A DNA stretch of 64,000 nucleotides, from IMG/VR virus record IMGVR_UViG_3300027763_002006, positions 28,216-92,215 of that record; one strand, given 5' to 3'. This document shows, one piece after another, positions 1-64,000 of the stretch (position 1 is its first letter; every line of letters begins with the position of its first letter). Under the pieces are notes generated by a model. It was given only the letters and a program-made list of their open reading frames with translations. It was not told the DNA's origin and ran no database searches. The translations under genes and the position numbers were made by a program. Source of the DNA: a virus.

Positions 1-518
1 TCACGATTACCACGGCCTTTTTCCATTAAGAATTCATAGGCAGTACGATGTGCGCCACCGCCTGTGCCCACATTGATAGGCTTGGTAGTTGTGGAGATCA
101 GCTTGACAAAATCCTGCGGAGTGTTAACTGCGCTACTAGGATGTGCTACCAATACTAGTGGACTTTTGCCCATGGTCAGAACATCTACAAAGCTGTCGTA
201 GTTGTATTTTTTAATGTCTTTTTGCCAGATATCATTGGTTACATAACTGCTCATGTGGCTTGGTAGATTGATTGTGTAGCCGTCAGCGGCAGCTTCTAGT
301 ACCTTGTTGTTGGCAATGACACTGTCTGCGCCAGGAATGTTTTGTACAACATAAACAAACTTTGGGTTGGTCTTTTGTACAATTTCTGCCAGCTTGCGGA
401 AAGCCATTTCGTTGCCAGCGCCTGGAGTATTACCGACAATAACGGTAACTGGTTTAGTTGGTTCCCAGGCAAATGCCAGTGCTGGAACAAGAGCTAATAT
501 CGCTAATATTTTTTTCAT
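1..518 (-). CDS. Bug/TctC-type periplasmic solute receptor, 3' end cut by window edge
   Basis: About 172 residues are visible, and the frame is still open at the window edge. The start is followed by a Sec signal peptide (MKK, a hydrophobic core, then AFA). Next come the family hallmarks: EPTKPVTVIVGNTPGAGNE near residues 20-38, VVQNIPGADS near 57-66 and the DGYT motif near 80. These match tripartite tricarboxylate transporter receptors (Bug family), which bind carboxylates in the periplasm and hand them to TctAB permeases. They are greatly expanded in Betaproteobacteria. No TctAB gene is visible here. The gene diverges from the methyltransferase. The family call is firm; the ligand is unknown. 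Confidence 0.85.
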   Translation of the reverse strand, partial: MKKILAILALVPALAFAWEPTKPVTVIVGNTPGAGNEMAFRKLAEIVQKTNPKFVYVVQNIPGADSVIANNKVLEAAADGYTINLPSHMSSYVTNDIWQKDIKKYNYDSFVDVLTMGKSPLVLVAHPSSAVNTPQDFVKLISTTTKPINVGTGGGAHRTAYEFLMEKGRGNR

Positions 519-610
519 AAAATATGTCCTTTAATTATTAAAATAGTGAATCTCGACACTATATACTGTATTACAACTTTTATTTATCAAGGATAATCAA
601 AAAATTTACT
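519..610. promoter_or_regulatory. Divergent intergenic region with an inverted repeat
   Basis: This 92-base AT-rich spacer separates two divergent genes. It holds the inverted repeat ATAGTG (543-548) and CACTAT (557-562) around an 8-base centre, which could be an operator or a small hairpin. A late-type box, GATAAATA on the minus strand, lies at 582-589. No consensus sigma70 promoter was found. Function is inferred only. Confidence 0.3.
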
Positions 611-1345
611 ATGAATACAAAAATTTTTAACCTTTTGCAAAAAAATCTGCAACTAGCATTTAATTTACCCAAGTATCAGAAAATTTCTGATAGTATCGGT
701 GAAAATACCATTGTTCAGGACTTGCCCTGGACGCCAGCTCGCTACCGAAAATTCAAAGACACAGTGGACATTGAATTAGGTCTACCCTGTGATTATATCG
801 GTACATTAAAAGCAATTACCGCAGATTTAAATGAACGTTATACACATCGTTTCTTTGCTGAGATTTGGAAACCACGTACAGGTGACTATGAGCACACTGG
901 CTGGGAATTAGCAGAAGAAATCAACAAACTAAATCCAGAAAAAGTGTTGGATGTGGGTTGTGGATATCATCCGTTCAAGGGACGTATTCAGAATTTGATT
1001 GGTATCGATCCCTACAATAATTGTGCTGACTATGAAGTAGATATCTTAGACTATAAAGTAAAACCAGAGAGTCATGATGTCATCATGGCCCTGGGTAGTA
1101 TTAACTTTAACAGCAAAGATGAAATTGAATCACGATTTAGTCACTGTGTGAGTTTGTTAAAACAGGGCGGAAAATTTTATCTACGTGCCAATCCCGGTAT
1201 TACTCACAAAACAGGTCCATACGTTGACATATTTGATTGGAGTTTTGAAATCGCCAGTGAATTTGCTGAAAAGTACAATTTAAATCTAGACGCTTTCAAG
1301 AAAGACGCCAACGACAGACTGTACTTTGTTTATACAAAAAAATAA
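611..1345 (+). CDS. SAM-dependent class I methyltransferase
   Basis: This 244-residue protein has a Rossmann-fold methyltransferase core in its middle. Motif I reads VLDVGCGYHPF near residues 113-123, followed by an acidic strand end (IGID) and a post-motif MALGSINF segment. The first 100 residues have no recognised domain. The substrate cannot be read. It could act on DNA, a sugar or a small molecule, perhaps as a modification enzyme. It is a lone plus-strand gene meeting the next minus-strand gene tail to tail with no gap. No clear Shine-Dalgarno lies at normal spacing; an AAGG stretch lies about 20 bases upstream. Confidence 0.7.
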   Translation: MNTKIFNLLQKNLQLAFNLPKYQKISDSIGENTIVQDLPWTPARYRKFKDTVDIELGLPCDYIGTLKAITADLNERYTHRFFAEIWKPRTGDYEHTGWELAEEINKLNPEKVLDVGCGYHPFKGRIQNLIGIDPYNNCADYEVDILDYKVKPESHDVIMALGSINFNSKDEIESRFSHCVSLLKQGGKFYLRANPGITHKTGPYVDIFDWSFEIASEFAEKYNLNLDAFKKDANDRLYFVYTKK

Positions 1346-1576
1346 TTATTTGTAATAAAGATAGAATAGGCCAGGAATAATAATAAAAAATTGCGGGATA
1401 AAATTAAGCATAAGTGCTTTTTCCCGCCATTTATAGCCTACATATATCCAGCCTGTGGCGCCTATCATTTGCACTAGGCTGTTCCAGGGTGTGATTCCCA
1501 AGACGTGCAATACCATTGCACAGAGAATAACAATGGCGCTGGCATACTTGATATACCAGACATGATCCCTTTTCAT
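1346..1576 (-). CDS. Small membrane protein of the type common in aquatic T4-like phages
   Basis: This 76-residue protein has three hydrophobic segments (about residues 8-27, 32-48 and 55-75) around a YKWREKALMLN loop. The layout resembles a short family of phage membrane proteins that I recall as DUF6552, though I cannot confirm that. Its start overlaps the end of the upstream P-loop protein by four bases (ATGA), so the two are probably translationally coupled. Function is unknown. Confidence 0.6.
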   Translation of the reverse strand: MKRDHVWYIKYASAIVILCAMVLHVLGITPWNSLVQMIGATGWIYVGYKWREKALMLNFIPQFFIIIPGLFYLYYK

Positions 1577-2196
1577 TTTAATATTGCTATTGTGGAATCA
1601 AATACTTTAGTACCGACGTCTCCCACACTACGGCCTAAATTTTCTTTTACCCATGCAGTAGAAAATGGTTCAAGGGTCAATGAATGTTCTTGGACAAAAT
1701 CTAAAATAGCTTTGTTCTGTGCGTCAATTTCTTTTCGCATGGTTTCGTCGTCTTTATAAGCATCATAACAGGGATATTTAATTTCGAAACCACCGGTGGT
1801 TTTCCACCAGTCAAAGCTTTCGGTGCTGTCTCTAAAAACTACTATAATCCAATCATCGGGAAATGCTTTTTTAATATCATTGAGTTGATATGCCCAGTGA
1901 TGACTCTTGACTAATTTAACACCTTTACTGTCTTTTTCCCAGGCTCGATCTATATAGTCGGCATCTAATTTTGCATCAAATTCCATGCCAGGACCAAAAT
2001 ATGCACCTTTGTGTGATCCCTTGTGGTTCTTATTCTCGAGAAAACCATTGGTCACAGCAAAACTAACATGTTCATATGATCTTTCAGGTGTGCGATCCGT
2101 TTTATTAAAAGAGTCTAGTCGTTCAATAATTTGTGATACACCGCTCCAGCGACTTCCTGGTACGCCAGTAAAAAATATTCGTTTAGGTAATTTCAT
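1573..2196 (-). CDS. P-loop protein, sulfotransferase-like
   Basis: This is a 207-residue protein. The N-terminal IFFTGVPGSRWSGVS segment (residues 7-21) fits the phosphate/PAPS-binding loop of sulfotransferase-like P-loop proteins. The middle motif WIIVVFRDSTESFDWW fits the second PAPS-binding strand and helix. Proteins with this GVPGSRWSG start recur in aquatic T4-like phages. Whether it transfers sulfate or is a degenerate nucleotide-binding protein cannot be told. It is coupled to the small membrane gene downstream. Confidence 0.55.
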   Translation of the reverse strand: MKLPKRIFFTGVPGSRWSGVSQIIERLDSFNKTDRTPERSYEHVSFAVTNGFLENKNHKGSHKGAYFGPGMEFDAKLDADYIDRAWEKDSKGVKLVKSHHWAYQLNDIKKAFPDDWIIVVFRDSTESFDWWKTTGGFEIKYPCYDAYKDDETMRKEIDAQNKAILDFVQEHSLTLEPFSTAWVKENLGRSVGDVGTKVFDSTIAILK

Positions 2197-2238
2197 GATA
2201 TTATTTAATAACTTTATTCTTTATTCTATGACAAACAA

Positions 2239-3201
2239 TTAAACCACAAATTCTTTAAAATCAAAACCATGGGCAGACATTAATTCTAAGTTTTTTTCGT
2301 GCCATATTCTAAAGTAGTAGTAAAATTGATTTGAATTTATTTCAAATATATCTTCCAAATAGCCCTTGTTAAAACATTTTGAAAAATCAATTTGTTTATA
2401 ATTATAAAATTCATTGCAAACAAAATTACATTGTAATACGTGACTTTCGTAGTCGCCATATAATTTATTTTCATATTTGTTGAATAAATCTTTAACACTT
2501 GAATTAATTAATTCACGGGGAGAATTAAATTCTTTGGAAATATACCGGTTAAAAATAGACATAACGGTTAGTAAAGGTATTCTGCTGACATTTAATTTAT
2601 CGATCTCTTCTAAATAAGCATCGATATTAAATATTTCTATACTATTGCGGTGTTTCTCTGTTTCTTGATGATGTTTAATCATATCAACAGCCATTGTATT
2701 TTTTAATGAACACAGTATATTTGCATACTTAAACCATACTTGTTTATCTTGAAACAAATAATAAGTTTTGTTATTAAAATATTGATTTATAATTGTGTGC
2801 GATCTAAATAATGGATTTTTACAGTTCTTTAAATATTCATCAACTTCAGTGAGTATGTCATTTAATTGTTGCTTATTATAGCGTTGATTAAAAATTGTAG
2901 CCAGCGAACTTTCTATATCAATTTTATTATATTCTTTGGGATTATAACTGGGTGTATCGGAAGGACACGAACTAATTATTATATTATAAAATTCGGGGTA
3001 TTTTAGTACAGTTCTATTAATTTCCTGGTTTATAATTAGATCGTATTTTTGATTTTTAAATTTATTGGAAAAAATATCAAGTTGATGAGTTAAAAATTCT
3101 CCGCCACTTCCGCCTTTAAACATAAAGAAACTCTGTGGCACTGACAGAGTTTCTCTTATTTTAGCTTCTAAATTTGTAATGCCACGATGGATTATTGCCA
3201 T
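2239..3201 (-). CDS. Unknown phage protein with N-terminal glycine-rich loop
   Basis: This 320-residue protein is very rich in Asn, Ile, Lys and Tyr and more AT-rich than its neighbours, which suggests separate acquisition. An N-terminal strand-loop, FFMFKGGSGGEFL near residues 25-37, resembles the start of the neighbouring P-loop sulfotransferase-like protein, so a diverged nucleotide-binding fold is possible. No other motif is recognised and there are no membrane segments. Confidence 0.5.
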   Translation of the reverse strand: MAIIHRGITNLEAKIRETLSVPQSFFMFKGGSGGEFLTHQLDIFSNKFKNQKYDLIINQEINRTVLKYPEFYNIIISSCPSDTPSYNPKEYNKIDIESSLATIFNQRYNKQQLNDILTEVDEYLKNCKNPLFRSHTIINQYFNNKTYYLFQDKQVWFKYANILCSLKNTMAVDMIKHHQETEKHRNSIEIFNIDAYLEEIDKLNVSRIPLLTVMSIFNRYISKEFNSPRELINSSVKDLFNKYENKLYGDYESHVLQCNFVCNEFYNYKQIDFSKCFNKGYLEDIFEINSNQFYYYFRIWHEKNLELMSAHGFDFKEFVV

Positions 3202-3224
3202 ATAGTATTATCAAAGCAAGCCCT

Positions 3225-3302
3225 TCATACAGGACTGTAAGGATTTCTTTTAGTGTCCGTTCCATCATCTTCGGGCCACACTGGATAGTCATTGGGGTTC
3301 AT
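3225..3302 (-). CDS. Possible 25-residue peptide coupled to nuclease gene
   Basis: A short reading frame begins at the ATG overlapping the nuclease stop (TAATG) and ends at a TGA at 3225. The peptide is acidic and Pro-rich (MNPNDYPVWPEDDG...). The stop/start overlap is the main evidence that it is real, because such coupling is common in this genome. It could still be chance. Confidence 0.3.
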   Translation of the reverse strand: MNPNDYPVWPEDDGTDTKRNPYSPV

Positions 3303-3751
3303 TAGTTGCACCAGCTTTGTTTGGCCTCACCGTAGTATTCACGGGCAAAGCCGTTCTTGATCAACAAACCACGTAGGCTAACATTATTATCTAAAATAAT
3401 ATCGCCCAGCATACGGCCACCGTATTTGTCCCAGCTTAATACTGCTACACGGGCTGTTTTACTTTCAGTGATAACTTTCTTAGTAAATGCTGTGGCAGCT
3501 TCGCCTCGTTGTGCTTCACTAGGGCATAACGCTCTGTGACCTTTTTCTGGAGTGTCAACGCCGAATACACGAATGCTCATTTTCTTGGCCAATGGATCCG
3601 GTACCCAAGGTGTGGCAACTTCCACAGTGTCGCCATCTACAACACGGTTTATTTTCCAGTCATATATGACCATTGGCTTTTCTTTAGGTGCAGTTTGAGC
3701 ACTTGCTACTGTGCATATAGACAGTAATAGTATTGATATAATTCTTTTCAT
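3302..3751 (-). CDS. Secreted thermonuclease-like (SNase) endonuclease
   Basis: This protein is about 149 residues long. I chose the ATG at 3751 because it gives a clean signal peptide (MKRIISILLLSICTVASAQ) and lies one base after the upstream stop. The body has the staphylococcal nuclease signature: VVDGDTVEV, IRVFGVDTPE and a later LRGLLIKNGFA stretch, with the expected Arg/Glu catalytic set. Members cut DNA and RNA using calcium. The signal peptide implies periplasmic or extracellular action, perhaps on host or competitor DNA. A longer in-frame start exists upstream but would bury the signal peptide. Confidence 0.8.
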   Translation of the reverse strand: MKRIISILLLSICTVASAQTAPKEKPMVIYDWKINRVVDGDTVEVATPWVPDPLAKKMSIRVFGVDTPEKGHRALCPSEAQRGEAATAFTKKVITESKTARVAVLSWDKYGGRMLGDIILDNNVSLRGLLIKNGFAREYYGEAKQSWCN

Positions 3752-3752
3752 T

Positions 3753-4388
3753 TTATTTCCATATAACCATTTTGAATCGTTCTTTCGGTACTCCGAAATA
3801 ATTGCACTTCCAATCGCTTTGTGCAAAGAAATCTAAATGGTGCCATTTCTCTTTGTATTTAATCAATTTATTCGCGGCATCTTCCCAATTGATATTTTGT
3901 AATATAGGTTCTATTTCTTGTTTGATTGCAGATATTTCATCGTAGTTAAAACTATCCCATTCCCAGTGTAATATTTCAAAAGCATTACCCTGCCTATCTA
4001 CATAGTCCATAGAGAAGTCTAATCCCCATTTTGGTCTCATTGATATAACTTTATATATTAGTGGAAGTTTTTCTGCCCAGTGTTGTAATTGTTCCAATGC
4101 GGCATCAGCATAGGCTTTGCGTTCAAATAAACTGCTGTGATTTAGAACTGCGCCTTCTAGTTTAGTAAACTGTGTGTGCCAGTCTTTTTTAATTGCAAAT
4201 CTATGTTCACGTTGCTTTTTAGGTTTAACATAATTGCCATAGGCAAAGAGCTGTTCTAATTTAGTTAAATCGTAGCCATTTTGATCAAACAATTCAATAT
4301 CTTCGTATGTGGGTTCATAAAGTAATTTGGCCACTGGATTTCTCCAATAGCCATCTTGTTCAAACACATTATCTGACAAAGTTACCAC
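3753..4388 (-). CDS. Unknown conserved-type phage protein, 211 aa
   Basis: This soluble protein is rich in aromatic residues (many Trp, Tyr and Phe), with segments such as WGLDFSMDYVD and ILHWEWDSFNYDE. No catalytic motif or membrane span is recognised. It overlaps the upstream gene by seven bases and lies one base before the nuclease start, so it belongs to the same minus-strand chain. Confidence 0.6.
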   Translation of the reverse strand: MVTLSDNVFEQDGYWRNPVAKLLYEPTYEDIELFDQNGYDLTKLEQLFAYGNYVKPKKQREHRFAIKKDWHTQFTKLEGAVLNHSSLFERKAYADAALEQLQHWAEKLPLIYKVISMRPKWGLDFSMDYVDRQGNAFEILHWEWDSFNYDEISAIKQEIEPILQNINWEDAANKLIKYKEKWHHLDFFAQSDWKCNYFGVPKERFKMVIWK

Positions 4389-4780
4389 TTACGGCAACTC
4401 CAATAACGTGCTTTAGTTCTTGGTCCGGGATTGGCACAGTTATGTCTTGCTCTGAAACTACGTCTACGTGCAGGATTACTTTTCTTAATACGCATATTAG
4501 GATCGCCAAAGTTTACTTTAACAGTTTTACCTGTTTTGGGATTTTTAACATAAACTTTAAACTTCTTAACATCGCCTTGCATTGGCTTGCCTAGCTTAAC
4601 TGGGCGACCATGATACTCTGCTTCTAACAATGACATACCTGAGTCATTGTCTGTTTCACAGATATAATCGCCATTGTCTATGGCAGTGATCACAGTTTCG
4701 ACAACTTCGTCACCTATTTCTACTTCTAAGATGTCTCCGACTTCTGGAACATCATTGTCTAAGAATTCATCTAAACGCAT
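4382..4780 (-). CDS. Phage protein with C-terminal KVNFGDPNM/RHNC/YWSC domain
   Basis: This is a 132-residue protein. The first half is acidic and strand-rich. The second half (from about residue 70) carries KVYVKNPKTGKTVKVNFG, a basic SNPARRRSFRARHNC stretch and a terminal RYWSCRKW. I recognise this tail from many aquatic T4-like phages, where it follows structural or prohead-associated proteins; it was called DUF5872 as far as I recall. The paired Cys/His residues suggest metal binding. The exact role is unknown. Confidence 0.65.
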   Translation of the reverse strand: MRLDEFLDNDVPEVGDILEVEIGDEVVETVITAIDNGDYICETDNDSGMSLLEAEYHGRPVKLGKPMQGDVKKFKVYVKNPKTGKTVKVNFGDPNMRIKKSNPARRRSFRARHNCANPGPRTKARYWSCRKW

Positions 4781-4781
4781 T

Positions 4782-5612
4782 TTATTGTTCCCTCATTGTA
4801 AGCATAACAAGTTTATTTTCGTTGCCTGGCTGCTTTTTAAATTCCAAGGCCGCTGCATTGGCAGCAGATTTTCCTGTGTAAGATTTTGGAATAACTCGCC
4901 CGTCTACTCTCACATACCAAGTGCCCTGCGTATTTTGACGTTCACGCTCTTGTTCCATTCTACGATCAATTTCATGATGCTCGTCGTCTTCGCGTTCTCT
5001 GCGCCCCCAGTTTTCAGCACCGCCGTAGTCGCCTTGATATCCTGGCATATTGCTGTCCCATGAATCTCGTCCACTGCCTTCCGCCACACCTTCTGTGGGA
5101 CGAGCCGACTGTTGCGCTTGTTCTTGATTGTAAGTATCCAACCAATATTTGTCATGCTTTTCTAAATAACTTTCAGCGGCTTTCTTGTCCATTGTCACTG
5201 GCCATTCTTCTGCCCTCCAACGAAATTTTGTTTCACTTTTATAAGCTGTTTGTGCGTGTAGTTTTTCAAATTCTTGAACGTCAGACTGGTCGCCTACATA
5301 TTTGTAAATTAACTTTTTAATATAACCTTCTGCTTGACTGGGATTTTGTTGAATTAACTCTTTAAGTTTATCTAAACTATATAAACCTAATGCGCCTTGG
5401 CCTGCATTAATAGAAGTAACAGCAGCCATTAATGGACCCAGTGCGGCTGTGCCACTGGTCAATGCCAATGCACCACCTCCAGCGGCAATACCTAATGCCG
5501 CTAGCACAGCTGGATTTTCAACACTCCATCGAATAATGCTGGCCAATACACCAGTTGGATTCAATTGGAATTCGTCTAATGTTTGTTGTTCTGTAAGTTC
5601 GCTAAATCTCAT
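4782..5612 (-). CDS. Putative virion-associated protein with N-terminal MRFSEL leader
   Basis: The protein has 276 residues. It starts MRFSELTEQ, has a Gly/Ala-rich hydrophobic stretch (about residues 30-70), a charged Arg/Glu region (about 190-225), and a C-terminal domain with WYVRVDGRV and AANAAALEFKKQPG. Similar leaders and tails occur on internal or scaffold-related proteins of T4-like aquatic phages, so a virion role is inferred. Its ribosome site (AAGGA) lies inside a terminator-like hairpin just upstream, which may tie its expression to readthrough. Confidence 0.55.
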   Translation of the reverse strand: MRFSELTEQQTLDEFQLNPTGVLASIIRWSVENPAVLAALGIAAGGGALALTSGTAALGPLMAAVTSINAGQGALGLYSLDKLKELIQQNPSQAEGYIKKLIYKYVGDQSDVQEFEKLHAQTAYKSETKFRWRAEEWPVTMDKKAAESYLEKHDKYWLDTYNQEQAQQSARPTEGVAEGSGRDSWDSNMPGYQGDYGGAENWGRREREDDEHHEIDRRMEQERERQNTQGTWYVRVDGRVIPKSYTGKSAANAAALEFKKQPGNENKLVMLTMREQ

Positions 5613-5647
5613 AAAAAAATCCTTGCTAATATGTTATTTAGCAAGGA
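5613..5647 (-). terminator. Rho-independent terminator with embedded ribosome-binding site
   Basis: A perfect 10-bp stem (TCCTTGCTAA at 5620-5629 with TTAGCAAGGA at 5638-5647, 8-base loop) is followed on the minus strand by seven T residues. It sits between the phasin-like gene and the next gene, whose start codon immediately follows the T run. The AAGGA of the descending arm is that gene's only plausible Shine-Dalgarno. Confidence 0.75.
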
Positions 5648-5669
5648 CTAGTCACGAAGTGAAATCTAA

Positions 5670-5945
5670 TTATTTCTTATTTGTGTTAGCTGTGTAAGCC
5701 TTCATAATGCCTTCACCGAACTTGTTGTAGTCAAATTTCATGGCATTTTGCATGGCTTTAGTTGTTTCGCTGGCCAATACTGTGAATGTATCAATGCCAA
5801 CTTTGGCAGCTTTCTTTGTGTATTCGGCTTGAGCATCAATGAACTCATTCATTGCTGTGGCCGCTGTTTCGTTTTGTACAAAAGTCTTAACGAATTGTTT
5901 CTTTGCACCTTGGACGGTGTCTATTGTTGCATCTACTGTAAACAT
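5670..5945 (-). CDS. Phasin-like protein
   Basis: This 91-residue, mostly helical and amphipathic protein has a central FIDAQAEYTKKAAKVGIDTF heptad-like stretch and a C-terminal KFDYNKFGEGIMKAY segment. The length and pattern resemble short phasins, which coat polyhydroxyalkanoate granules. The match is by pattern only, and any small helical phage protein could look alike. It has a strong AAGGAGA ribosome site, its own sigma70-type promoter region upstream and a terminator downstream. It is therefore an isolated transcription unit and perhaps highly expressed. Confidence 0.45.
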   Translation of the reverse strand: MFTVDATIDTVQGAKKQFVKTFVQNETAATAMNEFIDAQAEYTKKAAKVGIDTFTVLASETTKAMQNAMKFDYNKFGEGIMKAYTANTNKK

Positions 5946-6002
5946 AATTTTCTCCTTAATGTAAGCAAGTAATAATATGACTCTTCTTAGACGTCATTGT
6001 TT

Positions 6003-6031
6003 ATTATAACATTATTTATGCGGCAGTGCAA
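6003..6031 (-). promoter_or_regulatory. Sigma70-type promoter for phasin-like gene
   Basis: On the minus strand, TTGCAC (6026-6031) and TATAAT (6003-6008) are separated by 17 bases. The spacer also contains CATAAATAATG, a possible late box. It lies about 58 bases upstream of the phasin-like start. Confidence 0.55.
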
Positions 6032-6067
6032 CATTTTTCTCATACTTTATTAGTGGTTGGTCACTAA

Positions 6068-6460
6068 TTAGCTGTGCAATGTAACCAAAATTTGTTTAAC
6101 AGATTCTTTGGGCAATTCCATAACGTCGCCTTTAATTGCTGTGCAAAGTTTATTAAACCAAATTCTTGCTTCTTTGGCAGCATCGCGAGTATCTTCAAAC
6201 CAAATATCAATGAAGTAATCACTGTTTTTGATAGAATCAAATCTATTTGAATATCTTTCAAATGTTGCCATTTTAACACCGTCACTGACTGGCACAAAAT
6301 TGTAAACTTTTAACAAAGCCACAACTGCTGTGGCACGATCTAAGACTTTGCCGTTCCAAGCAAATATATCGTCAAACACTAATGCAGGTCGACCGCTGAG
6401 TTTACTGATCAGTGCGGCTTGACCAAGTTCAGTATCCAAGAGCCGTTGGGTCAAATTCAT
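6068..6460 (-). CDS. Unknown phage protein, 130 aa
   Basis: This soluble protein starts MNLTQRLLDTELGQAALIS. It has a WNGKVLDRATAVVALLKVY stretch and a C-terminal helix with Glu/Lys. No motif is recognised. It overlaps the nucleotidyltransferase gene by 32 bases in another frame, so the two are probably made and used together. Confidence 0.55.
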   Translation of the reverse strand: MNLTQRLLDTELGQAALISKLSGRPALVFDDIFAWNGKVLDRATAVVALLKVYNFVPVSDGVKMATFERYSNRFDSIKNSDYFIDIWFEDTRDAAKEARIWFNKLCTAIKGDVMELPKESVKQILVTLHS

Positions 6461-7016
6461 AGTTGATTTCCTCGTTGTTGATAATATCTAAAAATTCGTC
6501 TGCGGGCATGACATAGCTGTAGCCCGCATATTTTGCGTATCTAGCTAGAAAGCCATGACGGTCTAATTTGTTTAATTTAAGCACGTAATTTTTAGCATCT
6601 TCAATTCCAGGCCCATAGGCTTTTAAATTCTCATCTACTGCAATTTGACAGCAGGTAAAGTCAAAGTTAGCAAATACATCGTCCACACTAGTATAATACG
6701 CTCTACGAATCAATTGTACTTTATAATCATCTATTGTATACGTTTTAGCATTGTCACTGCTAAATGTTTCGTAGATATAATTACCAAATGTATCATTTAA
6801 CCTAAGCATACATTGTTCATAGCTCTTGGGATTACTAAACCATATATCTATATCAGCAAAATTACTTTCACCTAATGCAATTTGTCTACCCATGCCTCCG
6901 GCGATCCAAGGTCCCTGAGCCGGCGTGCTGTCTTTGTAGATTGTATCTACAATATTTTGCAATGTAGGTTTTATCCCAGATTTAGGAGTTTGAAAAATAT
7001 CAAATAGGCTTTGCAT
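6429..7016 (-). CDS. Nucleotidyltransferase-fold protein (Pol beta superfamily)
   Basis: This is a 195-residue protein. The segment IAGGMGRQIALGESNFADID (residues 38-57) is the classic GG/GR...DxD head of the nucleotidyltransferase superfamily seen in CCA-adding and poly(A) enzymes. Its two Asp residues coordinate metal. A later strand (YKVQLIRRAY) could supply the third acidic or supporting position. It lacks the C-terminal tRNA-binding domains of true CCA enzymes. The substrate is unknown; a nucleic acid end, a protein or a drug are all possible. It overlaps small genes on both sides. Confidence 0.65.
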   Translation of the reverse strand: MQSLFDIFQTPKSGIKPTLQNIVDTIYKDSTPAQGPWIAGGMGRQIALGESNFADIDIWFSNPKSYEQCMLRLNDTFGNYIYETFSSDNAKTYTIDDYKVQLIRRAYYTSVDDVFANFDFTCCQIAVDENLKAYGPGIEDAKNYVLKLNKLDRHGFLARYAKYAGYSYVMPADEFLDIINNEEINYEFDPTALGY

Positions 7017-7143
7017 TTTTTTGAATTAATTTGAAAAGTTTGTAATAGTAAATGAATTGTCGTGGATAATGTTCAAAGTTGGGCAATTCACCGAACTCCG
7101 ACTCCATTGCACGATATAATGCCAATGCTTGTTCATCAGTCAT
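7000..7143 (-). CDS. 47-residue unknown protein between uvsE and nucleotidyltransferase
   Basis: The ATG overlaps the uvsE stop by eight bases, and the TGA lies inside the start of the next gene, so both ends are coupled. The peptide MTDEQALALYRAMESEFG... is acidic at the front and aromatic/basic at the end (IYYYKLFKLIQK). Being wedged neatly between two overlapping genes is the main support. Confidence 0.55.
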   Translation of the reverse strand: MTDEQALALYRAMESEFGELPNFEHYPRQFIYYYKLFKLIQKNAKPI

Positions 7144-8152
7144 TTAACAAGCTCGCAAGTTTAAAGCTGGCAATGTTTTTGCCCTTGGCTTCACACATGA
7201 TATCGGCCCACGAATTATGGGTCAGTGCCCAAGTATTCACAGCATCATTCCAATAGAAGTCGCTGTGTGCTCTAAGTTTGCCACGCTTATAGCCACTATC
7301 CATTAGCGCATGGTAGGCGGGACGTTCATGTGGGGTGTGTTCGACAAGATAATCTTCCCTACTGAGACTATAGTGAATAACAGGGCGAACGCCGCGCCAA
7401 CTATCACTAATCTTTTTAATACGATCATCAGTATTTTCAATGTATTCTCCTGTTTTAATCCAATGGTGATGGACGTCAAGTACTAATGCACAAGTATCCA
7501 CTAATTCTAAACTATCCTCTATGCCCCAAGAAATTTCATCATTCTCGATGGTAAGGCAATTACGTGCTTCTACACTAAGACGCTTATATGCCTGCCTAAT
7601 GCCTGCAGGCCCACGTCTTCCGGCGATGTGTACATTAATCTTAAAGTCCTGGAACGACTTTCCGTATCCCATCCAGCGTACCATATCTGCATGATATTCA
7701 AACTCCTCTATACTACGATCAACAATGTCAGGAGTTTCACTAGCAAGTACACAAAACTGGCCAGGATGAAAAGACAAGCGTACATTATTAGTCCTAGCAA
7801 CATTGCCAATGTTCGAAAAAACTCTACTACAGTAGTCCATAACATCTCTACGCCGCCAGAAGTAACTCCAGCTGGGTTCAGTATAAGCAGGAAGCTGATC
7901 ACTGCCAAGGCGCACCATCCTAAGATTTTCTTCAAGTTGTCCTACTCTTTCTACCAATAATTTTGTAGCTTCTAAGTTTTGAACCATCAAGTCCCATAAC
8001 TTTTGTTCCGCTACTTCACGAGTTTGGCGGTTAAGCCAACTTATAGTAGTTGTTCCAGTGTTATATCTTTTAGCATTGTCTTTGGGTTTAATCCCATCGA
8101 CTTGTTCTGGGTGGTCAATCCATTTGCAAGCAAAACCAATTCGTTTAGTCAT
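7136..8152 (-). CDS. uvsE: UV damage endonuclease UvdE/UvsE
   Basis: This 338-residue TIM-barrel nuclease nicks DNA 5' of UV photoproducts. Family motifs are all present: RLSFHPGQ (125-132), NVHIAG (173-178), LTIENDE (200-206) and DVHHH (226-230). The last three supply metal ligands. Length is close to bacterial UvsE. It would repair UV-damaged phage DNA in surface water. The start codon sits only five bases after a consensus -10 box, so the mRNA is predicted to be leaderless; no Shine-Dalgarno is possible. It heads the chain of genes down to 6068. Confidence 0.93.
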   Translation of the reverse strand: MTKRIGFACKWIDHPEQVDGIKPKDNAKRYNTGTTTISWLNRQTREVAEQKLWDLMVQNLEATKLLVERVGQLEENLRMVRLGSDQLPAYTEPSWSYFWRRRDVMDYCSRVFSNIGNVARTNNVRLSFHPGQFCVLASETPDIVDRSIEEFEYHADMVRWMGYGKSFQDFKINVHIAGRRGPAGIRQAYKRLSVEARNCLTIENDEISWGIEDSLELVDTCALVLDVHHHWIKTGEYIENTDDRIKKISDSWRGVRPVIHYSLSREDYLVEHTPHERPAYHALMDSGYKRGKLRAHSDFYWNDAVNTWALTHNSWADIMCEAKGKNIASFKLASLLND

Positions 8153-8157
8153 AGTAT

Positions 8158-8186
8158 ATTATATACTAAACTTTAATTTAAGTCAA
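8158..8186 (-). promoter_or_regulatory. Sigma70 promoter of uvsE, predicted leaderless transcript
   Basis: TTGACT (8181-8186), 17 bases, TATAAT (8158-8163). The A of the uvsE ATG is the sixth base after the -10 box, which matches the expected transcription start. Confidence 0.8.
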
Positions 8187-8545
8187 GATTTATGAATTAT
8201 CCAAGTTCCGCTACAATATTCTCGTTCAACGTCATAAACTTTCCAATTGATTTTGGTAAATTTTGCATTGGGAGTATATGTGAATTGTACAAAGGCAGGT
8301 TGGTCTGCTTTTAATTTATTTCTAAATTTAACATCTAACATTATGCTCACAGCTTGTTTCGAACCTTTGATAAATTGCTGTCCATCACTGGTATCTTTTA
8401 ACCATTGCGGTAGCATACTCAAAATAAAGCCACCTTGTACAACACCATCGATACTATGTACGGGTCCATTATCTCCGGTTAATTCGCCGAATTTTAAAAC
8501 TCGATCAAATGTAAAAGAAATTGGAAGTTCGCAGACTCGTTGCAT
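8183..8545 (-). CDS. MaoC/PhaJ-like hot-dog protein
   Basis: This 120-residue single hot-dog domain carries the hydratase-2 signature LKFGELTGDNGPVHSID near residues 17-33. Asp25 and His30 are spaced like the catalytic pair of (R)-specific enoyl-CoA hydratase PhaJ. A GGFILSML helix follows. PhaJ feeds beta-oxidation intermediates into polyhydroxyalkanoate synthesis, so with the phasin-like gene nearby it hints at carbon-storage metabolism. A MaoC-like thioesterase-fold protein of other function is the alternative. It ends under the uvsE promoter. Confidence 0.65.
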   Translation of the reverse strand: MQRVCELPISFTFDRVLKFGELTGDNGPVHSIDGVVQGGFILSMLPQWLKDTSDGQQFIKGSKQAVSIMLDVKFRNKLKADQPAFVQFTYTPNAKFTKINWKVYDVEREYCSGTWIIHKS

Positions 8546-8572
8546 CTACTATTTAAAAGGCATGCTCGTTAT

Positions 8573-8929
8573 TTAGAATAATTTTTTACTTAATTGTTCC
8601 AAGACGGCATTATGTAAGTAACTTTGTTCTTCAATTGTTTCCATACTGCTTTCACAGTCAAAGTCATCATTGGGGAACATTTCTTCTAGACTGGCAAGGA
8701 TTTGGTCTCCCTGCTCTGCGTCTATGCTTGTGGCTAATCTAACATCATAGCAATGTGGATTGCCATCACCTTCGTTGTCGTCCAAATGATAGACCATTAC
8801 AGTGTCGTTATCATCTGGTTCGACATCAGCAAGTTCATTGACCACCATTAGATATGCTCGGGCTTCTTCACTTGAGAGTTTTCTATCCAAGCATAATCTA
8901 AAGTAGTGGTCAAATTCATCTATAATCAT
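8573..8929 (-). CDS. Acidic unknown protein, 118 aa
   Basis: This very acidic protein (many Asp and Glu) starts MIIDEFDHYFRLCLDRKLSSEEARAYL, typed here only in part, and has a DDNDTVMVYHLDDNEGDG run. No domain is recognised. It lies in the minus-strand chain before the holin, with an 11-base gap downstream of it. Confidence 0.5.
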   Translation of the reverse strand: MIIDEFDHYFRLCLDRKLSSEEARAYLMVVNELADVEPDDNDTVMVYHLDDNEGDGNPHCYDVRLATSIDAEQGDQILASLEEMFPNDDFDCESSMETIEEQSYLHNAVLEQLSKKLF

Positions 8930-8939
8930 AGTTAACTAC

Positions 8940-9443
8940 TTACGCTTTGCCTTCGACTTTTTCTTTGGTACGACCGTAGGCCGCAATACCAAGAACAGCA
9001 CCCATGGCAATGTGATATAATCCAGCACCTTGTAGTGTTAATGGTTGCCATTGACTTGTTACACTACCTTTGCTTAGAGCTTGTAACAAACTCCATAAGA
9101 TTGGAAATATAACAAAGTCCATGGTACATGTCAGCATATAGATCCAGCCCATGACTGGACGCCATTTTTTGTTGATCCAATCTTGTGCATCTTTGTCTAG
9201 CTTTACTGTGGATTCACCACCGGCATGCATTGCACCTGCGGCCTGTCCGCTGGTATTGTTAACTGGTGCTGATGCAAAGTTACTTGGTGCTGCCGGACCA
9301 AATGAACCACCGCTTGATGAAAAGTTAGAGCCACTTGAGTATCCTCCGCCAAATGAACTCTCTGGTCCGGGCGGGCTTCTAGTTGCGGCAATTTGCGGCA
9401 ATCTACCCGTGTCAATAATATCGTCTTCTTCCATTTTTGGCAT
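8940..9443 (-). CDS. Holin, 3TM type
   Basis: This is a 167-residue protein. The first 75 residues are a Gly/Ser/Pro-rich linker. The rest carries a conserved block beginning KKWRPVMGWIYMLTC, then DFVIFPILWSLLQA and GAGLYHIAMGAVLGIAAYGR, giving three membrane spans. This is the pattern of the 3TM holin family of T4-like aquatic phages and gene-transfer agents. It would open the inner membrane at lysis for the endolysin. The spanin genes lie about 9 kb away. Confidence 0.75.
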   Translation of the reverse strand: MPKMEEDDIIDTGRLPQIAATRSPPGPESSFGGGYSSGSNFSSSGGSFGPAAPSNFASAPVNNTSGQAAGAMHAGGESTVKLDKDAQDWINKKWRPVMGWIYMLTCTMDFVIFPILWSLLQALSKGSVTSQWQPLTLQGAGLYHIAMGAVLGIAAYGRTKEKVEGKA

Positions 9444-9453
9444 AATTAAATCC

Positions 9454-11454
9454 TTATACGTATGTTAATATAATTGTAAACTGTCCAGCACCTGGTGTTG
9501 GATTAGTAATTTCTGCTACGACTTCTGTGTAGGCTGTTGTTCTGTAATCTGGGTTAGTAGTATACTGACCAATTTCTGATAATATACTATCTCTTGGCTG
9601 TGCAAATGCCGAAGTGTTCGCTCTAGTTCCTACAGTAACTTCTGCATCTGAAAGAGCAGTGGTAGTTACCAATACTCTAACACCAATAACAGTTCTGTCT
9701 GCTGTGATAAACCCAATACTCTGTGTGCCTGTTGTTGTACTTAAATCTACATCTAATACTAATGTTCTTGCATCTGTTGCAACACTTCGCTCGCCACCGA
9801 CTTTAATCCATTGTTGTCCATCATAGGTAAATGTAGCCCAGTCACCATTGCCATCGTCTATGACATAGCAATTATCTCCGACCAATGCATTTAATGCATT
9901 ACGTGCCATGATATTTGCAACCACCGCAGTGCCACTAGAACGTAGACCTTGTTCAATGTTTAAGCCCAGTGCATAACGACCGTTTTGTCCGCTTAACACA
10001 CCTGCTGTGTCTAAAAATGAACCAGCAAAGTCTCGTATAGTTAACGGACCGCCATCCAAGCGCATTAATCGCAGTGCAGAAGTTGTTGTGTTTGCAGGTG
10101 TGCTTTCTGGCAAACTAGATAAAGAATTTGTACCAGCAAAGTTATTACCATTTACATCTGGTGTAATATTTACAATAGTAATTGCGCCACCTGCATTGTG
10201 GCGTAGTTTAATATCGCTGCCGTTGACTACACTGGCAACAATGTCTGTGATCTTGGCAGCATTAATGTCAAAGACCATGTCGTTGGTATCAGCTACAACT
10301 GGATCGCCGTAGGCTGCACTACCACTGGTAGTTGTTGTGAAGTTAACTGTTACACCGTTGATACTTGCGCTGAAAGGAGTGTAGCCGGCAATAATACCAT
10401 AGGCACTGCCTTGACCAGCTATGTCACTGACAACTTCAGTGGCAGCACCAACTTTAACTGCGGTAACTTTATGTTCGGCTGTTTGTGCATTAATTAACGT
10501 AACAGCATCTTCTACATTATATGTTCCACTGCCGCTGGACAATGTAACTTGAACTCTATTAATTTCAACTATGTCACCATCTGCACCAGTAGGGTCTATG
10601 CCTGAACCAGTTGTCGATGTTGTAATAGCATCAGCAATCTTCATGTAAATTGGACGTCGACTGTTATCGTTGGTTGTTAAATCGCCTGTGCCATTTAAAC
10701 TAGGATAGATATAATCTCCCACGTTGCCAGGAAGCCCTGGAACAAAGTCAATGATACCATTGGCTGGTCGTAGAATAAATTGATCTGGTCCTGGGCCAGG
10801 AAACACTACAGTACCAATAAATCTGCCAATGTTGTCTTCATTGCTTAATGAAAATACACCATCTTCGATACAGATTGCATCACCTTGTTCAAAATTATGA
10901 TTAGCCTGTTCCAACAAGTAATTAGTTAATGGGTTCATGTATTGGAACCTACTCATTACGTTGGTAAAGAAGTCAGCGGCTGCATCTCCTGGAATAGGAT
11001 CCAACATTGGGAATCCTAGTTCATTGATTTGGAAGAAGATTACAGGACCTGGTGCGTTAAAAATGCCTAGACCGTTTGGATCTCTAAATGTGTTATAACG
11101 AAGTCTATCCTCGACAATAGCAACAACTTCGCTGTTTGTTTTGGATATAACACTCATAATTTGCAGAACTTTACCGTCCGAGGCTCCTGCAACAAAGTCA
11201 CCTACTTCGATGTCTTGAGCATCAAATCTAAAAGGTGTACGAGTTAAATTACTACCGTGCGTTCTTTCTGCAACAGTGAAAGAAACTTGCCAGCGGTAGT
11301 ATTGTGGGTTAGCACCACCGCTCCAATAAGGATCGTCACTGCTGTTAGCATATGGCCATGAACTCAGTGATACTACAGAATCCGCAGTACCCGAAAGTAC
11401 TTTAGCTGGCTTGTTTAATCCTATAAAATTAGTTTTCCAAGCATTAATTGTCAT
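9454..11454 (-). CDS. Large virion/tail-associated structural protein
   Basis: This 666-residue, Thr/Asn/Gly/Val-rich protein lacks cysteine-rich or enzymatic motifs. It is mostly predicted strand. It begins MTINAWKTNFIGLNKPAKV and ends in a strand-rich block with TPGAGQFTIILTYV. Its place between a 1171-residue collagen-repeat fibre and the holin, and its composition, point to a tail fibre or baseplate-decoration protein. The gene is ten bases from the fibre gene, which suggests late co-expression. The receptor is unknown. Confidence 0.6.
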   Translation of the reverse strand: MTINAWKTNFIGLNKPAKVLSGTADSVVSLSSWPYANSSDDPYWSGGANPQYYRWQVSFTVAERTHGSNLTRTPFRFDAQDIEVGDFVAGASDGKVLQIMSVISKTNSEVVAIVEDRLRYNTFRDPNGLGIFNAPGPVIFFQINELGFPMLDPIPGDAAADFFTNVMSRFQYMNPLTNYLLEQANHNFEQGDAICIEDGVFSLSNEDNIGRFIGTVVFPGPGPDQFILRPANGIIDFVPGLPGNVGDYIYPSLNGTGDLTTNDNSRRPIYMKIADAITTSTTGSGIDPTGADGDIVEINRVQVTLSSGSGTYNVEDAVTLINAQTAEHKVTAVKVGAATEVVSDIAGQGSAYGIIAGYTPFSASINGVTVNFTTTTSGSAAYGDPVVADTNDMVFDINAAKITDIVASVVNGSDIKLRHNAGGAITIVNITPDVNGNNFAGTNSLSSLPESTPANTTTSALRLMRLDGGPLTIRDFAGSFLDTAGVLSGQNGRYALGLNIEQGLRSSGTAVVANIMARNALNALVGDNCYVIDDGNGDWATFTYDGQQWIKVGGERSVATDARTLVLDVDLSTTTGTQSIGFITADRTVIGVRVLVTTTALSDAEVTVGTRANTSAFAQPRDSILSEIGQYTTNPDYRTTAYTEVVAEITNPTPGAGQFTIILTYV

Positions 11455-11463
11455 TTTTTACCC

Positions 11464-14400
11464 TTATACACTGCTCAGCAAGAATTGTACCACGCAATGA
11501 GTTGTTTGTCCTACGCCTGCGCTAGCGCCAGTAATACCTTTAGTCAATCCAATGGTCATTGTGTTAACTGCTGGATCAAATGCACTGAATGCACTTGGGC
11601 TACCACTTGTTCCACCGCCAGCAAGTGTTCTACCTGCCGTAAAGCTACTAGTCACCGCAGTTGCAACATACGTATTAGTGGACCTTTGATAAGCATATAC
11701 TTGTGTATTTAATGGAGCACACACACTGCCTGTGAATGTAAATGTAACTGTGGCCACAGTGGAAGTTGCAGTAGCAATAACAGCACTGATGCCACCATTT
11801 AATACGCTGACACTTGCCAAGTTACCACTTGCATCATATTCAACTTGCACGGCAGCTCTGAATACGCCAGAACTACTACTTCCGCCGCCTCCGCCGCCAG
11901 AACTAATAGTTGTTGGAGCCCATGCGCTGCCATTCCAAGCAAGTGCTTGTCCTGTAGTAGGCGTTGTATTAGCAACGTCAGCAAATGCATTTAAGTTACT
12001 TTGTCCTAGTCGTGTATCAAAACGTGCAGTTGTATAGTATAAGTTTGAGCTACCTTCTGTGACATTGTCGGTGCTGGTGTTTAAACTAAATGTACCAGTA
12101 CTACTATTATAACTTAAACCTGCGCCAGCTGCCAGTGCATTACGTGCAAGTGCATCAGTAAAATATTTGTTTGTTGTACCTTGATTTAAGTTATCGGTTG
12201 TTTTTGCCGCTAATCTGTTATCCCAGCGTGTGTTAGTAAAGTACTGATTAGTTGAACCTTCACTGACATCGTCTGTGTTTAATACAACAACTCCAGTTTT
12301 TGCGTTAACGCTGGATACAGCACCTGATCCACCTGCAACACTACTCGGAGTCCATGCACTGCCTGTCCATGTTAATACTTGTCCATTTGTTGGAGCAGTT
12401 GTAGCTGTGTCAACGTCTAATAATGCATTGATACTGCTTGCCCCAATACGAACATCTGCACGAGCATCTGCACGAGTATTAGTAAAGTATAAGTTACTGC
12501 CTTCAGTGATATAACTCGTATTAGCACGATATTTAATTTGACCAGTTGTATCATCATAGCTGATCAAGCTGGTAATATTACTGTCACTGATAGAACTTAA
12601 TGCCGTTCTTGCTCTGGCATCAGTATAATATAATCTAGTTCCTTCACCGATATCACTGGATGTTACAGCATTTAGTGCCGTTGTCATGGTAATGTTGCCA
12701 CTACCATCGAAACTTGTTAAACCAGTAACTTTACCGCTTAGTGTAAGTGTACGGGCTGTTGTCCATTTATTTGCTTTGTTAGCTAAATCAACTTCTAAAT
12801 CATAACCAGGTTGAGTGGTGTTGCCTATACCATAAATTTGTACACTACCTGATTTATTATTAACACTATAGCTTGTTCCTGTGTCGCCTTTGGCGCCCGT
12901 GTTGCCTGTATCGCCTTTGGCGCCCGTAGAACCAGTGTCGCCTTTTGGTCCTGTACTACCTTGTGGGCCGACTATATAACCTGCATTAATTGTTGTACCG
13001 TCTGTTAATGTAACCTGTAAATAACCACTGGCATCAACAACTACACCACCATCAGCTACACTCCGACCTGCGGGTCCCTGACTGCCTTGCGGTCCCTGTG
13101 GTCCAACTACACTACCAGCATTAAGTTGACTGGCATCATCTAATGTAATAATTAAATTGCCACTGTCAACTACTGCCTGTGCTACACTTATACCCTGATC
13201 GCCTTTTGCGCCCGGAGCACCTGTGTTACCAGTGGTACCTTGTTGTCCTTGTGGTCCAACTACACTACCTGCGTCGACAGTCGAGCTATCTGTTTTTGTA
13301 ATAATTAGTCGGCCGCTGCCATTTACTACGGCTGAGCTAATGCCAACTCCATCAGCCCCAGTGGTACCTGTATCGCCTTTGGCACCCGTGTCACCAGTAG
13401 TGCCTGTATCGCCTTTGGGACCAATTACGGCGCCAGCATCGATAATCGAACTATCTGAACGTGTAATTATTAGTCTGCCACTGCCATTGACAGCGGCTCC
13501 AGTAACTGCAAGACCGGCAGGACCTTGACTACCCGTATCACCTTTGGCACCTGTATTACCTATAACACCCTGTGGACCCTGTGGACCAACTACGCTACCA
13601 GCGTTGACAGTTGTGTTATCTTGTTTTGTTAAAATTAATTCGCCGCTGCCATTTACTGCGGCACTTTTGATACCAGACACATTGCCAGCATCAACTACTG
13701 TGTTATCACTTAGTGTTAACTGTAAACGACCTGCTAGAGTTACTGTGGCAGCACTGATTGATAAACCTGCTGGTCCAGCTGGACCTTGACTACCTGTATC
13801 ACCTTTGGCCCCACTATTAGCAACTGGTACAAAATTTGTACCATCAAAACCTAAAATCTGTCCAGCACTTATGCTACTTAAATTTACATTGGATAGTTGG
13901 CCCAATGATACTTGATTAGCAACTGTTTGGGCAAAGCTAGGACTAACTGATGTAGACGCATTTACTGTAAATTTGTCATCAACATATTTCTTAGTTGCGG
14001 CATGTAAGTCTACTGTAGGAGCACCCGATAATGTCAATGCGCCGGTCATTGTTCCGCCAGTTTTCAATAATACATCTGCGGCAAAGTTTGGATTATTAGC
14101 AAGTGCCTCTGCTAATTCGTTTAATGTGTTTAATAATGTCGGAGCACCATCAACGATGTTGCTGATTTGATTGTTTACATAAGTTTGGGTAGCATAACCG
14201 TTTGTAGTTAAGTATGCACCTAACGCTGTTACATCAATACCATTGCCACCGCCAACCGCAGTAATGACACCATTGCTGATGGTAATAGTTGAACCGTCAA
14301 CTTTTACACCGCCCAGTATACTTGTTGTTGCTGTTGGTAATGTATATGAGCCGCCACCAGAACCTATATTACCTGGTTGCCATCTTAAATTTGTTTGATT

Positions 14401-14979
14401 CCAAACAAGTGCTTGACCGTCTGTAACACCAGTTACATACGTGTCTGCTAAATCTTCTAAATTATATGAACTTAAACGCTGATTGACATAGTTTTCTGTT
14501 GCATATCCAAATGGATTAGGAGTTAGGTATGCAGTAATGATATTGTTGATAAATTCAGGAGTTGTAACATCGCCAGTATCACCTGTAATTGTTGCTGTCG
14601 AACCAGCCAATGTTACCGTTGAGTTTACAAAGTTTAGTATCGATGCAGAACCAATAGTAGTGCCATTTTCTTTGACCACCAGTGAGGATGAACTGCCGCC
14701 GCCATTGCCACCCGAGCCGTCTGCAACAACGTTGAATACTAATTTACCTGTTGCATCATCATAGTTAGTGACTAGACGCAGATTCACTTGACTGCCATCT
14801 GGATCAACTTCTAGCATATCTGCCACAGTGTCTTGTATCTGCTCAGTACTGGCTCCTCCACCGGGTGCGTTAATATAAGCGCCAAGTTCTTCACTCCATA
14901 TTAGGCTTTCACCGTCCTGTGGATTGTTAATTTGTAAGGGAAGTTCGCCTTGCCCAATATCATCGATATATATTGCCAT
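11464..14979 (-). CDS. Collagen-repeat long tail fibre
   Basis: This is a 1171-residue fibre. About residues 395-700 hold blocks of collagen-like Gly-X-Y triplets (GPQGPQG, GDTGAKGDTG) separated by repeating strand modules (AAVNGSGRLIITKTDSS...DAG). After that come repeats with LYYTDARA / LYFTNTRA motifs typical of phage tail-fibre repeats. A Gly/Ser linker and a strand-rich C-terminal tip end it. The N-terminal start MAIYIDDIGQGELPLQINNP likely attaches to the particle. Repeats make the locus prone to recombination, a usual route for changing host range. It is followed by the 666-residue structural protein. Confidence 0.85.
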   Translation of the reverse strand: MAIYIDDIGQGELPLQINNPQDGESLIWSEELGAYINAPGGGASTEQIQDTVADMLEVDPDGSQVNLRLVTNYDDATGKLVFNVVADGSGGNGGGSSSSLVVKENGTTIGSASILNFVNSTVTLAGSTATITGDTGDVTTPEFINNIITAYLTPNPFGYATENYVNQRLSSYNLEDLADTYVTGVTDGQALVWNQTNLRWQPGNIGSGGGSYTLPTATTSILGGVKVDGSTITISNGVITAVGGGNGIDVTALGAYLTTNGYATQTYVNNQISNIVDGAPTLLNTLNELAEALANNPNFAADVLLKTGGTMTGALTLSGAPTVDLHAATKKYVDDKFTVNASTSVSPSFAQTVANQVSLGQLSNVNLSSISAGQILGFDGTNFVPVANSGAKGDTGSQGPAGPAGLSISAATVTLAGRLQLTLSDNTVVDAGNVSGIKSAAVNGSGELILTKQDNTTVNAGSVVGPQGPQGVIGNTGAKGDTGSQGPAGLAVTGAAVNGSGRLIITRSDSSIIDAGAVIGPKGDTGTTGDTGAKGDTGTTGADGVGISSAVVNGSGRLIITKTDSSTVDAGSVVGPQGQQGTTGNTGAPGAKGDQGISVAQAVVDSGNLIITLDDASQLNAGSVVGPQGPQGSQGPAGRSVADGGVVVDASGYLQVTLTDGTTINAGYIVGPQGSTGPKGDTGSTGAKGDTGNTGAKGDTGTSYSVNNKSGSVQIYGIGNTTQPGYDLEVDLANKANKWTTARTLTLSGKVTGLTSFDGSGNITMTTALNAVTSSDIGEGTRLYYTDARARTALSSISDSNITSLISYDDTTGQIKYRANTSYITEGSNLYFTNTRADARADVRIGASSINALLDVDTATTAPTNGQVLTWTGSAWTPSSVAGGSGAVSSVNAKTGVVVLNTDDVSEGSTNQYFTNTRWDNRLAAKTTDNLNQGTTNKYFTDALARNALAAGAGLSYNSSTGTFSLNTSTDNVTEGSSNLYYTTARFDTRLGQSNLNAFADVANTTPTTGQALAWNGSAWAPTTISSGGGGGGSSSSGVFRAAVQVEYDASGNLASVSVLNGGISAVIATATSTVATVTFTFTGSVCAPLNTQVYAYQRSTNTYVATAVTSSFTAGRTLAGGGTSGSPSAFSAFDPAVNTMTIGLTKGITGASAGVGQTTHCVVQFLLSSV

Positions 14980-14982
14980 ATT

Positions 14983-15351
14983 TTAAATACTCAACATTAC
15001 TTTAGTAATATCACCTACTGATGACGTGCCGCTTAAATAACTACGCATTTTTCTAAATCGTATCAAAACAAAATTACCTCGAACACTGAAGCTTTCAGTT
15101 CCGTTGGTAGCGGCTGAATATTGTTTGTATGGAGTTGCGCGATTCATCCAAACTGGGAACCAATCTTGTTCAGTTGGATTAATCTCCAATGTTGCTTCGA
15201 TTTGAATTCTACCTATAAAATTATTAAAAGTAACTGCTATTGTTTGACTGCCGTCCCTATAGCCATAATAACCATCGCCACGCAGTGGATCGCTGAGTTG
15301 ATCGACTTCTTCGTCGCCCAACATTAATGTTGCTACAGTGGTATTATTCAT
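14983..15351 (-). CDS. Conserved small structural protein, 122 aa
   Basis: The motif MLGDEEVDQLSDPLRGDGYY is familiar from fibre- or baseplate-adjacent proteins of aquatic T4-like phages. The rest is strand-rich (IAVTFNNFIGRIQIEATL, SVRGNFVLIRFRKM), like a small beta-sandwich. The start overlaps the stop of the 57-residue gene upstream (ATGAATAA). It lies three bases ahead of the collagen-repeat fibre gene, so it is probably a fibre assembly partner. Confidence 0.6.
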   Translation of the reverse strand: MNNTTVATLMLGDEEVDQLSDPLRGDGYYGYRDGSQTIAVTFNNFIGRIQIEATLEINPTEQDWFPVWMNRATPYKQYSAATNGTESFSVRGNFVLIRFRKMRSYLSGTSSVGDITKVMLSI

Positions 15352-15517
15352 TGTCTTGTATAACCTCTACAATTACATCTGTGCCCACCAATTCCTGTAC
15401 AACCGCTTCTAATCCGATAACAACATCGTCGCCGGCTAGGTTAGAAGTCTGTGTTTGACTATCTTTGTGTAGTTTGCTAAGTTTAATAACAATTAGTTCT
15501 TCTTGGATCTTTGCCAT
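15344..15517 (-). CDS. 57-residue conserved phage protein (MAKIQEELIVIKLSKL type)
   Basis: It starts MAKIQEELIVIKLSKLHKDS, followed by an acidic strand region, and ends EVIQDNE. I recognise this start as a small conserved protein next to fibre genes in T4-like aquatic phages. It has a CGGAGAAT ribosome site, a CTAAATAC late-type box at 15534-15541 on the minus strand, and an eight-base overlap with the next gene. Confidence 0.7.
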   Translation of the reverse strand: MAKIQEELIVIKLSKLHKDSQTQTSNLAGDDVVIGLEAVVQELVGTDVIVEVIQDNE

Positions 15518-15533
15518 TTTATTCTCCGTTACA

Positions 15534-15541
15534 GTATTTAG
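15534..15541 (-). promoter_or_regulatory. Late-type TAAATAC box
   Basis: The minus strand reads CTAAATAC about 16 bases upstream of the 57-residue gene and the fibre genes behind it. It matches the TAAATA core of T4-type late promoters and recurs before many genes here. Confidence 0.45.
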
Positions 15542-15548
15542 TCAAAAG

Positions 15549-15576
15549 AAAAGGTGTAACCGAAATTACACCTTTT
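15549..15576 (-). terminator. Terminator after the ClpA-linked gene
   Basis: A perfect 11-bp stem (15549-15559 with 15566-15576) with loop TTTCGG on the minus strand is followed by CTTTTG. It separates the clpA unit from the fibre unit. The stem is symmetric but the T-rich tail favours the minus strand. Confidence 0.75.
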
Positions 15577-15597
15577 GGTATTTCTACGAAAATCAGC

Positions 15598-16263
15598 TTA
15601 CAAACTGCCAATAAGCACGGCTTCTTCGATGTATTGAATCTCGCTGTGAAAGCGCATTTGACACACCATCAAGTCTTCTGATTCATTTAAATAAATTGCT
15701 GCCGTATAACCCTTATATCCCGGAATACTATCAAAATATTGTCTTAGTGTTTTATTGACTTCCCAACGAACACCATTAGTATTATCTAATCCATACAACC
15801 AATTTTTAACATCAACGTACCCGTCTGTTCTGTACTTCCAGTCTTGAGTAAAATAAACTTTATATTTGAAGTCATTTTCGAATAGCCGTTTTCTAACTCG
15901 AATCCGTCGATTTTGATCTATAACATTTTTATGAACATCACTGACAGGTCTATGGTATTCAGCGATACGATGTCCCAAGTCCTTAAATAATAATTCAATG
16001 AATTCAGTGTCATTGGTAAACACGCTGACCCATTTACTTTCACTGCGAATTTTACAATCAGCATCTTGAATTGGCAATGCGGTAATTTCTTTTAAAAGAT
16101 CTAAACGTGCGGCATATAATGCAGTAAATCCGTACGGACGACTTATCCTAGGAACTCTGGATTTACTTTCGTCAACTTTGAGAACTATTTTATAGAAGTA
16201 CTTTTTATAGTATTTCCTTTCAATAGAAAATTGCTTGACGAATTTAGGTATTGATAAGTTCAT
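15598..16263 (-). CDS. Unknown phage protein downstream of clpA, 221 aa
   Basis: This basic, aromatic protein starts MNLSIPKFVKQFSIERKYYKK. The start at 16263 overlaps the clpA end by 20 bases; an alternative start at 16275 exists. Segments YFTQDWKYRTDGYVDVKNWL and RWEVNKTLRQYFDS are seen but not assigned. Because it is coupled to clpA and ends at a terminator, an adaptor or substrate-linked role is possible but unproven. Confidence 0.55.
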   Translation of the reverse strand: MNLSIPKFVKQFSIERKYYKKYFYKIVLKVDESKSRVPRISRPYGFTALYAARLDLLKEITALPIQDADCKIRSESKWVSVFTNDTEFIELLFKDLGHRIAEYHRPVSDVHKNVIDQNRRIRVRKRLFENDFKYKVYFTQDWKYRTDGYVDVKNWLYGLDNTNGVRWEVNKTLRQYFDSIPGYKGYTAAIYLNESEDLMVCQMRFHSEIQYIEEAVLIGSL

Positions 16264-18445
16264 AATCAACACCATTGTGCGAAACTACCAAGCTACAGTT
16301 GCTGAGATTTTCAAAGACAATGCGCTTACTTAAAGGCTTTTTAATTTTATCTGCAATTAAACGCTTCATAGGACGAGCACCCATTTTTTCGTCAAAGCCT
16401 TCTGCTACTAAACGATCCAATGCTGAATTATTCAATGTAAGTGTGATATTTTTAGCAGCCAATAGATCGTTGAGCTCATTGACAAACTTAATGGCGATTG
16501 GTGTAATTTGTTCAGTTGTGAGTCTGTTAAATTCTATAATAGCATCTAAACGATTACGGAATTCTGGAGTAAAGTGTTTATTAACTGCTTCGAGGCTGGC
16601 TGTGCCATTGATGCTGTTATTGAAACCAATTTTATTTCGTTCTCCATCTCTGGCACCTAAGTTACTGGTCATGATAAGAATCAAATTACGGCAACTCACA
16701 GTTTTACCGCCACTACTGGTAAGCATGCCATTGTCCATGACGCCCAACAAAATATTAAGAACATCTGGATGAGCCTTTTCAACTTCGTCTAATAACAGCA
16801 CTGAACTGGGATGTTCTTCTAAATCATTGATGAGTTTACCTGCACCTGTTCCACCTTCGCCATAGCCAACATAGCCCGGCGGCGCCCCGATTAAACTGGC
16901 AACCTTATGACTTTCCATGTACTCGCTCATGTCATAGCGAAGAAGATGCATACCCAAGCTGGATGCAAGTTGATTTGCAAGTTCTGTTTTACCAACACCG
17001 GTTGGTCCCACAAACAAATAACTGCCCATTGGTTTAGTCAAGTCTTTCAAACCAGCCTTGGCAATATATACACTGTCCAGTAATTTTTCCACAGCTTGAT
17101 CTTGTCCGAACACAAACCGTTTAATCTGTGATTCATAATCCAAGTTCATTGGTTCAATTTGAGTATTAAGTTGTTCCATGGGAACTTTGGCTTGAGCACT
17201 GATTTCTTGTTTGACATGAAATAATGTTACCAAAGTTTCTCTACTGTCGACTTTTATTTTAGCCATGGCACTGTCTAAAATATCAATGGCTTTATCGGGT
17301 AAGAACTTGTCATGCATGTGTTCAACAGTTAAATCGACCACTGCATCAATGGCATCACTTTCAACATCAATGTCGTGATATTTTTCATATTCGGGCATGA
17401 TGCAGTGAAGCATGTTCTTGCAATCTTCAGCTGACATTTCTTCAACATCTAGTTTAGTGAAGCGACGAGCAAGAGCACGTTCTGGTTCAATTGTTTCGCG
17501 ATATTCTTCGTAGGTAGTTGCACCAACAATCTGTACTTTGCCGCGAGTTAATGCTGGTTTAAGCAAGTTAGCCATGTCTGTGTTACTATTTCCTGCGGCA
17601 CCAGCGCCTACCATTGAGTGAATTTCATCAATGAATAAGATTACATCTGTGCGGGCTTCTAATGCATCGATAACTTGTTTAACACGTTCTTCAAAATCAC
17701 CTCGATATTTTGTGCCCGCCATTAATGCGCCCATGTCCAGGCTGTAAATTATACAATCTTTGAGTGTGTGCGGCACAGTTTTCTCATGAATCTTACGAGC
17801 AAGACCTTCTACAATAGCAGTCTTACCCACGCCGGGTTCGCCTACTAGAATAGCATTTCTCTTTTTACGACGAGCAAGAATCTGTGTAAGTTTTTCAACT
17901 TCACGATTACGTCCAATTAATGGATCAATCTTTAGATTTTTTGCTTCCTCATTTAAGTTAATGCAAAAATCATTTAAAACCTTTTCAGCACTATTTTTAA
18001 CTTTGGTTTCTTGCTTTGCATTTTTTCCTAGTACTTCTAAGAATGCTTCTTTACTAACATTATGCTGTGCCAAGTAATAGCAGGCATGGCTATTACGTTC
18101 ACTGAGAATACTCAATAACATGTCTTGGGGAGCAATACCTGCACGACCATTAAAGATGGCCTGTGTAAATGCACGATTAAATGCTCGCTCTAATGTCTGT
18201 GTTTTACGTGGGCGAGTTAAACCGGCGACTACTAGATAATCTTGCCCACTTAAAAATTCTGTTAGGTCATCGATAATTAAATCCGCTTTCGAATTCATTA
18301 TCTTACAGTATTCTCGAATTTCTTCGTTTTCTAGAAGTACAATAGTCAAATGCTCTAGTGTAACGTATTCATGTTCACGATGTAGAGCAAGTTTAAATGC
18401 TTGTTCTAAAATCTCATTGATTGAGTGGTGTTGATTGTCTTCCAT
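16244..18445 (-). CDS. clpA: ClpA-like AAA+ unfoldase
   Basis: This 733-residue protein is close to bacterial ClpA (about 750). The N-domain (residues 1-140) has the Clp repeat pattern. D1 has Walker A GEPGVGKT (202-209) and Walker B FIDEIH (271-276). D2 has Walker A GPTGVGKT (480-487) and LLDE (551-554). The tripeptide IGF at 606-608 sits where ClpA carries its ClpP-docking loop, so it could dock onto host ClpP. No clpP is in the window. It could redirect host proteolysis. It has its own strong sigma70 promoter and an AAGGAT ribosome site, which suggests early expression. Confidence 0.93.
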   Translation of the reverse strand: MEDNQHHSINEILEQAFKLALHREHEYVTLEHLTIVLLENEEIREYCKIMNSKADLIIDDLTEFLSGQDYLVVAGLTRPRKTQTLERAFNRAFTQAIFNGRAGIAPQDMLLSILSERNSHACYYLAQHNVSKEAFLEVLGKNAKQETKVKNSAEKVLNDFCINLNEEAKNLKIDPLIGRNREVEKLTQILARRKKRNAILVGEPGVGKTAIVEGLARKIHEKTVPHTLKDCIIYSLDMGALMAGTKYRGDFEERVKQVIDALEARTDVILFIDEIHSMVGAGAAGNSNTDMANLLKPALTRGKVQIVGATTYEEYRETIEPERALARRFTKLDVEEMSAEDCKNMLHCIMPEYEKYHDIDVESDAIDAVVDLTVEHMHDKFLPDKAIDILDSAMAKIKVDSRETLVTLFHVKQEISAQAKVPMEQLNTQIEPMNLDYESQIKRFVFGQDQAVEKLLDSVYIAKAGLKDLTKPMGSYLFVGPTGVGKTELANQLASSLGMHLLRYDMSEYMESHKVASLIGAPPGYVGYGEGGTGAGKLINDLEEHPSSVLLLDEVEKAHPDVLNILLGVMDNGMLTSSGGKTVSCRNLILIMTSNLGARDGERNKIGFNNSINGTASLEAVNKHFTPEFRNRLDAIIEFNRLTTEQITPIAIKFVNELNDLLAAKNITLTLNNSALDRLVAEGFDEKMGARPMKRLIADKIKKPLSKRIVFENLSNCSLVVSHNGVDYELINT

Positions 18446-18484
18446 AATAATCCTTAAATAGCACAGAAAAGTAGTGTTACGATT

Positions 18485-18513
18485 AGTATAACAAATAGTT
18501 AATGCATTGTCAA
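18485..18513 (-). promoter_or_regulatory. Sigma70 promoter of clpA
   Basis: TTGACA (18508-18513), 17 bases, TATACT (18485-18490) on the minus strand. The predicted leader is about 33 bases and includes an AAGGA ribosome site. Confidence 0.8.
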
Positions 18514-18547
18514 CTATTTAATACATCGAAACGTTAATTCAGTGCTA

Positions 18548-18817
18548 TTATTTGGCAGCTTGATCGGAAATAATCTTTTGTATTTGATACCATTCCTGCC
18601 AACCGTCTGTGACAACTGCACATTGGTAATATGTAGAATAGTTTTCGACTACTACTTTGAGCATGTCGGTGATTGACACTTTATCACCTTCAACTGTTTT
18701 TAGATTTGGGCATTTGGTCATTAGTTTTGCCGGAGCTTCTGGAAACTTTTGCTTGACCGGAACCACGGTTGAACAAGCAGATAATAAAATAGCTAAACTT
18801 AATACTAGGTATTTCAT
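18548..18817 (-). CDS. Outer-membrane spanin lipoprotein (Rz1-like)
   Basis: This is an 89-residue protein. The signal peptide ends in the lipobox LLSAC, so Cys15 would be lipidated. The mature part has KFPEAPAKLMTKCPNL and a WQEWYQIQKI tail. It overlaps the end of a bitopic inner-membrane coiled-coil protein by four bases. That arrangement is typical of o-spanin/i-spanin pairs, which fuse inner and outer membranes at the last step of lysis. Confidence 0.75.
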   Translation of the reverse strand: MKYLVLSLAILLSACSTVVPVKQKFPEAPAKLMTKCPNLKTVEGDKVSITDMLKVVVENYSTYYQCAVVTDGWQEWYQIQKIISDQAAK

Positions 18818-19272
18818 TTTCTGTCTCCTTGATTCATTGTAGCGGCTTGATTGTGAGCGTCAATGATTGATTTTGGAACAGGGCAGTTCTCGACATATTT
18901 GACAACATCGTTGTTTTTAACAACTTCTCTGTCAATATATTGAATAATGTCCTTGCCCTTTTGTTTGACGATTTGAGTTTTTGTAACAATCTTTTCTTCG
19001 ACAACAACATTGGCAGTTTTGCTTTTCTCTTCAGCAACTGCAATTTTTAATTCTAATTCTTTGACTTTTGCAGTCCATTCTTTGTTGTCGGCCAATCCGC
19101 CTTCCAAGTAAACACCTAGAGCAAATATAAAGATACTGGCAATTTGTATTGCTATTTTGTATTGCTTAACAAACGGAATGAATGTTAAAACAAAGCCAGC
19201 AAATACGCCAACTGCTCCTACTAAAAATATAGTATGAGTTACTGCATCTGGCAACCATTCAAATATCCACAT
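18814..19272 (-). CDS. Inner-membrane spanin (Rz-like)
   Basis: This 152-residue protein has two N-terminal membrane segments (about residues 12-33 and 39-60). A long coiled coil (ELELKIAVAEEKSKTANVVV...) follows and would project into the periplasm. The end overlaps the lipoprotein gene by four bases. One spanin i-subunit usually has a single membrane span, so two spans is slightly atypical. The pairing argues strongly for a spanin. Confidence 0.65.
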   Translation of the reverse strand: MWIFEWLPDAVTHTIFLVGAVGVFAGFVLTFIPFVKQYKIAIQIASIFIFALGVYLEGGLADNKEWTAKVKELELKIAVAEEKSKTANVVVEEKIVTKTQIVKQKGKDIIQYIDREVVKNNDVVKYVENCPVPKSIIDAHNQAATMNQGDRK

Positions 19273-19276
19273 AAAT

Positions 19277-19501
19277 TTATCCTTTGAATCTAAAGGTAAT
19301 TCTGCCTTTAGTTAAATCGTAGGGGCTCATTTCTACTTCCACTCTATCAAGATTTAAAATATTGATATTATGTTTTCTAATCTTGCCACTGATCACTGCT
19401 GTGATAACTGTCTGTGTGTTGTTTAACTTAACTCTGAATGTTGCGTTTGGCAAACATTCTATAACTTGTCCTTCAAGTTTAATTGTTTCTTCTTTGCTCA
19501 T
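19277..19501 (-). CDS. infA: Translation initiation factor IF-1
   Basis: The protein has 74 residues; bacterial IF-1 usually has 72. It matches along its whole length: [19 protein letters not shown] at the front, SGKIRKHNI in the middle and [16 protein letters not shown] at the end, the OB-fold signature that binds the ribosomal A site. This protein helps select initiator tRNA with IF-2 and IF-3. A phage copy could tune initiation toward phage mRNAs. It lies between spanins and conserved phage proteins, in a late-looking operon, so it is not a contaminating host segment. Confidence 0.93.
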
Positions 19502-19504
19502 TAA

Positions 19505-20068
19505 TTAATAACTCATTAAAAATTTTAATCTATTTTTGATAGATTCTCTTACTGCTTCTTGTTCGATTTCTTCTTCGCTGGGTTCAGCTTCTGTGCTTGG
19601 TTCTTCTTCGGCAGTTTCTTCAACTTCGGGATGAAGTCGATCATATTCAATGGGGTCAACTATGATAGAAGAATTAAAAGTTTCTTCATCAAAGGGAACC
19701 ATGTTAGACATTCCCATGCCTTTAAATTTCCAATCTTCAATGCCTGTTAATTTTTTACTGTCATTTAATATACCGTTGATAGTTTTAAATGCACCAGAAT
19801 CTCTATTCAATTCGACATAGATCAAATAACGACCTTTTGTATCAGTGGCACTACTGACTTCTACATCTTCAAAATCGTAGACAGAGTTTTCAATAAAACT
19901 TGCTAGATCATGTGCAGGAGTTCTGTCATTGACGATAATGGCCAATACGATATAATCTTTGTTGGCACCTAATTTAGTTTTGTGCATGTCAATGAGAACA
20001 CTATCGTCGACTAACCATTTAAGGTCGTCTTCGAATAGGCTTTCACTGAGGGGCTTGTTGTGTTTCAT
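19505..20068 (-). CDS. Conserved T4-like phage protein with acidic tail
   Basis: This protein is about 187 residues long. The block FEDDLKWLVDDSVLIDMHKT and a later RYLIYVELNRDSGAFKTI are familiar from aquatic T4-like phages but have no known function. The last 50 residues are Glu-rich. The start at 20068 gives better spacing to AAAGG than the start at 20077. It overlaps the upstream gene's end, so the two are coupled, and it precedes IF-1 by three bases. Confidence 0.6.
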   Translation of the reverse strand: MKHNKPLSESLFEDDLKWLVDDSVLIDMHKTKLGANKDYIVLAIIVNDRTPAHDLASFIENSVYDFEDVEVSSATDTKGRYLIYVELNRDSGAFKTINGILNDSKKLTGIEDWKFKGMGMSNMVPFDEETFNSSIIVDPIEYDRLHPEVEETAEEEPSTEAEPSEEEIEQEAVRESIKNRLKFLMSY

Positions 20069-20585
20069 CTGCGGCATTACCTTTTGCTACTTCGGCATCA
20101 TTTAAGTTTTCGTCGTAGGCACTGGTTACTTCATCCATGTCAATGGTCTGATCACCTGCTTCGACTTTGTTTGTTTGGATCTCATCGACAAAGTGTCGTG
20201 GCATAGTTACTTTAACTGTCCATACTGGACTCTTAATTAACTTTGGCTCTAACTGTCCTTCTTCATCTGTTTCGTAGCTTTCTGGACCTTTAATATTAGC
20301 AACGTGTTGTAGTGTATCTTGTCCGTACCAAACTTTACAGCCACGATCCATTAAGCGTTCTGCACCAGCGGGATCCGGCATCATTTTGTAGGGATACATT
20401 AGTGTTACTGTGATCCAGTAGCGGTCAATTTTCGGACCTTCAACGATTTCACCCTTGATCCAGTTCTTGAATACATAGAGGTCAAGTTGGTCAAAGATAC
20501 GTTCAAATTCAACGAGAATGTCTAGCACGTTTTCGCTGCCGTAAACATCGTCTAAAGTTGTGTATATTGTGTCGATATCAATCAT
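20043..20585 (-). CDS. Conserved T4-like phage protein, 180 aa
   Basis: It begins MIDIDTIYTTLDDVYGSENV and contains WIKGEIVEGPKIDRYWITVT and VWTVKVTMPRHFVDEIQTN, all soluble and strand-rich. This pair of neighbouring genes recurs in related phages, possibly as virion assembly proteins, but I cannot name them. A CTAAATAC late-type box lies directly upstream, with the start only five bases beyond it. Confidence 0.6.
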   Translation of the reverse strand: MIDIDTIYTTLDDVYGSENVLDILVEFERIFDQLDLYVFKNWIKGEIVEGPKIDRYWITVTLMYPYKMMPDPAGAERLMDRGCKVWYGQDTLQHVANIKGPESYETDEEGQLEPKLIKSPVWTVKVTMPRHFVDEIQTNKVEAGDQTIDMDEVTSAYDENLNDAEVAKGNAADETQQAPQ

Positions 20586-20589
20586 AGTA

Positions 20590-20597
20590 GTATTTAG
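20590..20597 (-). promoter_or_regulatory. Late-type TAAATAC box upstream of IF-1/spanin operon
   Basis: The minus strand reads CTAAATACTACTATG, with ATG being the start of the 180-residue gene. The same CTAAATAC core occurs before other genes in this window. Confidence 0.5.
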
Positions 20598-20619
20598 CTT
20601 AAATTCCGTGTTTCATTAA

Positions 20620-20639
20620 ATCAGTCTCTCGATACTGAT
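20620..20639 (-). terminator. Weak hairpin after collagen-like fibre gene
   Basis: Inverted repeat ATCAGT (20620-20625) and ACTGAT (20634-20639) directly after the fibre stop codon. There is only a short T-rich tail, so termination is uncertain. Confidence 0.3.
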
Positions 20640-20640
20640 A

Positions 20641-22728
20641 TTAAAGAGTTGTATAACCCCAATTTACAATTTGACTGGCTCCGCTATTGTTAGTAATACC
20701 AAATGTAAATACATTGGCAGTCGTAGTACTAACTACAGCATTACTAATAGTGTTCACAGTTCCAACAAACTGCGTAGGTATTGCTGTAAGCACCAATGCA
20801 TTACCGGCTGCATAATACCAACCATAACTACTGCCTATTACTGGTACATTGGTATTTGTAACAACCGCTGTAGCAGTATATGTAACAATACCATTTGGAA
20901 TATTTCCTCTAACCCATATTGAGTAAGTACCATTTATCGGTACTGTAAGACTCACTGTGTTAGCGCCAGGTGATAATGTCCAAGACCCTGTTGTTTGTGT
21001 AGCGACTTTCGAAAGTTGGCTACCATCACCTACAAATTTAACTGTTGATGCCGTTTGCGTAATACTACCAATGTTTGTGCCAGCCGCATTAAGGAAGTTA
21101 ATGGCAGTAGTGTTATCATTGGTCGGTTGCAGAGTTATACCATGTTGGGTACCGGCACCCAAATATTTGACCCCCAATTCTGAGTAATAATTGGTCACTT
21201 GTGAATATCCGCCTAATAGACTAACACCGCTCACGGCCAAGGATGACAGTGTGCCTACTGAAGTTAAACTACTGGCAGTTACACCGCTGGCCAATGTTGT
21301 ACCAGTTAAATTTGCGGCTGCAACTGGTCCAGTGTCTCCTGTGTCGCCTTTTACACCTTGAATACCTTGTGCGCCTGTATCGCCAGTATCACCCTTTGCT
21401 CCGGCAGGTCCTTGAATGCCTTGCGGCCCTTGAGCACCAGCAGGCCCAGTATCGCCTTTGGCTCCGGGTATGCCTTGTGCGCCATCTGCTCCAGGAAGTC
21501 CTTGTGCGCCTGTATCACCCTTGGGGCCTTGCTCGCCGGTATCACCTGTGTCGCCTTTGGCTCCTGTATCGCCAGTATCCCCTTTAGGGCCTTGTGCGCC
21601 ATCTGCTCCAGGAAGTCCTTGTTCGCCGGTATCTCCCTTATCGCCTTTTGGTCCAGCAGGTCCTTGTTCACCCGTAGTTCCAGTGCCGACGGGATCTCCG
21701 TCAAATTCACCACCAGCTGTTATTAATTCAGAGCTACCATAATCTTCAGAATCGGATCCACTGCTTTCGAAATCAGTGCCACCATCAAAATCGATATCAC
21801 TCCAGTTACTTGCGCCTAAATTTAATAAGTCATCTATATCATTTAGTTGATTAATATCAGATGGAATTACAGGTTTATTTGTTAAGTCAGTATAACTACC
21901 ACTAGTTGCTACAGTGGCCAATATTGGTTTATTTAACAAATTATTATAGTCTGTTGTACCTTCTGGACCCGTATCGCCTTTTAATCCTCGTTCTCCAGTG
22001 TCACCTTTGGCTCCAGGAAGTCCTCTATCACCGGTATCTCCCTTTAATCCTCTTTCGCCAATATCCCCTTTAGGTCCGGCAGGCCCTTGTTCGCCAGTAT
22101 CCCCTTTGTCGCCTTTTGGACCACTAAACAATGTTGGTTTGTTCTTGATATAATCTAATGCCGCAGTATTTGCTTGGGTCCAATCACTTTGTACTTGTGC
22201 GGCTGGTATAATCGGCGGGTTAGTTAAGTCAGCGTAACTACCCGAAAATAGTGTCGGCTTATCAGTTAAATCATTATAACTAGTAACAATGTTACTTGTT
22301 GCTTGATCTACATATTGTTTTGTAGCGGCACCTAAATTGCTGGTCGGATCAGCATTTAATATCAATGAACCGGTCATTGTGCCGCCTGCAATAGACAATT
22401 TTCCTGCTATACTAGTTACAACTGTGCTGCCGAAATTTGAATCATTGTTTAAAGCAGCGGCCAATTCATTCAATGTGTCTAATGAATTAGGAGCACTATT
22501 AATTAAATTATTAATACCAAGCGTGACTCTAGCATCTGTTCTTTGGTTGGTAAAAAATAGATTATTAAAGCCTTCTAATATATCGTCGGTGCTAGCGGGC
22601 GCGGCTGTTTCCCCCTGTGGGCCTTGTGGACCTGGGACACCGGATAAACCACGTTCACCCCTTGGACCTTGTAATCCGATATCACCCTTTGGGCCTCTTA
22701 GATAAGTGCTTTTTGTTATTAATGACAT
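20641..22728 (-). CDS. Second collagen-repeat tail fibre
   Basis: This is a 695-residue protein. A short collagen-like run follows the N-terminus (GPKGDIGLQGPRG). A strand module with LFFTNQRTDARV and NSLDTLNELAAALN follows and is shared with the longer fibre gene. Two further large Gly-X-Y blocks lie at about residues 200-250 and 350-460. The C-terminal 230 residues are a strand-rich, Thr/Val/Asn-rich tip that probably contacts the receptor. It shares modules with the 1171-residue fibre, which suggests module exchange. Confidence 0.85.
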   Translation of the reverse strand: MSLITKSTYLRGPKGDIGLQGPRGERGLSGVPGPQGPQGETAAPASTDDILEGFNNLFFTNQRTDARVTLGINNLINSAPNSLDTLNELAAALNNDSNFGSTVVTSIAGKLSIAGGTMTGSLILNADPTSNLGAATKQYVDQATSNIVTSYNDLTDKPTLFSGSYADLTNPPIIPAAQVQSDWTQANTAALDYIKNKPTLFSGPKGDKGDTGEQGPAGPKGDIGERGLKGDTGDRGLPGAKGDTGERGLKGDTGPEGTTDYNNLLNKPILATVATSGSYTDLTNKPVIPSDINQLNDIDDLLNLGASNWSDIDFDGGTDFESSGSDSEDYGSSELITAGGEFDGDPVGTGTTGEQGPAGPKGDKGDTGEQGLPGADGAQGPKGDTGDTGAKGDTGDTGEQGPKGDTGAQGLPGADGAQGIPGAKGDTGPAGAQGPQGIQGPAGAKGDTGDTGAQGIQGVKGDTGDTGPVAAANLTGTTLASGVTASSLTSVGTLSSLAVSGVSLLGGYSQVTNYYSELGVKYLGAGTQHGITLQPTNDNTTAINFLNAAGTNIGSITQTASTVKFVGDGSQLSKVATQTTGSWTLSPGANTVSLTVPINGTYSIWVRGNIPNGIVTYTATAVVTNTNVPVIGSSYGWYYAAGNALVLTAIPTQFVGTVNTISNAVVSTTTANVFTFGITNNSGASQIVNWGYTTL

Positions 22729-22745
22729 AAGTATTCCTAGTTCTA

Positions 22746-22754
22746 GTATTTACC
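22746..22754 (-). promoter_or_regulatory. Late-type TAAATAC box before fibre gene
   Basis: The minus strand reads GGTAAATAC about 18 bases upstream of the fibre start. It fits the recurring late-type box. Confidence 0.45.
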
Positions 22755-22791
22755 GTTTTTAAACATATAAACCAACCAAAACTATGATATA

Positions 22792-22801
22792 GGTTAAATA
22801 C
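22792..22801 (+). promoter_or_regulatory. Late-type TAAATAC box before phoH
   Basis: The plus strand reads GGTTAAATAC, about 58 bases upstream of the phoH start. It is the only box candidate seen for this isolated plus-strand gene. Confidence 0.35.
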
Positions 22802-22859
22802 TTTTGTGGACAAACTAACCCCAAGTCTAACTAATCAAATCCAAATTGGAGGTATTAGA

Positions 22860-23585
22860 ATGACGAAACAAAGACAAAAACGTGTTCAACCACAAGAACA
22901 CGCATCTGTTCTGCACATTGAAAAGTTCCGCAAGGAACGTAGTAGACAAGTAGAAATCCTGCCTAAGAATATTAGACAAGAAGACTACCTTGCGCTGTTA
23001 GAAGATCAACGAAAAAGTATTGTATTTGCAGTGGGTCCTGCCGGAACGGGTAAGACTCTATTAGCTTGTATGATGGCTATTCGCGAACTAAAAGCTGGCA
23101 GAATTGAAAAGATTATTATTACAAGACCAGCAGTCAGCGTTGACGAACAACACGGCTTTTTGCCTGGCACATTAATCGAAAAGATGGCTCCGTGGACTCG
23201 ACCTATATTCGACGTATTCGAAGAATATTGGGCTCCGAAATACATAGAGAATATGATCGAGGAGAATGTAATCGAGGTAGCTCCTTTAGCCTACATGAGG
23301 GGAAGAACATTTAAAAAATCAATCATTCTAGCAGACGAAATGCAGAACGCTACACCAAGTCAAATGAAAATGCTTTTGACACGTATTGGCAATGAAAGTA
23401 GAATCTTTGCAACGGGCGACTTGGCCCAGCACGATCGCGGTTTTGAAGAAAACGGATTAAGAGATTTTACTGCTCGCCTAAAGAAATCATCGAGTAAGAT
23501 GATTGGTGTAGTAGAATTCGAGCGATGTGACGTAGAACGTCACGCCGCAGTAGCTGAGGTATTAAAGATTTACGGTGAAGAGTAA
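22860..23585 (+). CDS. phoH: PhoH-like ATPase
   Basis: This is a 241-residue protein. The start at 22860 is chosen because a strong GGAGGT lies seven bases upstream; an earlier in-frame ATG at 22806 has none. Walker A is GPAGTGKT (59-66), and the Walker B type segment SIILADEMQNAT is near the middle. PhoH-like ATPases are common in marine and freshwater phages and may act on RNA; their true role is not settled. It is the single plus-strand gene between minus-strand fibre and replication genes. Confidence 0.9.
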   Translation: MTKQRQKRVQPQEHASVLHIEKFRKERSRQVEILPKNIRQEDYLALLEDQRKSIVFAVGPAGTGKTLLACMMAIRELKAGRIEKIIITRPAVSVDEQHGFLPGTLIEKMAPWTRPIFDVFEEYWAPKYIENMIEENVIEVAPLAYMRGRTFKKSIILADEMQNATPSQMKMLLTRIGNESRIFATGDLAQHDRGFEENGLRDFTARLKKSSSKMIGVVEFERCDVERHAAVAEVLKIYGEE

Positions 23586-23624
23586 ATTGTAAGTAATAGT
23601 TAACTTGGGGTAGTCCACTTTACT

Positions 23625-24566
23625 TTATAATCCGCGGCGCATTCGGTCTAGTTTGACAATAGTAGCACTTAAATTGATTTCAGGGTCAGCACACAAACTA
23701 TGATTCACCATGCCTTCTTTAATGATGATAATGGCAGCGTCTTGTGTGTCTTCATCATCACCCCAGAACGCTAAATTACGATACAAGAACTTGTAAACTT
23801 CTTCGTATTCTTCCAACGTAATCTTTTTACAGATCATTTCACGTGCTTGTCTAACTTTTCCGTTTTGGAACAGCGCAATGGCTTCCAACTTCCATTCACT
23901 GCTATCTGTGCCCTGTCCAGCCACTGGCATTTCCAATTTACCACTTCTGCTGTATTGTTGTGCTGTGTTAATTGCTTTACGCAGATCCGGATATGTTGCT
24001 TTGACAAAACTTGTCAATGTATCAACATCAAAGTCACAGCCTTCATCAGCAAGAATCTGTCCCAGTCGTACTGTAAAGTCTGTTTCATCCAAGTTGTTAA
24101 AACTAAACCCTTGACAACGACTGTGCAACGCTGGCATGATCTTGTGTGGCAAATTGCAAGTTAGAATGAAACGTGCCACATTACTGTACTGCTCTAACAT
24201 ACCACGCAACACACCCTGAGCACTAGGACTTAGATAGTCTGCTTCGTCAAGAATAATAACACGGAAGTCGCCAAAGCTCATACTACGACAAAAGTTACCA
24301 ACTTTATCACGCAGGTTATCAACACCAGTTTCGTGACTGGCATTAATAAACATAATATCTGCTTTTTGTACTTCTAGTTCATTGCATAGAACTTTGGCCA
24401 GTGTAGTTTTACCTGTGCCTGGAGGTCCGCTTAATAGCAAATGCGGAATGCTTTTGTCTTTAACCCAGCCTTCGACCATGAGTTTTTGGCTGGGATTAAT
24501 CCAAACATAGTCTTTAATGGAGGCAGGTCTATATTTCTCAACCCAGAGATAGTTTTGTGTAGTCAT
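23625..24566 (-). CDS. 44: Sliding-clamp loader large subunit (T4 gp44-like)
   Basis: This is a 313-residue AAA+ ATPase. It has WVEKYRP at the front (the RFC signature), Walker A GPPGTGKT (47-54), LDEAD (106-110) and the HSRC sensor/Arg-finger motif (148-151). It loads the sliding clamp onto primer-template DNA together with gp62. The small subunit is not visible here. The predicted transcript starts at the ATG itself (leaderless). It follows gp31, which ends within the promoter region. Confidence 0.92.
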   Translation of the reverse strand: MTTQNYLWVEKYRPASIKDYVWINPSQKLMVEGWVKDKSIPHLLLSGPPGTGKTTLAKVLCNELEVQKADIMFINASHETGVDNLRDKVGNFCRSMSFGDFRVIILDEADYLSPSAQGVLRGMLEQYSNVARFILTCNLPHKIMPALHSRCQGFSFNNLDETDFTVRLGQILADEGCDFDVDTLTSFVKATYPDLRKAINTAQQYSRSGKLEMPVAGQGTDSSEWKLEAIALFQNGKVRQAREMICKKITLEEYEEVYKFLYRNLAFWGDDEDTQDAAIIIIKEGMVNHSLCADPEINLSATIVKLDRMRRGL

Positions 24567-24572
24567 AGTATT

Positions 24573-24601
24573 ATTATATACTAAGCCCTGACGAATGTCA
24601 A
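24573..24601 (-). promoter_or_regulatory. Consensus sigma70 promoter of gp44, predicted leaderless transcript
   Basis: TTGACA (24596-24601), 17 bases, TATAAT (24573-24578): a perfect consensus on the minus strand. The A of the gp44 ATG is the seventh base after the -10 box, the usual start point, leaving no 5' leader. Confidence 0.85.
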
Positions 24602-24604
24602 GAC

Positions 24605-24976
24605 TTATCTTGCGCCAAAGTCTTCGGCTCGGTGAGCAGGACTGCTCGTATCAAATCCTTCACCAAACATCATGTCATCAGGCTTATGATCTGATACCAT
24701 AAGGATGCCGTTTGGATCAATCTTTTGGAATTTAAACTTTTCACCATGCTCATCTTTAATTTCAATGGTCATAGTCCAACGTCCGTGTTCGCAGAGAATC
24801 CAGTCATCGACTTTGACGTCTGTGATGTCTTCTGCTACTTGCCATACTCGGCCCCAGCGAGGGCGAATACCTTCCATTTTACCGTTATCGTCTTTGAGTA
24901 CGATACCGCCTTTAGTCACACGTTCGCCCTGTTCTAGTACGGCAAAAATATTACCTGGTAATGGTCTAACCTTCAT
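24605..24976 (-). CDS. 31: Co-chaperonin GroES/gp31-like
   Basis: This is a 123-residue protein. The first 100 residues follow the GroES strand order: MKVRPLPGNIFAVLEQGERV, a mobile-loop region with TKGGIVLKDD, and WGRVWQVAEDITDVKVDDWI. Such proteins cap GroEL and are often phage-encoded to fold the capsid protein. The C-terminal tail (PDDMMFGEGFDTSSP...) is specific to phage versions. Start and upstream stop share one base, so it is the last gene of the long overlapping chain. Confidence 0.75.
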   Translation of the reverse strand: MKVRPLPGNIFAVLEQGERVTKGGIVLKDDNGKMEGIRPRWGRVWQVAEDITDVKVDDWILCEHGRWTMTIEIKDEHGEKFKFQKIDPNGILMVSDHKPDDMMFGEGFDTSSPAHRAEDFGAR

Positions 24977-25356
24977 TATAGTTCCTTGCTAATATTGTTA
25001 AAATCAAAATCTAATGGCTTAGAAGGCGCAACAGCATCTTCTTTAGTTTGAATCTCTACACTGCCGTCTGCATATGTTATTTCAACACGGCCAACACCAT
25101 CAGCGCCTACGATATCCTTGCGGCTGATTTCCTGCTCCATGGGATTAATCTTCACTGTTTTACTGGCCGGTCTTTTGTTATTATTATAAACAGCGTTTGT
25201 TATTTCTTTCGAATTGGCAACAATTTTGCCTCCTCGGCCTAGTAAATCTCCCTGAGCATTTCTATTAGAGTTCCCAACAGCAGTTGTCTGTCCTTTATCT
25301 GAGACAAAACCTTGCATATTAAATTCTCTACCTCTGGCTGTTCTATGATTACTCAT
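24976..25356 (-). CDS. Unknown phage protein next to gp31, 126 aa
   Basis: It starts MSNHRTARGREFNMQGFVSD and is basic and Asn/Gly-rich at the front, acidic at the back, with no membrane span. No domain is recognised. It overlaps the DnaE-like fragment gene by four bases and touches gp31. The RGREFNMQ motif seems conserved among related phages by recollection only. Confidence 0.5.
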   Translation of the reverse strand: MSNHRTARGREFNMQGFVSDKGQTTAVGNSNRNAQGDLLGRGGKIVANSKEITNAVYNNNKRPASKTVKINPMEQEISRKDIVGADGVGRVEITYADGSVEIQTKEDAVAPSKPLDFDFNNISKEL

Positions 25357-25832
25357 TTTAAAAATTCCTTGATATCTAAATTATATTTAATGCTATCTAT
25401 ACGATGCACTTTAAGTAAATATAATACATAACTTGCAATACTACTACCTCGGCCGACACCATAGACAATATTGTTTTTTCTTACTGTGTCGATAAAATAA
25501 ACTAAAAATCTTAATAGATCAGTTAAGTTTCTTTTTTCAAATTCATCTAATTCTAAATTAACTCTTGCCAACTGCATATTACTCAACGTATAGTTAGATT
25601 CTATATGTTGTCTAATATCGAGTCTGCGATACTCTTCGGGCATATTCCAAGTTATATCTTCTGTGGAACTGTCTAACTCGAATGGATTTTTAATTCCATA
25701 CGATTTACAAGTTGATTCAAATATTTTAAAACTTTGAACATTTCGAGGAAGAATTTTTGCTTGTCTATTCAACAGCATTAATTCAATGATGTCATCTTCT
25801 TCAACGTACATATTACCTTTATTGTCTAACAT
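25353..25832 (-). CDS. DNA polymerase III alpha palm fragment (DnaE-like), no catalytic part
   Basis: This is a 159-residue protein. The last 75 residues match the DnaE palm entry: a helix with LDEFEKRNLTDLLRFLVYFI, then VYGVGRGSSIASYVLYLLKV and IDSIKYNLDIKEFLK. In DnaE the equivalent FERFLN is followed at once by PDFDVDF with two catalytic Asp. This protein stops just before that point, so it cannot be a polymerase. The first 80 residues have no clear match. It may bind DNA or a polymerase partner. Coupled to neighbours on both sides. Confidence 0.65.
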   Translation of the reverse strand: MLDNKGNMYVEEDDIIELMLLNRQAKILPRNVQSFKIFESTCKSYGIKNPFELDSSTEDITWNMPEEYRRLDIRQHIESNYTLSNMQLARVNLELDEFEKRNLTDLLRFLVYFIDTVRKNNIVYGVGRGSSIASYVLYLLKVHRIDSIKYNLDIKEFLK

Positions 25833-26059
25833 TATCCGATGCTGATAAAACTACCAAAATCATTGTCTTTGCCTGTGCCAGCAGCCTGCTTGGCTCTAAT
25901 GTCTTGTTGTGCAAATTGCACTTCGTCTAACATATATGTCAGCTGACTGATGATACCTTCACTGGCACCTGCACGGCGTGCAACGTTCATCTTTTTAAGA
26001 ATCTCACGTTCACGTTCAATCAAATCATTTAATTGTTTGTTTAAATCAGGTTCAGTCAT
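25832..26059 (-). CDS. Small coiled-coil phage protein, 75 aa
   Basis: It begins MTEPDLNKQLNDLIERERE, is helical through about residue 55 and ends in a Gly-rich FGSFISIG tail. Similar short coiled-coil proteins sit beside hesB-like genes in aquatic T4-like phages. It overlaps the IscA gene by eight bases. Function is unknown. Confidence 0.55.
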   Translation of the reverse strand: MTEPDLNKQLNDLIEREREILKKMNVARRAGASEGIISQLTYMLDEVQFAQQDIRAKQAAGTGKDNDFGSFISIG

Positions 26060-26381
26060 TTTTAAAGTTCACGCTTTCGCCGCAACCACATGCATAAGCA
26101 ACGTTGGGATTGTTCAAAACTAATCTAGAATTAAATCCAGTTTTTTCAATCTCTACTACGCTGTCTATGATATGCGGCACAATAGACTTATTGTACACTA
26201 TACTATGAGTGTCGTCAAGCTCTATTACTTCACCGTAGGCATCAGAAATAGGTGTCCAGGTATACATGTATCCGTTACAACCCTGAGCCTCTAAACCAAG
26301 CCGAACTGCGGGCATGTTGGACCGATCCAACATGTCAATAATATGCTTCTTGGCTTCGTCGGTGACAGTAAGAACTATCAT
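26052..26381 (-). CDS. A-type Fe-S carrier (IscA/SufA/HesB family)
   Basis: This is a 109-residue protein. Three conserved Cys are present: Cys35 in GCNGY, and Cys98 and Cys100 in ACGCGES near the C-terminus, the ligand set for carrying Fe-S clusters to targets. It ends the Suf chain, receiving clusters from the SufBCD scaffold. Its start overlaps the SAP-domain gene by four bases. It is one of two A-type carriers in the window (the other at 52965-53288). Confidence 0.88.
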   Translation of the reverse strand: MIVLTVTDEAKKHIIDMLDRSNMPAVRLGLEAQGCNGYMYTWTPISDAYGEVIELDDTHSIVYNKSIVPHIIDSVVEIEKTGFNSRLVLNNPNVAYACGCGESVNFKND

Positions 26382-26707
26382 ACTTTTGCTAGTACTGTTA
26401 CTAATTCTTCTTTAGTGCTACGTGCTTTAACTTCGACACCATGCTTAGTAATAAGTTCCATTAGTTCAGCTTTGGTCATTTTAGTCAAGTCGGCTTTTTT
26501 ATATTTTGCTTTAACTGTAACTGGAGCAGTTTCAATTGCCATTTGTACTACTTCGGCTGGAGCAACTGCTTCTGGAGCAACATACACGGCTTCAGTGCCA
26601 ATAGCAACATTTGTCATTGCAGGTTGTGCTTCGACCTTATAAGGAGCGGCTTCTGCCACTGCTGTATCACTCTTGCCAGTGATCCAGGCTAGAATTTTCT
26701 TGATCAT
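26378..26707 (-). CDS. Small protein with SAP/Rho-N-like C-terminal helix pair
   Basis: This is a 109-residue protein. The first 65 residues are Ala/Val/Pro-rich and low complexity. The last 40 (KKADLTKMTKAELMELITKH...STKEELVTVLAKV) form the helix-extended loop-helix of SAP/HeH or Rho-N domains, which usually bind nucleic acid. It overlaps sufT by 41 bases and iscA by four. Why a nucleic-acid-type domain sits in the Suf operon is unclear. Confidence 0.6.
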   Translation of the reverse strand: MIKKILAWITGKSDTAVAEAAPYKVEAQPAMTNVAIGTEAVYVAPEAVAPAEVVQMAIETAPVTVKAKYKKADLTKMTKAELMELITKHGVEVKARSTKEELVTVLAKV

Positions 26708-27026
26708 AATCGTACATTCCCATTTCTAATCTTGCCTCTTCGGATACTCTGTCAGGAGTCCACGGAGGATCAAACACTACTTCTACTGAAATAGTTCTCG
26801 TAGTATTTAACTCTTCGAGAGCATTTTCTACTACAACCTGCACCTGTGCTGGAATTTCTTCTGCACTGGGACAAAATGCTGATGTCAGTGTCATTAAAAT
26901 TTCAACACTGACATCATCAACATCAATTTTATAAATCAATCCCAAATCATAGATATTCACTGGGATTTCTGGATCATATACTGTTTTTAAACCAGCGATA
27001 ATACCTTGTTCAATTTGTTCGTTCAT
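26667..27026 (-). CDS. sufT: SufT-like / MIP18 (DUF59) Fe-S maturation factor
   Basis: This 119-residue protein carries DPEIPVNIYDLGLIYKIDV at about 19-37, MTLTSAFCPSAEEIP in the middle and VVFDPPWTPDRVSEEAR near the end, the DUF59/SufT pattern with a conserved Cys. SufT helps deliver Fe-S clusters to targets. It sits directly after sufE (four-base overlap), consistent with a SUF pathway role rather than phenylacetate metabolism (PaaD), which shares the fold. Confidence 0.85.
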   Translation of the reverse strand: MNEQIEQGIIAGLKTVYDPEIPVNIYDLGLIYKIDVDDVSVEILMTLTSAFCPSAEEIPAQVQVVVENALEELNTTRTISVEVVFDPPWTPDRVSEEARLEMGMYDYDQENSSLDHWQE

Positions 27027-27400
27027 AATGTTTTAATCTTTGCTATTAAGTTAGCAACACCATTTTGTCGTCCCATACTCAGTAGTGGCGCAAGTCCGAT
27101 GTCTGTAAGAGTATTTAAACTAAAATCCAGTTGTTGTCGTTCACTGGCTTGATTATACCAATCACAGATCATACAAGCCATGCCATTAACAATACTACTC
27201 TTACCCCATGCGGCAATACGTCCCGATTCTTCCCTGGCTAACCATAACGGACTAGTACAGCCTTTTACCAATGTTTGGTCTGTGTGATATTTGTGTGCTA
27301 GACCCACAGTGCCTGCGCCGTAGTCGATGATCCATTCGTACTTGTCCATGGCATCATCTAATTCAAATAAATCTTTAAACATGTTTTGAAAGTCTTGCAT
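27023..27400 (-). CDS. sufE: SufE sulfur acceptor
   Basis: The 125-residue protein is a compact SufE. Cys48 in the VKGCTSPLWL loop is the persulfide acceptor that takes sulfur from SufS. The N-terminal MFKDLFELDDAMDKYEWIID and a C-terminal GLAPLLSMGRQNG stretch fit the family. It overlaps sufS by 26 bases and sufT by four. The pair would form the sulfur-donor arm of the phage Fe-S machine. Confidence 0.9.
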   Translation of the reverse strand: MQDFQNMFKDLFELDDAMDKYEWIIDYGAGTVGLAHKYHTDQTLVKGCTSPLWLAREESGRIAAWGKSSIVNGMACMICDWYNQASERQQLDFSLNTLTDIGLAPLLSMGRQNGVANLIAKIKTL

Positions 27401-28559
27401 GTATCTCCCCTAGGCTGTCAAATGCTTGTTCTATTTCTTGTCTGGTAGTATAACAAGCCCAACTAAGTCTTAACAGGCCATTGTTACTAATTTGTGCTAT
27501 CAGTGGTTCTGCACACAATTTTCCACTGCGAATCATAATGTTCTTGGCATCCAGCATCATTGTATAATCTTCTACTTCGCCAACAACCGGATCTAAGCAG
27601 ATTAGTCCGGAGTCTGTTCGACTAGCCGGAGTAAATTGTGCCAAGGATATGTGGTCGTTGGTAATTCTAGCAAGTCCGATATCATGAGATTCTATTTCAT
27701 CGTGATGTTCGATTAACCAATTAACGAGTTTAGGCAGTGTGCAAATAGCCGCAAGATTCTGTGTACCACTTTCAAACTTGCCGGCATTGGTTTGCCAAGT
27801 CACTGAATCCACGCTTACACTGGTAACTGTGCCGCCGCCCGGACGTACTGGATTGAAATTTAGCCACACTGGATCTATCAGCAAACATCCCAGGCCCATA
27901 GGTCCGTAAACTTTGTGCCAACTCCAAGCAACAAAGTCGAATCCACTGATGTCTATTCTACGCTTACTAACGATTTGACTAGCGTCAATTACACTCACTG
28001 CCGCAACATCCAGGGCAATCTTTTTAATTCCATCTAAATCGTTGACCAGTCCAAGGACATTGCTAACAGCATTTACAGCAATGACTTTTGCCACGGCCAT
28101 TGGTTCTGCTTTAATTTTTGTTTTTAAATCATTTAAATCTAAACGGCCATCTTTGTCTAACTCAATGAAAACAACTCGCCATTTAGCATTACCAGACTGT
28201 GTCCAGGGCAAGATTAAACTGTGATGACTATCAATGCCAACAAATACTACACCGGATGACATTGCACTCATAATCATTGACGCGGCATCATTCAATCCCT
28301 GTGTCGTGCCACTGTTAAACACAATACGCTGTTCGGGTTTGTTAATGTTTAACCATTTACCTATGAGTTCTTTGCTAGATTGATATTGTTGGTCAACATA
28401 AGTGCCCATGCTATTGCCGCTTCGATGTGCATTGCTTTTATTACTCAACATAAAGTCTTGCATATCTTCGACAACGGTGTACAATGTTTGACTTGTGGCT
28501 GCACTGTCAAGATAAATTATATCTTGTCTACGTTTGAAGAAAGGAAAATATTCACGCAT
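27375..28559 (-). CDS. sufS: SufS-type cysteine desulfurase
   Basis: This is a 394-residue PLP enzyme of class V. Lys216 in AWSWHKVYGP binds PLP, and Cys349 in IRSGKLCAEPL carries the persulfide, matching type II (SufS) desulfurases. The front has the usual IIYLDSAATSQT and NAHRSGNSMG blocks. It strips sulfur from cysteine for SufE. Length is near that of bacterial SufS (about 406). It overlaps sufD by eight bases. Confidence 0.93.
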   Translation of the reverse strand: MREYFPFFKRRQDIIYLDSAATSQTLYTVVEDMQDFMLSNKSNAHRSGNSMGTYVDQQYQSSKELIGKWLNINKPEQRIVFNSGTTQGLNDAASMIMSAMSSGVVFVGIDSHHSLILPWTQSGNAKWRVVFIELDKDGRLDLNDLKTKIKAEPMAVAKVIAVNAVSNVLGLVNDLDGIKKIALDVAAVSVIDASQIVSKRRIDISGFDFVAWSWHKVYGPMGLGCLLIDPVWLNFNPVRPGGGTVTSVSVDSVTWQTNAGKFESGTQNLAAICTLPKLVNWLIEHHDEIESHDIGLARITNDHISLAQFTPASRTDSGLICLDPVVGEVEDYTMMLDAKNIMIRSGKLCAEPLIAQISNNGLLRLSWACYTTRQEIEQAFDSLGEIHARLSKHV

Positions 28560-28983
28560 TTAATAAACTTTGTTTAACTAATTCTTTGTAATCAGTGATA
28601 CCTCTACTGGCAAGATAATAATTATCCTCGGGTTTTAATGTTCCTAGAGCATTTCCATGATTAGCAATAATATTACTATTAGCAATAAACATTTCAGGAC
28701 GAGCTTTAATTTTACTCTTATCAAAAGGCCAACTGCGAATTTGAATATCTGTTTCAACTCCGCTGACATCTTTAGGTACATCTAATGTACAAACACAATC
28801 TACTTCACTGACGCCTTCTGCGTAGATATAAATCTTAACTTTAAATTTTGTATCGGGAAAAGGTTTTAGTTTGATGTTAGCAATACATTTACCTTCAGTC
28901 TGAATGAATACAAATTCATACTCGGGTCGTGTAGGAACTAATACTAAATCCAAATTGTCGGCATCTAAATATACTTTACGCAT
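28552..28983 (-). CDS. sufD: Miniature SufD
   Basis: At 143 residues this is a third of normal SufD (about 420). The C-terminal half matches the end of SufD: KARPEMFIANSNIIANHGNALG (typed in part), with His109, then NYYLASRGI. His109 lies where the cluster-site His of SufD is found. The first 90 residues are strands that may replace the missing beta-helix. It sits between sufC and sufS with eight-base overlaps, so it is not a decayed remnant. It could pair with SufB in a smaller scaffold. Confidence 0.8.
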   Translation of the reverse strand: MRKVYLDADNLDLVLVPTRPEYEFVFIQTEGKCIANIKLKPFPDTKFKVKIYIYAEGVSEVDCVCTLDVPKDVSGVETDIQIRSWPFDKSKIKARPEMFIANSNIIANHGNALGTLKPEDNYYLASRGITDYKELVKQSLLNA

Positions 28984-29629
28984 TACTTAAATCCAATTTG
29001 TTAGCACCATATAATTCTTGTAGTTCTTTATCATGTGTGACTAACAATACACATCCACGTCGATTTTTAGTTTCTTGAATTAAATCAATTATTTTTTGAC
29101 GGCTGCTTTGTTCTAATCCGCTGTCGGGTTCGTCCAATAGTAAGACTTGTGTTTTGCCTTGTAGATATACGGCCTGTGTGAGTTCATTCTTTTTACGCTC
29201 GCCACCGCTGGCACCATTATTGAACTGTCTTTTCTCCCAACCTTCGGGCAAGCCAATCCATTTAAATAATGACTTAGTAAGTTTGATTAATTCACCGGTA
29301 CTACCTGCAACGTTTTGCACTTTTTGTATTTCTTTAAACAATGTCATAGTATTAATGCCATCAATGGCAGGAGGACTTTGATGCGCCATGAATACTCCTG
29401 CTTGACTACGATCATGACAAAGCATGTCAATTATTTCTCCACTGAGAATTTTAATACTGCCTGTGGCATTAATATCTGGTCTACCCATAATAGTATGTAG
29501 CAAGGTCGATTTACCACTGCCGTTTGGTCCTGTGATCAACAAACATTCCCCTGGCTCTACTGTAAAACTAATATTGTTTAAAATTTGTTTATCGCTGATA
29601 CTTGCTGATAGATTGCTTACTTTAATCAT
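28976..29629 (-). CDS. sufC: SufC ATPase
   Basis: This is a 217-residue ABC-type ATPase. Walker A GPNGSGKST (34-42), the signature SGGERKK (141-147) and Walker B LLLDEPDSGLE (163-173) are intact. The PDSGLE form is typical of SufC. It drives conformational change of the SufBD scaffold for cluster assembly. It is a little shorter than bacterial SufC (about 248). Overlaps of eight bases on both sides place it in the operon. Confidence 0.93.
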   Translation of the reverse strand: MIKVSNLSASISDKQILNNISFTVEPGECLLITGPNGSGKSTLLHTIMGRPDINATGSIKILSGEIIDMLCHDRSQAGVFMAHQSPPAIDGINTMTLFKEIQKVQNVAGSTGELIKLTKSLFKWIGLPEGWEKRQFNNGASGGERKKNELTQAVYLQGKTQVLLLDEPDSGLEQSSRQKIIDLIQETKNRRGCVLLVTHDKELQELYGANKLDLSNA

Positions 29630-29927
29630 TTAATAAAACTTCCAGTTCGCCAGCTTGGTACATTTCCATCATAATATCACTACCGCCAATGAATTCGCCC
29701 TTGATATATAATTGTGGAACAGTGGGCCAATTGCTGAATTGTTTGATGTTTGATCTCAAAGCATTGTCGGCTAAAACATTGCGACTTTCAAATTGTTCAA
29801 CATTACAAGCTCGTAAAATTTTTGTGGCCTGCTGACTGAATCCGCATTCTGGAAATTGTGGCGTACCTTTCATAAACAGTACTACCTTGTTTGTTTCTAC
29901 CAATTGTTTAATCTCTTCTAAGTTCAT
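29622..29927 (-). CDS. grxD: Monothiol glutaredoxin (Grx4/GrxD-type, CGFS)
   Basis: This is a 101-residue protein. The active site CGFS (28-31), the upstream [12 protein letters not shown] context and the [19 protein letters not shown] block are exactly those of monothiol glutaredoxins, which carry [2Fe-2S] clusters with glutathione. It is not a disulfide reductase. It sits between sufB and sufC with overlaps of four and eight bases, so it likely passes clusters between scaffold and carriers. Confidence 0.93.
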
Positions 29928-31339
29928 CCTATGCTTCCTTCCATGGTTACTGCTAGTAATTTATTCGCTTCCGCCGCAAATTCTAAAGGCAATGTGTTTA
30001 ATACACTACGGCAAAAGCCGTTGACAATGGCACTTGCTGCCTGCTCAGGATCTAATCCTCTAGTGGCTAGATAATATAATTCTTCATCACTTACTCTGCC
30101 TGTTGTTGCTTCATGCTCAATTTGCGCCGAATCGTTTCTGCAATCTGTGTAAGGAACAGTATTGCTACGACTGTTGTCGCCAATCATCAAACTATCGCAT
30201 TGCGTGTAGTTACGAGCATTTTTAGCACCTGGATTCATTCGCACAAGTCCACGATAAGTCATGGTGCTGTTACCTATGCTAATACCTTTGCTGATAATTT
30301 TACTGCGAGTATTAGCACCGATGTGAATCATTTTTGTACCAGTGTCAGCTTGTTGATGACCTTTGGTAACGGCCACTGAGTAAAACTCTCCGGTACTCCC
30401 TTCCCCTTGCAGTATGCAACTTGGGTACTTCCAGGTAATGGCTGATCCTGTTTCCACCTGAGTCCAACTAACTCTACTTTTAACTCCACGACAGTGGGCA
30501 CGTTTTGTGACAAAGTTGTAAACGCCACCGACCCCGTGTTCGTTGCCTGGGTACCAATTTTGTACAGTTGAATATTTAATCTCTGCCCTATCAAGGGTAA
30601 TAAGTTCGACGACTGCGGCATGTAACTGATTCTCGTCACGTTGGGGTGCTGTACATCCTTCCAAGTAAGATACATAACTATCCTTGTCTGCTATAATTAA
30701 GGTGCGTTCGAACTGACCGCTACCTGCACTATTAATTCTAAAATAAGTGCTTAACTCCAAAGGGCATCGTTTACCTTCTGGAATATATACAAAACTGCCA
30801 TCACTGAACACTGCGGAGTTGATACAGGCAAACCAATTGTCACCTTGAGGTACAACTGAGCCTAAATATTCTTTAACTAGTTCTGGATGATCTTGTACTG
30901 CTTCTGTAAAACTGCAAAAGATAATTCCTTCTTCTGCTAGTTTAGCTTTGTATGTTGTGCCAATACTGACACTGTCAAACACAGCATCAACTGCTACACC
31001 TGCAAGTTTAGCACGTTCATGTAATGGGATACCTAGACGTTCAAAGTCATCTAAAATCTCCTGCGGGACTTCATCTAAACTTTTAAATTGTTTCTTAGGA
31101 CGACTGTGATAGTAAATGTTATCATAGTCTGGGCGTGTGTATTTTAACTCGGCCCAATCTGGCTCCTTCATAGAACTAAGTTTATCTAACGCACCGAGTC
31201 TAAACTCTAGTAGCCAATTAGGTTCATTGTTCTTAGCACTGATAAGTCTGACAGTGTTTTCATTCAAGCCTTTGCCTGTCAATTCACTTTCGACATTAGT
31301 AGTAAACCCTGCGGTGTATTCTTGCTCTAATTCATTCAT
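29924..31339 (-). CDS. sufB: SufB Fe-S scaffold
   Basis: This is a 471-residue protein, near the full length of bacterial SufB (about 495). The start at 31339 (MNELEQEY) overlaps the upstream stop as ATGA; the longer frame start upstream is less likely. Key blocks: [13 protein letters not shown] (228-240), [11 protein letters not shown] with Cys381, and [20 protein letters not shown] with His409-Glu410 region. These are residues linked to cluster assembly and sulfur acceptance. With mini-SufD and SufC it would build clusters de novo. Confidence 0.93.
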
Positions 31340-31539
31340 CGTTTTAATATATCGAACATGTTGCCATATTCGTATCGTGACCAATCATCGTGATCAACAT
31401 AGGTGTTGATTTTTCTGCGATAAATCCGCTTACCCCAAACACGTTCATTATCGACGGTGTAAACTGGATGCCAAGCAAACCAAATCGTCCAAGGTGCCAT
31501 TTTTATCTTTCTAGCAACATTGCCAATGGGATCAAACAT
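31336..31539 (-). CDS. Unknown 67-residue protein before sufB
   Basis: The start at 31539 overlaps the upstream stop (TAATG) with GGTGGAG upstream as ribosome site; an earlier GTG at 31548 is possible. The protein is Trp/Tyr/Arg-rich ([21 protein letters not shown]). It overlaps sufB by four bases. Conserved-type small phage protein; function not known. Confidence 0.6.
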
Positions 31540-31874
31540 TAACTCCACCGCAACATAAACATCATCTTTTCTTCTTTGCTACCAAATTCCAGAATCATAC
31601 CAGTATTATTAAATCGAATATTACTTTCTCTGCACCACTCTATCATATCTGATTCGTTGTCTACATAATACTCGTAGTCGGTGATCAAAAGTATAGGCAT
31701 ATCCATGACACCTAATTTTGCATCTACAAATCTATAACCTTGTTCTTTCAACATTCTATGTGCCGTGTTAGCTGATTTGAGCACCTTAGCAACGCGGTCG
31801 CCCTGTGCTTCTTCTATCCATACTTCCCAACATAGCTTAGAACTGTTATAATGTGCAGTGGGATTACTTGACAT
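31539..31874 (-). CDS. Unknown phage protein, 111 aa
   Basis: The ATG at 31874 is preferred over the TTG at 31880. The protein begins MSSNPTAHYNSSKLCWEVW and has a strand-rich LGVMDMPILLITDYEYYV stretch and an EWCRESNIRFNNTGMILEF segment. No domain is recognised. It overlaps neighbours at both ends in the chain leading to sufB. Confidence 0.55.
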   Translation of the reverse strand: MSSNPTAHYNSSKLCWEVWIEEAQGDRVAKVLKSANTAHRMLKEQGYRFVDAKLGVMDMPILLITDYEYYVDNESDMIEWCRESNIRFNNTGMILEFGSKEEKMMFMLRWS

Positions 31875-32115
31875 CGCCAAATTTTAATTTATATATCACT
31901 GCTTCTTCATCTTCAAACACTGCTGTAATATTATATTGATATCCATAATAGTAGTCAGCACCAGGAAGCATTTGGTGGTACGTCAAATCTTTTGCTTTCT
32001 CTTTAACATACTTACCATGATCGGTCTGTAACCAGTCGTGTGCAACTGCACCCAGATATATGTCCGGGTCTTCTACATCCCCTACTCTCAGTGTCTTGAC
32101 AACCAACTTGATCAT
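31864..32115 (-). CDS. Unknown phage protein, 83 aa
   Basis: This small soluble protein starts MIKLVVKTLRVGDVEDPDIY and contains HDWLQTDHGKYVKEKA and a Tyr-rich YYYGYQYNITAVF strand. Similar small proteins occur in T4-like aquatic phages. It overlaps the membrane protein upstream by four bases and the next gene by eleven. No function can be assigned. Confidence 0.55.
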   Translation of the reverse strand: MIKLVVKTLRVGDVEDPDIYLGAVAHDWLQTDHGKYVKEKAKDLTYHQMLPGADYYYGYQYNITAVFEDEEAVIYKLKFGDVK

Positions 32116-32432
32116 TTAAAAATGATAAGTGCCATTATACATGCTTGAATAAAAAATCCAAAGCCAATTGTAACAATATTTAAAATATCTTTGCTGATAG
32201 TTGCTTTAACAAAAAACAAAAACAATCCTGCCCAGGCTAATAATACCAAATCAACTGGTGGAGTCTTTTCAGTAAGCCCCGTTAAAATAGCAATTAACGT
32301 GGGAATGGTAGCCAAGTGTATAAGGATAACAGCCACCCATCCTAATGTTTCTGCACTAACAGTTACTAATTGTTCTTTCAGCGTTTTAGCTGAGTTATTT
32401 GTAAACTCGTTGATTTTTTCGATAAAGTTCAT
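32112..32432 (-). CDS. Small membrane protein, three spans
   Basis: The start at 32432 (MNFIEKINEF) lies 11 bases after the hydrolase stop and leaves a 107-residue protein with a short helical front and three membrane segments (about 31-50, 60-76, 83-106). It follows the cell-wall hydrolase, so a lysis-linked role is possible, but the family is not known to me. Confidence 0.55.
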   Translation of the reverse strand: MNFIEKINEFTNNSAKTLKEQLVTVSAETLGWVAVILIHLATIPTLIAILTGLTEKTPPVDLVLLAWAGLFLFFVKATISKDILNIVTIGFGFFIQACIMALIIFK

Positions 32433-32443
32433 TTCAGTCTTTC

Positions 32444-32968
32444 TTACTTGTAAAATATATGATTGCCGATAGTGGCTACTTTTTCTTTCTTCCATCCCGG
32501 ATTGATATATGTTCCGTGAAAGTAAAGAGCGTGTTTTAGACTGGGTAGTCTAAATTTTTCCAGTAAAACTTGTTTTGCAACAATCTCGCTTTCACGATAA
32601 GCGGCCATGTTTTTAGGTTTTCTTACATCGCCATTGCAGTACCAACTAAATTGGCACAGTCCCATGGCATTGTCTTTTTGGTAAACAACTTTGCAGATAT
32701 CACTGGGAAATTTTCCACTTTCAGCACGATTAATAGTAACCTGTGCCACTGCAACTTTACCTTCAAAAGGTTCGTGTCCTGCTTCGTAGTAAATGTTTCT
32801 AGTCAAACAGTCGAGTTGAGTATTGCGAACTTCGGCAGTGATCTCACTGGGATTTAAATTTTGGGCTGCTTTCAGTGACGTTACTTTGTAGTCATATGCA
32901 TATCTTGCTACAAAAACTACCAGCATCAGTCCTACAAAAGTAGCAATGATTTTCATGATGCGTATCAT
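32444..32968 (-). CDS. Cell wall hydrolase, SleB/CwlJ type
   Basis: This is a 174-residue protein. After an N-terminal membrane anchor (about residues 7-26) comes the Hydrolase_2 pattern: CLTRNIYYEAGHEPFEGKVA, VAQVTINRAESGKFPSDICK and LCQFSWYCNG, with the catalytic Glu in YYEA. Such enzymes cut peptidoglycan. AGGAGG stands just upstream of the start. It is the first gene after a sigma70 promoter and heads the long chain that includes the Suf genes, so it may be made early rather than at lysis. Confidence 0.85.
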   Translation of the reverse strand: MIRIMKIIATFVGLMLVVFVARYAYDYKVTSLKAAQNLNPSEITAEVRNTQLDCLTRNIYYEAGHEPFEGKVAVAQVTINRAESGKFPSDICKVVYQKDNAMGLCQFSWYCNGDVRKPKNMAAYRESEIVAKQVLLEKFRLPSLKHALYFHGTYINPGWKKEKVATIGNHIFYK

Positions 32969-33024
32969 AAGTCTCCTCCTTTTACGCGGTTAGTTAATTA
33001 CGTACCTATTACGATACATTCGTT

Positions 33025-33053
33025 ATAATAGCACTTAATGGCTTAACTGTCAA
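33025..33053 (-). promoter_or_regulatory. Sigma70 promoter heading the hydrolase-Suf-gp31 chain
   Basis: TTGACA (33048-33053), 17 bases, TATTAT (33025-33030) on the minus strand, about 57 bases ahead of the hydrolase start. Genes from 32968 to 24605 overlap or nearly touch, so this could drive one transcript of more than 8 kb. Confidence 0.7.
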
Positions 33054-33062
33054 GTTAAATGG

Positions 33063-33368
33063 TTAAGTGTATGATTTTTTGGAAGGCATGCTGAAACCTT
33101 CTCCGGCGCCAAGAACACAGGCTGTTTCTTTGTTGAATTGGATTATAGTCCAAGTTTTGGTTTCTTGATTAACAAACAATGAATAGTTTGATGCTTTACT
33201 ATCCTTTTCTGTGCCGAACCAAATGGGCGATTCTTCATAGTCTCGTCCTTTTAAAACTGAAATCATTGTTTCAGTTTTATCGCAGTAAACTTCTTTTTTT
33301 GTGGTTGCCAGTTGCGCCGATGCTGTAACAGCCACCATAGAAGTTAGAAAAATTAAAATATGTTTCAT
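33063..33368 (-). CDS. Small secreted protein, 101 aa
   Basis: The start at 33368 is chosen because it gives a signal peptide (MKHILIFLTSMVAVTASAQ). The mature part has two Cys (EVYCDKTETM and KETACVLGAGEG) that may form a disulfide. A TATAAATAC late-type box lies 4 bases upstream of the start. It faces a divergent large secreted-protein gene whose product also ends its signal with SAQ. Unknown function; periplasmic or secreted. Confidence 0.6.
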   Translation of the reverse strand: MKHILIFLTSMVAVTASAQLATTKKEVYCDKTETMISVLKGRDYEESPIWFGTEKDSKASNYSLFVNQETKTWTIIQFNKETACVLGAGEGFSMPSKKSYT

Positions 33369-33371
33369 AAT

Positions 33372-33380
33372 GTATTTATA
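33372..33380 (-). promoter_or_regulatory. Late-type TATAAATAC box
   Basis: The minus strand reads TATAAATAC, identical to the T4 late core TATAAATA, only four bases before the ATG at 33368. If used, the mRNA would have almost no leader, so it may instead be a chance AT run. Confidence 0.4.
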
Positions 33381-33444
33381 AAATAAGTCAGTATAACCAT
33401 TATACGCAATTAGTTTTAATAGTACTTTACTCGACCGCATATTG

Positions 33445-33454
33445 TTTTAAATAC
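33445..33454 (+). promoter_or_regulatory. Late-type TAAATAC box before Asn/Thr-repeat gene
   Basis: The plus strand reads TTTTAAATAC, 33 bases upstream of the ATG at 33488, with ATAGGAG as the ribosome site in between. It fits the recurring box. Confidence 0.45.
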
Positions 33455-33487
33455 TAAAAAGCCATTAAATGGTATAGGAGTAATATC

Positions 33488-34777
33488 ATGAAAAGAACAC
33501 TTGTTACCTTTGCTTTGATAGCCATTGCAATTTCTGTATCAGCACAAACAACCAGTACATCAAGCACTGCTGGCGGTACAACCACTGGTACCACTGGAGT
33601 TATTAATCAAGGCAGTTACGATTCAAAAACATTAGTTGACACTAATAGTACTAGTAACAGCGTTAGTACAGTGAACACTAATAACAATAATACTGGTACA
33701 ATTACCAATATTAATCAAACCACTGTTGGTAGTACCAGTACAAATACCAACAATAATAACAATGTTACCACTGGTACATTAACCAATAACAACAACAACG
33801 TCAACAGTGGCACAATGACCAATAACAACAACAACGTCAACAGTGGCACAATGACTTATAACAATAACAACGTTAACACAGGTACGATGACCAACAATAA
33901 CAACAATGTATCTACAAGTACAAATACCAACAATAACATCAACACTGGTGACATGACTAATCGTAACATTAATACTAGCACATCGACAAGTAACAACACC
34001 AATAGCAACACAAACTATAATTATGGTGATCAGACTGTTCGTAATATCAATTCTAATACAAGCACCAGTACAAATACAAATAACAACATTAACACAGGTG
34101 ACATGACTAATCGTAACATTAATACTAGCACTAGTACAAGTACAAATGCCAATACAAATACTAACGTTAACACAGGTGACATGACTAATCGTAATATCCA
34201 AACTGGTGATATGACGAACAGAAATATCAACAATAGTACCAGTGCAAGTACAAGTAATAATACTAACACTAACATCAACAGTGGTACAATGGTTAATCAA
34301 AACATTCAAAGCGGTGAGATGACTAATCGTAATATCAATGAAACAACCATAACTCAAAAGGTAATTCAACCTCCTCCAACTGCGGTTGCTCCTGCAATGA
34401 TGAGTGGTGGTAATGCCGACTTATGTAGCACAGGTACTAGTGGTAGTGTACAAACACAGATCTTTGGTGTTGGTGCAGGTGGTGTTACTCGCGATTTAAA
34501 TTGCGAACGTTTAAAATTATCTAAAACACTGTATGACATGGGTATGAAAGTTGCCGCTGTAGCTACTATGTGTCAAGACCGTAGAGTATTTGATGCTATG
34601 TTAGCCGCAGGTACTCCTTGCCCATATGAAGGCAAGATTGGTGAACAGGCCAAGGCAGCTTGGGAAGCAAATCCAGAAAAGTTACCAAAACTTCAAGAGG
34701 AAAAAATAGATGAAACTTACAAGAAAGTTGGCATTGGCGCTTTGCTTGGCATTCTCGTTCACAACGCTTTCAAGTAA
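33488..34777 (+). CDS. Secreted Asn/Thr-rich repeat protein
   Basis: This is a 429-residue protein with signal peptide (MKRTLVTFALIAIAISVSAQ). Residues about 45-290 are made of short repeats built from NNNNNVNSGTMT and TGDMTNRNINTSTST units, almost lacking other residues. The last 120 residues are a distinct domain with four Cys (NADLCSTGTSG, DLNCERLK, MCQDRR, TPCPYEG), then a KKVGIGALLG tail. The repeat pattern suggests a beta-solenoid or amyloid-like fibre on the cell surface, but this is inference. It overlaps the next gene by 68 bases. Confidence 0.7.
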   Translation: MKRTLVTFALIAIAISVSAQTTSTSSTAGGTTTGTTGVINQGSYDSKTLVDTNSTSNSVSTVNTNNNNTGTITNINQTTVGSTSTNTNNNNNVTTGTLTNNNNNVNSGTMTNNNNNVNSGTMTYNNNNVNTGTMTNNNNNVSTSTNTNNNINTGDMTNRNINTSTSTSNNTNSNTNYNYGDQTVRNINSNTSTSTNTNNNINTGDMTNRNINTSTSTSTNANTNTNVNTGDMTNRNIQTGDMTNRNINNSTSASTSNNTNTNINSGTMVNQNIQSGEMTNRNINETTITQKVIQPPPTAVAPAMMSGGNADLCSTGTSGSVQTQIFGVGAGGVTRDLNCERLKLSKTLYDMGMKVAAVATMCQDRRVFDAMLAAGTPCPYEGKIGEQAKAAWEANPEKLPKLQEEKIDETYKKVGIGALLGILVHNAFK

Positions 34778-37097
34778 TGCTCAAACAGATACCACTACAG
34801 GGAATCTAATTAATTCTACTGGCACAGCTACGGATACAACAAGTAAATGGAATAATGGGGTATATGTTAATTCATTGACTTGTTGGCAACCAGGTGGCCC
34901 TGGCAATTGTGGACCAAATCCTAATGTGCTACCCAACGGGCAGATTCATTTCTCGTATGGTCAAGTAGACTTAAATCAAGTCATTAACATTAATCGAGCC
35001 CTGGCCGCAGGCGGCACAGGATTACAACTCAGCGGATTCAATTTTGGTTTTACTGCTAAGAACGGCAACGGTTGGGACAATGGACAACAAGACTATCTTG
35101 CCGCTTATGTAAAATTAAAAGATTCTGCTGGCAATCAAATTGCCAACTATGATTATAGTAGCCAAACAAATAGAAGATATAACTGGACTAACTTTAACTT
35201 CAGTGAAACATTTGCTACACCATATGTTGCTTCAGCACTGAGCACAGCGCAAGTGGGTTTCGTAGGACGCGACACTAATGGATGGGCAGGTCCTTATGGT
35301 CCGGAAATCTTCGGTGTTAGTTTTAGTTTAAAATATCGCATCGATCCTTGTGCCAATAACCCTGCATACAGTTCGAATTGTTCCGGGTTTAACAGCATAG
35401 TGACCAGCAACAATGTATTGCCTAATCCCGATGCTTGGGGCACTTCAATGAACCAAATGGTTGCTATTAATACTGCATTAAAAAATGGCGGCTCGGGTGC
35501 AATGGTACACGGCTTTAACTATGGCTTTGATTATAATGTAGGGCAAAGTTGGTCGGGCTGTACTGCTACTAATCAAGATGGATCTTGTAGTTGGTACATG
35601 AACATTCCTGCCAGTGTAAATGCAACCGCACTATTGACTAATAGCAATAACCAAACAATAGTTTCAAAGAATCATAATTTAACAGGTGATGGCACCAGCG
35701 GATCAGTAAATGGTCAATACCTACTGCCCAGCAGTTTAAATCAGACTGCCCTTGGCAATCTAAGACTTTATGGTAATGCTTCAGGCACAGGTTCTTCATT
35801 AGGAAACTTTTCAGCAAGTTTAATATACACAGTGGATCCCTGTAATACTAATCCATTATACAACGCATCATGCAGTGGATATGGCGCCGCAATGGCCAAG
35901 AGTTTAGCACCTGCAACTACAACTTCATCTCCTACTATGGCTACTATGTCTTCGAGTCCTTCAGGAACTTCTCCCATGGATAACAATGGTCCTGGGCAAG
36001 GACCCACCGATGGTTCTTTTAATGCATCTGGACCAGGACCTAGTAGTCAGCAAGCAACAGCAACGGCGGGTTCTGAACCTCCAGGTAGCACACCAACAGC
36101 AGGTCCAGGTTCACAGCAACAAGTTGCTCAAAGCAATAGTCCGTCGTCAACACCATCATCGCCTGCTTCTGGTCCGGGCCAGCGTCAAGAAAGCGGCGGC
36201 AAATCTGGTGGAGGTAATTTAAGTTTAGCAATGAGTGTAGTTAGTAGAGTGCAGGCAGCGGATAGAGCAACGCAGACCAGTGCTGTGGCTAACGCCCAAC
36301 AAGTTGTAACAACATCAAGTGCGTCTGCACAAGCACAGGCCAATCAGGTAGTTGAACAAGCAAATGCATTAAGTTCAGACAGCAGTCAAGCAAGCCAGAC
36401 TCTAACATCAACTACAATGCAACAAGGCACTAGACAGCAACAAGGTGGCACTGGTGTATCAGTAATGACATTACAAGGTCCTAATGTTATGACTTTGCAG
36501 GCTTTAACATCATCTGCATCTTCTTCGCAGACTGTAACTGTGGATACAACAAACATTCAACGTGTAGACGGAGTCGGCGATAGTTCAATATATTCATTAA
36601 CATCAAATTCTATACAAAGATACTCTCCCGGCGTATCTTTAAATTCTCAGTTTAATGGAGTAGCTATTAGTTCTGCTCCAATACAAATGATACAGCCAAG
36701 ACAGGAGTTTAAGTTTGAAAGCAGAATAGAGCAAGAATCGCAGAGCTTCCAAACTACACAGACAGCAATGACCCGTGGCACTGTATTAAATGATATCATT
36801 GAACAACGTGTTAATGTTGCTTCATTTCAAATGGAGCAACAAATGGACACAGTTAAGAAAAATGTATTACCCAATGAGCTAGCTGGCAGTGTTGACATTG
36901 CTGCCATGGCAATGACGCCAAAAGGTTATGAAGTGTATAGTATCGTAACGCTACGTGATGTTCCTTTTTATAAGCCAGAAGCAATTTACAAAGATAATAA
37001 GACAGTCGACAACGCAAGAGTGTTGCGTGGATTAACCAGTGGCAGTGATGCTAAACACCAAGAAATGGTTGATCAACAATACAAGTTGGGAAATTAA
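34710..37097 (+). CDS. Large secreted protein with two lectin-like repeats
   Basis: This is a 795-residue protein with signal peptide (MKLTRKLALALCLAFSFTTLSSNAQ, seen in part). Two related domains (about 55-210 and 215-385) share a VLPN...NQ(V/M)VxIN...GGxGxxxxGFNxGF pattern and paired Cys. Residues 400-520 are Ser/Pro/Gly/Gln-rich linker. The rest is Gln/Ser-rich and helical, ending near QQYKLGN. The start lies inside the end of the upstream repeat gene, so they are likely made together. Surface binding or matrix formation is plausible but unproven. Confidence 0.65.
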   Translation: MKLTRKLALALCLAFSFTTLSSNAQTDTTTGNLINSTGTATDTTSKWNNGVYVNSLTCWQPGGPGNCGPNPNVLPNGQIHFSYGQVDLNQVININRALAAGGTGLQLSGFNFGFTAKNGNGWDNGQQDYLAAYVKLKDSAGNQIANYDYSSQTNRRYNWTNFNFSETFATPYVASALSTAQVGFVGRDTNGWAGPYGPEIFGVSFSLKYRIDPCANNPAYSSNCSGFNSIVTSNNVLPNPDAWGTSMNQMVAINTALKNGGSGAMVHGFNYGFDYNVGQSWSGCTATNQDGSCSWYMNIPASVNATALLTNSNNQTIVSKNHNLTGDGTSGSVNGQYLLPSSLNQTALGNLRLYGNASGTGSSLGNFSASLIYTVDPCNTNPLYNASCSGYGAAMAKSLAPATTTSSPTMATMSSSPSGTSPMDNNGPGQGPTDGSFNASGPGPSSQQATATAGSEPPGSTPTAGPGSQQQVAQSNSPSSTPSSPASGPGQRQESGGKSGGGNLSLAMSVVSRVQAADRATQTSAVANAQQVVTTSSASAQAQANQVVEQANALSSDSSQASQTLTSTTMQQGTRQQQGGTGVSVMTLQGPNVMTLQALTSSASSSQTVTVDTTNIQRVDGVGDSSIYSLTSNSIQRYSPGVSLNSQFNGVAISSAPIQMIQPRQEFKFESRIEQESQSFQTTQTAMTRGTVLNDIIEQRVNVASFQMEQQMDTVKKNVLPNELAGSVDIAAMAMTPKGYEVYSIVTLRDVPFYKPEAIYKDNKTVDNARVLRGLTSGSDAKHQEMVDQQYKLGN

Positions 37098-37098
37098 T

Positions 37099-37287
37099 AT
37101 GGATTATATTGCTTATTTTATGTTAGGATTTAGTTTTGGCATATCGTTTTACTATATGTTTTATTACGATAACTCCATGGATCAATTAGAACGTATGAAG
37201 CATGACCTTGCTGTACGTAAACTATGGATTGCTATGTTAGCAAATCAAAAAACAAACAAATCAAAATGGCCAGAAGGCTGGAATTAA
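37099..37287 (+). CDS. Small membrane protein, 62 aa
   Basis: The start at 37099 follows the upstream stop by one base. A membrane helix (about residues 4-24, IAYFMLGFSFGISFYYMFYY) precedes a basic tail (KHDLAVRKLWIAMLANQK). The short gene is part of the plus-strand unit with the secreted repeat proteins. Function is unknown. Confidence 0.55.
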   Translation: MDYIAYFMLGFSFGISFYYMFYYDNSMDQLERMKHDLAVRKLWIAMLANQKTNKSKWPEGWN

Positions 37288-37303
37288 TATTAGGAGAATC
37301 AAA

Positions 37304-37924
37304 ATGACAGAAGAGATTAAAGATGTTAACGCAAAGATCGAAGACGCTGAAGCGGCTGTAAAAAAATATGCCAGCAAGGACACTGTTATCAGCATTGGTG
37401 GTTACGAATTTACACCAGCAAAACTAATGGTGGCATTTACACTAGTGTCATCTATACTAGGTGGACTTTATGGTACCTTTGAAGTATACAAGGACTATCA
37501 AGGCATGAAGAAAAAGATTGCTGATTACTCTGCACCAGACCTAAGTGGTTTTGACAAGCGACTAGCAGTCATAGAAGAAAACAGTCAAAAGGGTGCTGAC
37601 TATACACGTGACATTAAAACTGACTTGAAGAATGACATTCGTCGCAACGAAACAGTTACAGAACAGGTAGAGCGCAGTGTGAAAACTGCACAGCGTGAAA
37701 CTGAAAGTGAAATGCGTGACATGCGTAAAGCAGTTCGTGAAGATCTAGAGCGAGCAAGAAATGAAGCCAATGCTATTCGCAGGGACATGGAATCAACTCG
37801 TAAAGAAATCAACAGTGAATTTACTGCGGCACGTAGAGAAATTAATCGTGAAGTCGAAACGCTGAAAAGAGAAGTTGATAGTAAGATACAAAAAGCCATC
37901 GACAATCCATTGGCCAACAAATAA
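37304..37924 (+). CDS. Membrane-anchored coiled-coil protein
   Basis: This is a 206-residue protein with AGGAGA upstream. A short helix leads to a membrane span (about residues 42-60), and then a long Arg/Glu/Lys coiled coil fills residues 80-195 (ERARNEANAIRRDMESTRKE and others). It could be a structural spacer between membrane and other proteins. It ends three bases before the oppositely running racemase gene. No enzyme motif. Confidence 0.6.
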   Translation: MTEEIKDVNAKIEDAEAAVKKYASKDTVISIGGYEFTPAKLMVAFTLVSSILGGLYGTFEVYKDYQGMKKKIADYSAPDLSGFDKRLAVIEENSQKGADYTRDIKTDLKNDIRRNETVTEQVERSVKTAQRETESEMRDMRKAVREDLERARNEANAIRRDMESTRKEINSEFTAARREINREVETLKREVDSKIQKAIDNPLANK

Positions 37925-37927
37925 CTT

Positions 37928-38620
37928 TTAAGGCCTACTTCTTTCTTTAATGGCCGCTTTGACCAAGCTGTCTATACTGTTGATTAATGGAATACCATTA
38001 TGGTTGTCTTCCTTGACTGCCAATGGTATTTCAGTACAACCCAATACCACTGCTTGAGCACCACGTGCTATCAAACTATCTACCACAGACATAAACATTG
38101 GATGTGACTGTTCAAGTTCGCCGCTTTTAATCAAATTAATAGCAGGTTGCACCAATGTCGACATTTCTTCTTTAGATGGGACGATGCAATTCCATCCCTG
38201 ATCATTTAATCTAGTTTGATATAACCCAGATTCTATTGTGCCTTGCGTACCTAAGATACCTATATTTTTACCTGAAAGATTTAAACTTTTTAATTCTTCT
38301 GCAACGCTATCTACAATGTGTAAAATAGGTACACTTATCTCAGAAAGCTGTGAGTACCAGAAGTGTGCCGAGTTACAAGGTATGACAATATAACTACATC
38401 CTGCATTCATCAATCCTCTAACACCACCTTGTAACCAATGCAATGGCAAATTATCTCCAGATCGTATACTGGTACTACGATCTGGTATTCGAGGTTCATT
38501 CCAAAGAACAAATGGAATATGTTCTTGATCGCAGGTTGCGGGAGTTTTTTTAATTAGTCTATTAACAAACTCTGCAGATGCAGCCGGCCCCATTCCACCA
38601 AGTATGCCTAGGCGTTTCAT
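37928..38620 (-). CDS. Aspartate/glutamate racemase family
   Basis: This is a 230-residue protein from the start at 38620 (MKRLGILGGMGPAAS). It has both catalytic Cys motifs, IPCNSAHFW (Cys82) and LGCTEIPL (Cys195), and the typical ILHIVDSVAEEL and GILGTQGTI blocks. It would interconvert L- and D-Asp or Glu without cofactor. D-Glu/D-Asp are peptidoglycan-related. Start overlaps a 20-residue gene (ATGA). It is the end of an apparent unit with a symporter and binding protein that handle acidic amino acids. Confidence 0.88.
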   Translation of the reverse strand: MKRLGILGGMGPAASAEFVNRLIKKTPATCDQEHIPFVLWNEPRIPDRSTSIRSGDNLPLHWLQGGVRGLMNAGCSYIVIPCNSAHFWYSQLSEISVPILHIVDSVAEELKSLNLSGKNIGILGTQGTIESGLYQTRLNDQGWNCIVPSKEEMSTLVQPAINLIKSGELEQSHPMFMSVVDSLIARGAQAVVLGCTEIPLAVKEDNHNGIPLINSIDSLVKAAIKERSRP

Positions 38621-38679
38621 AGTATAAAAAATACAATGATTATCAAAATGCCAACAGCTATGACAGTAGGAAGTCTCAT
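38617..38679 (-). CDS. 20-residue single-span membrane peptide
   Basis: This micro-gene overlaps the upstream stop as ATGA at 38679 and the racemase start as ATGA at 38617. The peptide MRLPTVIAVGILIIIVFFIL is almost wholly a membrane helix. Precise overlaps on both sides support translation. It could also be only a coupling device that carries ribosomes to the racemase start. Confidence 0.45.
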   Translation of the reverse strand: MRLPTVIAVGILIIIVFFIL

Positions 38680-39278
38680 TTTTTAAATAATAACGCAGAA
38701 GCAATGATTAATGCTGTTTGTGCCGCTTCTACATCACTGGGCTGTTCTTTCCAACCTACACTGATTTGTCCTATGAATACACCAGGCTCTGCTGGTACAC
38801 TAATACGACACATATAATTTACACCAGCTTCTTTATAAGTAAAGCCAATGAGACTCTGCGGCTTAAGATATGGACTACAAGGAATTTTACCGGACATTAG
38901 TCCTATGACATCATTGTTGTTGTCATAGTTTTTACTAAACAGCCCAACGTCTAATCCATTGTGTTCTTTAATCTTTCCGCCATTGCGTGTGGCCAAGAAC
39001 ACAATTTTTCTTGTGTTTATTAATGTGTTGACTTCCATGATAGACACAAGTTCTATGTCTGTGTGCTTCAACAAGAAATTATATGCTTCTTCATACTGAC
39101 CATTCATCTTGGGCAATGCCTGCTGAGCACGGTAGCTGGCCATGAAGTTATCCTTTTCAGAATAAACAATCCAGCCACCGAATCCTAATATACACAGGAA
39201 CACAACAGTAAATAGGCGAAATGGACTTTCGCCTATGTATGTCAATAAACTTAAAAGAAAGTCTTTAAGTTTGTCCAT
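38676..39278 (-). CDS. Membrane-anchored protein with soluble domain
   Basis: The ATG at 39278 (MDKLKDFLL) is preferred over an earlier GTG at 39296. One span (about residues 19-42) precedes a soluble domain with SIMEVNTLINTRKIVFLAT, DNNNDVIGLMSGKI and CRISVPAEPGVFIGQISVGW, and a final hydrophobic AALIIASALLF run. Two Cys (PCSPYL and YMCRIS) could be a disulfide. Function is unknown. It overlaps the symporter end and the micro-gene. Confidence 0.55.
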   Translation of the reverse strand: MDKLKDFLLSLLTYIGESPFRLFTVVFLCILGFGGWIVYSEKDNFMASYRAQQALPKMNGQYEEAYNFLLKHTDIELVSIMEVNTLINTRKIVFLATRNGGKIKEHNGLDVGLFSKNYDNNNDVIGLMSGKIPCSPYLKPQSLIGFTYKEAGVNYMCRISVPAEPGVFIGQISVGWKEQPSDVEAAQTALIIASALLFKK

Positions 39279-40539
39279 CTTCTTGTTCTTTGTCACAGAC
39301 GAATGCTGTTACTGCGACATTTCCATGTACGTGACTTGCTGTGCGAATCATGTCCATTAGTGGATCAACTGCAATCAATAATACTAATACAGCTTCGCTG
39401 GGTAGTTTTAACAAGTCACAGACAACTGCTACTGTGGCCACCGTTAAGATACCTGTTGTACCTGCACTTGCTAATCCTGCTAAAATGCTACCAAACAATA
39501 CAACTGCTAGTCCTGTCAAGCCTAATGGTGCATCATAGATGTTGGCAATAAACACTGTGGCAATAGCATAGTAAACAATACTACCAATACGGTTAACAGT
39601 GAAACTTAGTGGAACAGTTAGTTCAACTCCACCTTTGTCGAACTTCAACTTGTGTAGTGCTTCTTGTGCATATGGGATACAAGCTAGACTACTACGTGAA
39701 CTCACAGCAACAATTAATGTTTCTTTAGTTTCACGGATAACAGTGGCAAGGCTCAATCCACTACGCATCCAAATTACTACTGTACCTAGAGCAATCACTA
39801 AGAATCCACCAATTGCTTGTTGGAATACAAAGTCAAACATAGTCATAAAAATACCAACGCCAACTTTACCCACCTGTGATGAAATCATGGCTAATAGTGC
39901 AATTGGTAGGAAGTAATTTAGGAATTTAAAAATACTAATACTTGCTTGTTGAACGCTCTTTAGAACTTCAACCAACATACGTTGACCCTCGGTTTTTAAG
40001 TGTCCTAATGCTACACCAAAGATTAAACAGAAGATAACGATCTTTAAACTCTCACCATTGTTTAATGTGTTGAAAATGTTTTCTGGGATAAACTTTTCTG
40101 CCATTTTACCAGCACTAACTTCTGCTGCCACTGGCATTGGTTCTTTAAGAGTGATGTTCAAATCAGTGCCACTGTCTTTGTCATTGACTAAAACACCAAG
40201 TTGTGTTTTCTTTTCAGGAGTCATTTCACTGCCTGTGATAACAACTGTACCTACTCCAATAACTGCGGCAATAAACATACTGCTGACAAAACCAATAATA
40301 ATTCTGCGAATTAAAGTTTGACTGCCTTCTTTTTGTAGTAAGCCAATGATACCAACTAGAATAGTTGCTAACAAGAATGGCAGTACAACTACCTTCAACA
40401 AACTAATATAGATGCTGCCAATACTGTCAAGGCCTATGCTGAACTCAGGAGCATACACTCCGCTTAAAATACCTACGATGATTGATCCTAAAATAGTCCA
40501 AGGACTAGTCAGGAAACTTTTTAAATGTGCTGTTGTCAT
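39265..40539 (-). CDS. Dicarboxylate/amino acid:cation symporter (GltP/DctA family)
   Basis: This is a 424-residue, about eight-span transporter. It has the serine-rich loop AVSSRSSLACIP, the second hairpin SAGTTGILTV, and the last helix AVDPLMDMIRTASHVHGN. In well-studied members TM7 has NMDGT and TM8 has NVTGD; here they read NRIGS and HVHGN, so cation sites differ. Substrates are probably Asp/Glu or C4 dicarboxylates. Phage-encoded transporters of this type are unusual. It lies ten bases after the solute-binding protein gene. Confidence 0.88.
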   Translation of the reverse strand: MTTAHLKSFLTSPWTILGSIIVGILSGVYAPEFSIGLDSIGSIYISLLKVVVLPFLLATILVGIIGLLQKEGSQTLIRRIIIGFVSSMFIAAVIGVGTVVITGSEMTPEKKTQLGVLVNDKDSGTDLNITLKEPMPVAAEVSAGKMAEKFIPENIFNTLNNGESLKIVIFCLIFGVALGHLKTEGQRMLVEVLKSVQQASISIFKFLNYFLPIALLAMISSQVGKVGVGIFMTMFDFVFQQAIGGFLVIALGTVVIWMRSGLSLATVIRETKETLIVAVSSRSSLACIPYAQEALHKLKFDKGGVELTVPLSFTVNRIGSIVYYAIATVFIANIYDAPLGLTGLAVVLFGSILAGLASAGTTGILTVATVAVVCDLLKLPSEAVLVLLIAVDPLMDMIRTASHVHGNVAVTAFVCDKEQEDGQT

Positions 40540-40548
40540 GTTAAGTCC

Positions 40549-41367
40549 TTATTTCTTTTCTGCTTTGTATCTATCCATTAACTTTTTAGTGTCAATGTTA
40601 TTGTATTCATTTTTAATGACGTGATTAACAACGCTTAACAATTGAATTGCTTTTGGATTTACTGCAACGGCAATGTTATCTACGCTGTCCGAGATTGTAA
40701 TGGTCTTAGTGCTAATTGCGGCGTCTGGCTTTTCAAAAGAAATTTTCTTGATTTCAAATTCATCACGGTAAGCGGCAGCAATATCGCCACGTGTGACTTT
40801 GTCAATGATTACATCCCATTTATCTTCAGGAAGGAATACAGCGTTAGGGAAATTGATACGAGCAAATGTATCATAACTTGAGTTGCGAATAAAACTAATC
40901 TTACCATTAAAATTTCTAATCACTTGATAAACTTCTTTGCCCTGACTGTTTTGACTTAACCATAAACGATTAATAACCAAACTTTGTCTTAGTTTAATAT
41001 AAGGATCACTGAATCTAACAACTTGTAAACGTGGACCAGTTACGGATAATTTACTAACAGCAATGTCAGCTTTGCCTTCTCTAACTTGTTCAACAACTTC
41101 AGCAAAACTTTCTGCATCGCGTCTGAACTGTACTGGCACTCCAAGTAGGACACCAATTCGTTGAGCAATCTCAACGTCAAGACCTCGAATATTATCGCCT
41201 TCTCCAGAGAAGAAAGGAGGAACATCTTTTTTGGTCATTGCTACGACAAGAACGTTGGCTTTCTTGATTGCGGCAATATCTGCGGATAGGGGTACTGTGG
41301 AACCTGGCATCTGTGCCTGGACTAGTGAGGAAACCAGTACGAATAGTAGGGTGATTAGTTTTTTCAT
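40549..41367 (-). CDS. Periplasmic amino-acid binding protein (SBP family 3)
   Basis: This is a 272-residue protein with signal peptide (MKKLITLLFVLVSSLVQAQ). Then comes the bi-lobed family 3 pattern: VLVVAMTKKDVPPF, GLDVEIAQRIGVLLGV, GKADIAVSKLSVTGPR and VVRFSDPYIKLRQSLVI, with the lobe switch and C-terminal KNEYNNIDTKKLM. Family 3 binds polar amino acids such as Glu, Asp or Gln. No ABC permease or ATPase is visible here, and the next gene is a secondary symporter. It may cooperate with host ABC parts or just sequester ligand. Confidence 0.88.
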   Translation of the reverse strand: MKKLITLLFVLVSSLVQAQMPGSTVPLSADIAAIKKANVLVVAMTKKDVPPFFSGEGDNIRGLDVEIAQRIGVLLGVPVQFRRDAESFAEVVEQVREGKADIAVSKLSVTGPRLQVVRFSDPYIKLRQSLVINRLWLSQNSQGKEVYQVIRNFNGKISFIRNSSYDTFARINFPNAVFLPEDKWDVIIDKVTRGDIAAAYRDEFEIKKISFEKPDAAISTKTITISDSVDNIAVAVNPKAIQLLSVVNHVIKNEYNNIDTKKLMDRYKAEKK

Positions 41368-41373
41368 AATGTT

Positions 41374-41382
41374 ATATTTATG
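41374..41382 (-). promoter_or_regulatory. Late-type TAAATA box before binding-protein gene
   Basis: The minus strand reads CATAAATAT, about seven bases upstream of the start at 41367. It fits the recurring TAAATA(C/T) box. Confidence 0.4.
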
Positions 41383-41403
41383 TTTAATATAATGTATTTT
41401 TTA

Positions 41404-41967
41404 TTACATCCACAACCACAGACCCTGGGCACTTAATAGCATGCCAACACCTGCAACAAAGAAGCTACCCCAAAACATAGCTACACTAACTGCTAAAATA
41501 CTTGCTGACAATACAACGATTGCCAACTGATAGGCTGTGCTTGCATAACCAATCCATGGACTAGATTTTTTAGCTTCTTCACGAACTGCTTCCATTTCTC
41601 TTGCTTTAACAGCAAGTTCTTTCTTGTCTGCATCCATGCGTTCTTTTTCAGCTTGAAATTCTGCACGTAGTTTTGGATCAGTTGCGGTCTTTGCGGCAAT
41701 TTCGTAAGTGACACCGCGACCTGCCTTAGCTTGATATTGTGCCCATGTGTTATTAGCACCCAGTGTATTGTTTAACACTGTGCTGCCTAACTTGCCACCG
41801 TACCATGCATTGACTGCTAGTAACAATGCAAATATGCTAATAACCATACCTGCTTTGTCTTTTAATTTAGCTTCACGTTCACTGCGTGATCCCACTGGAG
41901 GCTTTGGAGCATCCGGATCCTTTGGTGTTTTGTTTACTAAGTTTAATACTGAATCAATTAAAGCCAT
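41404..41967 (-). CDS. DUF4337-like membrane protein
   Basis: This is a 187-residue protein. An N-terminal span (about 41-55) and two more near the C-terminus (about 145-185) surround a charged coiled region (AEFQAEKERMDADKKELAVK and on). The NNTWAQYQAKAGRG motif is typical of DUF4337, a membrane family of unknown job. It follows the lipase gene by one base, with GGAGAAAA upstream. End of the gene unit from 45789. Confidence 0.7.
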   Translation of the reverse strand: MALIDSVLNLVNKTPKDPDAPKPPVGSRSEREAKLKDKAGMVISIFALLLAVNAWYGGKLGSTVLNNTLGANNTWAQYQAKAGRGVTYEIAAKTATDPKLRAEFQAEKERMDADKKELAVKAREMEAVREEAKKSSPWIGYASTAYQLAIVVLSASILAVSVAMFWGSFFVAGVGMLLSAQGLWLWM

Positions 41968-41968
41968 T

Positions 41969-42694
41969 TTATTTTTCTCCTGTTTTTTCTAATTTGGCAA
42001 TATAGTTTGCCATCAAGTGATCATATGCGCCAAGGAATTTCTGCCACTTGGCCAATGCTTTTGCTCTACTACGAGCCATGTCTTTTACCTGCTGCCACGG
42101 TGTTAGGTTTTTAAACTCACCGTGATAATCCATGTATACGTGAGTTCCGTGATGTGTAAATCCCATCAAACTAAACGGAACCTTGGTAACAGCGTCGCAG
42201 TTGTTTTGTACTCTGTAATGTGTAACTGTTAAACAGTTGACATATTCCTTGTTACCCACTTTTGGTGATCCAAACGTTACCAGTGCTAGCACCTTGGACT
42301 GCATTCTGCCTGCGGCAATGGTGGCCATTGCGGCACCCAAACTGTGTCCAGTGACATATAGACTGTCAATGCCAGCAACAGCTTTTTCTAATGTGGGCCA
42401 CAACTTGTTGATTTCAGTTTTAAAACCCACGTGAATTTTGCCACCAATGGCTTCAATGTTTTTACCAAACTGCAAGTCAGCCAAGATGTCTGATGACTCA
42501 GTGACCTCAGTGCCTCTGAAACTTAAAACGTGAATGCCATCAATGCCCTTGAGTAAGTATGCCTGTGCATTGTCAATGTCGAAAAAATCGACAATAGTGT
42601 ATCCTAATGTGTTAAATTTGGGTTTAGCAATGTCAGGAACATCGTATGTTATATTTGCTATTTGAGCGAACAACAATAGTTGACTTTTTTCCAT
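41969..42694 (-). CDS. Class 3 lipase (alpha/beta hydrolase)
   Basis: This is a 241-residue protein. GHSLG (116-120) with Ser118 is the nucleophile elbow, VLSFRGTE near 56-63 is the oxyanion loop, NNCDAVTKVP carries a candidate Asp, and THHGTHVYMD a candidate His. No signal peptide is seen, so it acts in the cytoplasm or is released at lysis. It could cut membrane lipids to aid lysis, or feed fatty acids to the desaturases. Abuts the next gene upstream. Confidence 0.82.
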   Translation of the reverse strand: MEKSQLLLFAQIANITYDVPDIAKPKFNTLGYTIVDFFDIDNAQAYLLKGIDGIHVLSFRGTEVTESSDILADLQFGKNIEAIGGKIHVGFKTEINKLWPTLEKAVAGIDSLYVTGHSLGAAMATIAAGRMQSKVLALVTFGSPKVGNKEYVNCLTVTHYRVQNNCDAVTKVPFSLMGFTHHGTHVYMDYHGEFKNLTPWQQVKDMARSRAKALAKWQKFLGAYDHLMANYIAKLEKTGEK

Positions 42695-43272
42695 TATTCT
42701 TCCTCTTTAAATTTAAAATTCATACTAATAACAATGCGTAATCCATCGCTGCGATTTTTAGTAACATGATGTGGCATCGTGCTGTCAAACATTAAAAACT
42801 TACCTGCCTGTGCTTTAATTGTTTGTTGCATAAGCAAGTAAGGATTTTTATGATATTGAAACACAAAGTCTCCGCTATCTTGTGGGACTTGAATCCAAAA
42901 TGCCGCACTGACATGTGCGCCGTGTTCATAATCGTGCGCTGACTCATGACTGTGAAGATTGGTAGATTCATTACGTTCGTGAACCACTGCCCAAAAGGCT
43001 TGGTTAGGATCTTGCCCTGGCTTTTCTTGCCAGCATGATTCTATTTCTTGTCCAAATGCTGTTTTCCATTCATCGCATAATGTTTTTACTATGCGTTGAA
43101 CCTGTGGAGTGAATTCTATTCTAATATCCTCTGCTCTAATATCTTCTGGGTCTTGGGCCATGTTACGACCTTGATCGTAGTTACGCATGACCATGTCAAC
43201 CAGAGGCTGGAGATCTTCTTCAAGTTCCCCAACAAGATATTCACATTTGGTCAGCGTAACTACTTCAGTCAT
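42694..43272 (-). CDS. 2OG-Fe(II) oxygenase-like protein
   Basis: This is a 192-residue protein. The double-stranded beta-helix set is visible: NLHSHESAHDYEHGAHVSAA supplies the first iron His-x-Asp/Glu pair, FLMFDSTMPHHVTKNRSDG supplies the distal His, and RIVISMNF holds the 2-oxoglutarate Arg. Phage members may hydroxylate proteins or nucleotides. It starts after the S74 fibre stop with a one-base overlap, so a virion-protein substrate is possible. Confidence 0.7.
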   Translation of the reverse strand: MTEVVTLTKCEYLVGELEEDLQPLVDMVMRNYDQGRNMAQDPEDIRAEDIRIEFTPQVQRIVKTLCDEWKTAFGQEIESCWQEKPGQDPNQAFWAVVHERNESTNLHSHESAHDYEHGAHVSAAFWIQVPQDSGDFVFQYHKNPYLLMQQTIKAQAGKFLMFDSTMPHHVTKNRSDGLRIVISMNFKFKEEE

Positions 43273-44738
43273 TAGTGTAACTCAGGTAATAAGTCGTAGT
43301 CTACTTTGTAGAAACCATTGTCTTGCATTTCAACTGCATCAGCGTAATCTGTGCCCAATAGCTCTTGTGCCATTACGCCACGTTGAACTACTGCGCTACC
43401 TAGGTAGTTGTAATTGTAGACATTAATGCCATGAACTTCGCCGACTTTAACAACATTCTCTTTTAGTCTGCTGTCACTGAAGAACTTCTTAGCACCGCTA
43501 CTAATAGTACTACCTACTTTTTTAGCACCGTCAGCTACAGTATTAGCTGTGCTCTTAGCGGCATCTGCCACTCTCTGAGCTTCAGCGGCTGCGGCTGCGG
43601 CAACACGTTCTGCTTCACGCTGTGCGGCAGCAGCCTGTTCTTGAGCAATACGTGCGGCTTCAGCGGCTACACGTTCAGCTTCTGCTTTGGCCACTGCGGC
43701 AACACGGTCAGCTTCTGCCTTGGCCACTGCGGCAACACGGTCAGCTTCTGCCTTGGCGGCAGCGGCTTGTTCTTTAGCAATACGTTCTAGGTTAGCTTGA
43801 TTTTGAGCAATGGCAACTGGATCTCCAGCAAGGATCTTTGCCGCTTCAGTAGTTACTTTGTCGTTAGCTATCTTTAGGGCTACTTTGGTTGCGTCTTTGA
43901 CTACGTTCTTGATACCTTTTTGTGCTGGCTTAGTGTCAACGCTGACGCTGGCATTAAACTCAACACCTCCAATTAGCGCAACTTCACCTGTGCCACCAAG
44001 AGTGACAACACCATTGTTCATTGTTGCGCCGGCTTCAACTACAGCACCTGCTTGTGCTCCAACACTGACTTCAGCACCAGATTGTATTCCGTTGCCATTT
44101 TTATCATATATGCCATGACTTCCACCAACGCCTACACTGGCGCCAACTTCAGCACCTGCTTTGCCACTGGCACCATCTTTGCCAGCTTGAACAGTTCCGC
44201 CTGCATAAAGTTCTGCAGAGGCACCTGCATGTGCTTCATTGGTATATGTTACACCACCACCTGACACGCTGTTGGTTGAACTAGCACTTACACTGGCTCC
44301 GCCTTGAACTTCTGCTGTTGCGCTGGCATTACGACCATCCCAACCACCACTGGCGTTGCCACTGGCATTTACTTGAGCACCCACGGCTGTTTCATTTGTC
44401 AATGTTGCACCACCAACTTGTTTAGTTGATACTACACTTGCACCAGCACTTGCACCAACTTCAGCAGTTGCGGCAGCATACGTACCAGTTACTTGGGCGC
44501 CTGCGCTGGCATGCATTTCGCCGCCGGCTTGTGCTGTTATATCTACACCGCCCACTGTTGTGCTAGTAGATACTCCACCAGCTATACCTACTTTTTCTGT
44601 TTGTTCAGCAGTGATTTGACCACCGCCTGTACTGAATCCTACTTCCAGTTTATTCTCTGGTTTAGTAGTTGGTTTAACACTGTCGCCGCCGATCGTTGGC
44701 TTACTGCCGGCTGCTGGTTTTTTACTAAATGGTTTCAT
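43272..44738 (-). CDS. Fibre-like protein with C-terminal S74 self-cleaving chaperone
   Basis: This is a 488-residue protein. The ATG at 44738 is chosen because AAAGGAAAA lies upstream. Residues 35-300 are Ala/Gly/Ser-rich strand repeats (SAGAQVTG, ASAGASVV). Residues about 315-420 are Ala/Glu/Arg helical repeats (AKAEADRVAAV repeated). The last 70 residues hold the S74 intramolecular chaperone: SDSRLKENVVKVGEV with the Ser/Lys dyad and VMAQELLGTDYADAV. S74 domains trimerise a fibre then cut themselves off. Likely a virion or surface spike. Confidence 0.75.
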   Translation of the reverse strand: MKPFSKKPAAGSKPTIGGDSVKPTTKPENKLEVGFSTGGGQITAEQTEKVGIAGGVSTSTTVGGVDITAQAGGEMHASAGAQVTGTYAAATAEVGASAGASVVSTKQVGGATLTNETAVGAQVNASGNASGGWDGRNASATAEVQGGASVSASSTNSVSGGGVTYTNEAHAGASAELYAGGTVQAGKDGASGKAGAEVGASVGVGGSHGIYDKNGNGIQSGAEVSVGAQAGAVVEAGATMNNGVVTLGGTGEVALIGGVEFNASVSVDTKPAQKGIKNVVKDATKVALKIANDKVTTEAAKILAGDPVAIAQNQANLERIAKEQAAAAKAEADRVAAVAKAEADRVAAVAKAEAERVAAEAARIAQEQAAAAQREAERVAAAAAAEAQRVADAAKSTANTVADGAKKVGSTISSGAKKFFSDSRLKENVVKVGEVHGINVYNYNYLGSAVVQRGVMAQELLGTDYADAVEMQDNGFYKVDYDLLPELH

Positions 44739-44752
44739 GATTATTTTTCCTT

Positions 44753-45640
44753 TTATAGTCCACTTGCGCCCATTGTAGCCCACTCACGAGCACCATTTGG
44801 TAATGTCTGCTCACAGGCTAACTGTGCTACTAATGTTGTTACAACACCTGCAACAACTGCCGCACAACTTTGTGGAACGATCATAGCACCTGCGGCTACA
44901 TCAAATGACTTACACAATGTAAAAGCAATAGCATCAGTTAAGATTTTCTTATTAGCTTCGCCAATTGCTTTACGTACATCTGGAGCCATCCAAATTAATT
45001 CTACAAATGCTTGTGCTGTTAAATCACAGGCTGTGCCTAATGCTACAGCACCTACTGTTTCTTTAGCTGCCAAATACAAAATAGCTGTTGAGCTCAGTGG
45101 GGCAGTTGCGGCCACTGTAGTTGCTTGACTGCTTGGTTCTGGACGGTATAGTAATGCCGCAAATACTGTACCTAATGCAATACTGACACCGATTTGGCAG
45201 TAATTTGCTTGCACCCATTCGGCAAGAAGTTCACCACCACGAGCAACACCATAAACACCTGCTCGGGCGCCTTGTTCCATGGCTCTAATGGCTAACTTAC
45301 CACCAGCATCCATGTCATTAAGAGCAGCTTCGGCTACGCCAGCTGTCCATGCACCATGACGAGCATAACCAATTTTAGCTTGTCCAGCGGCACTAACTCC
45401 GATACCGTGAACTGTGTTGATTGAGTTTCTTGCAAGCTGTTCAGCTTGACTAGTTAGCTTACCTGCACCATCAGTAATCTGTTGTCCAGCTACATTAATT
45501 GCTTTAGGTGTTTCTTTGATTACAGTATTAATTACATTACTGCCTGTATTACTTACGGTATTAACTGTACTAGTTACTGTGTTTGTTACTGTATTACCAG
45601 CAGATTTAAATGCTTTACCTACACTTTTAAAAAATCCCAT
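44753..45640 (-). CDS. Ala-rich membrane-associated protein next to S74 fibre
   Basis: This is a 295-residue protein. It starts with an amphipathic MGFFKSVGKAFKSAGNT stretch, a Thr/Val/Asn repeat region and then several hydrophobic Ala-rich segments (about 150-170, 185-205, 245-275). It has no signal peptide. It could be a virion membrane-penetration or pore protein, but no family is recognised. It lies 14 bases before the S74 gene and two bases from a 48-residue gene. Confidence 0.45.
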   Translation of the reverse strand: MGFFKSVGKAFKSAGNTVTNTVTSTVNTVSNTGSNVINTVIKETPKAINVAGQQITDGAGKLTSQAEQLARNSINTVHGIGVSAAGQAKIGYARHGAWTAGVAEAALNDMDAGGKLAIRAMEQGARAGVYGVARGGELLAEWVQANYCQIGVSIALGTVFAALLYRPEPSSQATTVAATAPLSSTAILYLAAKETVGAVALGTACDLTAQAFVELIWMAPDVRKAIGEANKKILTDAIAFTLCKSFDVAAGAMIVPQSCAAVVAGVVTTLVAQLACEQTLPNGAREWATMGASGL

Positions 45641-45642
45641 GA

Positions 45643-45789
45643 TTATTCCTTTTTAGCCTTTTTAGGCTTTGAATTTGGTCCAGCCTCAGCGGCCTTCTTT
45701 TTGTTTTCCTCTAGTATAGGACTAGTGGTTCTGTGTGCGTGTGTCTTTTCAGGCTCTTTAATATGTGGACGTCTATTAAACCAACTCAT
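45643..45789 (-). CDS. 48-residue conserved phage protein (MSWFNRRPHIKEPEK type)
   Basis: It starts MSWFNRRPHIKEPEKTHAH and ends in a Lys/Ala tail (KPKKAKKE). I recognise the MSWFxRxPxIKEP pattern as a short conserved protein of aquatic T4-like phages, of unknown function. GGGAG lies upstream of the start, and the AATAAATAG late-type run lies further out. It begins the unit that runs down to 41404. Confidence 0.65.
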   Translation of the reverse strand: MSWFNRRPHIKEPEKTHAHRTTSPILEENKKKAAEAGPNSKPKKAKKE

Positions 45790-45847
45790 ATCGTACTCCC
45801 AAATTATAGTACTATTTATTTAATTTTGAGTTTAGTTATTGATTTTA

Positions 45848-45857
45848 GGTAAATATT
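45848..45857 (+). promoter_or_regulatory. Late-type TAAATAT box before nitroreductase-like gene
   Basis: The plus strand reads GGTAAATATT, 17 bases upstream of the start at 45875; AAGGAG lies in between. An almost identical box stands before the endolysin gene. Confidence 0.5.
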
Positions 45858-45874
45858 GTTAACAAGGAGCTTTC

Positions 45875-46591
45875 ATGGATTGGATCCCATTAATAACAGC
45901 CAGGCATACAACATTTGCTTGGGACGATACTGTACCCGAAGAAAGTACAATATTGTCGGCATTACAAGAAGTATATCAGCATATTCCAAGTAAGAATCTG
46001 CAATTTCCATATCAAGTACACTTGTTAAGAAATAATGACCCTGCTATTAGAAAAGAAATAATGACCATATGTCAACGAAACGGTCATTTGACCATGGAAG
46101 AAGATCCTGGAAATCCACAAGTACTTGCACCTTGGTTACTGGGTTTTAGTGCTAGATGGGTTGGTGACTTGGAAGTACGCTACGAAACCGAATCAAATCG
46201 TGGAAAGCTCAATGGCTTTGGAGCAGGAAAACGTAGAACCAATGACATCGCTGGTGGACAGACACGAACAGAAAATATAGAAATTGGAATATTCTCTGCT
46301 TATATAATGCTTGCATTAGCCAATAAAGGAATACAAACGGGTATGTGTCAAAATATCGATCACAATTTTGATAGAGCAAGTGAAATTTTTAAAATAGATA
46401 ACGATCCTCGAGCATTAGATTTTAGATTTATCATGGGAGTGGGCTACGGTAAAGATCAACAAACTTGGCATAATTATTTTGACCCTAGAATCGACCGTTT
46501 TAAACGAATTCCGTTTTCTCCACTTAATGTAGAAAAAGTATACCCTCGACCTGCATTTGAAGACATAGTTAAACGAGTCGACTTGACATAA
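45875..46591 (+). CDS. Nitroreductase-like phage protein
   Basis: This is a 238-residue protein with AAGGAG upstream. The front MDWIPLITARHTTFAWDDTV and the later NIEIGIFSAYIMLALANKGI with TGMCQNI and FIMGVGYGK fit the nitroreductase fold, which binds FMN and reduces small molecules with NAD(P)H. Phage versions of this type are common in aquatic T4-like phages. It lacks the usual long C-terminal flavin loop, so activity is not certain. Confidence 0.65.
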   Translation: MDWIPLITARHTTFAWDDTVPEESTILSALQEVYQHIPSKNLQFPYQVHLLRNNDPAIRKEIMTICQRNGHLTMEEDPGNPQVLAPWLLGFSARWVGDLEVRYETESNRGKLNGFGAGKRRTNDIAGGQTRTENIEIGIFSAYIMLALANKGIQTGMCQNIDHNFDRASEIFKIDNDPRALDFRFIMGVGYGKDQQTWHNYFDPRIDRFKRIPFSPLNVEKVYPRPAFEDIVKRVDLT

Positions 46592-46611
46592 ATTTAGTTT
46601 GATTGTGAAAA

Positions 46612-46621
46612 GGTAAATATT
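46612..46621 (+). promoter_or_regulatory. Late-type TAAATAT box before endolysin
   Basis: The plus strand reads GGTAAATATT, 16 bases ahead of the ATG, followed by ATAGGAGAC as ribosome site. It matches the box at 45848 in all ten bases. Confidence 0.5.
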
Positions 46622-46637
46622 CATATAGGAGACAATC

Positions 46638-47276
46638 ATGGACTTTACCTTTGAATTCACTGCCGAGATGCTGGCAAAATGCATTAAGAAAAATAAAAAC
46701 CCCAACGAGTGGTACGAGGGTTTATGCAATCAACTACCACAATTTGCCATTGTTACGCCGGCCCGTGTTGCTGGTTTTATCAGTCAATGTCAACACGAAA
46801 GCGCAGACTTTACAGCATTAGTAGAAAACTTAAACTACAGTGACAAGGGTCTAGTAGGAACATTTAAAAAATACTTTCCAGATTTAAACACAGCTAAACC
46901 CTACGCAAGAAAACCAGAAATGATTGCCAACAGAGTCTATGCTAACCGCATGGGCAACGGCAACGAAGCCAGTGGCGACGGATTTAAATTCCGCGGTCGT
47001 GGTCTAGTTCAACTCACAGGTCGTGCAAATTACACACAATGTAGTAAAGACTTGTTTGGTGATGACTGCCTGGTACAAAATCCAGATCTAGTCTGTGAAC
47101 CAGAATACGCAGTTCTAAGTGCCTGCTGGTTCTGGCACAAGAATCGTTTAAACGATATCTGCGACAAAGGCGACGTAGTTTTATTATCTAAACGCATCAA
47201 TGGCGGTACACTGGGTCTAGCTGATCGTATTCATCACTGGAATGAATGTATCGAGTTATTCGAAGCAGACCTATAA
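46638..47276 (+). CDS. GH19 endolysin (chitinase-type muramidase)
   Basis: This is a 212-residue protein. The GH19 pattern is clear: RVAGFISQCQHESADF with Glu54 as the general acid, FRGRGLVQLTGRANYTQ, and SACWFWHKNRLNDI near the end. Such single-domain enzymes act on peptidoglycan in phages. No signal peptide, so it needs the holin. The stop overlaps the next start (TAATG). Confidence 0.88.
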   Translation: MDFTFEFTAEMLAKCIKKNKNPNEWYEGLCNQLPQFAIVTPARVAGFISQCQHESADFTALVENLNYSDKGLVGTFKKYFPDLNTAKPYARKPEMIANRVYANRMGNGNEASGDGFKFRGRGLVQLTGRANYTQCSKDLFGDDCLVQNPDLVCEPEYAVLSACWFWHKNRLNDICDKGDVVLLSKRINGGTLGLADRIHHWNECIELFEADL

Positions 47277-47431
47277 TGGAACAGTACATGGACGACTATG
47301 ATTCTTACAAGCGGTATACCTCCGCTTGTAAATGTCTAGCCTGTAGTTGTAAACATCATTGCGGCACAGGCTGTGACTGTGATACCTGTCCCGACTGTGA
47401 ATGTCCGCATTGTGTTACCAATGACGAATAG
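47276..47431 (+). CDS. Cysteine-rich metallothionein-like mini-protein
   Basis: This is a 51-residue protein, 11 of them Cys, in a run of C-x-C and C-x-x-C spacings (CKCLACSCKHHC, GTGCDCDTCPDCECPHC). It resembles metallothioneins or knots of zinc and copper ligands. It overlaps the endolysin stop as TAATG. Metal storage would suit a phage that builds Fe-S clusters, but this is inference. Its end overlaps the oppositely running 63-residue gene by 17 bases. Confidence 0.7.
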   Translation: MEQYMDDYDSYKRYTSACKCLACSCKHHCGTGCDCDTCPDCECPHCVTNDE

Positions 47432-47606
47432 TATTTGCTATAATGAACAAGCAGGTAACGACGTGGATCACTACCCAAAACGTTTTTAAGAACAGTGCAA
47501 GTCTTGCTTCACGTAGTGTAAGGATTGGCACATCCGGGCGATCATGATCAGACTCGCCCATTAGATGACCAGTTGCCCTGGCCCAGATACGTTCTAGACT
47601 ATTCAT
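47415..47606 (-). CDS. Small membrane protein, 63 aa
   Basis: The front half MNSLERIWARATGHLMGESD is soluble, HDRPDVPILTLREAR follows, and one membrane helix (about 37-60) ends the protein with RHW. I recognise this conserved pattern from aquatic T4-like phages. It overlaps psiE by four bases. Function is unknown. Confidence 0.6.
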   Translation of the reverse strand: MNSLERIWARATGHLMGESDHDRPDVPILTLREARLALFLKTFWVVIHVVTCLFIIANTIRHW

Positions 47607-48022
47607 ACTTCTTCTTCCTTTTTATCACTAGGAAATCGAGCACTGGTGTATCTCACAATCATCACACTCACTGCTATTACAAATGTGCTGCCGGCTACTG
47701 CTATCATTTCATCTATCCGAATAGGTAAGTGACTCATGATATCCACCATGTGTCTAGTCAACGCTGTAATAGCAATATACAGCAGAAAACGCACAGGCAT
47801 GTGATTAGTTCTAAAGTAGATACCTACCATAGCACCGATTTCTAAATAGATAAACATCAAGAGTAAATCAGTTACACTGGCATGATGCTTGGCAAATAGT
47901 TCCACAAAGGTCCAACCTGCGGCCCATACTGTGGCGGCGCCAATACCAAAAAGGGCCAGTTTGTGAAACACAGCCACCATGGCATCACCCATGCGGTCAA
48001 TGTCTTTCATTGGTTTGTTCAT
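47603..48022 (-). CDS. psiE: PsiE-like membrane protein
   Basis: This is a 139-residue protein with four spans (about 22-42, 51-70, 78-95, 108-128). The blocks LLLMFIYLEIGAMVGIYFRT and LLYIAITALTRHMVDI match the PsiE family (phosphate-starvation-inducible). PsiE's function is not known; in phages it could link to phosphate stress, as PhoH does. It follows queD by 18 bases, so it shares that promoter. Confidence 0.75.
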   Translation of the reverse strand: MNKPMKDIDRMGDAMVAVFHKLALFGIGAATVWAAGWTFVELFAKHHASVTDLLLMFIYLEIGAMVGIYFRTNHMPVRFLLYIAITALTRHMVDIMSHLPIRIDEMIAVAGSTFVIAVSVMIVRYTSARFPSDKKEEEV

Positions 48023-48040
48023 ATTCTTGTGTCCAATTCC

Positions 48041-48490
48041 TTAACCTTCGTAGGTAGCACTGTTAGCACCGTGCTCTGCACATTCTACCCTAACACAATA
48101 GCAACGATTGTTGGTCTTTTCACGGATCAGTGCGTCAGCAAAATTAAAAGCGTGTTCTGCAAACTTCTCTGCACCCACCCCATCAAATATTCTAATCTCT
48201 GCTAGATCCAGTGCTTCTAGTTCTTGAAACTTGGCCAGATGCGGATCAGATTTATCTAATGCTACCTTGTGATCAAAATGATCTTCCAGCCATGCTTTGA
48301 GCTGTTTAAGGCCACCAAAGTCCACTGCCCAGTTTTTGTTGTCTAATGTATCACAGCCAAACGTAAATGTAAACGCTAGACTGTAACCATGCAACAGATG
48401 ACAGTGACTGTGATCTGCATTGGGTTGTCTAAATACGGCACTTAGACCAATGTTATGTCCATAGTGTTTTGTTGAATAATATTTTGCCAT
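48041..48490 (-). CDS. queD: QueD-like 6-carboxytetrahydropterin synthase
   Basis: This is a 149-residue protein. The zinc/catalytic stretch SHCHLLHGYSL (28-38) is the phage form of the CxxxHGH motif; the last His of the usual HGH is Tyr here, while an extra His precedes the Cys. The end ECAEHGANSATYEG matches the family. QueD makes the precursor for 7-deazaguanine, which phages use to modify DNA or tRNA. No queC, queE or dpdA is visible here. It has its own sigma70 promoter. Confidence 0.85.
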   Translation of the reverse strand: MAKYYSTKHYGHNIGLSAVFRQPNADHSHCHLLHGYSLAFTFTFGCDTLDNKNWAVDFGGLKQLKAWLEDHFDHKVALDKSDPHLAKFQELEALDLAEIRIFDGVGAEKFAEHAFNFADALIREKTNNRCYCVRVECAEHGANSATYEG

Positions 48491-48507
48491 GTTTTCTCCT
48501 ATGTTGT

Positions 48508-48536
48508 ATTATAGCATAGACGGCAGAGTTTGTAAA
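48508..48536 (-). promoter_or_regulatory. Sigma70 promoter of queD-psiE
   Basis: TTTACA (48531-48536), 17 bases, TATAAT (48508-48513) on the minus strand, with a leader of about 11 bases that holds TAGGAG. Confidence 0.75.
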
Positions 48537-48568
48537 GCGGGAATGACGCCAAGGCCGCTGAGATTGCA

Positions 48569-49525
48569 TTAAGGTCTGCCGATTAGCATGACTCTTTTGT
48601 ACCCTTTTAATTGAAGTTCGCCTTCGAATAAAATTTCTTTCATTGGAAACTTCTTCTTCATATGATCGATGCCATGCACACAATTAATGTGCTCGGGTAT
48701 ATCGAATAAATTGTTGCTTTGAATAGCAACAATGGGATTGTTTTCGAATTCTTTAAATCTAATTTGATTAAACCAAGTATCATCCATGTGTTCTGCACTG
48801 GTATTAATTATAAGGTCTGGTAAGAATTTTTCTTTAAGAACTTTACCGTTTGTGAAATTTTCTAAATCTAATTCATAGCCATTTTTGTGCAATGTCATAT
48901 TGTTAATATCTGCACATGCACTTTTGACTTTATAGTTTTCTAAATCGTATAAGTTAAAAACACTATCACCGATTTCGCAACTTAGACGATCCATGTCTAC
49001 AAATCTCATTTTGCTATAGGTTAATTTTTTAACATATATTGATTTAAATTGCCCCAACCAGCCTGCCAGTACCAATACGTGTTCGTGATTAGTTTTTATC
49101 TTATATAGTTCTTCTGCAAGCCAGAGTTTACTTTGTATTTGTCCGCGACTAAATGCATCTGATATAACATCTGAACTACTTTGTTCGTGCCTAAAATATC
49201 TATGCAGTTGAAAAAATATCTTCTCATCTGGGAACATAATTTTAGCTATTTTAGCCCATTCGTCAACATCAATATTTTCGTCACTATCAGTTGAAATTGC
49301 TTTAAATGCTTTTAGTACAAATGTTAATACTTTTGGGAAATCTTCTTCGCTGACTTTTTCCTTGGCAGAGACTATTAATTTTTTAACAGTATTCAGCGGG
49401 TCATCTGAATAATTTAAGTTTAGATAATGATGCACATATTCTACTGCGTCATCTCTGTCTGTAAATTTTAAAAAGTCTTCTAAGCCATGTAACCAACTCA
49501 GTGTATCTTTTCCGCTTGTTTCCAT
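48569..49525 (-). CDS. Rossmann-like conserved phage protein, possible methyltransferase
   Basis: This is a 318-residue protein. The middle has HVLVLAGWLGQFKSIYV then MRFVDMDRLSCEIGD, which fits a nucleotide-binding strand, loop and Asp. The later LPDLIINTSAEHMDDTWF and NPIVAIQSNNLFDIPEHINC blocks recur in aquatic T4-like phages. A SAM-binding fold is likely but unproven. Starts with a one-base overlap with the exonuclease stop. The leading 110 residues are helical and have no match. Confidence 0.55.
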   Translation of the reverse strand: METSGKDTLSWLHGLEDFLKFTDRDDAVEYVHHYLNLNYSDDPLNTVKKLIVSAKEKVSEEDFPKVLTFVLKAFKAISTDSDENIDVDEWAKIAKIMFPDEKIFFQLHRYFRHEQSSSDVISDAFSRGQIQSKLWLAEELYKIKTNHEHVLVLAGWLGQFKSIYVKKLTYSKMRFVDMDRLSCEIGDSVFNLYDLENYKVKSACADINNMTLHKNGYELDLENFTNGKVLKEKFLPDLIINTSAEHMDDTWFNQIRFKEFENNPIVAIQSNNLFDIPEHINCVHGIDHMKKKFPMKEILFEGELQLKGYKRVMLIGRP

Positions 49526-50088
49526 TATTTTCTCTCTGGATATTTTGTTATATTTAAGTTTCTAAAACAACTTTGTAGTGCGACAATTTGACTCCAACAG
49601 TCCCAAGCGGCATGATGCAGTCTAGGATTGGGACGTTCGTGTTCAACCAAACCATACACTGTTCTAGTATCTTTTACTTGCCAATACTGCCAAGGCGCAC
49701 CTCGTTTAAGTTGCTTGCACACCTCCTCTAATATGACAATATCAAATGCAGGACCATTGGCCCACATATTTTGATAGCCGCCGCACCAACGATGAAAGTC
49801 TAGCATGACTTCTTGAATAGGATGTCTATCATCGTCTGTAAATGCTTCGTGTTGTACTTCTGGTTTTTGCTTTGCCCACCAAGCTAGTGTGTTGTCGTCG
49901 ATGTGAGCACTGGGCCAAGTAAAACTCTCAGGATCAATTCTACGATAAAATGTATCCATTAGTATTTCATCGCCTTCGTAGCTGTCACGGTCGTCGGCAA
50001 AAGGATCAAAGCGAATTGCCCCTATGGTAATTACCACCGAATTAGGAGTGGTGGCAAGGGTTTCGATGTCCACCATAATGTCTGCCAT
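49525..50088 (-). CDS. DEDD-family 3'-5' exonuclease
   Basis: This is a 187-residue protein. MVDIETLATTPNS (Asp7, Glu9) is the first metal motif. A middle NGPAFDIVILEEV holds the second Asp, and RLHHAAWDCWSQI holds the final His/Asp, which fits the DEDDh type (Rv2179c/DexA-like). Such phage enzymes trim RNA or DNA ends. It is in a chain with the AbrB-like and deaminase genes, which are almost contiguous. Confidence 0.8.
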   Translation of the reverse strand: MADIMVDIETLATTPNSVVITIGAIRFDPFADDRDSYEGDEILMDTFYRRIDPESFTWPSAHIDDNTLAWWAKQKPEVQHEAFTDDDRHPIQEVMLDFHRWCGGYQNMWANGPAFDIVILEEVCKQLKRGAPWQYWQVKDTRTVYGLVEHERPNPRLHHAAWDCWSQIVALQSCFRNLNITKYPERK

Positions 50089-50089
50089 G

Positions 50090-50320
50090 TCAAGCCTTTG
50101 GTTGTTTACGTTCGAGGTCGCGCCATGCTTCCTCTTCTTCTATTGTAACATCGGGCACTTGTTTTGTCAAACTCCAAGAACCGTTGCCCAGATCTGTCCA
50201 GTTAAGCGTGTCGCCTTCCTGCCAGCCTGCTCCGTCGAGTAGATCCTGCGGCAGTGGCATAACCAAGTCACCGCTGCCGTCTTCTGCTTCTTCCAGTGTA
50301 ATTGTCCATTTATTCGTCAT
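50090..50320 (-). CDS. AbrB-like swapped-hairpin protein
   Basis: This is a 76-residue protein. DLVMPLPQDLLDGAGWQEGD and TLNWTDLGNGSWSL fit the SpoVT/AbrB swapped hairpin, usually a DNA-binding antitoxin or regulator. The tail is Glu/Arg helical. No toxin is adjacent, so it might be a small regulator of the phage. It overlaps the deaminase gene by 11 bases. Confidence 0.7.
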   Translation of the reverse strand: MTNKWTITLEEAEDGSGDLVMPLPQDLLDGAGWQEGDTLNWTDLGNGSWSLTKQVPDVTIEEEEAWRDLERKQPKA

Positions 50321-50765
50321 GTTTAATTACCTCTACTCCACTGATTTTAAGGAATTTGATTCCCGCATCATCTCTATAGTCTTGGCTATAATACACACTA
50401 CTAATACCTGACTGAAAAATAAGTTTGGCACATTCCATACAAGGAGCGTGAGTAACAAATATGTCAGCGCCATCACCACTGTCATTAGACTTCGCCAATT
50501 TTGCAATAGCATTTGATTCTGCATGTAATACCTCTGGTCTTGTTGTTAGTTTACCTGTGCCTGTTCTAGTTTTGGTAACAAGATTGAATTCTGTTTCTTC
50601 ACTTTCACAGTTGTTATCCCAACCTGCGGGCATACCGTTGTAGCCCATACTAATAACTCTATCGTCTTTAACAATAACTGCACCCACTTGTAGCCTACGA
50701 GCATGACTCATTTTGGCTACTTCGTGGGCGATGTTGTTATATAATTTTTGAAACTTAGGCTTCAT
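50310..50765 (-). CDS. Deoxycytidylate (dCMP) deaminase
   Basis: This is a 151-residue protein. The zinc motif HAES (81-84) with Glu83 and PCMEC (Cys109, Cys112) is intact. The front KMSHARRLQVGAVIVKDDRV fits dCMP deaminases. It turns dCMP into dUMP for thymidylate synthesis. It is a usual phage nucleotide enzyme. It overlaps the peroxiredoxin-like gene by 11 bases. Confidence 0.9.
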   Translation of the reverse strand: MKPKFQKLYNNIAHEVAKMSHARRLQVGAVIVKDDRVISMGYNGMPAGWDNNCESEETEFNLVTKTRTGTGKLTTRPEVLHAESNAIAKLAKSNDSGDGADIFVTHAPCMECAKLIFQSGISSVYYSQDYRDDAGIKFLKISGVEVIKHDE

Positions 50766-51261
50766 TTAGATGCTGTAACATGCTATCTGCGCTGGTTGTT
50801 TCCAGTAAAGAAAAATCGTCAACAGTGACATATTCAATTACACCATTGTCGATTACAAACGCCCACCGTCCGGATCTTGTACTCAGTCCTTCGAAGGTAA
50901 AGTCATGTGATAAATTGTTTGCTTTAACGAAGAAACCATCACCGTCGCCATAAAATTGAACATTGGATGTTTTGGCAACTTCTTCAACATGTTCTTGGAA
51001 TTTTTTCATTACAAACGCATCTTGCACATAAAGTCCAATGATTCCGTCTATACCATGTGAAAGAATTTTAGTACTGGCACTTTCATAGTCAATGGCTTGT
51101 TTAGTATCAAGTTTACTAAATGGTGCCGGTCCCATGAATACCAATAATCTTTTACCTTCGAACAAATCTTTGATACTCACGCTTTCATGAAGCCCACTTG
51201 GGTTAATTCTATATACAACCCCTAGATCTACAGTCTGTCCTTTTTTCAGTGCTAATGTCAT
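50755..51261 (-). CDS. Peroxiredoxin-like protein without cysteine
   Basis: This is a 168-residue protein. The fold follows Prx5-type peroxiredoxins: LFEGKRLLVFMGPAPFSKLD at the active-site loop, GLYVQDAFVMKKF, then DGDGFFVKA, RSGRWAFVIDNGVIEYV and DSMLQHLNEA. But the loop that should read PGAFTPTC has no Cys, and the whole protein has none. It cannot do peroxidase chemistry. It may be a binding protein or a decoy. It overlaps the next gene by four bases. Confidence 0.75.
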   Translation of the reverse strand: MTLALKKGQTVDLGVVYRINPSGLHESVSIKDLFEGKRLLVFMGPAPFSKLDTKQAIDYESASTKILSHGIDGIIGLYVQDAFVMKKFQEHVEEVAKTSNVQFYGDGDGFFVKANNLSHDFTFEGLSTRSGRWAFVIDNGVIEYVTVDDFSLLETTSADSMLQHLNEA

Positions 51262-51926
51262 TTTCTATCTCCAAATAAATTTAATAAATTAAGAAACAAG
51301 TTAATGAAATCCATATACAACGTTAGCGCACCACGCACTTCAGCAACTCCGTTAGTTTCGTAACTAACTTCTTCTCGAATCTTTTGTGTGTCATAGGCAG
51401 TTAATCCTAGAAAGATAATAATTGCCAATGCACTAATAACTGTTTGCAAAACTGTGCTGCCAATAAAGATATTAACAATGCTGGCAATGACAATGGCAAT
51501 TAAACCAATGAACATAAACTGTCCCATGCTGTCTAAACTACGTTTTGTAAAGTATCCATATGCGCTCATTACCCCAAACAAAATTGCCGCTCCCATGAAT
51601 GCACTTACGATACTGCCCATGGTAAACACTGCAAAGATTGTAGCAAAACTTAAACCCATTAATGCTGAAAAACTGTAGAGCATGAGTTGAGCACCCTGCT
51701 TGTTTGCCTTTTCCATGGCAAAACTAATTGCAAAGATTGCCACCAATGGTGCAAAAATTACAATCCATTTCAGTACACCCGTAAAGAAGAACTGCAATAG
51801 TTCAGGGCTCGAACCCACAAAATAACTTACAAACATCGATATAATAACAGCCAAACTCATGTGTCCATAGACACGGCCCATGGCTGAGTTAATTTCACTG
51901 GCACTTCTATAAACTGCGTATTCCAT
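51258..51926 (-). CDS. BI-1 / YccA-type membrane protein
   Basis: This is a 222-residue protein with seven hydrophobic segments and the family end ITAYDTQKIRE-type motif (here LTAYDTQKIREEV). In bacteria YccA-type proteins can restrain the FtsH protease; others leak calcium. Start MEYAVYRSASEINSAMG is typical. It may protect phage membrane proteins from FtsH. It starts five bases after the ferredoxin stop. Confidence 0.85.
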   Translation of the reverse strand: MEYAVYRSASEINSAMGRVYGHMSLAVIISMFVSYFVGSSPELLQFFFTGVLKWIVIFAPLVAIFAISFAMEKANKQGAQLMLYSFSALMGLSFATIFAVFTMGSIVSAFMGAAILFGVMSAYGYFTKRSLDSMGQFMFIGLIAIVIASIVNIFIGSTVLQTVISALAIIIFLGLTAYDTQKIREEVSYETNGVAEVRGALTLYMDFINLFLNLLNLFGDRK

Positions 51927-51931
51927 TTTAA

Positions 51932-52255
51932 TTACCTTTCTAGTAAATCACGTTTATTTGGTTTACCATTCCATGCCTCGTGATCAGGTAGGGCTGGTTT
52001 TTGTTTAGTAATTCTTTTCCAAGATTTACTTAATTCTTTGTTCCATTCTATAAAAACTTTTTGATCTTCTGGCAGATCAGTGTCAGCATAAATCGCATCA
52101 ATGGGACATTCCGGTACACATACTGCACAATCAATACATTCGTCGGGATTAATTACTAGAAAGTTTGGTCCTTCATAGAAGCAATCCACTGGACAAACGG
52201 TCACGCAATCGGTGTGTTTGCACTTAATACAATTTTCTGTTACGACATAAGTCAT
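51932..52255 (-). CDS. fdxA: 7Fe ferredoxin (FdxA type)
   Basis: This is a 107-residue protein. Cys at 9, 17 and 50 fit a [3Fe-4S] site and Cys at 21, 40, 43 and 46 a [4Fe-4S] site. The [20 protein letters not shown] block has the PNF form of beta- and gammaproteobacterial FdxA (alphaproteobacterial copies differ). It is the best sequence clue to host lineage. It is a natural client of the phage Fe-S system and could donate electrons to desaturases or a nitroreductase. Confidence 0.92.
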
Positions 52256-52276
52256 TTATATTTCCTTTTACTTTAT

Positions 52277-52669
52277 TTATCGGCGCATTGTTGAAATTGC
52301 TATGGCTTCTTCGTCACTGAAAATTGGAACAGCATTTGATTTATGCATTGTGCCGATTCCTAAAACTTTTGTACCAGTGTATTGCGGTGATGCTTTATAA
52401 GTTCCTACACCACTTTGTCCAGTGTCACGACTGGCAATCTTTTGCGTTTCCCTGCCCGCAGGCGCAGACAGTTTATAATCCAAAGGAGCGGCACTCATTG
52501 CACGTCGACGCTTTTTTTCTTCTGCGTCTAGTCCCCATTTGGCCTGTAATTCTTTCCATTCTTTGTCCAATTGTTCCGCCTTGTGTTTTGCCGCCGCACT
52601 GGCAAACTTTACCTTGCCCTTTTTCTTGCCATTATAGCTAAGGCTAGGGTGATGTAGATGCATACTCAT
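52277..52669 (-). CDS. Conserved basic phage protein, 130 aa
   Basis: It starts MSMHLHHPSLSYNGKKKGK, has a helical KHKAEQLDKEWKELQAKWG stretch, a basic EEKKRRRAMSA and a C-terminal YTGTKVLGIGTMHKSNAVPI. This resembles a conserved aquatic T4-like protein of unknown function. Upstream is a sigma70 promoter, with GGAGTAAT as ribosome site. Confidence 0.6.
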   Translation of the reverse strand: MSMHLHHPSLSYNGKKKGKVKFASAAAKHKAEQLDKEWKELQAKWGLDAEEKKRRRAMSAAPLDYKLSAPAGRETQKIASRDTGQSGVGTYKASPQYTGTKVLGIGTMHKSNAVPIFSDEEAIAISTMRR

Positions 52670-52693
52670 AGATTACTCCAGTGATAATGATAT

Positions 52694-52722
52694 ATTATAC
52701 TACAATAGAGATTTTATGTCAA
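52694..52722 (-). promoter_or_regulatory. Sigma70 promoter before 130-aa gene and ferredoxin
   Basis: TTGACA (52717-52722), 17 bases, TATAAT (52694-52699) on the minus strand. The start codon lies 25 bases beyond the -10. It could drive the genes down through ferredoxin, BI-1 and the deaminase. Confidence 0.8.
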
Positions 52723-52968
52723 TTATTTTGATAAAGTGTAGATTAGAACAGCTTCGTCTAATGCGTGTTTTAATGCAGGATTGGTTTTGGCAGTTCTGCG
52801 AATATCGCCCCAAAGTTTATCTTCTTTTAGTTGTTCATGAAGATTAACTGCTCGCGGACTTTGTACGTGAAGTTGTCGTTGACTGTTTCCTGATTCCCTG
52901 ACGTAGATTGTTTCTCCGCCATCCGGACTTTCGTAGATCACTGCTTCAGTGATTTTACTGACCATCAT
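52723..52968 (-). CDS. Unknown phage protein, 81 aa
   Basis: The start overlaps the A-type carrier stop (ATGA at 52968 or the ATG at 52965). [20 protein letters not shown] is strand-rich and the rest helical ([21 protein letters not shown]). It looks like a conserved small phage protein. Unknown function. Confidence 0.6.
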
Positions 52969-53288
52969 ACGCCAAAGCTACTTCCGCAACCACAGCTAGT
53001 TTCTGCATTGGGATTTTGAATTACAAAGTTTGAACCTTCAATGTCTTCTTTGTAATCGATGGTTGCACCTTGTAAGTACTGCATACTCATTGCGTCAACG
53101 AGATACTTGACGCCCTGTTGTTCTATAACAAAGTCATCTTCATTCTGTTCGGTTTCTAGAGTAAAACCGTATTGCATACCACTACAGCCTCCACCTTGTA
53201 CAAACACCCTAAGGCTAATATTAGGATTACCCTCTTCTTGCAATATATTTGCAACTTTATTGTCTACATTACCTGTAATTGTAATCAT
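52965..53288 (-). CDS. Second A-type Fe-S carrier (ErpA/IscA-like)
   Basis: This is a 107-residue protein. Cys35 in GGGCSGMQY, then Cys99 and Cys101 in SCGCGSSF, form the classic triad. It is closer in pattern to ErpA/IscA (CGCGSSF end) than the Suf-linked copy. Together with ferredoxin and the Suf genes it makes a full delivery line. Start codon follows a gene at 53290 by one base. Confidence 0.9.
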
Positions 53289-53289
53289 A

Positions 53290-53805
53290 TTATTCCTTTA
53301 CTATCATCACTAGATGAAATCTATATTCATCGCTGCCATTTAAAAAAGTATGAAAATTTCTTGTATCTACCCAAGTTGTTGTTCCGTCTGCGGGCAAATG
53401 AAAAAATGTCAATGGATCTGTAATTAAAAAATTACATTGTGTATTTGTTTTCAATGGTAAATGCAGTCTAGGACTAAAGTCTCGGTGTACACTATAAGAA
53501 CTTTTTCCTCGAGACAGCATAATTCTAGCACGATATACTGAAATATCTAACCATTGTAGATATTCATCTACAGGAGTGCCTTTTAGACTAGGCTGCAAAT
53601 GACAGAATGAATGTTCCCAAAATCTATCTTTGCCTTTGGCATTGCCAATACCAGCATACCAATTGTCTGTACCGGGGTCATCGGTTTGAATTGCTATTTG
53701 GCTGTCTAGATTTGTTTCCCAGTTTCCAACTTCAGACGCTAAATTCATCAACTGCCCACGCAGTTTATTAAATTTGGGATAAGCTGATTTAAATTCTTTG
53801 TGCAT
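53290..53805 (-). CDS. 2OG-Fe(II) oxygenase-like protein (Asp/Asn hydroxylase type)
   Basis: This is a 171-residue protein. [17 protein letters not shown] carries His-x-Asp, followed by [20 protein letters not shown] and [19 protein letters not shown] with the distal His and Arg. The pattern fits the aspartyl/asparaginyl hydroxylase subgroup. Substrate is unknown. A hairpin covers its start codon (53804-53831), a possible operator or translation control. Confidence 0.65.
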
Positions 53806-53831
53806 ACACTTACTTATTCAAGAAAGTGTAT
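53804..53831. promoter_or_regulatory. Hairpin across start of oxygenase gene
   Basis: An 8-bp inverted repeat (ATACACTT at 53804-53811 and AAGTGTAT at 53824-53831, 12-base loop). It includes the minus-strand start codon at 53803-53805. It lies in the divergent region between two oxygenase genes, so an operator shared by both is possible. Confidence 0.4.
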
Positions 53832-53892
53832 TTCTTCATGTGTCTTAGAATATTTTTATTAGATTTTGAAAACATAGTTTCCTGATTCTATT

Positions 53893-54642
53893 ATGATGTT
53901 TTTAAGAACAGCGACAATAAATTATAATATGAATGAAAATATTATAGTAGGCAAAAAACACAATGTCAAAAGGCCGCCGCAATATGACAGTACAAAGGTC
54001 AATCAAGAAACAATCTCTGATGAACTGTCCTTATTAACACTGGGAGATTTTGAACCACTGGACTTTTTTATTAGTACTAATAAATTCAACAGTGAAATTT
54101 CTAAATTTGACAATGATTGGGTAGATTATCTACCGAGATCAGATAGATCGAATAACCGGAAAGGATTAGCCGTTACTAATCTTCCCGAAAAAACACATCA
54201 AGATAATCCCAGCCAAGCACAGGCTAGTTATGCAGCCGACAGAAAAGTATTTGAACGAGAATTTTCTCATCCTACGGCAGTGTATAAAAATTGTCCCTGT
54301 CTGCATCCTTTGCTGGATACATTCTCCCCATTGGGCAGAACGTTTTTAGTAAAAAGCAACATGGGAGGCTATTTCCCTCCACATCGAGACCATCCCGAAT
54401 TACCCAGAGAGACATTTAGAATAGCTGTATTTTTAAAAAATTGCAAGACCTATCAATATGATTGGATAATTGGACAAGACACTAAACTGCAAATTGAAGA
54501 AGGTCGTGCTTATTATATTAACACTAGACGAACACATAGAACAATCAGTTGGGTCGATGACAGCATACATCTAATCATCAACGTACCATTTACCACTGAT
54601 AATGTATCTAAATTGATTGCAAATCTCAAACACGGACATTGA
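53893..54642 (+). CDS. 2OG-Fe(II) oxygenase-like protein
   Basis: This is a 249-residue protein (possible later start at 53929). GGYFPPHRDHPELPRETFRI carries His-x-Asp, and YYINTRRTHRTISWVDDSIH (about residues 205-224) carries the distal His, followed by LIINVPF. No clear ribosome site is present. It runs divergently from another oxygenase gene and is followed by a third, so a clustered set is present. Confidence 0.6.
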   Translation: MMFLRTATINYNMNENIIVGKKHNVKRPPQYDSTKVNQETISDELSLLTLGDFEPLDFFISTNKFNSEISKFDNDWVDYLPRSDRSNNRKGLAVTNLPEKTHQDNPSQAQASYAADRKVFEREFSHPTAVYKNCPCLHPLLDTFSPLGRTFLVKSNMGGYFPPHRDHPELPRETFRIAVFLKNCKTYQYDWIIGQDTKLQIEEGRAYYINTRRTHRTISWVDDSIHLIINVPFTTDNVSKLIANLKHGH

Positions 54643-54647
54643 TTTAT

Positions 54648-55250
54648 ATGAATAATGCCATTGAGTTAACCTGGCCGTCATTGGGACAAGAAATCTCTGA
54701 AAAAATAATCAAGCATTACGAACAGTACAAGAATTATGGAAAAAAGTTCAAAAGAATAGAACAGGGCAAAAGCATGATGCAGGATGATTTTGTAGTTGAA
54801 ATGCCTGGATCATATCAATTGCAGAAATGGCCCGAACATATGAATTTCCTTGATGAGATTTTTTGTGGTCATGAAATTAATAGAAAATTTTTAAAACATA
54901 TTACGTTGCAACGAAGTGTCGATGAACTGCCACCGCACACTGATACCTTTAGAAAAATGAGTATAATCTATGTAGTCGAAGGCGCGGCTGACACTGTATT
55001 TTACAAACAAAAGGATGCCAACAATGCTGTGGCTGCTAGAATGTTTGAAAAAAGTGAATTGACAGAAACAAATCGATATAGATTTGATCTTAACAAATGG
55101 TATCTAATTAACAATTCAGCTATACATGCAGTGGATAATTATGTGGGTAAAAGAACAAGTCTTTTATTCGACCTTACCAACATACAAGTATTCCAGGATT
55201 ACGAAGATGCCGTGAAAAATGTCAATGACAGTAAAATTTTATTTTTGTAA
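54648..55250 (+). CDS. 2OG-Fe(II) oxygenase-like protein
   Basis: The ATG at 54648 is preferred over a TTG at 54639; the product has 200 residues. LPPHTDTFRKMSIIYVVEG carries His-x-Asp and LNKWYLINNSAIHAVDNYVG carries the distal His, then KRTSLLFDL the Arg. It follows the previous oxygenase by five bases. The stop lies two bases before the end of another, oppositely running oxygenase-like gene. Confidence 0.6.
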   Translation: MNNAIELTWPSLGQEISEKIIKHYEQYKNYGKKFKRIEQGKSMMQDDFVVEMPGSYQLQKWPEHMNFLDEIFCGHEINRKFLKHITLQRSVDELPPHTDTFRKMSIIYVVEGAADTVFYKQKDANNAVAARMFEKSELTETNRYRFDLNKWYLINNSAIHAVDNYVGKRTSLLFDLTNIQVFQDYEDAVKNVNDSKILFL

Positions 55251-55252
55251 AA

Positions 55253-55957
55253 TTAATCAGTGTATGTAAAAATACTGATACCCAGTTTGCTGACAATGCT
55301 GTGCTGCCTGAAGTCGCTGGCACAATGAAGCTTTAATGCATCGAATATAATTGCAGACCCTGGCTTCCATATATGAATTGAATTTAGACTAAGTCCATGC
55401 AACCAATTTGGTTTTATATGAGTTAGATATTTCTGCATGTCAGTTGCACTGATACCGGTCAAGGATTTGTTTTGTACTTGTGAGTATTCGTAGATTTGTT
55501 GATTATAATATGTGGGAATATTATTGTCGCCATTAAAAAATTTACTTGGGCCTTCCAAGTAATACTGATCAAAGATACACAGGCTGGGTAATTCTGTATC
55601 TGTAGTTTCCGCAGAATACTCTAATTTCAATGGCAGTGTAATTGCTTTATAAGTCAAAGGAAATGACTTCTTATCATCATTGTGTATGATATGCGGAAAC
55701 TTTACATTAAAAAATGACGCAGAATAAATCTTAAAATCGCCAATTAAAGGCACGAGTCTTTCTACTATAGATTCTAAAATAGAATCTTTCATAATAGAAT
55801 TACAAGTCACAGGACCTGTGTTCTTATAAATTTTGTCGTTTGAGTTATTAAACAATTCGACTAGATACTGGATTTCTTCACTCTGGAGAAATTCTTCTAC
55901 ATAGATCGTGTCAGCGAATCTAGACACTAGTAATTCTTTATCTTCCGATGATCTCAT
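55253..55957 (-). CDS. 2OG-Fe(II) oxygenase-like protein, diverged
   Basis: This is a 234-residue protein. FPHIIHNDDKKSFPLTYKAI supplies a possible His-x-Asp, and WKPGSAIIFDALKLHCASDF the distal His with HSIVSKLGISIFTY after it. These fit a 2-oxoglutarate oxygenase but weaker than its neighbours. A CATAAATAT late-type box lies 14 bases upstream. Confidence 0.5.
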   Translation of the reverse strand: MRSSEDKELLVSRFADTIYVEEFLQSEEIQYLVELFNNSNDKIYKNTGPVTCNSIMKDSILESIVERLVPLIGDFKIYSASFFNVKFPHIIHNDDKKSFPLTYKAITLPLKLEYSAETTDTELPSLCIFDQYYLEGPSKFFNGDNNIPTYYNQQIYEYSQVQNKSLTGISATDMQKYLTHIKPNWLHGLSLNSIHIWKPGSAIIFDALKLHCASDFRQHSIVSKLGISIFTYTD

Positions 55958-55970
55958 ACAATATTTATGT

Positions 55971-55979
55971 AGACGTTCA
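55971..55979 (-). promoter_or_regulatory. Late-type TAAATA box
   Basis: The minus strand reads CATAAATAT, 14 bases upstream of the oxygenase start at 55957. It matches the recurring box. Confidence 0.4.
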
Positions 55980-56001
55980 TGTCATCAGAAGATGTATTTG
56001 A

Positions 56002-56202
56002 TTATCTAATACGTTTTAAATAATCACGACCGATGTGTCCCTCTTCAATTTCACGCAGTGCTGTCACAGCCGCGCTATTTTTACTTGAAACTTTGGGCAC
56101 GGAGCCTCGCTTTAATTCGCGAGCACGTTGACTAGCGATTAACACTAGATCAAATCTATTTCCCACTGCCAATGCAGCCTTTTCACTGGTAATTCTAGCC
56201 AT
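56002..56202 (-). CDS. rpoZ: RNA polymerase omega subunit
   Basis: This is a 66-residue protein from the ATG at 56202, which overlaps the upstream stop as TAATG; a longer frame is less likely. MARITSEKAALAVGNRFDLV, LIASQRARELKRGS and ALREIEEGHIG match omega from end to end, including the conserved NRFDLVL and ALREIEEG. Omega stabilises RNA polymerase and helps it sense ppGpp. A phage copy could replace the host subunit. It ends the chain that starts with the desaturases. Confidence 0.9.
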   Translation of the reverse strand: MARITSEKAALAVGNRFDLVLIASQRARELKRGSVPKVSSKNSAAVTALREIEEGHIGRDYLKRIR

Positions 56203-56828
56203 TATATATCCTCGTTGTTGTCTTCCAAAACTAGCCAACCTAGTTTCTTCAAGTCACTGCGAATCTCGTCAGTGACTACACTTTCCGATACATAGGCTTC
56301 TGTTTCCTTGTATCGTTGTTGTTCTTCTAAAGTTAAAATATCCCATTCACTTTGTTCTATCGGACCAGCATTTTTAATACCACTACAGTACCAGTCGATG
56401 TAATCACCTTGTTCTTTCATGTCTGCTACAATGCCACCGGCATATCTCCAACTACAGCCCCAAGTTTGGCCCTTTAGAATGGGCAACATGTCATTGCGCT
56501 GAAAGTCATTGTTGCACATGGCAGCATATAAGTTTTGTGCGTAGACATCGTCGCTTTTTACTTTATCGCAGATCCAAGTAGTACTGCGTAGATCATACTC
56601 CATGTTATTTTCACACCAAGCGTCTTGGGCTTCTTTAGTAGCCATTAAGTCTGGAATTTCATCAAAGTATTCTAACATAGCAATAGTGTTAGGATCGTTT
56701 TGCTTGCCTTCTGCTATTCTACGTGCAAGATAATTATTACGTTGGAAGGTATTCCGGTCTGGACTAGAGTTTAACCTAGCTTTCTCTTCACTATCTTTAT
56801 CTTGTCCTGCCATTTGAATTCTTCCCAA
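56202..56828 (-). CDS. Conserved T4-like phage protein, 208 aa
   Basis: Start at 56828 or at the ATG at 56813 (MAGQDKDSEE). It has the conserved block LYAAMCNNDFQRNDMLPILK, TWGCSWRYAGGIVADMKEQG and DYIDWYCSGI, rich in Trp and Cys. Many aquatic T4-like phages carry this protein with no known function. It overlaps the GNAT gene by 58 bases. Confidence 0.65.
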   Translation of the reverse strand: MGRIQMAGQDKDSEEKARLNSSPDRNTFQRNNYLARRIAEGKQNDPNTIAMLEYFDEIPDLMATKEAQDAWCENNMEYDLRSTTWICDKVKSDDVYAQNLYAAMCNNDFQRNDMLPILKGQTWGCSWRYAGGIVADMKEQGDYIDWYCSGIKNAGPIEQSEWDILTLEEQQRYKETEAYVSESVVTDEIRSDLKKLGWLVLEDNNEDI

Positions 56829-57412
56829 TTAAATAAAAATTCACTGTCCAACTTTTCGTATATCAGCCATTGCTTAGTATAGTTGATTTCTAATGGAAAG
56901 TCAAGTACTGTCGCGCCATTATAGAATAATCGTCGCGGAGTTCGGCCAGAAATTCTAGTAGCACTTTCTCCGGCACGAGTTCTAATACATACTTTGATTA
57001 AATTTTTATTATAATCATTAAATGTCAATGTAATAAATTTACATTTGTTTTTAACTGCCCATGCCTTACATGCAGGGAGAATGTATTCGGCAACTAATAA
57101 TTTGTTTCTATGTTCAGTATGTGCCCATGTTCTGATACCTGCCATTGCAATATCTTCGGTCCATTCACTGAAGTAAACGCCGCCGCTGGCCACTGGTAAT
57201 TTATCGTCAAACAACACAAAGTATTTACCGTGATCGAATTTATTTTCTACTTCTAATATATAGCGCAGAGTATTATTTTCATTTCGCCAAGTTTTGCTGT
57301 GCATATTGACCATGGCAGGACTGGTATCTTTTTGACATTCTGATTCTATAGTGTCCCAAAAATGTTGTAGTTCTGATTTGGTTAATTTATTGTATTCTTT
57401 TACTTTGTACAT
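56771..57412 (-). CDS. GNAT-like acyltransferase
   Basis: This is a 213-residue protein. KYFVLFDDKLPVASGGVYFS and IAMAGIRTWAHTEHRNKLLV fit a GNAT core, with the next helix EYILPACKAWAVKNKCKFIT. The acceptor site is not clear. It could modify a ribosomal or tRNA target, but this is inference. It overlaps the desaturase gene by 13 bases. Confidence 0.55.
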   Translation of the reverse strand: MYKVKEYNKLTKSELQHFWDTIESECQKDTSPAMVNMHSKTWRNENNTLRYILEVENKFDHGKYFVLFDDKLPVASGGVYFSEWTEDIAMAGIRTWAHTEHRNKLLVAEYILPACKAWAVKNKCKFITLTFNDYNKNLIKVCIRTRAGESATRISGRTPRRLFYNGATVLDFPLEINYTKQWLIYEKLDSEFLFNWEEFKWQDKIKIVKRKLG

Positions 57413-58155
57413 ACTAGTTTAATTACCCATGTCAAAGGATCTATTTCCCAGAATTTATATGTTGTGCTGGGATTCTTTGCGTCGCCGTGATGATTATTGT
57501 GCCATGCTTCGCCTAGTATAATGGGCCAAAGCCATGCATTATTTCTACTATGGTCTTTTGTTTCGTAATTACGATAACCAAATTTGTGACCAAAATAATT
57601 AAAATTGCTGGTACTAAGTTGTATTAGCATTGCAGGCACTAGCCAAGCCCAATAAAATAATTGTAGATCTATTAAAGCTAATATAGAAATTACGAATAGT
57701 AATAAAATCATGTACCATTTATGTATAAACAATTGGGCCGGTGTCATTAATTCTTTAACCAAGAATATCTTCATTTCACCTTCTTGTTGTTTCATATGTC
57801 CAAAGCCAAACAATTTATATCCTAAATTATGCGGGCTATGCGGGTCTTTGTCTTGGTCACTGTATGCATGATGCAATCTATGTAAATAGACCCAGCCTAA
57901 AATACTGCCGCGACCTGTTAATAAAGCAATAACAGAGAACAACCATTTAAGCACAGGGTTCAGTGCAAAACTTTTATGACTATAATATCTATGAAATGTC
58001 ATCCATACTCCCAGGATGTTCAAAACATAAAAACTTGTCAACATGATTAGTATGTTGCTTAATGTATAATCAACAAAAAACAATCCAACTATGCTGTTAA
58101 TAAAAACAAAAATAGTTAGTAGATTTATATTTCTACTTGTGGATCCAAATATCAT
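57400..58155 (-). CDS. Fatty-acid desaturase (acyl-CoA type)
   Basis: This is a 251-residue membrane enzyme. Histidine boxes are present: HRYYSH (55-60), HRLHH (92-96) and a C-terminal HNNHH, which bind two irons. The membrane spans fit the delta-9 type. It would introduce double bonds in host membrane lipids. Overlaps its paralogue by four bases. Confidence 0.9.
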   Translation of the reverse strand: MIFGSTSRNINLLTIFVFINSIVGLFFVDYTLSNILIMLTSFYVLNILGVWMTFHRYYSHKSFALNPVLKWLFSVIALLTGRGSILGWVYLHRLHHAYSDQDKDPHSPHNLGYKLFGFGHMKQQEGEMKIFLVKELMTPAQLFIHKWYMILLLFVISILALIDLQLFYWAWLVPAMLIQLSTSNFNYFGHKFGYRNYETKDHSRNNAWLWPIILGEAWHNNHHGDAKNPSTTYKFWEIDPLTWVIKLVCTK

Positions 58156-58931
58156 CGTCTAATTAATTCAATGACTCTGGCCGCAGGATCAAATTCCCAC
58201 CACTTGCCACTGGTGCCACTTCCAAAGTCATAGTTACCAGGACGAGCATGATGGTTATTATGCCAACCTTCACCAAAGGTTAGTATTGCATTAATCCAAA
58301 GATTTCGACTGTTATCGCTGGTTTGGAAATTCTTATATCCCCACTTATGATTTGTATAGTTGCTGATAGTACTGCTCCATACGCTGAACACCGCAGGGAT
58401 AATAACAACGTGCATGGCCAACACGGGATCTATAACAGCCCAGAATATTGTCCATAATAATAACAGACCAAAGTACCACTTGTGCATAAAGATATGATAC
58501 TTGTCAAAAATCAAGTGTCGTATTTTCCATTTGTTTGGCTCATAGTCATAGGCAGCTACCAACATCTTGGGACCACTGACCATGGGACTATGTGGGTCGC
58601 CTGGCTTGTCACTGTATTTGTGATGATCTCTGTGCATACCAACCCAGCCAATGGCACTGCCTGTAAATGCCAACGCTCCCCAAGTGGCACAAAAGTATTC
58701 CCAGAATTTACTGGTCTTAAAACTTTTATGTGTTAATAATCTATGAAAGCCAATGCTGATACCAAGGCCGCCTATGCCCACATACATCAGCACACTTAGT
58801 AACCACAGTAGACCAACCTGCGGTAAAAGGAATGCATAGAGTAGAACCAGTGCTGTGGCACTGAGTTGTACATATGGCAAGTACTGCGTGTTAGATGCAA
58901 GAGCATTATTGATGATTCGTTTGTAGGACAT
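58152..58931 (-). CDS. Fatty-acid desaturase (acyl-CoA type), second copy
   Basis: This is a 259-residue paralogue of the next gene. Histidine boxes HRLLTH (63-68), HRDHH (100-104) and HNNHH near residues 223-229 are intact. It has five hydrophobic segments. The pair may act on different chain lengths or positions. It starts the chain that ends with rpoZ; an AATAAATATC late-type box is at 58936-58945. Confidence 0.9.
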   Translation of the reverse strand: MSYKRIINNALASNTQYLPYVQLSATALVLLYAFLLPQVGLLWLLSVLMYVGIGGLGISIGFHRLLTHKSFKTSKFWEYFCATWGALAFTGSAIGWVGMHRDHHKYSDKPGDPHSPMVSGPKMLVAAYDYEPNKWKIRHLIFDKYHIFMHKWYFGLLLLWTIFWAVIDPVLAMHVVIIPAVFSVWSSTISNYTNHKWGYKNFQTSDNSRNLWINAILTFGEGWHNNHHARPGNYDFGSGTSGKWWEFDPAARVIELIRR

Positions 58932-58935
58932 AACG

Positions 58936-58945
58936 ATATTTATTT
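58936..58945 (-). promoter_or_regulatory. Late-type TAAATA box before desaturases
   Basis: The minus strand reads AATAAATATC, five bases upstream of the start at 58931. It fits the recurring box. Confidence 0.4.
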
Positions 58946-58961
58946 AAATTGCTCTTAAACT

Positions 58962-59038
58962 TGGTCGGAGTACAAGGATTCGAACCTTGGACCTCCTGGT
59001 CCCAAACCAGGCGCACTACCAGGCTGTGCTACACTCCG
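58962..59038 (-). tRNA. tRNA-Pro (anticodon TGG)
   Basis: A full cloverleaf of 77 bases. Acceptor CGGAGTG pairs with TACTCCG, then A and an encoded CCA. The anticodon loop is TTTGGGA in stem CCTGG/CCAGG. The T arm is CAAGG-TTCGAAT-CCTTG. It reads Pro CCN codons, mainly CCA. The encoded CCA is a bacterial trait kept by the phage. Confidence 0.95.
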
Positions 59039-59051
59039 AATATATATTTAC

Positions 59052-59504
59052 TTAATTGTCGACTTCGTTATTTAAGTATTCGTAGTTAACAGATTCTGCG
59101 TTATCCCTAAAAACTATTGCTCCATTTTTAATATGGAATTTCCTAGCCATATCAGTCTTTGGACTTAACGTTACAAATCTATTAATTGTTTTTTGATTTT
59201 CTTTGATATGTTTTACTGCATTAAAGATTAATTTTTTCCCTGCGCCCGGTGCATAACTCCAAATGGTATAAAATACAGCGACTTGTGGTTCATTGCAGGT
59301 TTCAAATAATTCAGATTCAGAACAAGGCACAGTTAGTTGATAACTGACACAGGTAATTGCTTGCACATTATCATTCTCGTCTCTAGTCACAAAAATATCT
59401 TTGTTTGCACCGACACGTTCTGTCCGGGGAATGTGTGGACGCACTGGATCTTGACTGATCAAGTCGACAAATTTATCGCTGAGACTTTGAATTAGATGTA
59501 ACAT
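59052..59504 (-). CDS. GNAT-like acetyltransferase
   Basis: This is a 150-residue protein. KDIFVTRDENDNVQAITCVS is the fold's middle strands, followed by VFYTIWSYAPGAGKKLIFNA (the acyl-CoA loop region with GAGKKL) and RFVTLSPKTDMARKFHIKNG. The pattern fits a GNAT. Target is unknown. Two bases separate it from the 62-residue gene upstream. Confidence 0.65.
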   Translation of the reverse strand: MLHLIQSLSDKFVDLISQDPVRPHIPRTERVGANKDIFVTRDENDNVQAITCVSYQLTVPCSESELFETCNEPQVAVFYTIWSYAPGAGKKLIFNAVKHIKENQKTINRFVTLSPKTDMARKFHIKNGAIVFRDNAESVNYEYLNNEVDN

Positions 59505-59505
59505 T

Positions 59506-59694
59506 TTAATTTTCTTCTTTTAGTTTATCAAATTTAGAAACCAATCTCTCATCATTGTATGCTTCTAGTACACTAGTATCTTCTTGTTTTTCTTCTTTCA
59601 AATCTCTACCAAATATAGCGTCCCAGCGAGAGTCATACTCTTTTTGGGACACGCTAAATGGCCGAGCCTTGCTGCCTTTGCCGCCGTGTGACAT
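59506..59694 (-). CDS. Conserved small phage protein, 62 aa
   Basis: It starts MSHGGKGSKARPFSVSQKEY and has DSRWDAIFGRDL followed by an acidic helix. The GGKGSKARPFSV start is familiar from aquatic T4-like phages. Function is unknown. It lies between two tRNAs and is coupled to the GNAT gene downstream. Confidence 0.65.
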   Translation of the reverse strand: MSHGGKGSKARPFSVSQKEYDSRWDAIFGRDLKEEKQEDTSVLEAYNDERLVSKFDKLKEEN

Positions 59695-59713
59695 ATTTGT
59701 TTCCTTTAATTAA

Positions 59714-59787
59714 TGGAGCGGAGTGAGAGAATCGAACTCTCGACCGAAGATTGGAAATCTGCTGTTTTGCCATTAAACTAACCCCGC
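59714..59787 (-). tRNA. tRNA-Gly (anticodon TCC)
   Basis: A 74-base cloverleaf with encoded CCA. Acceptor GCGGGGT pairs with ACTCCGC (one G-T wobble). D stem GTTT/AAAC. The anticodon loop is TTTCCAA. The anticodon stem GCAGA/TCTTC has a mismatch (C28 with T42), an oddity. T arm GAGAG-TTCGATT-CTCTC. It reads GGA and GGG. Confidence 0.9.
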
Positions 59788-60120
59788 TGACTTTATAGGT
59801 GCTCTCTGTGACGCTTGAATTCCTGGTAGCCCCACTCTTCATGGCCGGTCCTTGTCATGGTCGACATTGACAAGTATTTCGGTGTTCCATTGTAGCTACT
59901 ACAGAAAGCACGTATAAAGTGTTTAGCTACTCACACCACATGAGCCCTAAACTGAGCGGTTACTCTGTCCATAACATTTGTTCTTTTGGGCAGGTGTTAT
60001 ACCTTACCTAATGCGTTCCCGCCACTCCACAACAGAGCACAGATGGTCATTGCACTACAAACCTAGCACTCTTTATGGTGACTGCCCCACCCACTTTAGA
60101 CGTCAAAGTGTAACCGGGTT
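59788..60120 (-). ncRNA. Candidate structured non-coding RNA between tRNA-Gly and tRNA-Met
   Basis: No convincing gene is found in this stretch of over 300 bases. It folds by eye into several helices. A 20-base arm at 59790-59809 pairs with 59901-59920 in 18 of 20 positions. Inside it is CTTGTCA/TGACAAG (59851-59857 with 59868-59874). Next are GTTTAG/CTAAAC with an inner CTCA/TGAG (59921-59952), ATAACA/TGTTAT (59971-59976, 59995-60000) and CACTTT/AAAGTG (60092-60110). GGGCAG (59988-59993) could pair with CTGCCC (60082-60087). The strand is set from the flanking tRNAs. Not tRNA, tmRNA or RNase P RNA by motif. Confidence 0.55.
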
Positions 60121-60124
60121 TTCT

Positions 60125-60133
60125 GTTAAATAC
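60125..60133 (+). promoter_or_regulatory. Late-type TAAATAC box
   Basis: The plus strand reads GTTAAATAC, five bases upstream of the ATG of the 54-residue gene; TAAATACTACTATG is identical to the sequence before the gene at 20585. Confidence 0.45.
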
Positions 60134-60137
60134 TACT

Positions 60138-60302
60138 ATGCAATCCTATGACATTGTCACCGAAGCAGGCCTACATTTTCATGTAAGTCTAAGCAAGCAA
60201 GGTATCTGCTATATCATTGTCAAAGATATTTTTAGCAATGACTTTGAAATGCTGTACTTTACTAACTTAGATTCTGCTTTAGATTACATTCACAGTTTAT
60301 AA
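60138..60302 (+). CDS. 54-residue unknown protein
   Basis: An open frame on the plus strand starts MQSYDIVTEAGLHFHVSLSK, has a hydrophobic strand (GICYIIVKDIF) and ends with FTNLDSALDYIHSL. It has no Shine-Dalgarno but follows a late-type box by five bases, as does another gene. It is the only plus-strand gene in the tRNA cluster. Its amino-acid composition looks like real protein. Confidence 0.5.
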   Translation: MQSYDIVTEAGLHFHVSLSKQGICYIIVKDIFSNDFEMLYFTNLDSALDYIHSL

Positions 60303-60303
60303 T

Positions 60304-60379
60304 TGGTTGCGGGGGAAGGACTCGAACCTCCGTCTTCCAGGTTATGAGCCTGATAGTCTACCAACTGACGTACCCCGCG
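60304..60379 (-). tRNA. Initiator-type tRNA-fMet (anticodon CAT)
   Basis: A 76-base cloverleaf with encoded CCA. The acceptor is CGCGGGG with CCCCGCA, so position 1 C faces A72. This mismatch is the hallmark of bacterial initiator tRNA, and the whole acceptor with AACCA equals the E. coli initiator. The anticodon loop CTCATAA is also identical. D-stem pair 11-24 is G-C (purine-pyrimidine, initiator-like). One hallmark is weaker: the anticodon stem has A29-T41 in place of the first of three G-C pairs. An elongator reading would lose the invariant T8. Confidence 0.85.
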
Positions 60380-60388
60380 GTATGCTAT

Positions 60389-60958
60389 TTATAATAATTC
60401 TTCTGACTTCAGTGTTTGAACTGTGTCTACACTTAGACTGATGTCAGTACGCACATTCAATTCCAGCACTTCGTCTTGAAGACGTTGTTTGGCTTTCTTG
60501 GCTAGATTTACAAAAACTTTAAAGCCCTTGATGTCTTCTTCGGTGAACACACTGGTAGTTACTGTGCTTTCGTAACCATAGATACTGCGACCTTCTTCTT
60601 TACGATTTTTAATCTTGTCCAACTTGCCCAACACAACTGCTTCTTGTTCGCGAACTGCAAAGCCAGACAACTCTGTGTAGTTCTGAATTTGCTTTTCAAG
60701 ACAGGCAATCTCTGTGAGTTTGTCATCTATGCCCACACGACTGTTAACTGCACTGACTTGCTTACGGATGTCGTAGAGTGCTTTAATCAAAGAATCTCGA
60801 CGATTCAAATTAGTTTTAAAGGCAGTCGTAGCTTTATAAATTTCCATGACCGGATCATGGAATTCTGTTAGACTAACTTGACCTTTAAGGTCGATGCCTT
60901 TGACGGCATCATTGATGCTGTTCTGCAATACACTGGCTTTACGTAGACTGATATTCAT
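60389..60958 (-). CDS. Unknown helical phage protein, 189 aa
   Basis: This soluble helical protein starts MNISLRKASVLQNSINDAVK. It has a central coiled region (KLTEIACLEKQIQNYTELSG) and a SVFTEEDIKGFKVFVNLAKK stretch near the end. No domain is recognised. AAAGGAAA is its ribosome site and it has its own consensus-spaced sigma70 promoter just upstream, so it is probably an early gene. Confidence 0.6.
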   Translation of the reverse strand: MNISLRKASVLQNSINDAVKGIDLKGQVSLTEFHDPVMEIYKATTAFKTNLNRRDSLIKALYDIRKQVSAVNSRVGIDDKLTEIACLEKQIQNYTELSGFAVREQEAVVLGKLDKIKNRKEEGRSIYGYESTVTTSVFTEEDIKGFKVFVNLAKKAKQRLQDEVLELNVRTDISLSVDTVQTLKSEELL

Positions 60959-60974
60959 ATATTTCCTTTAAATA

Positions 60975-61003
60975 ATTATACAACAAAATAAAAACAGAGT
61001 CAA
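60975..61003 (-). promoter_or_regulatory. Sigma70 promoter of 189-aa gene
   Basis: TTGACT (60998-61003), 17 bases, TATAAT (60975-60980) on the minus strand. The predicted leader is about ten bases and just includes the AAGGA ribosome site. Confidence 0.8.
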
Positions 61004-61281
61004 GAAAGAAAGTAACCAACTGGACAAATAACATGCGGATTAGCTTTAACTAAAATCCTGACAAGTCACAATGCACAAGGCACAGGGACCTGCGTATATC
61101 CAGGAGCAAGACACAATTCTGTCATATCCCAAGGGTTGGAGCACACAAGCACGAGGCGTTTTCAAGGCGCCAGCCAGTAATTGTTCGGTATCGCATGAAG
61201 CGATAACGGATGTTAGTTCTCGTCTCTTTCTTTTCTCCGGGTAGTTATCCTGGGAGACATACTACCAAAAAACTTTAATCT
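61004..61281 (-). ncRNA. Second candidate structured non-coding block
   Basis: The stretch 60961-61281 holds only the promoter above and this region; no gene was found. Hairpins read by eye: GGATT/AATCC (61037-61058), CCTG/CAGG (61089-61104), GACA/TGTC (61110-61123), GGCG/CGCC (61155-61171), TATCGC/GCGATA with loop ATGAA (61189-61205) and GGTAGT/ACTACC (61240-61266). The dense set and non-coding state suggest a stable RNA or a long structured 3' region of the 52-residue gene. Individual helices are short, so chance cannot be excluded. Confidence 0.4.
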
Positions 61282-61440
61282 TTACTTTTCTTTTGGACCG
61301 CGCTTGCTACTACGCAATTCGGATTCAAATACTTTTACAAAACTTTGTAGAATTTCTCCACGCTTATGTGGATCTGTTTCATAGGCCGCAAAACGCTTGA
61401 TTGCTTTGGGGATTTTAACTGCTCGTGAATCGTATGCCAT
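61282..61440 (-). CDS. 52-residue unknown basic protein
   Basis: It starts MAYDSRAVKIPKAIKRFAAY, has an EILQSFVKVFESEL helix and a Lys/Arg tail (SSKRGPKEK). AAAGGAAA lies upstream as ribosome site. It is 17 bases after the 65-residue gene stop, so the two may be one unit. Unknown function; nucleic-acid binding is possible from charge alone. Confidence 0.6.
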   Translation of the reverse strand: MAYDSRAVKIPKAIKRFAAYETDPHKRGEILQSFVKVFESELRSSKRGPKEK

Positions 61441-61457
61441 TTTATATTTCCTTTAAA

Positions 61458-61655
61458 TTATTTTTGACCTTGTGCAATCAGTCTATTAACTACATTGAGG
61501 TCGAACTCTAAACTAGAGATTTTTTCTTTAAGTGCTTGGTATTCTTCGCTGTGAACATCTTTATTATGAGTTACAATGTCAAAGTACATTGCTGAAGCTT
61601 CTGCGTGTAGCTTTCTAACATCATGTTCTAATAACTCTCGTCTATCTGCTAACAT
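61458..61655 (-). CDS. Small coiled-coil protein, 65 aa
   Basis: This helical protein starts MLADRRELLEHDVRKLHAEA and has a heptad pattern through KISSLEFDLNVVNRLIAQ. It follows tRNA-Asp by a short gap, so it could be on the same transcript. Unknown function. Confidence 0.55.
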   Translation of the reverse strand: MLADRRELLEHDVRKLHAEASAMYFDIVTHNKDVHSEEYQALKEKISSLEFDLNVVNRLIAQGQK

Positions 61656-61676
61656 GTTGATTCCTTATTAAAAATT

Positions 61677-61753
61677 TGGCGGAGTGGACGGGACTCGAAC
61701 CCGCGACCCCCGGCGTGACAGGCCGGTATTCTAACCAACTGAACTACCACTCC
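61677..61753 (-). tRNA. tRNA-Asp (anticodon GTC)
   Basis: A 77-base cloverleaf with encoded CCA. Acceptor GGAGTGG pairs with CCACTCC perfectly. The anticodon loop is CTGTCAC in stem CCGGC/GCCGG; T arm GCGGG-TTCGAGT-CCCGT. It has its own upstream sigma70-type promoter. Confidence 0.95.
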
Positions 61754-61761
61754 AATAATAT

Positions 61762-61790
61762 ATTATAACAAAACTCGCACAAGCTGTCAA
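61762..61790 (-). promoter_or_regulatory. Sigma70 promoter of tRNA-Asp
   Basis: TTGACA (61785-61790), 17 bases, TATAAT (61762-61767) on the minus strand, a perfect consensus. The predicted start is about two bases before the tRNA 5' end, so almost no 5' trimming would be needed. Confidence 0.85.
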
Positions 61791-61806
61791 CTTGTAGTTT
61801 ACCAAA

Positions 61807-61891
61807 TGGTGGAGGTGACAGGGATCGAACCTGTTATGACCGAAGTCGGCGGAGTTACAGTCCGCTGCCATACCATTACGGCGGCACCTCC
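61807..61891 (-). tRNA. tRNA-Tyr (anticodon GTA)
   Basis: An 85-base class II tRNA with encoded CCA. Acceptor GGAGGTG pairs with CACCTCC. The anticodon loop CTGTAAC lies in stem GCGGA/TCCGC. A long variable arm (CGACTTCGGTCATA) and T arm ACAGG-TTCGATC-CCTGT follow. Position 8, normally T, reads C, a small oddity. Confidence 0.93.
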
Positions 61892-61901
61892 AAAATCTAA
61901 A

Positions 61902-62717
61902 TTATGCACACTTCTGCAATAACTTGTTAACTGCTATTCTAAACACACTTTCCTTTTCTGGCCAAGCATAAATGTATTGTCCTGCAAAGTCCTTGACCAA
62001 CAACCATGTAATACCTGCGGCTGTGTACATGTGTGTCTCTGCCTCATAACCTGGGATAGACCTGTCAAAGTTAATACTGCCATCGCCATAGTCCTGGCCA
62101 TGCTGTCTAACCCAATCTGCCACACTTTGTACTTCTCTGTCTGTGTTAGGACCCATACCAGCCAAGTTAGCCACTACAAAGATTTTGTTGGTAGGTGTCG
62201 TTGTCATAGTCTTAAACACACTACGTCCCAGCTGTCTAATTTGGTCTTTAATGTTACCTGGCAATGCCGCTACTTGGTGGAAGTCTGGTACCAAGTAGCC
62301 TGCCTTGCGTAATGCGTATTCTGCTGTTGTTGCCAATGTGGTAGTCTTAACTACAACTGTGGGTAGAGTCTCGTGTGGCCGGGGCTCAATGCTACTAGTC
62401 TGCTTTTGTGTAGTCTTTACAGGCTGTTGCTCAATACTAGCGTCATATGACGGCAGGTCGGCGTCGAGTTTGATGTCCAACATCTTACCCAACATATCCT
62501 GCATGGCCCGAGTAGGTCTAATCTTACCTGTGGCCGCCAATGTTTTACTAACACTGGCCTTGTTAACTTTTACAACTTTGGGCTTGTCTTGTTTGACCTC
62601 AGGTTTAACCTTGGGTTTTTCTGTATGCTTGACAATGGGACGGGCTGTGCCTGTCTTAAATATGTTGTCAAGGTCTATGTTAGTCTGCGTTTGCGTTTGT
62701 GTTTTTCTTGTTGCCAT
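61902..62717 (-). CDS. Unknown phage protein with Lys/Pro-rich front, 271 aa
   Basis: The first 75 residues are basic and low complexity (KTQTQTQTNID, KPKVKPEVKQDKPKVVKVNK). Residues 120-270 look like a folded domain with LRKAGYLVPDFHQVAALPGN, RSVFKTMTTTPTNKIFVVAN, SVADWVRQHGQDYGDG and TWLLVKDFAGQYIYAWPEKE. No family is recognised. It follows the 372-residue gene by four bases, so the two share the promoter at 63865. Confidence 0.6.
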   Translation of the reverse strand: MATRKTQTQTQTNIDLDNIFKTGTARPIVKHTEKPKVKPEVKQDKPKVVKVNKASVSKTLAATGKIRPTRAMQDMLGKMLDIKLDADLPSYDASIEQQPVKTTQKQTSSIEPRPHETLPTVVVKTTTLATTAEYALRKAGYLVPDFHQVAALPGNIKDQIRQLGRSVFKTMTTTPTNKIFVVANLAGMGPNTDREVQSVADWVRQHGQDYGDGSINFDRSIPGYEAETHMYTAAGITWLLVKDFAGQYIYAWPEKESVFRIAVNKLLQKCA

Positions 62718-62721
62718 TATA

Positions 62722-63840
62722 TCACCATTGTGGAAGTTTCTTCATTTTGGAAGTAAGTTTGACTCCAATTGTCTTTAACACTTCCCTACGCATCTTATCT
62801 CGTTGCGTACGGCCTGCCTTTGTCATATTGTTAGTGCCTAGTATTTCTCTACTGTACATTGTCCAACTTACTGCATGTTTAGCAATGAGAGGTTCCTGTT
62901 CTACCCATCTTGCCTTTTTAATAAACATAGCATATTCTTGGCTACTACGTGGACCCAGGGCCATCTGTGGTTCTATCAAGTCGTACTTTTTAGCTAACAG
63001 GTCTTTACAAAAGCCTTCCATGCCGCCAGGATAGGACTTAATCTTTTTAACGTGCTTAATGTTAATGCCTGTTTCATCTAAAACATATTTGGTAAGGTCA
63101 TAGAGTCGATCCTGCTCGTGCTGTGCCTGCTTTTGCTTAAACAGATAATCTGTGTATGCTTTTATTTGGTTTTTTATAATCTGACCAAGTACAGGATGTT
63201 CCTCAAATTTTTGTTGCTCTGCCCAATCTAACCTTCTGTCTCGGGCATCATATAATGTAATTCTGTTAGCATAGTCATGTTGGATCTGATATTGGTACTT
63301 GCTACCGTTGCGGTCTCTCCAAACATATAAATCACTGGTCTCGGTGTAGTCTTTAAAGAAAGTTGCCTGTGTAGTACACCACTTTGTGCCTGCACCCAAA
63401 TGTCTTGCGGCAGTAGCAGTTTGTGGACTGGCCAACTGGCCAAAAGGACCATTGTACAATATCTTTGTGTTTTTAATAATTGGAAAGGCACCTTCTTCTT
63501 TTACAGTTTTAGTTACTAGTACTTCCTTAATCTCAGGATTGAGAACCTTATCTATGGTCTCGTCTAGTTCATAAAAACTAAATTGGTTAATGTCTCGCTT
63601 AGCCAAACGAGGTTTTAGCTTGTCAAAATTTGTTAATACAGTTTTAACTCTTTCTGTATCCTCAAACTTAAATTGGTTATTAATTAGTTGTTTGGCCAGC
63701 CAAGGAACATACTGTAAGTTCTTGGTGGGATCCATTTTCTCTAGTGCAATAACGATGTCCACCACTTCCATTTTGGTATGGCGGACTACGTCTGTAAATT
63801 TGTTTTTAAACTTTTCTACAGTTATCTCTCTTTTGGACAT
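62722..63840 (-). CDS. Unknown phage protein with GTKWCTT motif, 372 aa
   Basis: This is a basic protein starting MSKREITVEKFKNKFTDVVR. The centre has ARHLGAGTKWCTTQATFFKD then SDLYVWRDRNGSKYQYQIQH, a pattern I recall from large-phage proteins of unknown function. The C-terminal 100 residues are rich in Lys/Arg. AAGGAGA is the ribosome site. A sigma70 promoter sits 25 bases upstream, so expression is probably early. It and the next gene are likely one operon. Confidence 0.6.
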   Translation of the reverse strand: MSKREITVEKFKNKFTDVVRHTKMEVVDIVIALEKMDPTKNLQYVPWLAKQLINNQFKFEDTERVKTVLTNFDKLKPRLAKRDINQFSFYELDETIDKVLNPEIKEVLVTKTVKEEGAFPIIKNTKILYNGPFGQLASPQTATAARHLGAGTKWCTTQATFFKDYTETSDLYVWRDRNGSKYQYQIQHDYANRITLYDARDRRLDWAEQQKFEEHPVLGQIIKNQIKAYTDYLFKQKQAQHEQDRLYDLTKYVLDETGINIKHVKKIKSYPGGMEGFCKDLLAKKYDLIEPQMALGPRSSQEYAMFIKKARWVEQEPLIAKHAVSWTMYSREILGTNNMTKAGRTQRDKMRREVLKTIGVKLTSKMKKLPQW

Positions 63841-63864
63841 TGTGTCTCCTTGTACAAAGATTGT

Positions 63865-63893
63865 AGTATACTATAGAACTTGTTTTGTGTCAA
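63865..63893 (-). promoter_or_regulatory. Sigma70 promoter of 372-aa gene
   Basis: TTGACA (63888-63893), 17 bases, TATACT (63865-63870) on the minus strand. The predicted leader is about 18 bases with AAGGAGA. Confidence 0.85.
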
Positions 63894-64000
63894 TTATGTA
63901 GATGCTCTGCATCCCCCGGCGGTAATTATAGAGTATCAAGATATGACGCTATCATACCCATCACACACTCCTTCCACCCGCTTCCCGACAGGGACCGTTC
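63894..64000. other. End of window, no gene seen
   Basis: The last 107 bases hold no convincing reading frame, tRNA arm or hairpin. A gene or RNA could begin beyond the edge. The C-rich stretch 63958-63990 differs in base use from the rest but has no feature I can name. Confidence 0.5.

What the first reader, a model, noticed from the sequence alone, without database searches (positions are those of the whole stretch)
59788..60120. Undescribed structured RNA next to tRNA genes
This non-coding block has an 18-of-20 complementary arm (59790-59809 with 59901-59920), nested and adjacent hairpins, and a possible 6-bp pseudoknot (59988-59993 with 60082-60087). It begins two bases from tRNA-Gly, so RNase P cutting would free its 3' end. 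T4 makes stable RNAs of unknown role from its tRNA cluster, a parallel. It does not show tmRNA or RNase P RNA motifs.
Basis: partly seen in the sequence, partly recalled or inferred. Interest (0 to 1): 0.78.

Follow-up and report, generated by a model that had tools for sequence, protein, structure and literature searches.

The report
New structured RNA in phage tRNA arrays
Next to a tRNA gene this giant-phage fragment carries a roughly 330-base structured RNA of a class absent from the RNA family database; well over a hundred uncultivated large phages carry relatives whose paired bases change together, so it is a real molecule, but its job is unknown.

Summary
It is one end-to-end RNA on the minus strand, the strand of the flanking tRNAs. 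It has a 204-nt core (60119-59916) and a swappable 3' arm (59920-59790) ending two bases before tRNA-Gly. Twenty of 22 large contigs (92-355 kb) carry the core; some also carry a second, divergent paralogue. No Rfam family, GenBank phage record or bacterial genome searched matched it. Covariation over 79 cores is strong: 37 pairs, 522 cells with both sides changed against 180±12 shuffled, slid controls far lower. In the window-type arm a tRNA-like T-loop is invariant and the apical loop keeps a 6-nt palindrome while its sequence changes. Parts are shuffled among phages. The RNA sits flush between tRNA genes, or after a stop codon, always on the tRNA strand. Best reading: a stable trans-acting RNA cut out of the tRNA transcript, analogous to but not homologous with GOLLD, ROOL and T4 RNA C/D. 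No transcript was seen and the function is inferred.

The parts
59916..60119 (-). Core RNA, 204 nt, 5' end at 60119
   Evidence: Aligned end to end with 78 relatives (A1); R1 E = 1.8e-50 in the own record; coordinates
60092..60110 (-). P1 hairpin (60110-60105 with 60097-60092); its loop pairs with the leader near 60116-60112 to make pseudoknot PK1 (weak in this sequence: CG:CG or GUU:GAC)
   Evidence: All six P1 pairs show double changes; PK1 own-partner score 8.2 vs 6.66 +/- 0.22 with partners swapped
60045..60063 (-). P3, GGU 60063-60061 with ACC 60047-60045, interleaved with P5 (pseudoknot 2)
   Evidence: 99.2% of cells paired; GC/AU/UA/CG and UA/CG types
60009..60057 (-). P5, UAGUGC 60057-60052 with GCAUUA 60014-60009; hairpin P4 lies between P3 and the 3' strand of P5
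   Evidence: All six pairs show double changes, e.g. UA 56/CG 20, AU 41/UA 31
59972..60007 (-). P6 hairpin (60007-60002 with 59993-59988, register as aligned) whose loop UAACA 59999-59995 pairs with UGUUA 59976-59972 = P7 (pseudoknot 3)
   Evidence: P7 138-171 CG 44/UA 30; 139-170 AU 36/GC 22/UA 6; double changes in all five pairs
59921..59966 (-). P8 (59966-59965 with 59956-59955), P9 (59952-59948 with 59925-59921), P10 (59944-59941 with 59933-59930); P10 loop UGUGGUG with UGG at 59938-59936
   Evidence: 98-100% of cells paired, double changes in each helix. Parts of P8-P10 and UGG were fixed in the search patterns, so their invariance is partly ascertainment
59790..59920 (-). 3' arm (type a), an interchangeable cassette closed by ACUUUAUA..UAUAAAGU, ending 2 nt before tRNA-Gly
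   Evidence: 59 of 69 arms between core and next tRNA fold end to end; alignment A3 of 28 type-a arms
59799..59911 (-). Acceptor-like stem of the arm (59911-59901 with 59809-59799) and T-loop-like UUCAAGC at 59819-59813
   Evidence: UUC-R-A invariant in 28 of 28; several relatives keep an intact T arm such as UUUGG-UUCGAUU-CCAAC
59851..59874 (-). Apical hairpin of the arm (59874-59869 with 59856-59851); loop carries the palindrome GUCGAC 59865-59860, a kissing-loop candidate
   Evidence: A 6-nt palindrome in the apical region of every type-a arm listed: GUCGAC, UCUAGA (3 arms) or CUCGAG (1)
59714..59787 (-). tRNA-Gly (UCC) downstream
   Evidence: ARAGORN; Rfam tRNA
60304..60379 (-). tRNA-Met (CAU) upstream, 185 nt before the core
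   Evidence: ARAGORN
60975..61003 (-). Promoter-like TTGACT-17-TATAAT upstream of the 189-aa gene, tRNA-Met and the RNA
   Evidence: Consensus scan, 11 of 12; not evidence of function

Best explanation
A non-coding RNA gene of a giant phage, embedded in its tRNA array. It is probably transcribed together with neighbouring tRNAs and trimmed by the host's tRNA-processing enzymes: RNase P at the downstream tRNA frees its 3' end, and where an upstream tRNA abuts, 3' maturation of that tRNA frees its 5' end (in this window nothing abuts upstream, so the 5' end is open). It then folds into a compact core of three pseudoknots plus hairpins and persists as a stable trans-acting RNA. The 3' arm, tRNA-derived in this phage, would cap it and may join two copies by a kissing loop. 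The most likely target is tRNA or the translating ribosome, because of position, the tRNA-like arm and a UGG loop complementary to tRNA CCA ends. Shown: existence, structure, family, genomic placement. Inferred: transcription, processing, stability, trans action, dimerisation, target.
For: Covariation over 79 cores: 85.4% of cells paired vs 69.8% shuffled, 522 double-change cells vs 180 +/- 12, score 0.487 vs 0.216 +/- 0.007, slid controls 0.05-0.13; the same with only helices outside the search patterns, 370 vs 141 +/- 11. One strong copy in most of 22 large contigs, some match in 20. Upstream: 51 cores abut a tRNA, all same strand. Downstream: 87 of 87 tRNAs within 200 nt are same strand; 18 abut the core directly, 69 follow an arm or spacer. 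The type-2 paralogue fits between tRNA-Glu and tRNA-Tyr with 1-4 nt on each side in three phages. Many others begin 0-5 nt after a stop codon. T-loop and acceptor-like stem. Palindrome kept while its sequence changes.
Against: No transcript was seen. Compact phage genomes abut everything, so flush boundaries need not mean processing. Many copies follow a protein gene rather than a tRNA, where the 5' end would need another nuclease. The tRNA-like arm is one of several arm types and some cores have none, so it cannot be essential. UGG was fixed in the search patterns and at least one unbiased relative (L010) lacks it. The palindrome rests on about three independent changes.
Confidence: 0.55

Rival explanations
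1. Cis-acting element of the tRNA operon: a structured spacer, processing signal or insulator that guides or protects tRNA maturation and has no life of its own.
For: Always on the tRNA strand and mostly directly upstream of a tRNA (87 cases); the arm forms a long stem next to the tRNA 5' end.
Against: Usually one copy per genome although there are many tRNAs; three pseudoknots are far more than a spacer needs; neighbouring tRNAs differ (Gly, Met, Asn, Tyr, others).
Confidence: 0.2
2. A selfish or mobile RNA element: a cassette that inserts at the ends of tRNA or protein genes and spreads between co-infecting phages, with swappable arms.
For: Different insertion contexts, abutting tRNA 3' ends or stop codons; mosaic modules; tandem arms in some phages.
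Against: No associated mobility protein or terminal repeat was noticed in the loci read; mostly single copy; placement often shared (before tRNA-Gly or tRNA-Met); covariation shows selection on the folded RNA.
Confidence: 0.1
3. A homo-oligomeric RNA-only assembly, such as a dimer or cage, working like ROOL and GOLLD (this overlaps with the best explanation, as a specific way it could act).
For: ROOL and GOLLD are also encoded in phages near tRNA islands and assemble without protein (PMC12286853); palindromic loop with compensating changes.
Against: The palindrome is in type-a arms only; no self-complementary loop was noticed in the core; the RNA is about a third to a half their length.
Confidence: 0.15
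4. Chance complementarity in ordinary intergenic DNA.
For: Single-sequence folding is not unusual (z -1.63).
Against: About 120 distinct homologues with massive covariation.
Confidence: 0.01

Closest known systems
GOLLD RNA
   Same: Large structured RNA of phages and prophages near tRNA islands, function unknown, variable region beside a conserved one (PMC12286853)
   Different: Often over 800 nt; no cmscan match at E up to 5 in the window block or up to 1 in relatives
ROOL RNA
   Same: Phage or prophage RNA with several pseudoknots near tRNA islands
   Different: About 660 nt for the studied example; no match
T4 RNA C and RNA D (species 1 and 2)
   Same: Stable RNAs of unknown role beside a phage tRNA cluster
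   Different: 139 and 119 nt; best score with R1 over the T4 cluster 3.3 bits, E 3
tmRNA
   Same: Chain of pseudoknots; the window-type arm has an acceptor-like stem, a T arm and a long helix in place of the anticodon arm
   Different: No tmRNA call or match; no tag frame identified; the tRNA-like part is a detachable 3' arm, not formed by the RNA's two ends
T-box antiterminator and RNase P L15 loop (from general knowledge)
   Same: A loop with UGG or GGU that could pair with a tRNA CCA end
   Different: No Rfam match; UGG pairing here is only inferred

Membership tests
Any Rfam 15 family | Covariance-model match to the core or arm | tested here: not met
   Only tRNAs at gathering threshold; no match over the block at E up to 5; none over the cores of seven relatives at E up to 1
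GOLLD | Match to the GOLLD model and length above about 800 nt | tested here: not met
   about 330 nt in all
GOLLD | Assembly into a nanocage | not testable with these tools
   Needs cryo-EM or native mass measurement
ROOL | Match to the ROOL model | tested here: not met
tmRNA | tmRNA gene call or model match | tested here: not met
   ARAGORN; cmscan
tmRNA | tRNA-like domain with T arm | tested here: inconclusive
   T-loop UUC-R-A in 28 of 28 type-a arms, but other arm types and armless cores exist
RNase P RNA | Model match | tested here: not met
T4 RNA C/D | Sequence and structure homology | tested here: not met
   3.3 bits with filters off
This new class | Covarying P1, P3/P5, P6/P7, P8, P9/P10 | tested here: met
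This new class | Expressed as a discrete stable RNA | not testable with these tools
   No transcript data available

The most novel reading that the evidence does not exclude
A family of phage RNA machines, two paralogous three-pseudoknot RNAs with exchangeable arms, one of them captured from a tRNA, that grip tRNA CCA ends or the ribosome, possibly as kissing-loop dimers, to take over translation or shield tRNAs from host defences.
Probability: 0.2. Interest if true: 0.9.

Novelty: new variant of a known kind. Interest (0 to 1): 0.74.

Why it matters
Structured RNAs carried in phage tRNA islands (GOLLD, ROOL, T4 RNA C/D) have unexplained roles. This is another, apparently unrelated class: compact, built of swappable parts, present in most of the large contigs checked, and absent from every isolate and bacterial genome searched, which may be why it has no Rfam entry. 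Its size suits structural work, and the palindromic loop, UGG loop, tRNA-like arm and tRNA-flanked ends each make a direct prediction. It also makes testable whether giant-phage tRNA arrays carry more than tRNAs.

Tried and rejected
T4 RNA C/D homology: none. Rfam classes, tmRNA and RNase P: none. Apparent RNase P-like motifs (CCGG, ACAGA) noticed by eye were dropped: the GUCCGG strand pairs locally and covaries. Isolated phages: blastn of four members found no homologue of the RNA, only one record matching the tRNA part of the first query, and the model found nothing credible in PA5oct, Paride, Atu_ph07, Phosso, Vibrio 2.275.O, RaK2 or XacN1 (one search used stricter filters). Bacterial genomes: a strict pattern gave none and a looser one gave three chance hits. 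Neighbour proteins beside the RNA gave no functional hint. A four-gamete count between modules was weak because clusters chained, although identical-module/different-module pairs are clear. RNAalifold on the whole core alignment found only P3, P9 and P10, probably because of register shifts and pseudoknots. A script test for arms without a core used a faulty expression; the printed flanks show arms following a core or another arm. A literature search in the held library found no description.

Full report
What was checked. The block lies between tRNA-Met (60304-60379, -) and tRNA-Gly (59714-59787, -). The long complementary arm is present as described and ends two bases from tRNA-Gly. Folding one sequence is unremarkable (z -1.63 and -1.18), so the case rests on relatives.

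Relatives. A 16-mer from the arm and two neighbour proteins found homologues in IMG/VR contigs. A covariance model (R1) finds one strong copy (E about 1e-37 to 1e-52) in most of 22 large contigs of 92-355 kb, only a divergent copy in one, and none in two (20 of 22). Some genomes also hold a second, divergent paralogue at roughly 24-56 bits. No homologue turned up in 50,697 GenBank phage records with four blastn queries or in seven jumbo phages searched with R1. Two scans of 84,980 bacterial and archaeal genomes gave nothing real; those used patterns, so divergent members could be missed. The terminase of one of these phages is 52% identical to that of Pseudomonas jumbo phages PA5oct and Paride; the host is unknown.

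Structure. On 79 cores (A1), 37 pairs in eight helices have 85.4% standard pairs against 69.8% shuffled, and 522 double-change cells against 180 +/- 12; covariation is 0.487 against 0.216 +/- 0.007, and 0.05-0.13 when partners are slid by 1-3 columns. The search patterns fixed some bases of P8-P10, so the count was repeated on P1, P3, P5, P6 and P7 only: 370 against 141 +/- 11, score 0.446 against 0.205. Shuffles ignore relatedness; the slid controls do not. An APC-corrected test ranked pairs of P10, P9, P5, P2 and P7 near the top without being told the structure. P3/P5 and P6/P7 are interleaved, so both are pseudoknots. A third, PK1, pairs the 5' leader with the P1 loop: own partners score 8.2, swapped partners 6.66 +/- 0.22. 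On well-aligned helices G-U outnumbers A-C 65 to 6, which sets the RNA strand as the tRNA strand. P2 and P4 exist as hairpins but change register between module types and were not counted.

The arm. Between core and tRNA lies an arm of one of several unrelated types, sometimes two in tandem, sometimes none. Most begin with ACUUUAU and end with AUAAAGU, and 59 of 69 fold end to end. In the window type, UUC-R-A sits where a tRNA T-loop would be in 28 of 28; several relatives keep a complete T arm and a 7-bp acceptor-like stem. A helix [ACG]UGG:CCA[UG] covaries. The apical loop holds GUCGAC in most, UCUAGA in three and CUCGAG in one: always a palindrome. That pattern suits a kissing dimer but rests on few independent changes.

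Modularity. Pairs of phages share one part at 96-100% identity while another differs by half: L015 and L147 share the first module at 100% but the P6/P7 module at 49%; 46 combinations of four modules occur in 79 sequences. Recombination between co-infecting phages is the simplest cause (inference).

Placement. Of 119 cores, 51 start within 8 nt of an upstream tRNA, all on the same strand; many others start 0-5 nt after a stop codon of varied genes. Downstream, 87 tRNAs lie within 200 nt, all same strand, most often Gly or Met. Type 2 fits between tRNA-Glu and tRNA-Tyr with 1-4 nt at each side in L008, L125 and L136. This is what an RNA trimmed by tRNA-processing enzymes would look like, but compact genomes could give it too. 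Promoter-like sites lie upstream on the same strand in the window (consensus only).

Function. Nothing here shows function. A UGG in the P10 loop is in all aligned cores, but the patterns required it; among members found without the patterns it is usual (L001, L003, L018, L019, L038, L043, L053, L061 and others) and missing in L010. Type-2 copies also keep it though their loop differs. Pairing with tRNA CCA ends is an inference.

Known classes. It is not GOLLD, ROOL, tmRNA, RNase P RNA or T4 RNA C/D by the tests above. It resembles GOLLD and ROOL in being a pseudoknotted phage RNA near tRNA islands (PMC12286853). I therefore call it a new RNA class within a known kind.

Noticed in passing
L008:265-458 (+), L007:4810-5011 (-), L125:14245-14443 (-), L136:2192-2390 (+), L111:5869-6067 (+): Second, divergent paralogue of the RNA, in the same contigs as the main copy; between tRNA-Glu and tRNA-Tyr with 1-4 nt gaps in L008, L125 and L136.
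   Followed up: partly
window 27375-28559 and 29924-31384 (-): Phage fragment carries SufB and a class-V aminotransferase of the cysteine desulfurase type, i.e. parts of an iron-sulfur assembly system.
   Followed up: partly
window 57400-58155 and 58152-58931 (-): Two adjacent fatty acid desaturase genes.
   Followed up: partly
window 39265-40539 (-): Sodium:dicarboxylate symporter gene in a phage fragment.
   Followed up: no
window 61790-61762 (-): Perfect TTGACA-17-TATAAT promoter-like site with extended -10, just upstream of tRNA-Asp.
   Followed up: no
L010, near 13625 (-): Core variant whose P10 loop is UUAUC-GGGA-GAUA and lacks UGG.
   Followed up: no
L007 and L201, directly upstream of the RNA: An ORF of about 80 aa that by eye resembles an RNA polymerase omega subunit ends at the RNA's first base.
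   Followed up: no
L243:2725-3070 (Vibrio phage 2.275.O, 171.2-171.6 kb): tRNA-like sequence with a long insert followed by a further structured-looking stretch with a T-arm-like end; not a member by R1.
   Followed up: no
L113, L132, L141, L005: Two different 3' arm cassettes in tandem after one core.
   Followed up: no
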